DNA of 27,990 nucleotides from a virus. Shown here in pieces: positions 1 through 27,990 of this stretch. The notes under the pieces were generated by a model. That model searched no databases and was not told the origin of the DNA. It was given only the letters and a program-made list of their open reading frames with translations. The number at the start of each line of letters is the position of its first letter. The stretch's first letter is position 1. The stretch spans positions 1-27,990 of IMG/VR virus record IMGVR_UViG_3300042691_024126; one strand, written 5' to 3'. The position numbers and the translations under genes were made by a program.

Positions 1-1
1 A

Positions 2-256
2 GAACTTTATACTTGGTGGAAAGAGATTTATCCAAAACGTCCCGATATTTACGATGCCAGCGGCTGGCATGACTACTGTAATATGCGTCGTGAAAAAGGC
101 TACCATCTTCTAGACATGGAAGATAAGACTCCTGAAGAAGAAGTTATGCGTGATAATTCATTGGCTAAGCTTCGTGAGATGGAGGAATCTTATGAAAAAG
201 AAGATGAAGAAATGATGATTCGTCTCATCAAAATTCGTGAATCACTTTGGACATAA
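2..256 (+). CDS. Conserved phage protein, 5' truncated
   Basis: An open frame enters from the left edge and ends at TAA 254-256, giving the last 84 residues. The visible part starts with an aromatic stretch (ELYTWWKEIYPKRPDIYDASG), then a basic segment and a strongly acidic, probably helical C-terminus rich in Glu, Met and Lys. I do not recognise a characterised family. The WW-KEIYPKRPD-YDASGW pattern looks like small uncharacterised proteins of T4-like and other tailed phages, but that is an impression and not a search result. Its end overlaps the next frame by 10 bases, suggesting co-translation. No catalytic motif is visible. Confidence 0.7.
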   Translation, partial: ELYTWWKEIYPKRPDIYDASGWHDYCNMRREKGYHLLDMEDKTPEEEVMRDNSLAKLREMEESYEKEDEEMMIRLIKIRESLWT

Positions 257-474
257 AATATAGACGAGACAATAGACGATGGGTGGTGGAGGTTTGGCAA
301 GAGCCTTCCTATCCCAGTCAGATTGATGAAGATGTAACTTACGACGAAGAAACTTATGTTTCTATTAACGATTGGTGTAAACAAACTTTTGGCTATCACG
401 CTCGTACAGCCTATCATATATTCGAACTAAAGAAAAAACAGCACTTAGATTGGTTTCTTTTGCGCTGGAGTTAA
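247..474 (+). CDS. Small conserved phage protein, TTG start
   Basis: A 75-codon frame overlaps the end of the upstream gene. No ATG is available, so the start is TTG 247 or a GTG near 283. The protein has a charged N-terminus (DIKYRRDNRRWVVEVW), an acidic middle (DEDVTYDEETY), and an aromatic C-terminus with FGYHARTAYHIFELKKKQ followed by WFLLRW. The composition and strand agree with a real gene, and the pattern resembles uncharacterised T4-like marine phage proteins. Its stop codon TAA (472-474) is also the first half of a TAAATA late-type promoter box for the next gene. Function unknown. Confidence 0.6.
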   Translation: MDIKYRRDNRRWVVEVWQEPSYPSQIDEDVTYDEETYVSINDWCKQTFGYHARTAYHIFELKKKQHLDWFLLRWS

Positions 475-477
475 ATA
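472..477 (+). promoter_or_regulatory. Late-type promoter box TAAATA before the 499 gene
   Basis: TTAAATA at 471-477 matches the core of T4-type late promoters (TATAAATA). The ATG at 499 lies 21 bases downstream with AGGAG at 488-492 between, so this would be an ordinary leadered late transcript. The box shares its TAA with the stop codon of the upstream gene. Confidence 0.45.
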
Positions 478-498
478 CTTGACTATTAGGAGCAACCT

Positions 499-831
499 AT
501 GAAACATATCATTTTTGTAGCAGGTTTGGCTCTGGCATTATCATATCCAGCCCAAGCCCAAGAGAAAAAAGACGCACAGAAGAATCCACCAGTAGCAGTA
601 GATACTAAGAAGGTAAAAATTGAGCGTCCAGATGCTGAAAAAGCCAAACAAGCAGAAAAAGACGCTAACAAGAAGCCAGCGCCAGCTAAGAAAGGTGATC
701 CAAAAGCACCTCCACCAAAACCAGCAGAGCATGTCAAATGTGATGTTAAAAAAGATCCAAAATGCCAAAACGTGATTCGAAAACCAAAAACCAAAGAAGA
801 ACGTGAAGCAGAAAAAGCAGCCAAAAAATAA
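499..831 (+). CDS. Secreted lysine/alanine/proline-rich protein
   Basis: A 110-residue protein with a clear Sec-type signal peptide: MKH, a hydrophobic core (IIFVAGLALALS), and a PAQAQ cleavage site after Ala20. The mature part is highly charged low-complexity sequence rich in Lys, Ala, Glu and Pro. It has one compact cysteine pair (Cys81, Cys89; HVKCDVKKDPKCQ) that could form a disulfide in the periplasm. AGGAG at 488-492 is well placed for the ATG. It is followed directly by a strong intrinsic terminator. A phage protein exported to the host periplasm could act on the envelope, in superinfection exclusion or in lysis. None of these is shown by the sequence, and no family is recognised. Confidence 0.8.
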   Translation: MKHIIFVAGLALALSYPAQAQEKKDAQKNPPVAVDTKKVKIERPDAEKAKQAEKDANKKPAPAKKGDPKAPPPKPAEHVKCDVKKDPKCQNVIRKPKTKEEREAEKAAKK

Positions 832-838
832 TAATACG

Positions 839-879
839 ACCCGCCCCTCTAGACATAGTCAACGGGCGGGTTTTCTTTT
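839..879 (+). terminator. Intrinsic terminator
   Basis: ACCCGCCC (839-846) pairs with GGGCGGGT (864-871). This is a perfect 8-bp G+C-rich stem with a 17-base loop, followed by a T-rich tract (TTTTCTTTT, 871-879). It closes the transcript of the secreted-protein gene and insulates it from the sigma70 promoter ten bases downstream. Confidence 0.9.
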
Positions 880-888
880 GGATAAAGA

Positions 889-917
889 TTGACAAACTTT
901 TGGACTGAACATATAAT
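889..917 (+). promoter_or_regulatory. Consensus sigma70 promoter
   Basis: TTGACA (889-894), a 17-base spacer, and TATAAT (912-917) match the bacterial housekeeping consensus at every base. Initiation is expected near 924, giving a leader of about 29 bases with AGGAG (941-945) before the TTG start at 953. This is the type of promoter a phage uses early, with unmodified host RNA polymerase. Confidence 0.9.
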
Positions 918-952
918 AATATACATAGTTAAACACTGATAGGAGAAATGAA

Positions 953-2146
953 TTGGCTAGAGCAAATACAAAGAAAACTCGTGTTACTCGAAAACAAGTT
1001 GCCGAACATCGTTCTAAGTCACAAAAGGATCACAGCCCTAGTTGGGAAGGTTGTGAGAATTTTAATACTGAGCAATTTTATAGACATTGGCAAAGTGCTA
1101 TGGCCTATTACAGAACTGAATTCAAAGCCAGTGATTTGAAACCTGCAGTGATTAAATGGATGACCAGTAACGATTATCCAAAAAATGTAATTGAAGCTTT
1201 TAAGAAAAGTAAAGATTGGCGTTGCAACGGAACCATGGGTGCTATTGCTAGTTGCTTGCTTCGTGGTATGCCTAGTGTTCGTGCAGACTTCAATAACGGT
1301 CGTAACAGTGCCTTATGGCTTGGTGATCAAATTGCTGACATAGTTGAAAACAGCAAAATGGATATTGAAGAAGAGGAAGAAAAAGAAGTAAAAAATTCCG
1401 CTCCACAAATTAGTATTCAGGAACGTGTACGCGAAGCCACTTTTGGAATGACTGAAGAAATTGAAGACGCTATCCAACGTTGGCAAACTGACCCAGATAA
1501 TTTTAATCCTAAAGAGTTCAAAGTGCTAAATTTGCTTAAAGGCAAACAAGCCAAGGCTGCTCATGCTCGTATTATCCGTGACTTCTATTCTCGTGATCTT
1601 GCTGAGCTGGAGGAGTTGGCTAGTGGCAAGGCTGACGAGCAACTTAAAGAGGGTTATAGTCACCGTAGTAAAAAACAGATTCGTACATTCATTGATTTTT
1701 TGAAAGAAGTAAACGAAGCTTGTACTATGCTAATGCAAGAAGCTAAAGTTACTCGTAAGCCACGTGCCAAAAAAGCAGTGCCTGCTGATAAGGTGGTGGC
1801 TAAGATGAAATACATGAAAACTTTTGAACCGCTTAAATTGGTCAGTATTAATCCCACAGACATTCTTGGTGCTAAGGAACTTTGGATTTATAATACTAAA
1901 AGTCGTAAACTGGGCAAGTATGTGGCCAACGAATATATGGAATTGGGAGTTAAGGGCACAAGCCTAACTGGTTTTAGTGAAGCACAGAGTATCTGCAAAA
2001 CTATCCGCAAGCCAGAAGAAAAACTCAAAGAGTTTAAGGCTGCTGGTAAAGTTCAATTACGTAAGTTTTTGGAGGACATCAATGCTACAGACACTAAAAT
2101 GAATGGTCGCATCAACGAAGAAACTATTCTTCTTAAAGTTGCTTAA
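953..2146 (+). CDS. Conserved T4-like phage protein, TTG start
   Basis: A 397-residue acidic/basic, probably helical protein of unknown function. The TTG start at 953 is chosen because AGGAG (941-945) is 7 bases upstream. The ATG at 948 is too close to that site and opens only a short shadow frame. The N-terminus (MARANTKKTRVTRKQ) is very basic. Residues about 137-147 are acidic (IEEEEEKEVK). A basic linker (TRKPRAKK) at about 267-274 precedes a conserved-looking C-terminal domain (KLVSINPTDILGAKELWIYNTKSRKLG). It looks like an uncharacterised protein common in marine T4-like phages, and the basic tracts suggest nucleic-acid contact. It is driven by a consensus sigma70 promoter, so early expression is likely. 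Its stop overlaps that of the converging fibre gene. Confidence 0.85.
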   Translation: MARANTKKTRVTRKQVAEHRSKSQKDHSPSWEGCENFNTEQFYRHWQSAMAYYRTEFKASDLKPAVIKWMTSNDYPKNVIEAFKKSKDWRCNGTMGAIASCLLRGMPSVRADFNNGRNSALWLGDQIADIVENSKMDIEEEEEKEVKNSAPQISIQERVREATFGMTEEIEDAIQRWQTDPDNFNPKEFKVLNLLKGKQAKAAHARIIRDFYSRDLAELEELASGKADEQLKEGYSHRSKKQIRTFIDFLKEVNEACTMLMQEAKVTRKPRAKKAVPADKVVAKMKYMKTFEPLKLVSINPTDILGAKELWIYNTKSRKLGKYVANEYMELGVKGTSLTGFSEAQSICKTIRKPEEKLKEFKAAGKVQLRKFLEDINATDTKMNGRINEETILLKVA

Positions 2147-3681
2147 GATGCTTCGTAAGTTCCGGAGATTATAAACCAATCTCCGGACGCCCAAGCGAAT
2201 GGACTGTTATGTGTAACAACACCAGTATCCCAAAATAGTGTTACATTATCACTATCCAAACTTAAACTAGTTGTATATGCATTATGAGCTAGAGAATTAT
2301 AAAGTCTAGTACCATCATTGTTCATAACTAAACTTAGCACTGCTCTGCTAATTGCTCTTGCAGTAACAGGCAAACTGATTTTATATTCGCCAGAACCAAA
2401 AGTTGTTGTTGATCCAGCTATCATCATCATCCATACATGAACAGTATTGCCAACACGTTTATATGTGCCTTCTAGTAGTCCATTACCAATAGTTGGGTTG
2501 GTTGTAGCGGCAGTCCATGTTGGTGTAAAGTTGGTCCAAAGACCATCAGGGCTTGTGCCATCAGATAACTTTAACCTACTACGTAACTGAATCGCACCCG
2601 TACCTGATGCGTCTAATTCTAAATCTGCGTTACTATCTACAGTTTGAATAAGATTTGTGTTTATTCTAACGCCACCGATTGTAACATCATTAGGAATACT
2701 AGTTAAGTAGCTAGATAGATTTGGTCCAGTTATAGTAATATTGCCTTCTGCATCTGTAGTGACCGTTACATTTGATGCTCCAATAAATTTTATAGTTTCG
2801 CCTTTATCTATAGTTCTTAATGTAGAATCATCACCTGCTACATTAAAAGACCAAGAAGTTAAATAGCCAGAATCATTAGATAATTGGCTTATGTCTGTTA
2901 TTGGTTTTCTAGTTATTGTAAATGTATAAACAAAAACATTACTAACAGGTGACTGTAACACAGGAATAACAAAATCAAAAAACCCGCTAACTGTATTAGT
3001 TTTTGTGACTGCTCCTGAAACAGTAACAATAGTATTTGGTGGGAATGTTCCCGACGACCCAGTTAAAAATGTAAATGTATCACCAATTTTTAAAGATTCT
3101 AATTTATCAATATATGGGGAATCATCTTCAGTACGTATCTCAATTTCACTAGCATTAGTCCACTCTACTGATGCTATGCCACCAATTCCTTCACCGCCAG
3201 TGTATTCCTCAGATACAACTAACTGCCCTGCACTAGTAACCCCAACTGTAGTAGATCCCAAATATATTGTACTACCACTTAGATAAATGTCCCTAAATCT
3301 ATTAGTAGATGAACCTATATCATAAGTCACATCTGCTGTAGGAATAATATTTTGTGAAACAGCGGCTAAATTTGGACCATTAATTGTAATAGCACCTTCA
3401 GCATTTGATGTTACAGTAACACCACCTGTGCCAGCAAATCTAATAGTTTCACCACTGTTTATTGTTCTCAATGTGGAATCATCGCCGGCAACTGCTAATG
3501 AGAACTGTCCAGAGTTAGTGTTAACAATAGTAATTTGATCACTGTTTGCATTAGCTACTAAGCTGATCCCCGCACCCGCTACCAGTGTCAGTGTATCATC
3601 CACTGCATCTGCACTAATTGTAATATTGTCTGGTTGTACTACAATGCGTCTAAACGCATCAAAATAAGCTGGTCCGGCCAT
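2143..3681 (-). CDS. Tail fibre / adhesin-like virion protein
   Basis: A 512-residue beta-rich protein on the minus strand. The start is the ATG read from 3681 (MAGPAYFDAFRRI), preceded on that strand by GGAG; a longer upstream frame has no ribosome site. Residues about 60-107 and 278-323 are an internal repeat (VAGDDSTLRTI...GETI.F...VTV...AEG.ITI.GPNL). Between them is YDIGSSTNRFRDIYLSGSTIYLG, a block common in phage fibres. DISQLSNDSGYL precedes the second copy. The C-terminus (PTWTAATTNPTIGNGLLEGTYKRVGNTVHVW) resembles a receptor-binding tip domain of many phage tails. It faces the other structural genes and is driven by its own GATAAATA box. The exact virion position is unknown. Confidence 0.85.
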   Translation of the reverse strand: MAGPAYFDAFRRIVVQPDNITISADAVDDTLTLVAGAGISLVANANSDQITIVNTNSGQFSLAVAGDDSTLRTINSGETIRFAGTGGVTVTSNAEGAITINGPNLAAVSQNIIPTADVTYDIGSSTNRFRDIYLSGSTIYLGSTTVGVTSAGQLVVSEEYTGGEGIGGIASVEWTNASEIEIRTEDDSPYIDKLESLKIGDTFTFLTGSSGTFPPNTIVTVSGAVTKTNTVSGFFDFVIPVLQSPVSNVFVYTFTITRKPITDISQLSNDSGYLTSWSFNVAGDDSTLRTIDKGETIKFIGASNVTVTTDAEGNITITGPNLSSYLTSIPNDVTIGGVRINTNLIQTVDSNADLELDASGTGAIQLRSRLKLSDGTSPDGLWTNFTPTWTAATTNPTIGNGLLEGTYKRVGNTVHVWMMMIAGSTTTFGSGEYKISLPVTARAISRAVLSLVMNNDGTRLYNSLAHNAYTTSLSLDSDNVTLFWDTGVVTHNSPFAWASGDWFIISGTYEAS

Positions 3682-3701
3682 TAAAAAGCTCCAATTTTCA
3701 T

Positions 3702-3709
3702 TATTTATC
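3702..3709 (-). promoter_or_regulatory. Late-type promoter box GATAAATA (minus strand)
   Basis: Read on the minus strand, 3709-3702 is GATAAATA. It lies 20 bases upstream of the fibre ATG at 3681 with GGAG in between, so the transcript has a normal leader. It is back-to-back with the plus-strand box at 3715-3722. Confidence 0.55.
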
Positions 3710-3714
3710 GCACA

Positions 3715-3722
3715 GCTAAATA
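3715..3722 (+). promoter_or_regulatory. Late-type promoter box GCTAAATA
   Basis: GCTAAATA at 3715-3722 is 23 bases upstream of the ATG at 3746, with only a weak GAG in the leader. Together with the minus-strand box five bases away it forms a compact divergent late promoter pair between two fibre genes. Confidence 0.5.
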
Positions 3723-3745
3723 CTGAAGTAAACGAGATAACCCAC

Positions 3746-5251
3746 ATGAATAACCTACTTTCTATCGACGGCGACAAAATTGTCATTGAAAAACTGCGTG
3801 TAAAATTCACTGAAGGCCCTATTACTCATGCTGGAAATTTAGAAGTTGTAGGACAATCTAAATTTAATGACGGTGTGGCAGTAAAAGGCAATGCTGATAT
3901 TAGCGGAACAATAACTGCTGATACAATCAATGTTAAGCATATTATCTGTGATGAGCCAGGCGGGCTAAATGACCCATTTGCTTTTACAGCAAATACTGCC
4001 AAAGAATTAGACGGTAAAGGTTTTCATTTTACAGACGGTAACGCTACAAGACAGTTTGTGTTTAAAGAAAACGGGCGTATGTGGAGTACCATGAACTTAG
4101 ATTTAAGTCGTGGTAACAGTTATCAAATAGAAAATATCCCAGTGCTAACAATGACCGCCCTAGGGGACTCTGTTGTAAAAAGTAGTTTGCAAAGCGTAGG
4201 TACACTGCATAAACTTAAAGTGGGCGGTGATGTTGAATTTGCAGAATGGGCATTTTTTAATTCTGTACACAACAGATTAGGTATTAACACTGATAGTCCT
4301 AACGGTGCTATCGGTATCGTAGAAAATAATGTTGAACTGGTACTGAGCAGTTATAAACCTGGTGTAGGTTATGTAGGAACATTTAACAACACAGATTTAG
4401 AATTAGGAACAGATAATACCAGCAGAGTTGTAATTAAAAACACAGGTGAAGTAGTATTTGGTAGCGCCAAATATAAAAATGCTGTGATAAGAATTCATGG
4501 TAAATTAGAAGTTGATGAATTAGTCAACGATCCTAGAGAAGGTAAATTTTTACCATTAACATTTAAAGCGGGTAAGGATACAAGCATATATGGTACAGGC
4601 ATTGTTTGGATGCAGGATAATTCTGCAAGACAATTTACATATGCTGCCAACCCAGATAGAATTTTAAGCAGTGAAATAATTGACCTGGCAGATGACAAAT
4701 GGTATAGTATTGGCTCAGCAATGGTACTATCAAGAGCAAGTTTGGGTGCTAGTGTTACATCTAGTAGCCTTACTAAGTTAGGATCTTTAGAAAGTTTAGA
4801 AGTACTTGGGTCAACTACTTTAAATAATTTAACTGCTTCAACTGTAAGTGTTTTAGGCACTAACCAATTTACTTTAGATTCGACTGGTATTACTACTGCT
4901 AATTCGTTTATTGTAACTTGCGATAACGAACAAGAATTCAAAATTGATAGCAACGATAATATTGAGTTAGGAAATAAACAAAACACAGCTCGAAAATTAA
5001 GTTTATTTGGGCAAGTAAGTGTTAACGCAAATAATCCTGAACCAGACGTAGCACTAACAGTCAATGGTAATTTAAGTTTTGCTAACAAGAAATTTATCAC
5101 AGGCACAAACAAACCAACAACAGGAACTTACAGAAAAGGCGACATCTGTTGGAACACTGAACCAGAAGCTACTGCATATGTTGGATGGGTGTGTATAAAA
5201 GAAGGTACTCCTGGTGAGTGGTTACCATTTGGACAGATCTCAAACAACTAA
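3746..5251 (+). CDS. Tail fibre-like structural protein with internal duplication
   Basis: A 501-residue virion-type protein. The N-terminal half reads as short beta modules (LEVVGQSKFNDGVAVKGNADISGTITADTINVKHI). Two diverged copies of a block of about 75 residues lie near 90-165 and 282-360. Both contain (A/S)RQF..., a S(M/I)xxLxL-like strand, a second A(L/S)G..V..SSL...G(T/S)L..L.V segment and a GDVEF/GSTTL ending. The C-terminus (GTYRKGDICWNTEP...YVGWVCIKEGTPGEWLPFG) is a closing block often seen in phage fibre and structural proteins. It is driven by the late-type box at 3715. The last 38 bases overlap the next gene. Confidence 0.85.
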   Translation: MNNLLSIDGDKIVIEKLRVKFTEGPITHAGNLEVVGQSKFNDGVAVKGNADISGTITADTINVKHIICDEPGGLNDPFAFTANTAKELDGKGFHFTDGNATRQFVFKENGRMWSTMNLDLSRGNSYQIENIPVLTMTALGDSVVKSSLQSVGTLHKLKVGGDVEFAEWAFFNSVHNRLGINTDSPNGAIGIVENNVELVLSSYKPGVGYVGTFNNTDLELGTDNTSRVVIKNTGEVVFGSAKYKNAVIRIHGKLEVDELVNDPREGKFLPLTFKAGKDTSIYGTGIVWMQDNSARQFTYAANPDRILSSEIIDLADDKWYSIGSAMVLSRASLGASVTSSSLTKLGSLESLEVLGSTTLNNLTASTVSVLGTNQFTLDSTGITTANSFIVTCDNEQEFKIDSNDNIELGNKQNTARKLSLFGQVSVNANNPEPDVALTVNGNLSFANKKFITGTNKPTTGTYRKGDICWNTEPEATAYVGWVCIKEGTPGEWLPFGQISNN

Positions 5252-5834
5252 TGTTTGGATCATCGGCAACGGCGAAAGTCGTAAAAACGTAGACTTAGCA
5301 ACACTTAGCGGAACGGTCATAGGCTGTAATGCTATTCATAGAGACCACGTCTGTGATAGGATAGTGGCAGTTGATAGACGCATGGTTCAAGAGATATTGC
5401 TAAATCCACTATACAAAAACATCTCCATTTATACCAGACCAAACTGGATCAATCAATTCAAATCAAATCCAAACGTACACACTGTTCCCAAGTTGCCTTA
5501 TGATGGAACTAGTCGCTGGGACGATCCTTGGAATTGGAACAGCGGACCATTTGCTGTTTTATTAGGTTGTTTAGAAAATACACATACAGTGAATCTTTTA
5601 GGTTTTGATCTTTATAGTACAGATTCAAAAGTAAACAACATTTATAAAAATACAGACAACTACGACGTTGACTCAAAATCGGCTGTGGACTTTACTCACT
5701 GGCTGTATCAACTTAAAAAACTTTTTGATTTATATCCAAATACAAATTTTATACAGTGGCAAATAGAAAATTGGAATATTCCTGAGTCTTGGAAAAATTC
5801 AAAAAACTTGACTTTTAAAACATTAAATGTATAA
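5214..5834 (+). CDS. Putative GT42/DUF115-like Rossmann-fold protein (possible sugar transferase)
   Basis: About 206 residues. The start is uncertain: GTG 5214 has GAAGG eight bases upstream, and TTG 5229 is an alternative. The core begins with a nucleotide-binding-like strand and loop, VWIIGNGESRKNVDL, then VIGCNAIHRDHVCDRIVAVD. Later NSGPFAVLLGCLENTHTVNLLGFDLYS lines up in style with the IAGNGPS... and TSG..A...A..LG...I.L.GIDFY blocks of bacterial sialyltransferases (GT42) and with DUF115 proteins. This is motif resemblance only. It overlaps the preceding fibre gene by 38 bases and lies close to kdsA and a GT8-like gene, consistent with a surface-sugar role. Its stop codon lies in the TATAAT of the queD promoter. 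Confidence 0.6.
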   Translation: MSGYHLDRSQTTNVWIIGNGESRKNVDLATLSGTVIGCNAIHRDHVCDRIVAVDRRMVQEILLNPLYKNISIYTRPNWINQFKSNPNVHTVPKLPYDGTSRWDDPWNWNSGPFAVLLGCLENTHTVNLLGFDLYSTDSKVNNIYKNTDNYDVDSKSAVDFTHWLYQLKKLFDLYPNTNFIQWQIENWNIPESWKNSKNLTFKTLNV

Positions 5835-5835
5835 T
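5808..5835 (+). promoter_or_regulatory. Sigma70-type promoter for queD
   Basis: TTGACT (5808-5813), a 16-base spacer and TATAAT (5830-5835). Initiation near 5842 gives a leader of about 80 bases before the queD ATG at 5923. The TAA of TATAAT is the stop codon (5832-5834) of the upstream gene. Confidence 0.75.
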
Positions 5836-5842
5836 TACATTA

Positions 5843-5885
5843 TGCGGCCTTAGGCATTCAACCCGCAATATAAATTCTGCATGTC
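5843..5885 (+). promoter_or_regulatory. Structured queD leader, possible control element
   Basis: TGCGG (5843-5847) pairs with CCGCA (5863-5867) at the very 5' end of the predicted queD mRNA. The loop GGCAU (5853-5857) could also pair with AUGUC (5881-5885), with one G.U, which would make an H-type pseudoknot. QueD genes are often controlled by preQ1 riboswitches, which are small H-type pseudoknots with a C-rich second strand and an A-rich tail. This element has a CCC strand and an AU-rich tail but lacks the usual A-rich consensus, so it is only a candidate. A TATAAATT box at 5869-5876 lies directly behind the hairpin. Confidence 0.3.
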
Positions 5886-5922
5886 ATCAAACTTTCTCTT
5901 CATTTTAAAAAGGAGGCAAGAG

Positions 5923-6456
5923 ATGGCAAAATATCTTTCAACAAAAACTTACGGTAACGACAGAGGGCTGTCATGCTGTTTTAGACAATGGCGCAGTACA
6001 CATAGCCACTGCTCATTACTACACGGATATTCAATTGGTATCAAATTAATTTTTGAATCCGAAACACTAGACGATCGTAACTGGGTCATGGACTTTGGTG
6101 GGCTCAAAGCATTTAAAGAGTGGAGTGAACACATGTTTGATCACACTTTGGTTATTGCCAAAGATGATCCACATTTACAAATGTTCTTAAAAATGGCTGA
6201 ATTAGGTTTACAAGACCAAGGTGGTGTTTGTGACGTTAGACTAGTAGAAGGTGTGGGCTGTGAAAAATTTGCAGAACTAGCCTACAATGTAATGAATAAC
6301 ATTCTTAAAACTTTTCAAGAAGGCGAAGATTGGACACTGCTTAAGAATAACGGCAAAGTTGTTTTCAAAGCACGTTATCCTGTTGGTCAAGGTGTAAAAC
6401 TACGTTCAGTAGAAGTTTTTGAACATGCTGGTAACTCAGCAGTGTATGAAGGATGA
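5923..6456 (+). CDS. queD: 6-carboxytetrahydropterin synthase-like protein (QueD/PTPS family)
   Basis: QueD turns 7,8-dihydroneopterin triphosphate into 6-carboxytetrahydropterin on the path to preQ0/preQ1, used for queuosine and, in some phages, 7-deazaguanine DNA bases. ATG 5923 is preferred over ATG 5881 because AAGGAGG ends six bases before it. Over 177 residues the family pattern is visible: THSHC...LHGY (His27, His29, Cys30 as nucleophile candidate, His34), WVMDFGGLK (residues 54-62), FDHTLV (72-77), GCEKFAE and a C-terminal VEVFEH. The usual HGH zinc motif reads HGY (Tyr36), as I recall from a phage/bacterial subgroup, so the third ligand must come from elsewhere. No other queuosine gene is in the window. 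The last bases overlap the next gene (ATGA). Confidence 0.8.
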   Translation: MAKYLSTKTYGNDRGLSCCFRQWRSTHSHCSLLHGYSIGIKLIFESETLDDRNWVMDFGGLKAFKEWSEHMFDHTLVIAKDDPHLQMFLKMAELGLQDQGGVCDVRLVEGVGCEKFAELAYNVMNNILKTFQEGEDWTLLKNNGKVVFKARYPVGQGVKLRSVEVFEHAGNSAVYEG

Positions 6457-6644
6457 ATAGTTTTGAACGTATATGGGCCCGGGCAACTGGGCACCTAATG
6501 GGACAGACTGATGAGGACAGGCCAGATGTACCTATTCTCACTGTACGTGAAGCACGAGTAGCATTATTTTTAAAAACATTTTGGGTAATTATTCACGTGG
6601 TTACTTGCTTGTTTATTATCGCCAATGTAATTAGACATTGGTAA
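6453..6644 (+). CDS. Small single-span membrane protein
   Basis: 63 residues. Its ATG overlaps the queD stop (ATGA, 6453-6456), so it is probably translated by coupling. The N-terminal 30 residues are charged (FERIWARATG, TDEDRPDVPILTVREARVA), followed by one hydrophobic helix (FLKTFWVIIHVVTCLFIIANVI) ending in RHW. Small proteins of this design with DEDRPD.PILTVREA recur in marine T4-like phages as I remember them, with no known function. The stop codon TAA (6642-6644) is part of the kdsA promoter box. Confidence 0.75.
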   Translation: MNSFERIWARATGHLMGQTDEDRPDVPILTVREARVALFLKTFWVIIHVVTCLFIIANVIRHW

Positions 6645-6647
6645 ATA
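6622..6647 (+). promoter_or_regulatory. Hairpin plus late-type box GGTAAATA before kdsA
   Basis: CCAATGT (6622-6628) and ACATTGG (6635-6641) form a perfect 7-bp inverted repeat with a 6-base loop. It is directly followed by TAAATA (6642-6647). The kdsA ATG at 6653 comes five bases after the box and there is no Shine-Dalgarno sequence, which predicts a leaderless late mRNA. The hairpin would be present only in RNA read through from queD. Confidence 0.5.
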
Positions 6648-6652
6648 ATTAT

Positions 6653-7483
6653 ATGCATACATTTAACATCAACAAAATTACTATTGGTTCTTCAGACTCA
6701 CTGGTAATTATCACCGGCCCTTGCCAAATTGAAAGTCAAAGCCATTCTGAAGAAATGGTTGGACAAATCAAACAAATTACTGATGATCTTAATCTACCTC
6801 TAATATACAAAAGTAGTTTTGATAAAGCTAATAGATCTAGTTTAAAAACTAAAAGAGGTTTAGGCATTGATCAAGGTTTAAAAATTCTTAATGCTGTTAA
6901 ACACACATTTGGTGTTGCTGTTCTAACAGACATTCATGAAAGCTATCAAGCAAAACTTGTAGCAGATGCAGGCATAGACGTACTACAAATCCCTGCATTT
7001 TTATGTAGACAAACTGATTTATTATTGGCTGCTGGTGAAACAGGCTGTGCGATAAATGTCAAAAAAGGACAGTTTCTTGCTCCCCACGACATGAAAAACG
7101 TTGCAGAAAAAATTGCTTCTACAGGCAATCAACGTATAATGTTATGTGAAAGAGGTTACAGTCATGGCTACAATAATCTTGTTGTTGATATGCGCAGTCT
7201 ACCTATTATGGCACGTACTGGTTATCCCGTGGTTTTTGATGCAACACATTCTGTACAGCAGCCTGGAGGCATGGGAGAAAAGTCAGGTGGAGATAGATCA
7301 ATGGTACCCTACTTGGCGAGGGCCGCTGTAGCCACAGGCTCAGTTAGTGCAGTGTTTATTGAAACACATGAAGATCCAGACTCTGCACCAAGCGATGGTC
7401 CTAATATGGTTCCAATTTCCGAATTAAGGAAATTAATTAGTCAATTAAAATTTCTCCACGACAATGTCAGAAGATTTAACTAA
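6653..7483 (+). CDS. kdsA: KDO-8-phosphate synthase, metal-dependent type
   Basis: KdsA condenses phosphoenolpyruvate with arabinose-5-phosphate to 3-deoxy-D-manno-octulosonate-8-phosphate, the first committed step to the lipopolysaccharide sugar KDO. The 276-residue frame is full length. ATG 6653 is chosen over an upstream TTG because of the family N-terminus. Visible motifs are ITGPCQIES (20-28), FDKANRSS (56-63), TDIHE, QIPAFLCRQTDL (112-123), NVKKGQFLAP (135-144), FDATHSVQQPGG (195-206) and FIETHEDPDSAPSDGPN. Cys24, His199, Glu237 and Asp248 match the four metal ligands of the metal-dependent class; the metal-independent E. coli enzyme has Asn instead of Cys. All key residues are present, so it should be active. 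It overlaps the next gene by 20 bases. A rare phage-borne auxiliary gene. Confidence 0.93.
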   Translation: MHTFNINKITIGSSDSLVIITGPCQIESQSHSEEMVGQIKQITDDLNLPLIYKSSFDKANRSSLKTKRGLGIDQGLKILNAVKHTFGVAVLTDIHESYQAKLVADAGIDVLQIPAFLCRQTDLLLAAGETGCAINVKKGQFLAPHDMKNVAEKIASTGNQRIMLCERGYSHGYNNLVVDMRSLPIMARTGYPVVFDATHSVQQPGGMGEKSGGDRSMVPYLARAAVATGSVSAVFIETHEDPDSAPSDGPNMVPISELRKLISQLKFLHDNVRRFN

Positions 7484-8264
7484 AGCTGAACGCAAGGCAC
7501 TTAAGGCCCAGATAAAATTAGAGAAAGCACTATCAAAATTAAAAAATCAACAGATTGATAGTTATAGTAGAAACGTAGTGTGTTTGAAATATGGTGACAA
7601 ATATTCAGCACAGTATGTTAATCGTCTTTATAATATGGTAAAAAGACACACCACAGGTGATGTTGGTTTTTATTGTATAACAGAAAATCCTGTAGGATTA
7701 GATAATCAAATCAAAGTAATACCTGTACCTCAAAATAAATCATTGCAAGGATGGTGGTACAAACCGTTTGTGTTTAGTAAAGAATTTCCAGTACAGGGAA
7801 AACTATTATTTTTAGATCTTGACATAGTTATCATAGCTAATATAGATTGTTTTTTTGAATATACACCTACTAAATTTTGTATCATTAGAGACTTTACTAG
7901 GGCTATGAATTCATCTTGGAATAGATACAACAGTAGTGTGTTTAGATTAGATTCTGGAACATTGCCAGATGTTTGGGAAAAGTTGATAAGAGATACTTCG
8001 GTTACTAAAAGATTACACGGTGATCAAGATTGGCTTTTCGAAACTATCAAAGAAAACTTTACATTTTGGCCTGATGAATGGTGTCAGAGCTACAAATGGG
8101 AAATTAGAAATCGAAATGAAATAGTTGGGGTTGGTAGACAAAGAAACTTTGCTACTATACAACACGAGCCCAAAATAAAACCAGAAACTAGAATTTTAGT
8201 TTTTCATGGTGACCCAAAACCAGAACAAGTAAAAGATCCTATCGTTGTTACCAATTGGAGTTGA
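7464..8264 (+). CDS. Glycosyltransferase-like protein (GT-A fold, GT8-like)
   Basis: 266 residues, beginning inside the 3' end of kdsA (20-base overlap). Residues 5-30 are a Lys/Glu-rich helix likely to form a coiled coil. The rest resembles GT-A enzymes: NVVCLKYGDKYSAQYVNRLYNMVKRH (38-62) with a first beta strand, WWYKPFVF (97-104), then a metal-binding DxD in KLLFLDLDIVI (Asp118, Asp120). Next come YNSSVFRLDSG, HGDQDWLFE and a closing FHGDPKPEQV, as in GT8-type and phage glycosyltransferases. Donor and acceptor cannot be read from sequence. Co-transcription with kdsA suggests a surface-sugar function. Its stop TGA lies inside the TTGACA of the uvsE promoter. Confidence 0.8.
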   Translation: MSEDLTKAERKALKAQIKLEKALSKLKNQQIDSYSRNVVCLKYGDKYSAQYVNRLYNMVKRHTTGDVGFYCITENPVGLDNQIKVIPVPQNKSLQGWWYKPFVFSKEFPVQGKLLFLDLDIVIIANIDCFFEYTPTKFCIIRDFTRAMNSSWNRYNSSVFRLDSGTLPDVWEKLIRDTSVTKRLHGDQDWLFETIKENFTFWPDEWCQSYKWEIRNRNEIVGVGRQRNFATIQHEPKIKPETRILVFHGDPKPEQVKDPIVVTNWS

Positions 8265-8295
8265 CATTTTGTACTGTATGTTTTATAATACAGTA
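8261..8295 (+). promoter_or_regulatory. Consensus sigma70 promoter embedded in a start-codon dyad (uvsE)
   Basis: TTGACA (8261-8266), 17 bases, TATAAT (8284-8289) is a perfect consensus promoter. The ATG of uvsE begins at 8295, the expected initiation point, and no Shine-Dalgarno is present, so the mRNA should be leaderless. TACTGTAT (8272-8279) and ATACAGTA (8288-8295) are a perfect 8-bp inverted repeat whose right arm includes the A of the start codon. RNA read through from the upstream glycosyltransferase would fold the start codon into this stem, but RNA begun here would not. Confidence 0.85.
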
Positions 8296-9311
8296 TGACT
8301 AAACGCATCGGCTTCGCTTGTAAATGGATCGACCATCCTCATCAAATTGACGGGATTGGTCCTAAAGATGAATGTAGAAAATACAATACAGGTGCTACTA
8401 CTGTGGCCTGGCTTAACCGTCAGACCAAAGCAGTAGCAGAACAAAAACTATGGGACCTTGTTAAACAAAACATTGAGTCAGCCAGACTGTTAGTCGAACG
8501 TGTAGGAGATTTAAATGATGAATTACGAATGGTTCGTCTTAGCAGTGATATCCTCCCTGTCTATACTGAGCCTACTTGGCGCTATTTTTGGCAGTTACCT
8601 GATGTACGTACATATGCAGAACGGGCTTTTGCAGAAGTGGGCCGGCTGGCTCGGGATCGTGACGTTCGTCTGTCTTTCCATCCTGGCCAATTTTGTGTAC
8701 TGGCTAGTGATAATCCAGACGTAGTAAATAGAAGTATAGAGGAGTTTGAATATCATGCCGATATGGCTAGATGGATGGGCTATGGCTCAACGTTCCAGGA
8801 CTTTAAAATCAATGTCCACATTGCGGGTAGAGCCGGTCCCGCCGGTATCAAAGCCGCACTTAGGCGTCTCTCACCAGAGGCGAGAAACTGTATTACTATC
8901 GAAAACGACGAAGTCAGTTGGGGAATCGAATCCAGCCTCGAACTGGCAAACGATCTCGCTTTGGTGTTAGACGTACATCACCACTGGGTTAAGACTGGAG
9001 AATACATTAGTGCAGAAGATGACCGTGTTAAGAAAGTTATTGACAGTTGGCGCGGTGTTCGTCCTGTTATTCATTTCAGTGTTAGTCGTGAAGATGTACT
9101 TGTCAATCATGACACTACCAATCGCCCAATCCTGGAGTCTTTGCTAAACAGTGGATACAAAAAGGCAAAACTTAGAGCACACAGTAATTTTTACTGGAAC
9201 AAAGAAGTAAATGACTGGGTACTTACTTTCCGTGACAATTTTGACATCATGTGCGAATCAAAAGCTAAAAACTTGGCTAGTTTCAAACTATACAATTATG
9301 CCAATGGATAG
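8295..9311 (+). CDS. uvsE: UV damage endonuclease UvsE/UVDE
   Basis: UVDE nicks DNA 5' to cyclobutane dimers and 6-4 photoproducts, opening a repair route independent of nucleotide excision. The 338-residue protein fits the TIM-barrel family. It has RIGFACKWID at the N-terminus, ELRMVRLSSDILP (76-88), LSFHPGQF (126-133, His129), INVHIAG (172-178, His175), ITIENDE (200-206, Glu203) and LVLDVHHH (223-230) as metal-site segments, then PVIHFSVSRED (257-267). All core His/Glu/Asp positions appear kept, so activity is expected. It is noticeably richer in G+C and CGN arginine codons than its neighbours (for example 8821-8900), hinting at recent transfer or a different expression class. It is transcribed from its own consensus promoter as a leaderless message. 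Confidence 0.93.
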   Translation: MTKRIGFACKWIDHPHQIDGIGPKDECRKYNTGATTVAWLNRQTKAVAEQKLWDLVKQNIESARLLVERVGDLNDELRMVRLSSDILPVYTEPTWRYFWQLPDVRTYAERAFAEVGRLARDRDVRLSFHPGQFCVLASDNPDVVNRSIEEFEYHADMARWMGYGSTFQDFKINVHIAGRAGPAGIKAALRRLSPEARNCITIENDEVSWGIESSLELANDLALVLDVHHHWVKTGEYISAEDDRVKKVIDSWRGVRPVIHFSVSREDVLVNHDTTNRPILESLLNSGYKKAKLRAHSNFYWNKEVNDWVLTFRDNFDIMCESKAKNLASFKLYNYANG

Positions 9312-9531
9312 TTTAGGTTGGTCTAACGAGGCTTTTAATCACCGATGCATAGGTTGGGAACTTAAATTTTCACTGATACCAAGACGTTGTTTTTACACTG
9401 GTAAACAATTATGGTTTAAAATGGCTTATAAGGGTATAGGCATGATTACAGGTCCAGGGGAACCTGTGTTTGAGTATCGATGGTGTGAAAGAAAAGAGTA
9501 CTTGTTTTTAAAACTAAAAGGAACAATATAA
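9298..9531 (+). CDS. Small conserved phage protein
   Basis: About 77 residues starting at ATG 9298 inside the last codons of uvsE (ATG 9304 also possible). A longer in-frame extension only shadows uvsE. The sequence is rich in aromatic and basic residues: GWELKFSLIPRRCFYTGKQLWFKMAYKG, then ITGPGEPVFEYRWCERKEYLFLKLK. The W-IKF-L-PRRC...W.K.AY.G...GPG.PVFE.RW pattern seems to be a recurrent uncharacterised tailed-phage protein. The two cysteines are not in a metal-binding spacing. It ends in the left arm of a terminator. Function unknown. Confidence 0.7.
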   Translation: MPMDSLGWSNEAFNHRCIGWELKFSLIPRRCFYTGKQLWFKMAYKGIGMITGPGEPVFEYRWCERKEYLFLKLKGTI

Positions 9532-9553
9532 GGGGCACACGACCCCTTATATT
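9525..9553. terminator. Bidirectional terminator between convergent genes
   Basis: AATATAAGGGG (9525-9535) and CCCCTTATATT (9543-9553) form a perfect 11-bp stem with a 7-base loop (CACACGA). A+T-rich flanks on both sides give U-rich ends in both directions. It contains the stop codon of the plus-strand gene and abuts that of the minus-strand gene at 9552. Confidence 0.85.
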
Positions 9554-9785
9554 ATTGAGCTTTAGCTTTTGGCTTTCTGCCACGTGGCTTCCCACCCTGC
9601 TTAGGCGCACCACTTTGCTTTTTTGGAGCTGGTTTTTTCTTAGGTGCTGACACTGCTGGAGCAGCCTCGACAACTGGTGCTGGAGCAGGGGTTGGTTCTG
9701 CCACAGGCGTTTCAATTTTATATGGGGCTTCCGCAGTCACTTCTGCTGGCTTTGCGCCAAATAGTTTCTTAATTAATCCGAACAT
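9552..9785 (-). CDS. Small Ala/Pro/Lys-rich basic protein
   Basis: 77 residues. The start is ATG at 9785 (read leftwards) with a perfect AGGAGG nine bases upstream on the minus strand; the longer frame to 9929 runs through the sod gene and has no such site. The N-terminus (MFGLIKKLFG) is a short amphipathic helix that could touch membrane. The middle is Pro/Ala/Val/Glu low complexity. The C-terminus is strongly basic (KKKPAPKKQ, GGKPRGRKPKAKAQ), like histone-H1-type tails. A nucleic-acid or membrane-surface role is possible but not shown. A late-type AATAAATA box for this strand is part of the palindrome at 9805-9822. Confidence 0.75.
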   Translation of the reverse strand: MFGLIKKLFGAKPAEVTAEAPYKIETPVAEPTPAPAPVVEAAPAVSAPKKKPAPKKQSGAPKQGGKPRGRKPKAKAQ

Positions 9786-9804
9786 TATAGTTCCTCCTGT
9801 GGAG

Positions 9805-9822
9805 ATATTTATTAATAAATAT
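9805..9822. promoter_or_regulatory. Palindromic bidirectional late-type promoter
   Basis: ATATTTATTAATAAATAT (9805-9822) is a perfect 18-bp palindrome holding an AATAAATA box on each strand (plus 9814-9821, minus 9813-9806). The plus-strand box is four bases before the sod ATG (9826) with no Shine-Dalgarno. The minus-strand box is 20 bases before the ATG at 9785, with AGGAGG between. One element thus predicts a leaderless mRNA one way and a leadered mRNA the other way. Confidence 0.6.
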
Positions 9823-9825
9823 AGT

Positions 9826-10392
9826 ATGGACAATGAAATCAAGAAATTTTTAACTATTTTAGAGGGAAAAAAGGAAACTTTAGAACTCAAAAGCCTTCCG
9901 TACTCTAGGAACGAGTTAAGTCCTTCCATAAGTAAAGAAACACTTGATTATCATTATGGAAAATTGGCTCAAAGTTATGTAGACAGATTTAACAAAGGCG
10001 AGGGCGATTCCAAATTTAATCGAGCAGGCGCATTTTTACATAACATATTATTTGCACAATATCAAAAACCTAAAAACAATAATGAACCCACTGGGCCAAT
10101 TAGTGAGTTTATAAGAAAACATTACAAGACTTTTGACAAATTTAAAGAAGAATTTGCAGAAACTGCTATGAAGATACAGGGCAGTGGATGGGCATATCTA
10201 GCTCGTGATGGAAAAATTAAAACTATTACCAATCATGAAATTAAAAATGATATTGTTCTATTAGTGGATTGGTGGGAACATGCCTGGGCTTTAGATTATC
10301 AAAGCGATAAAAGAAAGTATCTAGAAAATCAATGGAAGATCATCAACTGGAACGCTGTCAGTTCCACTCTAGGTCTAGCAACTAAAATTTAA
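9826..10392 (+). CDS. sod: Fe/Mn-family superoxide dismutase, compact form
   Basis: Superoxide dismutase converts superoxide to oxygen and hydrogen peroxide. The 188-residue frame starts at ATG 9826, the only start next to a promoter box. LPYSRNELSPSISKETLDYHYGK (24-46) is the family N-terminus. The four metal ligands are present: His43, His72 (AGAFLH), Asp148 and His152 (DWWEHAWALDY). The gating Tyr is at 51. Differences: the usual active-site His four residues after the first ligand is Leu47, and the loop between the first two ligand helices is much shortened. Position His72-4 is Gly68, as in Mn enzymes, while N136-H137 could take the role of the usual Gln. Metal choice cannot be told. Likely late-expressed; its stop codon lies in the next promoter box. 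Confidence 0.9.
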   Translation: MDNEIKKFLTILEGKKETLELKSLPYSRNELSPSISKETLDYHYGKLAQSYVDRFNKGEGDSKFNRAGAFLHNILFAQYQKPKNNNEPTGPISEFIRKHYKTFDKFKEEFAETAMKIQGSGWAYLARDGKIKTITNHEIKNDIVLLVDWWEHAWALDYQSDKRKYLENQWKIINWNAVSSTLGLATKI

Positions 10393-10399
10393 ATAGTTG
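10379..10399 (+). promoter_or_regulatory. Late-type box inside a start-codon hairpin (desaturase)
   Basis: TTTAAATA (10388-10395) lies four bases before ATG 10400. CAACTA (10379-10384) and TAGTTG (10394-10399) pair as a 6-bp stem with a 9-base loop, the right arm touching the ATG. The TAA in the box is the sod stop codon. No Shine-Dalgarno is present. The same CAACTA/TAGTTG arms recur at 25330-25344. Confidence 0.6.
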
Positions 10400-11116
10400 A
10401 TGACCGCAACTCAGCAATTAAAAATTGTTACATTCATATTCGCTCTAGCATCAATATATTATTTTGATATTGGTTTACTATTAGCAGGTATAATTTTAGG
10501 GTGGGTGTTATCAGGTATTTCTGTTAGTGCCTTATATCATAGAAAAATCAGTCACAGAGCATTTGAATATCGAAACAAATTATCTGAATACTTCTGTTAT
10601 TTCCTAATGATAATAAGTGGGCAAGGAACTCCTTTAGGTTGGGCTATTATACATAGAACCCATCATACTAAAACCGATACTGCCGAGGATCCACAAAGTC
10701 CTTTTAGTGTAGGTAAATTTAAAACACTAATATCTTGGTACAGTATAGATAATGTAAATCCTAAATTAGTCATGGATGTGCTTAGAGATAAAAAGTTAAT
10801 GTTCCTACATAATCACTATAACAAATTATTTGCTGTATACGTGTTAACATTATTTTTAATAAATCCACTTTGGATTGTATATTTTGCTGGGGTTAGCGTT
10901 ACTGTATGTGCATTTTTCTTAGGTATTGTTAACACTTGGGGTCACAGTGACTACCATAGAATTAACGACACTTATGCTAGAAATATTAGTTTTTTAGGAC
11001 TGTTGTGGGGTGAAGATACACACAAAGATCATCACCTAAAACCTAGTCTAGCTAAATTTAATGATCACGACTACTGTTATTGGTTTATTAAATTGGTAAG
11101 CAAACCTAAAATTTAG
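10400..11116 (+). CDS. Membrane acyl (delta-9-type) fatty acid desaturase
   Basis: An integral-membrane di-iron desaturase, which puts a double bond into an acyl chain using oxygen and two electrons, usually from ferredoxin or cytochrome b5. Over 238 residues all three histidine boxes are intact: HRKISH (His47...His52), HRTHH (85-89) and HKDHH (208-212), with GHSDYHR (181-187) near the third. Hydrophobic segments lie at about 8-45, 64-82, 144-165 and 165-180. EDPQSPF after box two is typical of acyl-lipid and acyl-CoA desaturases. It is a little shorter than most bacterial members at the N-terminus. It lies eight bases after sod. FdxA and ErpA elsewhere in the window could supply electrons and clusters. 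The C-terminus overlaps the converging minus-strand gene by 11 bases. Confidence 0.92.
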   Translation: MTATQQLKIVTFIFALASIYYFDIGLLLAGIILGWVLSGISVSALYHRKISHRAFEYRNKLSEYFCYFLMIISGQGTPLGWAIIHRTHHTKTDTAEDPQSPFSVGKFKTLISWYSIDNVNPKLVMDVLRDKKLMFLHNHYNKLFAVYVLTLFLINPLWIVYFAGVSVTVCAFFLGIVNTWGHSDYHRINDTYARNISFLGLLWGEDTHKDHHLKPSLAKFNDHDYCYWFIKLVSKPKI

Positions 11117-11393
11117 ATATATCGTTAAGGCTACTAGCCTTCATATCCCAAATCTTCCTGCTGTCCACGCCCTTTCTTTGTGCAAACTTTTTAGAATCAC
11201 AACACCCACATACGTGGAAATAATTGTTGTTTAGTCGTTTAGGGCTCATTTTTTGTCTATCCCTGCGAAAAATTTCCCCACAACTATCGCACCTAAAAAC
11301 AGCTACAATTTTATCTCTTAGGTAGGTATGCAACGTACCTAGCTTACTGACACGTTGAAATTCTGATGTAGTTTTTTCTTCTTGCAAGAACAT
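11106..11393 (-). CDS. Small zinc-ribbon-like phage protein
   Basis: 95 residues starting at the ATG read from 11393 (a TTG three bases upstream is less likely). Two cysteine pairs are visible: FRCDSCGEIF (CxxC) and VCGCCDSKKFAQ (CxCC), about 29 residues apart, as in a zinc ribbon. The C-terminus KGVDSRKIWDMKASSLNDISK looks like a conserved tail. Such small proteins with KRLNNNYFHVC..C..KKFAQ.KG appear, from memory, in many marine phages. A role in DNA binding or nuclease function is possible, but no nuclease residues are evident. It converges on the desaturase gene with overlapping stops. On its own strand TGTAAATA ends four bases before the ATG. Confidence 0.75.
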   Translation of the reverse strand: MFLQEEKTTSEFQRVSKLGTLHTYLRDKIVAVFRCDSCGEIFRRDRQKMSPKRLNNNYFHVCGCCDSKKFAQRKGVDSRKIWDMKASSLNDISKF

Positions 11394-11397
11394 CAAA

Positions 11398-11405
11398 TAT
11401 TTACA
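11398..11405 (-). promoter_or_regulatory. Late-type box TGTAAATA, leaderless spacing (minus strand)
   Basis: On the minus strand TGTAAATA (11405-11398) is followed by TTTG and then the ATG at 11393. There is no Shine-Dalgarno in the 30 bases upstream. It is divergent from the erpA box at 11426-11433. Confidence 0.5.
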
Positions 11406-11423
11406 TTAAGGTTATAAAACCGT

Positions 11424-11437
11424 TTGATAAATATCAA
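11424..11437 (+). promoter_or_regulatory. Late-type box inside a start-codon dyad (erpA)
   Basis: TTGATAAATATCAA (11424-11437) is an inverted repeat (TTGAT/ATCAA with an AAAT loop) containing GATAAATA (11426-11433). It ends one base before ATG 11439. No Shine-Dalgarno is present. The TTGATA/TATCAA arms recur, extended, at 22111-22133. Confidence 0.6.
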
Positions 11438-11438
11438 T

Positions 11439-11792
11439 ATGATAACAATAACTGACTCTGCAAAAACAAAAATTATTGATCTACTTAATGAGGAAAACAA
11501 CCCTAGCCTTTGTCTAAGAACATTTGTACAGGGCGGTGGCTGTAGTGGATTTCAATATGGATTCACATTTGATGAAGATCAAAACGATGATGATTTTGAA
11601 ATACCTTTAGAAAAATATAAAATTTTAATAGATGCTATGAGTATGCAGTATTTACAGGGTGCAGAAATTGACTATAAAGAAGACCTGATGGGTGCTAGTT
11701 TTAACATAAAAAACCCCAATGCACAAACTACTTGTGGTTGTGGATCTAGTTTTTCGCCTTCAGATAATTTTTATGATGGGATGAATGAATAA
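11439..11792 (+). CDS. erpA: ErpA/IscA-type iron-sulfur carrier protein
   Basis: A-type carriers hold and hand over Fe-S clusters to target enzymes. The 117-residue protein is typical: [12 protein letters not shown] start, [21 protein letters not shown] (26-46) with Cys35, and [15 protein letters not shown] (92-106) with Cys99 and Cys101, so all three cluster cysteines are kept. The [24 protein letters not shown] segment and the [14 protein letters not shown] ending are closer to ErpA than to IscA or SufA. ATG 11439 is chosen from family length; the frame could open at TTG 11424. The stop overlaps the giant fibre gene start (TAATG), so it shares a late operon with a structural gene. FdxA at 27762 is a plausible client. 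Confidence 0.9.
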
Positions 11793-14700
11793 TGGCCAAG
11801 CAGATAATTGACATAGGCGTACAAGGTAACGACGGTACTGGTGACAGTATACGTGAATCGTTTAGAAAAGTTAACGAAAATTTTGGTGAATTATATGCTG
11901 TCTTCAGCAGTGAAGGACGTATTAGTTTTCAAGATTTAGATAATGTTCCAGACGTTTTAGGGTCTAATAAAATTATCACATCTAATGATAGTGGTAATGA
12001 TATATTAGCAAGAACATTGACTGCAGGTGCAGGCATTTCTGTAGATGTTAGTAACCCATCAGCAATTACTATTAGTGCCACAGGCGGTAGTTTAAGTACA
12101 GACTTTAGCCCAGATCTCAGTGGACCTTTAAATGGCGCTGGTACTTTTCCTATTGGTAAAATTGCTGACCCAAGTCCCACAGCAGTGGCGCTATTCAATG
12201 CTGTGCATGGCCCTTCAGGCACAACTGCTACCATTGATGACCTAGCTATAACCAAAGGCTATGCTGATAGACGTTACATCCAGCAAACAGGCGGATCAGG
12301 TAGTGCAGGTCAGATTAGACTACGCAGTGAACCTGACAGTGCTAACGAATATACTAGAACAATTGATTCATATGTAGATGGCAATATCAATATAACTGGT
12401 CATGGTCTTGATAGTGGTGCTGACGGTATTAGTTATACCTATAACAGCACAGGCACAAATGCTACAAATTTAGAAGAAACAGTAAACGCAGGTTCTTTTA
12501 TTGTAGGAAGAACTTATGTTATTAATACTGCTGGTTCCACAAACTTTGTAACTCTTGGTGCTGATTCAAATACCCCAGGTGAAAGATTTACAGCCAGCGG
12601 TGTTGGATCTGGTACAGGTACGGCGAAACCAGTTTACTTTTTAAAATTCGTAAACGCTAATCAATTAAGTGTACATCCAACTTTTAATGATGCTAAAAAC
12701 GGCACAAATAGATTAAGTATCAGCGGCGGTACTGGTACACAGACTATTACTGATTCTTATTATGATCCAAACCTAGCTGGATTTTGGGTCAGCAACGAAG
12801 CACTGCCGAGAACTAGTGTAGTACGTCGCCAAGGCGACACTATGACTGGGCTATTAAACTTATCAGATCACCCAGGTGCATTGGCTGGTGCGGGTAATCC
12901 AAACGGTCCAGACGATTTACAAGCCGCAACAAAATATTATGTAGACAACAGTAGTTTTGCAAGTCAAATTAATTTGTTTGTTTCTACTACTGGTGACGAT
13001 GCACAAACTAATACACCGCCTGGAAAAGAAGGCCGTGCATTAGCTTATGCGTTTAGGACTTTAGGTGCCGCAGCAGAATATGCAGAATCATTGATTAATG
13101 ATTCACAACCAGAACCAGGCCCATATCAACAGACTATTGCTTATAATAATGGTCTTGATATTTCTAAAATTACTAGTACTGTAGTTCAACCTACAGGCTA
13201 TTTACGAGTTAAATTCAACAATGACAGTGGTAGTCCAGTTGATCAAGGAAACCCATTAAACATTGATTTGATTCCTGGAAAATTAGTTGTTGGTCAACAC
13301 AGTGGTGCCAGAGGTTACATTGTTTATTATTACGGTGCCGACGGAACTTCTATCATTGGCGAAGACTACATGGATTTGGATGTTCTCAGTGGTACATTTG
13401 AAGTTGGTGAGGCACTGACTTATGGTGAAGCTGTTAAAGATTTAAACATTACTATTGAAGTTGAAAGTGGTATCTATTACGAAGATTATCCAATTCGTGT
13501 ACCAGCAAACGTTGCCATTATTGGTGACGAAATGCGTAGAACTATTATTAGACCTGCCCCAAGAGTTAGTAAAAGTAAGTGGGCTGATATTTCATTTTAT
13601 AGAGATAAAACATTTGATGGTTTAAGACTTACAAATTATACTGGACAAAATTTAGCCACGGCTACTACAGTAACACCTAGCCAGTTAACTGGCGACATTG
13701 TTGTTACATTAGGATCTGGAACTACAAATCCTAATTGGGTCGGCGCTTTCTTTAAAGCTCAACAGGGAACAGGCAATTATCCTGCTGAAGGTGTTATTAC
13801 GTCAGTAAGTGGTAGTACAACATTTAACGTAACATTACACGACCCTTTTAGTTCGTTAACTGCCGTTGCATCAGGTAATTGGACAATTTACCAAACTGCG
13901 ACTTACGGTAAGCATTATCTAACAGATCCAGCAAAACTACAAAATACATTAATCTACGATATTCCAACACTTTATCCAAATGCTGCCAATTTATTATCAT
14001 TAAACAAAGCATTAATTCAAGATGAAGTTATTAGATACATTAATGTAACATATCCTAGTTTAGTTTATAATCAAGCACTGTGTAGTAGAGACGTAGGCTA
14101 TATTGTTGATGCAATGGTTAGTGATTTGCGTACTGGGCAAATTGATGAAACATTAAATGCTGGTGAAAAATATTTTGAGAACGCTAGTGCATTAATAGCA
14201 ATTACAACACAAAAAACAGAAACACTTGCAGGAATTGGTTATGTTAATACCTTAGCACAGGCAATTATTGCTAACACTGTGTTAACTGGATCAACAACAC
14301 CACCAAAGAGAGGTTCAGTTACCCAAGTAACAGGTACTGCGGGCGAAAGCGGCAGTGGTACTAGAATAGCTAGTCAAATTACAACTATACAGGCAATTAT
14401 TGACAAAACAAATCCTGCTAGTTTGTACAATCCACCTAAAAATAACAAAGACATTGATGTGTTTTTATGCGACGACAGTGTTATTATTAGACAGGTTTGT
14501 GTACAGGGGCATGGAGGATTTATGATGGTATTGGACCCGGATGGTCAAATATTAAGTAAATCACCGTATTGTCAGCAAAGCTCAAGTTTTTCACAATCAC
14601 TTAACAAACAAGCATTCCGTGGCGGACAATTTGTTGACGGCTTTACTGGGAATTTAACTGCCAGTGTTACAAGTAAAATTGACAGTCAAAACATAGTAAT

Positions 14701-17700
14701 AACCAATATTGACAAAAAGCCACAAGTCCCTTGTTTCTTCCAAGTTGGCGCAAACAGATATAGAATTGATGCTGTACATGGTGCTTCCGGTGTTGGTTAT
14801 CCTTTAGCATCTAGTTTAATAAAGAGAAATAAAAACTTTATTAAAGCACAAGTTGTAGCGAAAATTGCTGCCGATAATCCAACACTAAACTATAAAGAAT
14901 ACAAAAGTGCAAGAGACACTGGATATATTGTTGATGCATTAATACATGATTTGGCATACACTGGTAACAGTGAAATGCTTAAAACATCATTTGAATTTTA
15001 TGCTAGAGAACACCAATTACCAACTTACATAAGAAGTGTTTGTCTAAGTGCATATGAATATATTAGGACTATGACTCGTGATATTATTACCAATATCACA
15101 GTTGATCCTTTACAAGCAGATATTGCGCAGACCAAAGATTTATCTAATCCAGGTGAAGGCGGTGCTCTTGGCAGTATCAATACTTTAATTACGAATACTC
15201 TAGTTCCAATAGTTACTAACGGAATCACCAGTGCCCCAGCTAGATCTTATCCTGTATATCAAGTGTTGTTATCACAATCTACATTATTACAGACCAGTGT
15301 ATTTGCAGTAGTGCCTGCAACAATTACTATTGTTGGTGCTGGTAATACCAGTATGTTAAGTAACGACTTTACACAAATTAACGATTTAGGTTATGGTTTA
15401 GTCTGTACCAATAAAGGTTTAATTGAAACAGTTTCTGTATTCAGTTATTATTGTCACACAGCTTTCTACGCTAAAAATGGTGGACAAATACGTTCGTTAA
15501 ATGGATCTACTGCGCAGGGTGTATATGGGTTAGTTGCTGAAGGCGGAGACCCATTAGAAGTTCCAGATAGTATTACACTTGGTGAAGACATGGTACAAAC
15601 TACCCAAGTATACAAACTTGGTGGAGGAACTTTTGCCAGCACTGGTGAAGAAGTTGATACTAGTTTTGTTATTCATAATTTTGACTATATCCCGCAAAAT
15701 ATCACAGCAGTTGAGATTAATCATGGTCCTGTGGTTGGTATTTTTACATATGAAATAAGTCGTCTTGAAGATGTTAGTGATTTAGAAACACCCCCAGCTC
15801 CTGCAGGTACTTTATTAAGAGTTCAATTAGGTAGCAATAATACCGACAATACTGCATCTGGATTAGCTGCCGACTTAACACATAATCAAAACATAACACT
15901 TCGTGCATTACAGACATTTAGGTTCTATGATGTAACAGAAACTAACCCAATTAGACCAAGTACAGCGTTAACGTTTGTTGGTGACCCTGCACCAACAAGT
16001 CCAGAAGTTTATCGTGCCATTGCTTATGCCGCAGAGGATAGTATTGGTATAGACATGCAAGTTGGTGAACCAGTAGCAATTAGTACTATAGCAAGAAACA
16101 GCGGCACTGTAACTGTAGTTACCACAGTTCCACATAATTTGTTAAGCAGTAGTACTAGCGGAGAAAAATATGTTACTATTGATGCCGTAGACACATCGTT
16201 TAATGTTACAAACAGCACATTTACTGTAGTAAACACTACCACGTTTACCTATACCAATGCTGGTAGTAATGTTTTAGCTAAAGCTGATGCAGGATTTGTT
16301 ATTCCAAATAAAGAAGCAGTGATTACAACTGACTCTAGTTATAGATACATTCAATTACAAATAAAACAAAGTAGTTTAATAGGTGATATTATAAGTGTAG
16401 CAAGGAATGCTAGTAACGTTGCTACTGTATTTTTAGATGAAGTACATAATTTAAAAGTTGGTGAGCGAGTAACTGTTGCCTGTGATGACGATACTTTTGA
16501 TGCTACTAATGTATTAGTCACTGCTATACCATCAACTGTTGCATTTAGTTATAGTAACACTGGTGCTACTGTTTTAACAAAAGCTGAAACTGGTGCTGCC
16601 AGTGTATTAGTTCCAAGTAAACTTGACGCTACAGTAATGACATTTGTCAGCAGAAATGCCAGTAACGTTGCTACAGTTGTTTGTGCTAGAGATCATGATC
16701 TTAAAACTGGTGACTTAGTTGATGTTGATTGCAGTGACAACACTTATGACGCTACCGATGTCGCTGTTACTGTGGTCAATGACACTACCTTCACTTACTC
16801 AAACACTGGTTCTTCTGAAGCACAAAAAGTTATCAGTGGTTTTGTTTATTTCAAATACGGCGGTGCTAGAGCTACGTTAGGTAGCAAAATTGGTGACAGA
16901 CGTGTTGCCCACACAAGAAATAGTTCCAGCGAAGTAGCTCGTTTACTAACAGGAACAATGTTGTTTGCTTGGGATGGTCAAACTCATAGAGTTCTTAACT
17001 ATTTTGACGAAGGTGTTAGTGCTAACTATGCGTATACCACATTTGAAACAATACGAAACATAAATGCTGTTCCAGTATCTAGTGGTCTTCAAACCAGTGT
17101 TACACCTGTAACTAATGGCAATTTAACAACTAATCCATTTAGTCTACGTGTTGGGTTAAGCAAAGACGAATCAGCAGAAGTTTTAGTTAATATCAGTACA
17201 TGTCGTGCAACTGGTCACGACTTCTTAGATATTGGTACTGGTGGTTATAATGCTACTAACTACCCAAGTAAAATTTATGGTAGAGGTGGTACACCTGTTC
17301 AAAGTCAAGAAGTTGAAGAACGTACACAAGGTCGTGTTTTCTGGATCTCGACAGATCAAAACGGTTTCTTCCGTGTAGGTAGATTCTTTACAGTTGACCA
17401 AGGTACTGGTCGTGTTAGCTTCTCTGCTAGTATTGCTCTTACAAACTTAGACGGATTAGGATTTAAGACTGGTCGTGAAATTAGAGAATTCTCAGACGAT
17501 ACAGAATTTATTGATGGTGCAGATGATGCTGTACCAACTGAAAACGCTATACAAACTTATATAGATAGACGTTTAGGAATGAATAGAGGAGGCATTGCTT
17601 TAATTAGTTTAGGCCTTGCTGCGATTGGACCAGGATTTTTAGATCGTGATGGTACATTACCTGCTACAGCTGATTTAGATATTGGTGGATATAAACTAAG

Positions 17701-19660
17701 AAACGTGGCAGCTCCGTTGGCTAACAGTGACGCTACAAATAAATTATATGTTGACAATTTAGTTGCTGACTTTGACACACTAGAAGCCAGTAAGGATGTT
17801 GCATTATTCAACCCTGCGGCTGCAGATGTGTTAGCATTTACTGGTGCAAGTACAGGTGCGGTTAGTGCTACTATTACTGGTGATATCACAGCAACATTTA
17901 CCAGTGCTAACACAACAACATTATCAACAGCCATAAGCGGTATAACACAATTAGACGTTAATGCAGGCATTGTTGTAGTCAGTGCCGCAGGATTCCCAAG
18001 TCAAGGATATTTGAGAATCAATCAAGAAATATTTGCTTATCAAAGTGTTACAACAGGCGGCGGCGTTGAAAGATTTGACGGTGTTGTACGTTTATGTTTA
18101 TTAAATCCTGGATTTAAATTTGATGCTAATATTGGTGGTGACAGTAGTCCTACTCATGTTCCTGCAATACATAACGCAGGAGCAACAGTCATTGGACTAA
18201 GTGGTGCTCAATTAAATTATCAAATTAATCCCGACACAATATTAAATGAAGATGTTAAAACTGATTCAGGTATTTTACAAAGCAAATTAGGTCTAAACTT
18301 AGCTACTACTAGTGGGGTAACTCCAACCGTAACTACAGTTAACGCTGGTAGTTTTGTAGTTAGAAAACGCTATAGAATTGCTACAGTTGGTACTACAGAC
18401 TTTACGGCTATTGGTGCAAGCGCCAATACTGTTGATGTAGTGTTCCAAGCAACAGGCGCAGGTTCTGGTGATGGAACTGCTGTTGACATTGATGCAATAC
18501 AAGCTGTTTCAGGTGTTGCAAGTTTTGACAGTGCAAATTTTGAAATAACCAACGGTTGGGTAGGAATTAAAGCTGGCGGTATTAGTCGTCAAGAAATAGC
18601 TAATATTGACAGTAAAGCCATTTTAGGAAACTTAACGGGCAGTGCTACTTTCCCACAACAAGTGACTTCACAGGCCATTGTTGAGGAAGGTTTAAGAACT
18701 GCATTTGCTACTCCTGGTGCTGTAACTGTTAGCAGTGTTACAGGCAGTTCACCTAATAACACAAACACTTATGCTATTGTCGGTATTACTACAACTGGCG
18801 GTAATGACAGTTTGGTCAAAACTGATGGCAGCGGTAACATAGATGTAAAACAATTAAAAGTTGATGGCTACAAAATTATTGATACTAGTGGTATACACGT
18901 AGAATTTTATAATCCAAGAGCCACTGGAACACCATTTGCATTCTTAACTTCATTTGGTAATGATGCTACTGGCGTAACAAATATTAAAAATAATTTTGAA
19001 ATTGATGGAACATTGACTGTTGATAGTTCATCGACATTAACAGGTGTAGTCACAGCAACTAATATTACTACTGGCAGTGCTGGTGGTGCAGGATCATTAA
19101 CTGGCGAATGGACTCTACAAGGTGCAAGTAAAATTGTACTACAGGCCGGTGGCCAAATTGATGCAAGAGCTGGAACACTTTACAGTGACACATTACATGC
19201 TGGTGCAGAAACTGGTGCAGGTAGTGCAGGTGTAATCACTGGACAGTGGACCTTACAAGGATCAAGTACACTACAAGCAACATACGCTGACTTAGCAGAG
19301 TGGTATACTAGTGATCAAGAATACGAACCAGGAAGTGTAGTTATATTTGGCGGTAGTGCTGAAGTTACTACTACTAACATTAGTAGTGACAGTAGAGTTG
19401 CTGGTGTTGTAAGTACAAACCCTGCTTATATAATGAACGTTGAGTGCCCAGGAACAAGAGTATGTGTAGCACTACAAGGTCGTGTTCCAGTTAAAGTTGC
19501 AGGAACAATCAAAAAAGGTGACTTACTAACAACTAGTGCCATTCCAGGATATGCATGTAAAGCAATGACTCCGCAAATTGGTACAATTATTGGTAAAGCA
19601 ATTGAAGATAAATTAGACCCAGGCAAGGGTATAGTTGAAGTAGCAGTAGGGAGACTATAA
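11792..19660 (+). CDS. Giant modular tail fibre / virion structural protein (2622 aa)
   Basis: The largest gene in the window, started by TAATG overlap with erpA. Residues 1-40 (IIDIG..NDGTGDSIRESFRKVNENFGELY) are shared with the genes at 19660 and 20261 and are a likely attachment domain. A repeat of about 48 residues (AGSFIVGRTYVIN...GSGTGTA) occurs near 232-280 and again near 2183-2235. Pectin-lyase-like beta-helix segments are suggested near 556-590 (GIYYEDYPIRVPANVAIIGDE) and 1203-1255. A helical block (RDVGYIVDAMVSDL / ARDTGYIVDALIHDL) appears near 766 and 1040. Three tandem repeats lie at about 1428-1685. ERTQGRVFWISTDQNGFFRVG is near 1841. The C-terminus from about 2497 (ADLAEWY...GRVPVKVAGTIKKGD) is a common fibre ending. 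No enzyme residues can be assigned. Possibly a long side fibre or baseplate spike. Confidence 0.9.
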   Translation: MAKQIIDIGVQGNDGTGDSIRESFRKVNENFGELYAVFSSEGRISFQDLDNVPDVLGSNKIITSNDSGNDILARTLTAGAGISVDVSNPSAITISATGGSLSTDFSPDLSGPLNGAGTFPIGKIADPSPTAVALFNAVHGPSGTTATIDDLAITKGYADRRYIQQTGGSGSAGQIRLRSEPDSANEYTRTIDSYVDGNINITGHGLDSGADGISYTYNSTGTNATNLEETVNAGSFIVGRTYVINTAGSTNFVTLGADSNTPGERFTASGVGSGTGTAKPVYFLKFVNANQLSVHPTFNDAKNGTNRLSISGGTGTQTITDSYYDPNLAGFWVSNEALPRTSVVRRQGDTMTGLLNLSDHPGALAGAGNPNGPDDLQAATKYYVDNSSFASQINLFVSTTGDDAQTNTPPGKEGRALAYAFRTLGAAAEYAESLINDSQPEPGPYQQTIAYNNGLDISKITSTVVQPTGYLRVKFNNDSGSPVDQGNPLNIDLIPGKLVVGQHSGARGYIVYYYGADGTSIIGEDYMDLDVLSGTFEVGEALTYGEAVKDLNITIEVESGIYYEDYPIRVPANVAIIGDEMRRTIIRPAPRVSKSKWADISFYRDKTFDGLRLTNYTGQNLATATTVTPSQLTGDIVVTLGSGTTNPNWVGAFFKAQQGTGNYPAEGVITSVSGSTTFNVTLHDPFSSLTAVASGNWTIYQTATYGKHYLTDPAKLQNTLIYDIPTLYPNAANLLSLNKALIQDEVIRYINVTYPSLVYNQALCSRDVGYIVDAMVSDLRTGQIDETLNAGEKYFENASALIAITTQKTETLAGIGYVNTLAQAIIANTVLTGSTTPPKRGSVTQVTGTAGESGSGTRIASQITTIQAIIDKTNPASLYNPPKNNKDIDVFLCDDSVIIRQVCVQGHGGFMMVLDPDGQILSKSPYCQQSSSFSQSLNKQAFRGGQFVDGFTGNLTASVTSKIDSQNIVITNIDKKPQVPCFFQVGANRYRIDAVHGASGVGYPLASSLIKRNKNFIKAQVVAKIAADNPTLNYKEYKSARDTGYIVDALIHDLAYTGNSEMLKTSFEFYAREHQLPTYIRSVCLSAYEYIRTMTRDIITNITVDPLQADIAQTKDLSNPGEGGALGSINTLITNTLVPIVTNGITSAPARSYPVYQVLLSQSTLLQTSVFAVVPATITIVGAGNTSMLSNDFTQINDLGYGLVCTNKGLIETVSVFSYYCHTAFYAKNGGQIRSLNGSTAQGVYGLVAEGGDPLEVPDSITLGEDMVQTTQVYKLGGGTFASTGEEVDTSFVIHNFDYIPQNITAVEINHGPVVGIFTYEISRLEDVSDLETPPAPAGTLLRVQLGSNNTDNTASGLAADLTHNQNITLRALQTFRFYDVTETNPIRPSTALTFVGDPAPTSPEVYRAIAYAAEDSIGIDMQVGEPVAISTIARNSGTVTVVTTVPHNLLSSSTSGEKYVTIDAVDTSFNVTNSTFTVVNTTTFTYTNAGSNVLAKADAGFVIPNKEAVITTDSSYRYIQLQIKQSSLIGDIISVARNASNVATVFLDEVHNLKVGERVTVACDDDTFDATNVLVTAIPSTVAFSYSNTGATVLTKAETGAASVLVPSKLDATVMTFVSRNASNVATVVCARDHDLKTGDLVDVDCSDNTYDATDVAVTVVNDTTFTYSNTGSSEAQKVISGFVYFKYGGARATLGSKIGDRRVAHTRNSSSEVARLLTGTMLFAWDGQTHRVLNYFDEGVSANYAYTTFETIRNINAVPVSSGLQTSVTPVTNGNLTTNPFSLRVGLSKDESAEVLVNISTCRATGHDFLDIGTGGYNATNYPSKIYGRGGTPVQSQEVEERTQGRVFWISTDQNGFFRVGRFFTVDQGTGRVSFSASIALTNLDGLGFKTGREIREFSDDTEFIDGADDAVPTENAIQTYIDRRLGMNRGGIALISLGLAAIGPGFLDRDGTLPATADLDIGGYKLRNVAAPLANSDATNKLYVDNLVADFDTLEASKDVALFNPAAADVLAFTGASTGAVSATITGDITATFTSANTTTLSTAISGITQLDVNAGIVVVSAAGFPSQGYLRINQEIFAYQSVTTGGGVERFDGVVRLCLLNPGFKFDANIGGDSSPTHVPAIHNAGATVIGLSGAQLNYQINPDTILNEDVKTDSGILQSKLGLNLATTSGVTPTVTTVNAGSFVVRKRYRIATVGTTDFTAIGASANTVDVVFQATGAGSGDGTAVDIDAIQAVSGVASFDSANFEITNGWVGIKAGGISRQEIANIDSKAILGNLTGSATFPQQVTSQAIVEEGLRTAFATPGAVTVSSVTGSSPNNTNTYAIVGITTTGGNDSLVKTDGSGNIDVKQLKVDGYKIIDTSGIHVEFYNPRATGTPFAFLTSFGNDATGVTNIKNNFEIDGTLTVDSSSTLTGVVTATNITTGSAGGAGSLTGEWTLQGASKIVLQAGGQIDARAGTLYSDTLHAGAETGAGSAGVITGQWTLQGSSTLQATYADLAEWYTSDQEYEPGSVVIFGGSAEVTTTNISSDSRVAGVVSTNPAYIMNVECPGTRVCVALQGRVPVKVAGTIKKGDLLTTSAIPGYACKAMTPQIGTIIGKAIEDKLDPGKGIVEVAVGRL
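12484..12632 (+). repeat. AGSF module, copy 1 (coding repeat)
   Basis: Encodes VNAGSFIVGRTYVIN...TNFVTLGAD.NT.GERFTASGVGSGTGTAK in the 2622-residue protein. The diverged second copy is at about 18337-18489 (VNAGSFVVRKRYRIA...TDFTAIGASANTVDVVFQATGAGSGDGTA). Both are in frame, about 1950 residues apart, and look like a fibre building block seen in many phage structural proteins. Confidence 0.75.
16072..16848 (+). repeat. Three tandem coding repeats in the giant fibre gene
   Basis: Starting near 16072, 16384 and 16630, three in-frame copies of about 70-80 codons read (A/S)RN.(S/G).V.TV....H.L..G..V.(V/I).(C/A).D..(F/Y)(D/N).T(N/D)...TV......(F/T)(T/S)Y(S/T)N(T/A)G. The second and third copies are closest to each other (RNASNVATV; YSNTG), which suggests a recent duplication, although codons have diverged. 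Small beta-sandwich-like units of this kind lengthen fibre shafts. Confidence 0.8.
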
Positions 19661-20232
19661 TGGCACGTCAAATTATTAATTTAGGTACTGCTGATAAAGG
19701 TAATGGCGACCCAATACGTACAGCATTTGGTAAAATAAACAGTAATTTTCAAGAACTGTATACATTATTATCAGGTGGTGCAGGGGCTCAAATTATAGAA
19801 ACAGATATTAAAGGCAGTGTATTTGGTGACGACAGTACAATGATTGTAGACGGTGTCAATGGTGTATTGCATGGTAGATTGGTTGGAGACGTAGAAGGAT
19901 CTGTATTTGCAGACGACAGTACTAAAATTATTGACGGAATTTTAGGCAAAGTAGTTGGACCCATTCAAACTAATGTTACCAATGTAAGTATATTAGGTGG
20001 GGCAAACGGTCAAGTTTTAAGTACAAATGGTAGCGGAGTATTGAGTTGGACTACTATGTCTGGCGGCACTACCTTAACATTTCAACCAGTTCCAACTTGG
20101 AAGTACGGACAAGCAGGTGATGTTGCTGGCATGGTTTCTGCTGATTCAAATTATTTTTATGTTTGTTTTAGGAACTTCATTGACAACTCTAATGCTTGCT
20201 GGCATAGAATAGCCAAAGATGGATCGTGGTAA
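19660..20232 (+). CDS. Short fibre protein sharing the giant fibre N-terminus
   Basis: 190 residues, started by TAATG overlap with the giant gene. Residues 1-40 (QIINLG.ADKGNGDPIRTAFGKINSNFQELY) match the N-terminal domain of the 11792 and 20261 proteins. Residues about 50-105 carry two copies of an SVF(G/A)DDST(M/K)I(V/I)DG(V/I) module. This is followed by LGGANGQVLSTNGSGVLSWTT, a common fibre linker, and a C-terminal YFYVCFRNFIDNSNACWHRIAKDGSW that resembles an end-cap domain. A tail-associated protein is likely; the receptor or partner is unknown. Confidence 0.82.
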   Translation: MARQIINLGTADKGNGDPIRTAFGKINSNFQELYTLLSGGAGAQIIETDIKGSVFGDDSTMIVDGVNGVLHGRLVGDVEGSVFADDSTKIIDGILGKVVGPIQTNVTNVSILGGANGQVLSTNGSGVLSWTTMSGGTTLTFQPVPTWKYGQAGDVAGMVSADSNYFYVCFRNFIDNSNACWHRIAKDGSW

Positions 20233-20236
20233 TATT

Positions 20237-20244
20237 GGTAAATA
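20237..20244 (+). promoter_or_regulatory. Late-type box GGTAAATA before the 20261 gene
   Basis: GGTAAATA (20237-20244) is 16 bases before ATG 20261, with a weak AAGAGA in the leader. No inverted repeat around it was found, in contrast to the boxes at leaderless genes. Confidence 0.45.
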
Positions 20245-20260
20245 CTAAAAGAGACAAAAT

Positions 20261-20713
20261 ATGCCTATTCAAACAATTAACTTAGGAAATTACGCAAATG
20301 ACGGTACTGGAGACGATCTTCGTACGGCCTTTGAAAAAGTCAATGCTAATTTTAGCCTGCTAAACACGCAGGATACAACAGCAGCCAGCAATTTAGGTGC
20401 TGGCCAAGGTGTTTTTGCACAAAAATCAGGTGCTACATTACAATTTAAATCATTGGTGGCAGGTACTAATATTACATTAGCCAGCAATGGAACCACAATT
20501 ACAATTAGTGGTCAGGGAAATTTACAAACAGAAACAACACCAACATTAGGTGCAAACTTGAATATGAATGGTTTTAATATCGTAGGTGGTGGAAATATTG
20601 AAGCCACAATCTATGGTGTAGATGTAAGAACACTGTTGGGGGCGCAAGCAGATATAGATTTCGGCACTTTCTTAGCTCCATCAACTTTTGATCTAGATAT
20701 GGGATCATTCTAA
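20261..20713 (+). CDS. Short fibre protein, third member of the shared N-terminal family
   Basis: 150 residues. Residues 1-40 (IQTINLGNYANDGTGDDLRTAFEKVNANFSLLN) are the same domain as in the giant fibre and the 19660 protein. The middle (SLVAGTNITLASNGTTITISG) is a module shared in style with the 20730 and 3681 proteins. PTLGANLNMNGFNIVGGGNI is a familiar fibre strand block. The C-terminus is short and acidic (DIDFGTFLAPSTFDLDMGSF). Probably a tail or baseplate fibre component; small enough to be an adaptor. Confidence 0.8.
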   Translation: MPIQTINLGNYANDGTGDDLRTAFEKVNANFSLLNTQDTTAASNLGAGQGVFAQKSGATLQFKSLVAGTNITLASNGTTITISGQGNLQTETTPTLGANLNMNGFNIVGGGNIEATIYGVDVRTLLGAQADIDFGTFLAPSTFDLDMGSF

Positions 20714-20729
20714 AGGATTAGGAGACATC

Positions 20730-22103
20730 ATGGCGTTACAAATTAGAAGAGGTACAGAAGCACAAAGGGGATCGCTAAGCGGATTAAACACTCCTGCTGT
20801 TGGTGAACCACTGTACACTACAGATACAAAAAAACTATTCATAGGTGATGGTTCCACAACTGGTGGTGTAGCATTAGGTTATTACAGTGCAATAAATGTA
20901 GCAGGTCAAAGTTCATTGAGTGCTGCCAATAATACAGATACATTAACACTTGTAGCAGGAACAAACGTAGTCCTAACTACAGATGCAGGCACTGACACTA
21001 TTACAATTAGTGCTCCAAGAGATGTAGAAGTATTCAACACTGGTAGTATCAATATTTTTCAAAATAATATTCAAGGCCTAAACAGCAACGAAAACATTAT
21101 TATTGATCCATCAGGAACTGGTATAGTACAAATTAACAGTGGGTTAACTGTAACAGGAACAATATCAGGAAATTTAACAGGCAATGTAACAGGTAACGTT
21201 AGTGGTACAGCAGCCACAGTTACAAACGCATCACAGCCTAATATTACTAGTTTAGGAACATTAACTGGGTTAACAGTAAATGGAACTGTTACAGCTACTA
21301 CTGTTGTAGGTAATTTTGACGGGCAATTAAACGGATCTGTGTTTAGCGACAACAGTACATTGTTAGTTGATGCAATTAATAATATTCACGCTGGTACTTT
21401 TACTACAGGTGAAGTTACTATTTCAGATCATACGATTAGCACATTAAACACAAATCAAGATTTAGTAATTGATCTAGCAGGTACAGGTAGACTTGATGTT
21501 CAAGCAATAATTCAAGGATCAAGATTAGAAATGTTTAACGACGTATTTACTGGAGGTATTACACTATCTAGTGCTGCCAGTACTAATGCTTCGTTAGTAA
21601 TTGCTACTTCACACAATTCAGCATCCACTTCTACAGCGTTTGTAACAAACCCATCAACCTTTAGTGGACCACAAATCGGTGCTACTGTAACATTTTTAAG
21701 ATCTAAAGGTGCTAATCCTTTGGCCCCACAAAGTGTTGCTAACAATGATGAAATATCAACATTTGATTTCAATGGATTTTATCTTCCAGATTCAGCATTC
21801 TATAGTGCGGCAAAAATTAGAGGTGTTGTAGACGGCGCCCCTAGTGCCAGTGCTGTTCCAGGACGTTTAGAATTTGTAGCATCTAATTCGTCAGGATCAA
21901 GTGCTGTGAGATTAACTGTTAGCTCAACAGCAGTTACAGCTACAGTTCCATTCAAGTTACCGGTTGTAGCTGATGATACAGCCCGTACAGCATTGGTAGC
22001 AACACCTGCACAAGGTATGATGATTTTTATGCAGGCAGGATCTAGCCCTGCAGCCACAAACGTAGCACAAGTTTACGACGGAACAGCTTGGGTCAATTTA
22101 TAA
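20730..22103 (+). CDS. Fibre protein with Mtd-type N-terminal domain
   Basis: 457 residues with AGGAG (20720-20724) five bases before the ATG. The N-terminus (LQIRRGTEAQR...LNTPAVGEPLYTTDTKKLFIGDGSTTGGV, 3-48) is the domain found at the start of many phage tail proteins including the major tropism determinant Mtd. It is followed by NNTDTLTLVAGTNVVLTTDAGTDTITIS, a beta block shared with the 2143-3681 fibre. Next come GLTVTGTISGNLTGNVTGNVSGTA repeats, SVFSDNSTLLVDA (shared with the 19660 protein) and a C-terminal ALVATPAQGMMIFMQ...AQVYDGTAWVNL closing strand. No variable-repeat or reverse transcriptase gene accompanies it, so there is no sign of a diversity-generating retroelement. Confidence 0.85.
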   Translation: MALQIRRGTEAQRGSLSGLNTPAVGEPLYTTDTKKLFIGDGSTTGGVALGYYSAINVAGQSSLSAANNTDTLTLVAGTNVVLTTDAGTDTITISAPRDVEVFNTGSINIFQNNIQGLNSNENIIIDPSGTGIVQINSGLTVTGTISGNLTGNVTGNVSGTAATVTNASQPNITSLGTLTGLTVNGTVTATTVVGNFDGQLNGSVFSDNSTLLVDAINNIHAGTFTTGEVTISDHTISTLNTNQDLVIDLAGTGRLDVQAIIQGSRLEMFNDVFTGGITLSSAASTNASLVIATSHNSASTSTAFVTNPSTFSGPQIGATVTFLRSKGANPLAPQSVANNDEISTFDFNGFYLPDSAFYSAAKIRGVVDGAPSASAVPGRLEFVASNSSGSSAVRLTVSSTAVTATVPFKLPVVADDTARTALVATPAQGMMIFMQAGSSPAATNVAQVYDGTAWVNL

Positions 22104-22110
22104 TATCAGT

Positions 22111-22133
22111 CCTTGATAAATATAATATCAAGG
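22111..22133 (+). promoter_or_regulatory. Late-type box inside a ribosome-site-hiding hairpin
   Basis: CCTTGATA (22111-22118) and TATCAAGG (22126-22133) are a perfect 8-bp inverted repeat with a 7-base loop. GATAAATA (22115-22122) spans the left arm and loop. The right arm holds AAGG, the only Shine-Dalgarno candidate for ATG 22141. RNA begun at the box (about 22128) would lack the left arm, leaving AAGG free; read-through RNA from the 20730 gene would hide it. No T tract follows, so it is not a terminator. Confidence 0.6.
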
Positions 22134-22140
22134 GTTGATT

Positions 22141-24528
22141 ATGTTACAAATTTGGACAGCCAATTCTGGCACTTCTTTAGGTACTATACAGGAGCGAACT
22201 AGCACTACGATTAGTTTACCTGTGTCCTTTTCTAACACGTTCAACGACAGTTCAGCACTTACTTACACAGTAATTAGCGGAGCTTTGCCGCCTGGACTTA
22301 GATTAAACAACGACAAAATTGTAGGTTCTGCTTTTGAAGTTCCAAGAACTACAGATTTCACATTTTGTATTAGAGCCAGCTACGATAACGATATAGCTGA
22401 TCGAACATTTAAAATTACTGTTGAGGGTGCTGACGAACCAGTGTTCGTTACGCAAGAAGGCACTCTTCCAATAGGAACTAGTCAAGCATATTTTATATTA
22501 GATAGCAGTCTAGTTGATTTTCAAATAGATGCTATAGACACTGATACAGCCGCAGGACAAACATTAAAGTATTTTATATCCAGTGGAGACGGCGAACTTC
22601 CGCCTGGACTCAGCATGTCTGATAGTGGACGTATTACTGGATTTATACAACCTTTACCAACTGTACCAACAGACAATAGAACTGGAAGTTATGGTGAAGA
22701 TTTGTTTGATAGTTACGGATATGACTATGGTAGCAGACCAGATAATGGCTACGATAGTTTTATATACGACAGTGTATTTTTTGATTATTTCTTACCCACT
22801 CTTACACCAAGAAAATTGAATAGGAATTATGAATTCATAGTTACAGTTAGTGATGGTGATAATATTTCAAAAAGAAAATTTTTGATTTATGTAGTTGGCG
22901 ATGATTTCTTACGTGCAGATAACACGTTAGTTAGTGCAGGTAACGGTGTGTTTACTGTTGATGGAACATATTTAAGAGCTCCTATTTGGATAACCCCAAG
23001 CGATCTTGGCTTGTATAGAGCAAATAATTATATCACAATTTATTTAGACACATATGATGCACCAGTGTTAGGTCCTGTAGTATACAGTTTAGATACTGTT
23101 AATCCAGATAGTACTCCCAGTTTGTTACCACCAAACATGCAGTTTGATATTAGAAACTCAGAAATATTTGGTATAGTTCCTTATCAACCAGCTATTACAA
23201 AAACTTATAAATTTACAGTCACTGCAAGAAGATTTGGAGAGGACGGGGAAATAGCTTCCAGTAAACGTACATTTACAATGAGTACGTTAGGTGAAGTTGA
23301 CAGTGTAATGAACTGGTTGACTCCGCAATCTTTAGGTTCAGTTGATGCAAATTATATCAGTACTCTTAGAGTAACTGCAACGTCAACTGTAGAAAACGCT
23401 ACCATCTTATACAGTTTAATTACTGGATCTTTGCCACCAGGTTTAACTTTACAACTTAACGGTGAAATAACGGGCAAAGTAACTCAATACGGATCACTTG
23501 GTTCGCCCGGTGTTACAACATTTAGTGATACTGATATTTTAGGTAATGTGTACAATAATCAAACTTTTGATGGTGGCACTACCACTGTTGATCGAGAATA
23601 TAAATTTGTCATACGAGCTAAGGATGAATTTGAATACAGTTTTATAGACAGAGAATTTGTTATTAAAATTTCTACTCCTAACGACAGATTATACAGCAAC
23701 ATTAGTGCTAGAACATTTATGATTCAAAACAAACGAGATTTGTTTAATGGATTTATTGACGATAATGTTATTTTCACACCAAACAGTATCTACAGACCTA
23801 ATGATATAAATTTTGGTATACAACGTGATCTTAGAATGTTAGTTTATGCAGGCATCGAAACAAAAGCCGCAGAAAGGTATGTAAGTGCTATAGGACTTAA
23901 TCATAAGAAAAAACGTTTTGTATTTGGCAATGTTAAATCTGCTAAAGCAAAAATACCAGGAACCAACGACGTAGTTTATGAAATTATCTATGTTGAAATG
24001 ATAGATCCTTTAGAAAAAGGTAATAAAAAACTAAATTCTGTAATCAATACCAGCAGAGACCCTAATACTATTACAGTCGACACCGACAACAGTATTTGGG
24101 ATGGTAGAGAAAATTTAACAAGATTAAATCGTGATGAACCTTTTGCTCCTAGACCGTTTGATAGAACTACAATAGATCAAACTGATTTATTTGTTAGTGA
24201 TCCAAATCCAATAAAACGATTCCCTAGTAGTATTACAAATTGGCGAGATAGAATTTCTGCTGTAGGATCAACAGAAAGAAATTATTTGCCTCTTTGGATG
24301 CGTAGTGTTCAAGATGATGCTAAACAAGAATTAGGGTTTGTTCTAGCTGTTCCTATTTGTTACTGCAATCCAGGGACCAGTGCAGATATATTGCTAAACA
24401 TTAAATTTAGCGGGTTTGATTTCAAAAATCTAGACTATACAGTAGATAGATACATAATAGATTCCGTCACCGGATACGGAAGCGATAAATATCTAGTATT
24501 TAAAAATGACAGGGTAACAATAACATGA
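22141..24528 (+). CDS. Tail/baseplate structural protein with Ig-like (He_PIG) repeats
   Basis: 795 residues; ATG 22141 is preferred over TTG 22135 because of the AAGG site. At least three putative Ig domains are marked by the (G/S)xLPPGLxLxxxxxIxGx motif: GALPPGLRLNNDKIVGSA (about 48-65), GELPPGLSMSDSGRITGF (about 152-169) and GSLPPGLTLQLNGEITGK (about 431-448). The middle (175-220) is Tyr/Asp/Gly rich. The C-terminal third (from about 520) is different: YSNISARTFMIQNKRDLFNGFIDDN..., with conserved-looking charged and aromatic blocks, probably the part that docks to the virion. Family members of this plan are common in marine myophage tail clusters. It overlaps the next gene by ATGA. Confidence 0.85.
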   Translation: MLQIWTANSGTSLGTIQERTSTTISLPVSFSNTFNDSSALTYTVISGALPPGLRLNNDKIVGSAFEVPRTTDFTFCIRASYDNDIADRTFKITVEGADEPVFVTQEGTLPIGTSQAYFILDSSLVDFQIDAIDTDTAAGQTLKYFISSGDGELPPGLSMSDSGRITGFIQPLPTVPTDNRTGSYGEDLFDSYGYDYGSRPDNGYDSFIYDSVFFDYFLPTLTPRKLNRNYEFIVTVSDGDNISKRKFLIYVVGDDFLRADNTLVSAGNGVFTVDGTYLRAPIWITPSDLGLYRANNYITIYLDTYDAPVLGPVVYSLDTVNPDSTPSLLPPNMQFDIRNSEIFGIVPYQPAITKTYKFTVTARRFGEDGEIASSKRTFTMSTLGEVDSVMNWLTPQSLGSVDANYISTLRVTATSTVENATILYSLITGSLPPGLTLQLNGEITGKVTQYGSLGSPGVTTFSDTDILGNVYNNQTFDGGTTTVDREYKFVIRAKDEFEYSFIDREFVIKISTPNDRLYSNISARTFMIQNKRDLFNGFIDDNVIFTPNSIYRPNDINFGIQRDLRMLVYAGIETKAAERYVSAIGLNHKKKRFVFGNVKSAKAKIPGTNDVVYEIIYVEMIDPLEKGNKKLNSVINTSRDPNTITVDTDNSIWDGRENLTRLNRDEPFAPRPFDRTTIDQTDLFVSDPNPIKRFPSSITNWRDRISAVGSTERNYLPLWMRSVQDDAKQELGFVLAVPICYCNPGTSADILLNIKFSGFDFKNLDYTVDRYIIDSVTGYGSDKYLVFKNDRVTIT

Positions 24529-25100
24529 CAAGCGCAATTTCAACTTCTTCAATTGACGAATCATATCCAGTTGCTGGGCAAGACAACAACAGCCAAGGAT
24601 TTAGAGATAATTTTAATGCCATTAAAACAGCACTTAATACTGCTAAAGGCGAAATTGATACACTGCAATCTGGCACTGCTAAGTTAAATGTGGCAAATAA
24701 TTTTAATGGGGTTTTGTTGGAAGATGCAGAAGTAAACAAGTTTTACGGGTCAGTAAGACAAAACGGCACTGTATCAACAAACTCAGACATTGATTTAGAA
24801 AATGGTCCGTTACAAGTAGTCACTGTTGGCGCAAATATATCACTAAGATTTATCAACTGGCCCGACAGCGATCTATATGGTAAGATGAGATTGCATATCA
24901 AAAATACCAGTGGAAGTTCTAAAACTATAACTTTAGACAGTCAAGGTGTTACAGATATTAAATTTGTTTCTGGGGAGTTTACTGCATCAGGATCACTAGC
25001 ACAAGTAGCTGTAGCAAATAACACAGAGGTTGTAGTTGAAGCTTGGACTTATGATAACGGTGTAAATGTTTATTTGAAGAATTTTGGTGTGTTTGCATGA
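24525..25100 (+). CDS. Fibre-associated protein with N-terminal coiled coil
   Basis: 191 residues, ATGA overlap with the upstream gene. The N-terminus (YPVAGQDNNSQGFRDNFNAIKTALNTAKGEIDTLQSG, about 14-50) carries the NNSQGFRDNF motif of phage fibre attachment segments, related in style to the NDGTGD..R.(A/S)F.KVN.NF blocks nearby, followed by a short heptad helix. The remaining beta-rich part (residues about 85-191; GPLQVVTVGANISLRFINWPDSDLYGKMRLHI..., LAQVAVANNTEVVVEAWTYDNGVNVYLKNFGVF) resembles a capping domain seen in phage structural proteins. Likely a short tail fibre or tip component. Confidence 0.8.
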   Translation: MTSAISTSSIDESYPVAGQDNNSQGFRDNFNAIKTALNTAKGEIDTLQSGTAKLNVANNFNGVLLEDAEVNKFYGSVRQNGTVSTNSDIDLENGPLQVVTVGANISLRFINWPDSDLYGKMRLHIKNTSGSSKTITLDSQGVTDIKFVSGEFTASGSLAQVAVANNTEVVVEAWTYDNGVNVYLKNFGVFA

Positions 25101-25336
25101 CAGCAATAAATCCATTGATAGAAGATTTATCAAAACTTAAAGACGCTGAGGTCGAAAATAAAATACAAGATCTCAGCAAAAAATATTGGACTGCTAGTAA
25201 CCCAAATTTAAAAATGCAAATTGCATCATTTTTAGACATTTACAAAGAAGAATTAACTACTAGGCGAGCTAAAGCCTGGGATCAACAATACCAAAAACGT
25301 AATAAAGATCTTGACGACTTGATTCAAATCAACTAA
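25097..25336 (+). CDS. Small helical phage protein
   Basis: 79 residues, ATGA overlap with the fibre-associated gene. Almost wholly helical and charged: NPLIEDLSKLKDAEVENKIQDLSKKYW, then MQIASFLDIYKEELTTRRAKAWDQQYQKRNKDLDDLIQIN. The conserved position at the end of the structural operon suggests a chaperone or minor virion role. No motif is recognised. Its stop codon TAA (25334-25336) is within the promoter dyad of the next gene. Confidence 0.7.
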   Translation: MTAINPLIEDLSKLKDAEVENKIQDLSKKYWTASNPNLKMQIASFLDIYKEELTTRRAKAWDQQYQKRNKDLDDLIQIN

Positions 25337-25345
25337 AATAGTTGA
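25329..25345 (+). promoter_or_regulatory. Start-codon hairpin with late-type box variant
   Basis: TCAACTA (25329-25335), AAA, TAGTTGA (25339-25345) is a perfect 7-bp hairpin ending directly before ATG 25346. It contains TAAAATA (25334-25340), one base longer than the TAAATA core, followed by five bases and the ATG. The arms match those at the desaturase gene. No Shine-Dalgarno is present. Confidence 0.5.
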
Positions 25346-25855
25346 ATGCAATCTGACAAATTTGGTAATATAACTTATAATGAAAAAGAACTAATTGATC
25401 TGCTGTATAAAGATCAGTTAGATTTTTTATCAAAGGTTTATTTAGAAAAAACCCCAAACATAGATAAACTGAAAGAAATTTCAGAAATCAATCTACAGCA
25501 CTTAGATCCAAATATTGAAACAGTATCTATAGAGGATTTTGATCTAGCACATCAAAGTGTTTGGTTTATGCCTGAAAAATATAAAAGTTTTGATATTAAA
25601 AATTGGGTATTAGAACAATGTGCAGATACAGAAGCTTATAATAGAGCTCAAGAAGAACTAGCAGAATTCCAAGCAAGAAATATGATGCCCTTGCTTCAAT
25701 GGCTTAAATACCTAGTAGATACCTGCAGAGCTAACAACATCGTTTGGGGTGTGGGGCGAGGCAGTAGCGTCAGCAGTTTTGTGTTATTTTTAATTGGTGT
25801 ACACAAAATAGACTCAATTAAATATGACTTAGATTGGCGTGATTTTTTAAGATAG
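25346..25855 (+). CDS. DNA polymerase III alpha-like fragment without catalytic aspartates
   Basis: 169 residues. The C-terminal 55 (LLQWLKYLVDTCRANNIVWGVGRGSSVSSFVLFLIGVHKIDSIKYDLDWRDFLR, given here as blocks: helix 116-131, GVGRGSS 135-141, hydrophobic helix 143-152, KIDSIKYDLDWRDFLR 154-169) match the palm segment of bacterial DnaE (GRGSaaGSLv.Y.lgIt.iDP..yDLlFERFL). In DnaE the GRGS motif binds the nucleotide triphosphate, and the catalytic PDxDxD aspartates follow just after FERFL. Here the frame stops at exactly that point. The N-terminal 110 residues are acidic and not recognised. It cannot be a polymerase alone. It could be a regulator, a decoy or a pared-down replisome contact. Confidence 0.75.
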   Translation: MQSDKFGNITYNEKELIDLLYKDQLDFLSKVYLEKTPNIDKLKEISEINLQHLDPNIETVSIEDFDLAHQSVWFMPEKYKSFDIKNWVLEQCADTEAYNRAQEELAEFQARNMMPLLQWLKYLVDTCRANNIVWGVGRGSSVSSFVLFLIGVHKIDSIKYDLDWRDFLR

Positions 25856-25869
25856 TAAAGGAGATTGCT

Positions 25870-26085
25870 ATGGCAATGAAAGAAGGATTAAAAAAGGCTT
25901 ACCGAAGTGCATTAGGCAAAGAGGTAGACTTAGAAAAATTAAGGAATCAAAATGAATTGACTCTAGCAGTTGGTAATGCTAAAGTAAATGCTCGTGGAGA
26001 TGAATTAGGACCTGGCGGTAAAATTATCCGTAAACGTGAAGATGTTCTAAAAGAATATTACAAAGGTAAACCAAAGGACGAATAA
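25870..26085 (+). CDS. Small conserved phage protein
   Basis: 71 residues with AAAGGAG (25857-25863) before ATG 25870. A basic helical N-terminus (KEGLKKAYRSALGKEVDLEKL) is followed by ELTLAVGNAKVNARGDELGPGGKIIRKREDVLKEYY. The AVGNAKVNARGDELGPGG core looks highly conserved among marine T4-like phage proteins in my memory; function unknown. The TAATG overlap with the co-chaperonin gene suggests the two are made together, but that does not show that they act together. Confidence 0.75.
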   Translation: MAMKEGLKKAYRSALGKEVDLEKLRNQNELTLAVGNAKVNARGDELGPGGKIIRKREDVLKEYYKGKPKDE

Positions 26086-26411
26086 TGAACGTTGTAAAAG
26101 GCAAACTAAGACCAATAAGAAATAATGTTTTTGTTTCTGATATGGATTTTGACATGCGTGTAAGTGCAGGCGGCATTGTGCTTCCCAATGATGATGGTAA
26201 GACCGAAGGTATTAGACCACGTTGGGGTAAAGTATTTGCTATTGGGCATGAACAAACAGACGTAGCAGTTGGCGAGTGGATCTTAGTTGAACACGGTCGA
26301 TGGACTAGAGGAATTACTATTGAAGATGAAAATGGAAATGAAATTATCATCAGAAGAGTAGATACTGATTGTATATTGGCTAAAGCTAACGAACGACCAT
26401 CAGACGTTTAA
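26085..26411 (+). CDS. GroES-like co-chaperonin (functional counterpart of T4 gp31)
   Basis: GroES caps the GroEL folding chamber; T4 replaces it with gp31 to fold its large capsid protein. The 108-residue frame begins by TAATG overlap. It shows KLRPIRNNVFVSDM (GroES beta-barrel start, 7-20), a mobile loop with SAGGIVLP (27-34) that is the GroEL-binding sequence of host GroES, RWGKVFAIGHEQTDVAVGEWILVEHGRWTRGI (47-78) and IIIRRVDTDCILAK (87-100). It is much closer to bacterial GroES than T4 gp31 is, so host origin is likely. It should act in the cytoplasm with host GroEL. It is followed by a strong terminator. Confidence 0.88.
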   Translation: MNVVKGKLRPIRNNVFVSDMDFDMRVSAGGIVLPNDDGKTEGIRPRWGKVFAIGHEQTDVAVGEWILVEHGRWTRGITIEDENGNEIIIRRVDTDCILAKANERPSDV

Positions 26412-26429
26412 AACGGTAAAATAATTAAC

Positions 26430-26459
26430 ACAGGGCCTTGACTGGCCCTGTCTTTTTCT
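26430..26459 (+). terminator. Intrinsic terminator sharing bases with a promoter
   Basis: ACAGGGCC (26430-26437) and GGCCCTGT (26444-26451) form a perfect 8-bp stem around the loop TTGACT, followed by TCTTTTTCT. It ends the co-chaperonin transcript. Confidence 0.9.
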
Positions 26460-26466
26460 GTATACT
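26438..26466 (+). promoter_or_regulatory. Sigma70-type promoter nested in the terminator
   Basis: TTGACT (26438-26443), 17 bases, TATACT (26461-26466). The -35 box is exactly the loop of the upstream terminator, and the spacer is its right stem arm plus T tract. Initiation near 26473 would drive the 26491 membrane gene, the 51-residue gene and the clamp loader. Confidence 0.75.
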
Positions 26467-26490
26467 AAGGAAAACTCTGGAGTTAATAAA

Positions 26491-26742
26491 ATGAATGAAC
26501 ATGAAAAAAATATAGAAGCAATGAAAGAGCTACGCTCAAAAATTGATAAAGTTTTATCTGGTGAACCAATTCCTGAAGTAGAATACAAACATCCTGACCC
26601 AGTTAAACACAAATATATCAGCTTTGCCAAAAGTGCTGTAAGGGTGGCTGCAGGTGTTGCACTGTGTTATAGTATGTTTTGGTATGCCGGTAGTCTTTTA
26701 ATACTAGCAGAAGTATTAGGTGTTGCTGAAGAAATGGTATGA
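26491..26742 (+). CDS. Small membrane protein
   Basis: 83 residues with GGAG (26479-26482) before ATG 26491. The N-terminal 45 residues are hydrophilic and charged (NEHEKNIEAMKELRSKIDKVLSGEPIPEVEYKHPDPVKHKY). They are followed by a hydrophobic segment AVRVAAGVALCYSMFWYAGSLLILAEVLGVA that can span the membrane once or as a hairpin. First gene of the early-type operon leading to the clamp loader. A dyad AACTC-TG-GAGTT (26473-26484) covers the predicted 5' end and ribosome site. Function not recognised. Confidence 0.7.
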   Translation: MNEHEKNIEAMKELRSKIDKVLSGEPIPEVEYKHPDPVKHKYISFAKSAVRVAAGVALCYSMFWYAGSLLILAEVLGVAEEMV

Positions 26743-26894
26743 CAAATGATTTAAAATTTACGACAGCAGGTGAATATATGAAGGATCACGATCCACCAGA
26801 ACCCTGCTATATTATTGAAGGCAAGTGGGCTGAAGATACAAAGGAAGAAAATGAAAGAACTTTGGGTAGAGAAATACCGTCCAAAAACAATTGA
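26739..26894 (+). CDS. Short ORF of 51 codons overlapping the clamp loader gene
   Basis: Starts by ATGA overlap (26739-26742) with the membrane-protein stop and ends at TGA 26892-26894, so its last 44 bases overlap the clamp loader start in another frame. The product begins MTNDLKFTTAGEYMKDHDPPEPCYIIEG and is acidic. The perfect ATGA junction argues for real translation, and it would carry ribosomes up to the gp44 start. Homologues are not known to me. It could be a coupling peptide only. Confidence 0.5.
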   Translation: MTNDLKFTTAGEYMKDHDPPEPCYIIEGKWAEDTKEENERTLGREIPSKNN

Positions 26895-27765
26895 CGGATA
26901 CGTGTTTAGAGATGAACATCAAAAACAACAAGTAGAAAGATGGGTCAAAGAAGGCACTATTCCACACTTGTTGTTTAGTGGCAATGCGGGTATTGGTAAA
27001 ACAACCTTAGCAAAAATATTGCTTAATGAACTAGGCGTTAACGATCTTGACGTACTAGAAATTAATGCATCAAGAACAAATAGTGTTGAGGACGTTCGAG
27101 ACAAAATTGTTAACTTTGTGCAAATGATTCCCTTTGGAGATTTTAAGGTAGTACTATTAGATGAAGCAGATTATTTGTCACCTAACGCTCAAGCGGCACT
27201 TCGTGGTGTTATGGAGGAGTATCACACTACGTCTCGTTTTATCCTCACTTGCAATTATCCTAATAGGGTCATTCCTGCACTACACAGTAGATGTCAAGGA
27301 TTCCACGTTGAAAGAGTGGATGCTACAGAATTTACTGCAAGAGTCGCTACAATACTCGTTGAGGAAAACATAGAGTTTGATTTGGACACATTGGATACTT
27401 TTGTTAAAGCTACCTATCCAGATCTCCGTAAATGTATTAATACTGTACAGATGAACAGTTTAGATGGTCATTTACATAGTCCAGAAAAAAGCGATAGCGG
27501 ACAAGCTGATTATAGATTAGAAATGGTTCAATTGTTTAAAGCTGGCAAGATTAGCGAAGCAAGAAAATTAATATGTAGTCAAGCTCGACCAGAAGAAATG
27601 GAAGACATTTATCGTTGGCTTTATGATAATATAGTGTTGTTTGGTGAAGAAGAAAAACAAGAAAAAGCAATACTTATAATCAAACAAGGTCTTGTAGATG
27701 ACACTTTAGTAATTGATCGTGAAATTAATTTAGCCGCAACTTTGATTAGATTGTCACACCTATGA
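26851..27765 (+). CDS. 44: Sliding clamp loader subunit, T4 gp44 type
   Basis: AAA+ ATPase that, with a gp62-type partner, loads the sliding clamp onto primed DNA for phage replication. 304 residues. ATG 26851 is chosen because AAGGAAG precedes it and [19 protein letters not shown] is the family N-terminus; the frame extends 12 codons upstream without support. Motifs: Walker [10 protein letters not shown] (44-52), Walker [10 protein letters not shown] (101-109), sensor 1 TCN (133-135) and the SRC arginine-finger motif in LHSRCQG (144-150). The lid and collar follow, with [11 protein letters not shown] near 211-221. All ATPase residues are present. The stop overlaps the ferredoxin start (ATGA). 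The gp62 partner is not in the window. Confidence 0.93.
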
Positions 27766-27990
27766 CACACTTAGTTACAGAAAATTGTATTAAATGTAAG
27801 CACACTGACTGCGTTGATGTTTGTCCTGTGGATTGTTTTTATGAAGGTCCCAACTTTCTAGTAATTAATCCAGATGAATGTATTGATTGTGCCGTTTGTA
27901 TTCCCGAATGTCCTGTGGAGGCAATCGTACCAGATAATGTAGATAATATCGATGTTATTCACTGGACTGATTTAAACAGACGACTTAGCA
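27762..27990 (+). CDS. fdxA: Seven-iron ferredoxin (FdxA type), 3' truncated
   Basis: Electron carrier with one [3Fe-4S] and one [4Fe-4S] cluster. The 76 visible residues start by ATGA overlap with the clamp loader gene and run off the window. Cysteines at 9, 12, 17, 21, 25, 40, 43, 46 and 50 follow the spacing of Azotobacter ferredoxin I (8, 11, 16, 20, 24, 39, 42, 45, 49). By that scheme Cys9, Cys17 and Cys50 bind the 3Fe cluster and Cys21, Cys40, Cys43 and Cys46 the 4Fe cluster. [29 protein letters not shown] is near-identical in style to proteobacterial FdxA. Cotranscription with the clamp loader suggests early expression. It could feed the desaturase, which is inference. Confidence 0.92.

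What the first reader, a model, noticed from the sequence alone, without database searches (positions are those of the whole stretch)
25346..25855. Stand-alone piece of DNA polymerase III alpha that stops just before the catalytic aspartates
The C-terminus matches the DnaE helix-GRGS-helix palm segment through the FERFL-like end (DWRDFLR), and then the gene stops cleanly. It has its own start signals and no decay, so it is not a fresh truncation. A protein keeping the triphosphate-binding half of the palm but no catalytic half could bind nucleotides or mimic host DnaE contacts to disturb host replication. I know of no described function.
Basis: partly seen in the sequence, partly recalled or inferred. 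Interest (0 to 1): 0.66.

Follow-up and report, generated by a model that had tools for sequence, protein, structure and literature searches.

The report
Two-gene mini DNA polymerase in phages
The odd truncated polymerase gene is one half of a very small bacterial-type DNA polymerase that giant phages encode as two separate, far-apart genes, with one half of the active site on each; this appears not to have been described as a pair before.

Summary
Confirmed: ORF 25346-25855 is a real, conserved, stand-alone 169-aa piece of DnaE (PF07733; PHROG 11127). It carries the GRGS palm helix and stops 5-6 residues before the catalytic aspartates. The stop is conserved: 136 of 139 relatives end exactly 33 residues after GRGS begins. 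The missing half is not lost: it is a second stand-alone gene elsewhere in the same genomes (PHROG 11778, ~190 aa) that begins at the catalytic motif, 'MPDIDIDF', and keeps all three catalytic Asp plus the RPG and KSHAxxY finger motifs. Predicted structures of the two pieces map onto E. coli alpha 273-393 and 400-781 (likewise Taq, mycobacterial DnaE, PolC): a jigsaw fit, without PHP, most of the thumb, HhH, clamp-binding or tau parts. All tested contigs over 230 kb carry both; contigs with one piece are fragments or also lack the neighbouring clamp-loader gene. The window, a 28-kb fragment, holds only piece 1. Most likely the pair assembles into a minimal two-subunit C-family nucleotidyltransferase/polymerase beside the phage's own family-B replicase. 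Assembly and activity are inferred, not shown.

The parts
25346..25855 (+). Piece 1 of the split mini-DnaE (PHROG 11127, PF07733 N-part), 169 aa
   Evidence: AlphaFold2 pLDDT 90.9; residues 61-169 map to E. coli alpha 273-393
25616..25849 (+). DnaE-homologous palm segment (residues 91-168) through the FERFL-equivalent end
   Evidence: PF07733 profile 17-94 of 260
25754..25768 (+). GRGSS motif (residues 137-141), the triphosphate-binding Gly-Ser helix of the palm; GRGS invariant in 141 of 141 distinct relatives
25346..25525 (+). Family-specific N-terminal ~60 residues with no DnaE counterpart found
   Evidence: VIA-align covers model residues 61-169 only
25097..25336 (+). Small conserved upstream gene (79 aa, 'HPL..DL..L.D.E...KI..L.KKY'), directly upstream in 119 of 162 relatives
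25870..26085 (+). Downstream small gene, PHROG 14844 (71 aa, unknown function), next gene in 133 of 164 relatives
26085..26411 (+). GroES-like co-chaperonin (PF00166; PHROG 931/3188), downstream in 144 of 146 relatives
26815..27765 (+). T4 gp44-like clamp loader ATPase (PHROG 168), downstream of piece 1 in 80 of 81 relatives with enough flank

Best explanation
The gene encodes subunit 1 of a two-subunit, minimal C-family (DnaE-type) nucleotidyltransferase of jumbo myophages. Piece 1 supplies the GRGS (triphosphate-binding) half of the palm. Piece 2, a separate ~190-aa protein encoded elsewhere in the genome, starts at 'MPDIDIDF' and supplies the catalytic Asp strand, the third Asp and reduced fingers. 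The two are inferred to associate without any peptide link and rebuild one active site. SHOWN: homology of both to DnaE, the exact complementary break point, invariance of every known catalytic residue, genome-wide co-occurrence, and conserved placement of both genes among replication genes (piece 1 by the gp44 clamp loader; piece 2 by uvsW, gp61 and gp41). INFERRED: physical assembly; activity; and that the product is DNA, most likely short gap-filling or repair synthesis alongside the phage's own family-B replicase, comparable to the palm-plus-fingers PolX of African swine fever virus. In the phage of this window piece 2 itself is not seen, because the window is a 28-kb fragment; it is expected from its relatives.
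For: Second half found: L142 6236-6829 = PHROG 11778, E 1.9e-60. Co-occurrence in phage records: of 57 with piece 1, 56 are shown to carry piece 2 (the last may be among 5 unlisted rows). RAS14, SCTP-2 and Slicko01, in which BLAST found only piece 2, carry a diverged piece 1 by profile. All IMG/VR contigs over 230 kb tested carry both: G005, G006, G007, G014, G019, G022-G026. Motif conservation: GRGS 141/141; DxDxD and third D 124-125/125; H, G, K, RPxK, H..Y 125/125. Break point: piece-1 profile ends at Taq 455, piece-2 profile starts at Taq 461. Structures: pLDDT 90.9 and 93.0; complementary, non-overlapping ranges in E. coli, Taq, mycobacterial and PolC structures. No fused ORF in the loci held. 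Published standard: E. coli D401, D403, D555 absolutely conserved in the C family, and D405 in DnaE types (PMC3919608); all four equivalents are kept. Family-B polymerase also present.
Against: No complex was predicted (single-chain tool) and no biochemical data exist. The genes are usually far apart and so not co-transcribed, unusual for an obligate 1:1 complex. The thumb, HhH and clamp-binding regions are missing, so DNA binding and processivity are unexplained; piece 2 has 44 profile positions where Taq has ~134 residues. Mirror-tree analysis does not single the pair out (partial rho 0.35 for piece 1-piece 2 given gp44, 0.25 for piece 1-gp44 given piece 2). Foldseek E-values alone are weak (best 1.7e-2 and 1.4e-3). 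Three 199-222-kb contigs have piece 2 without piece 1, though they also lack a convincing gp44 gene.
Confidence: 0.75

Rival explanations
1. The two pieces assemble, but the complex is not a templated DNA polymerase. It is a template-independent or signalling nucleotidyltransferase (end-tailing, nucleotidylation, or making a small nucleotide messenger) that uses the C-family palm without a thumb.
For: Thumb and other DNA-holding parts are missing while all catalytic and nucleotide-site residues are invariant. Reduced relatives of polymerase folds with other products exist (general knowledge).
Against: Finger motifs of DnaE are kept (RPG, KSHAxxY), and both genes sit with clamp loader, UvsW, primase and helicase genes.
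Confidence: 0.2
2. One reading: piece 1 acts alone as a nucleotide-binding decoy or mimic of host DnaE and disturbs host replication.
For: It is a small stand-alone DnaE palm piece with intact GRGS.
Against: The complementary catalytic half is conserved in the same genomes with all catalytic residues. A decoy needs no DIDID partner. Piece 1 ends and piece 2 begins at the same DnaE position.
Confidence: 0.05
3. Relics of an ancestral phage DnaE that was split and reused: each piece now has a separate structural or regulatory role (for example piece 1 with the GroES-like/gp44 cluster) and the catalytic chemistry is no longer used.
For: The two genes sit in different gene clusters with different neighbours.
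Against: Invariance of the metal-binding Asp residues and of the nucleotide-site residues in both pieces across very diverged sequences is hard to explain without catalysis.
Confidence: 0.08
4. A split intein or trans-splicing system joins the two halves into one chain, as in cyanobacterial DnaE.
For: Split-intein DnaE is a known arrangement in cyanobacteria (PMC3919608), and phage MIJ3 has a split-intein PolB (PMC6892783).
Against: Piece 1 stops at the FERFL-equivalent residue with no extra domain, and piece 2 usually starts within 1-6 residues of the first Asp, so neither carries intein sequence.
Confidence: 0.01

Closest known systems
DnaE / PolC, bacterial DNA polymerase III alpha (C-family polymerase)
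   Same: GRGS palm helix, DxDxD strand, third Asp, RPG and KSHAxxY finger motifs in the same order; fold matches only these chains above Z 4
   Different: Two separate short proteins (~170 + ~190 aa) instead of one chain of roughly 1,000 residues or more; no PHP, most of the thumb missing, fingers shortened, no recognised HhH, clamp-binding, OB or tau-binding part
Split-intein DnaE of cyanobacteria (DnaE-N + DnaE-C)
   Same: A DnaE encoded by two separate genes
   Different: There the halves are joined by a split intein; here neither piece has intein sequence and the break lies inside the palm active site
African swine fever virus PolX
   Same: A viral minimal polymerase of the nucleotidyltransferase fold, reduced to palm plus fingers (PMC11646218)
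   Different: X family, single chain, eukaryotic virus
Split family-B polymerases of jumbo phages (for example MIJ3)
   Same: A phage polymerase gene in pieces
   Different: Family B, associated with an intein and a homing endonuclease (PMC6892783); the same MIJ3 genome also carries the split mini-DnaE described here
PHROG 11127 and PHROG 11778, both labelled 'DNA polymerase'
   Same: These are the two gene families concerned
   Different: In the records and papers seen they are treated separately or as a truncated Pol III alpha; Sinorhizobium phage Phosso's record names both 'DnaE-like' and PAC2's names both after Pol III alpha, without pairing them

Membership tests
C-family DNA polymerase (DnaE type) | Catalytic Asp triad (E. 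coli D401, D403, D555), absolutely conserved (PMC3919608) | tested here: met
   Carried by piece 2: 124-125 of 125 distinct sequences; aligned to the DnaE motif. Not on piece 1 itself, and piece 2 is not in the window
C-family DNA polymerase (DnaE type) | Fourth Asp (E. coli D405), typical of DnaE and Asn in PolC | tested here: met
   Third D of DIDID, 125 of 125
C-family DNA polymerase (DnaE type) | Palm Gly-Ser (GRGS) helix | tested here: met
   141 of 141 distinct piece-1 sequences
C-family DNA polymerase (DnaE type) | PHP domain and (HhH)2 motif, nearly universal in bacterial members (PMC3919608) | tested here: not met
   No such domain on either piece: Pfam finds only PF07733 on piece 1 and PF17657 weakly on piece 2; lengths leave no room. 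So it is not an ordinary DnaE
C-family DNA polymerase (DnaE type) | Single continuous polymerase chain | tested here: not met
   No fused ORF among 138 piece-2 and 181 piece-1 loci
C-family DNA polymerase (DnaE type) | Template-directed DNA synthesis | not testable with these tools
   Needs biochemistry
Split-intein DnaE | Intein N- and C-fragments on the two halves | tested here: not met
   Piece 1 ends at the FERFL equivalent; piece 2 mostly starts 1-6 residues before the first Asp
PHROG 11127 | End-to-end profile match | tested here: met
   E 3e-39, residues 6-169 to profile 12-171 of 171

The most novel reading that the evidence does not exclude
A DNA polymerase active site divided between two separately encoded, unlinked subunits (triphosphate-binding half on one, metal-binding Asp half on the other) that assemble without splicing. 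It would be among the smallest C-family polymerase cores (~360 aa) and a conserved second polymerase of a large clade of jumbo phages.
Probability: 0.6. Interest if true: 0.82.

Novelty: new variant of a known kind. Interest (0 to 1): 0.72.

Why it matters
C-family polymerases are the bacterial replicases and are known as very large chains. A core reduced to ~360 residues and cut in two through the active site would show what this catalytic fold minimally needs. It would give a small reagent for structure and inhibitor work, and would explain a gene long annotated as a truncated Pol III alpha in well-known jumbo phages (121Q, RaK2, CBB, PA5oct, Atu_ph07). PF07733 has also been reported as the one widely present gene unique to the PGC_A group of marine jumbo phages (PMC9123017), so an assigned function would bear on a large fraction of them.

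Tried and rejected
(1) First look for the missing half with PF07733 in whole jumbo genomes gave one real hit per genome (plus one sub-threshold hit) and suggested there was none; this was wrong, because piece 2 is too diverged and too short for that profile. (2) I first took the phrog_405 side hits at profile 579-809 for a DnaQ exonuclease; their coordinates are those of piece 2. (3) Search of the window's six frames for piece 2: none. (4) Natural fusion of both pieces: none. The ~563-579-aa ORFs in six marine contigs that hit the piece-1 profile are a separate intact PHP-less DnaE, not a fusion. (5) Mirror-tree test for co-evolution: not discriminating. (6) PHROG 11758 as a hidden gp62: no PDB match, undecided. 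(7) Infection time-course data for PA5oct: the paper is not held. (8) Literature: CBB authors noted the truncation (PMC5259590), Atu_ph07 authors read it as a Pol III alpha subunit (PMC6102473), a marine survey noted PF07733 (PMC9123017); no paper found that pairs the halves, but most subscription papers are not in the library.

Full report
Observation. ORF 25346-25855 (+) exists as described: 169 aa ending DWRDFLR. Pfam PF07733 matches residues 91-168 with 42.9 bits and PHROG 11127 (171 aa) matches end to end with E 3e-39. It is therefore a member of a described but uncharacterised phage family, not a chance frame. Against the closest relative dN is 0.018 and dS 0.235, so it is under purifying selection. 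The claim of its own start signals is weak: no Shine-Dalgarno is evident and the gene starts 9 bases after the upstream stop.

End point. Relatives are very common in viral metagenomes: at least 594 loci from one scan, of which 80 were kept. Among 139 closed relatives (115 distinct), 136 end exactly 33 residues after the G of GRGS, two at 34 and one at 35. By profile alignment this end is the LFERFLN residue of DnaE. The same stand-alone gene, with the same downstream neighbours (small protein, GroES-like, gp44 clamp loader), is in isolated jumbo phages 121Q, RaK2, PAC2, MIJ3, Atu_ph07, Phosso and Vibrio 2.275.O, and with partly different neighbours in XacN1. GroES-like follows in 144 of 146 loci and gp44 in 80 of 81 with enough flank.

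The missing half. A contig binned as Bacteroidales (L142, evidently phage) holds piece 1, the GroES-like and gp44 genes and, about 5.8 kb further on, an ORF with ADIDIDF, GYLKLD, ALIRPGKK and FKRSHAIAY, the order of the DnaE palm and fingers after the break. It belongs to PHROG 11778, 197 aa. BLAST finds it in 65 phage records, largely the same phages. Of the 57 records with piece 1, 54 are in the rows listed, and MIJ3 and Vibrio 2.275.O are shown by profile; the remaining one may be among five rows not listed. RAS14, SCTP-2 and Slicko01, in which only piece 2 was seen at first, carry a diverged piece 1 by profile. All IMG/VR contigs above 230 kb that were tested carry both. Three contigs of 199-222 kb with piece 2 lack piece 1, but they also lack a convincing gp44, the near-constant neighbour of piece 1, so they are probably incomplete there.

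Fit of the halves. Piece 2 typically begins 'M(P)DIDIDF', i.e. at the methionine of the DnaE motif VSMPDIDIDF; in 114 of 135 loci the first Asp is within six residues of the start. By sequence profile, piece 1 ends at Taq residue 455 and piece 2 begins at Taq residue 461. AlphaFold2 models are confident (pLDDT 90.9 and 93.0). Structural alignment puts piece 1 residues 61-169 on E. coli 273-393, mycobacterial DnaE 304-413, Taq 291-455 and PolC 819-965 (Z 7.8-12.6). Piece 2 residues 1-189 fall on 400-781, 419-808, 461-838 and 971-1358 (Z 9.1-9.8 in the best chains). In every case the two ranges abut with 5-6 residues missing. Foldseek E-values alone are weak, but the top rows are all DnaE/PolC and stand well above the unrelated rows.

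Active site. In 141 distinct piece-1 sequences GRGS is invariant. In 125 distinct piece-2 sequences the DxDxD residues and the third Asp are invariant (124-125 of 125; the exception is a start called late), as are the nearby H, G, K, RP.K, H and Y. E. coli D401, D403 and D555 are absolutely conserved in the C family, and D405 in DnaE types (PMC3919608); all equivalents are present. What is gone: PHP; at least ~90 residues where the thumb lies (Taq 473-607 has 44 positions in piece 2); much of the fingers (Taq 712-809); and HhH, clamp-binding, OB and tau-binding parts. There is no intein sequence on either piece and no fused ORF.

Setting. Piece 2 lies in the replication cluster near uvsW, gp61 primase and/or gp41 helicase, usually downstream of a C2H2-like protein of unknown function (PHROG 11058, 108 of 127) and PHROG 11758 (106 of 114). 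These phages have their own family-B polymerase. In one metagenomic group the two pieces lie 4-8 kb apart on one strand; in isolated phages they are from 11 to over 200 kb apart (compare with 47-53 and 59).

Interpretation. The simplest reading is a non-covalent two-subunit enzyme that rebuilds one C-family palm. Assembly and catalysis are inferred from the complementary break, invariance and co-occurrence; they were not shown. A palm-plus-fingers viral polymerase has a precedent in PolX of African swine fever virus (PMC11646218), so a gap-filling or repair role beside the family-B replicase is the preferred guess; a template-independent or signalling nucleotidyltransferase is the main rival. 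Piece 1 alone as a host decoy is unnecessary.

What is known. The CBB authors noted a truncated Pol III alpha of 172 aa (PMC5259590). The Atu_ph07 authors took gp316 as Pol III alpha (PMC6102473). A marine jumbo-phage survey found PF07733 to be the one widely present gene unique to its group PGC_A (PMC9123017). Phosso's record labels both pieces DnaE-like. No paper found in the held library describes the two as halves of one enzyme.

Limits. The window is a 28-kb fragment without piece 2. No complex was modelled, no expression data were available, and most metagenomic contigs are fragments.

Noticed in passing
L250:13127-14815 (also L223, L239, L245, L248, L280): Six marine phage contigs carry, 5-7 kb from piece 2, a separate unsplit compact PHP-less DnaE of ~563-579 aa with full PF07733 and a finger domain. 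No family-B polymerase was found in the two such contigs tested, which are fragments; it may be their replicase.
   Followed up: partly
L211:2107-2799 (-), L145:3945-4655, L148:4313-4984, L142:5380-6258: PHROG 11058, a C2H2-like protein of unknown function, lies just upstream of piece 2 in 108 of 127 loci: candidate third subunit or DNA-binding partner.
   Followed up: partly
L211:2799-3293 (-), L142:4035-4496, L257:6644-7102: PHROG 11758 precedes PHROG 11058; by eye it resembles T4 gp62, the small clamp-loader subunit that these phages are said to lack. No PDB match.
   Followed up: partly
window 5881-11792: Cluster of metabolic and repair genes among tail genes: PTPS family, DAHP/KDO8P-type synthase, UvdE UV endonuclease, Fe/Mn superoxide dismutase, fatty acid desaturase, Fe-S biogenesis protein; a ferredoxin-like ORF is at 27762-27989.
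   Followed up: no
window 25870-26085: PHROG 14844 protein with a strongly conserved motif NARGDELGPGGKI, usually between piece 1 and the GroES-like gene; function unknown.
   Followed up: no
L135-L142: MAG contigs labelled as Saccharibacteria, Neomarinimicrobiota, Pacearchaeota, Rickettsiales, Pelagibacter, Methylophilaceae and Bacteroidales that carry piece 1 are probably phage contigs binned with them.
   Followed up: no
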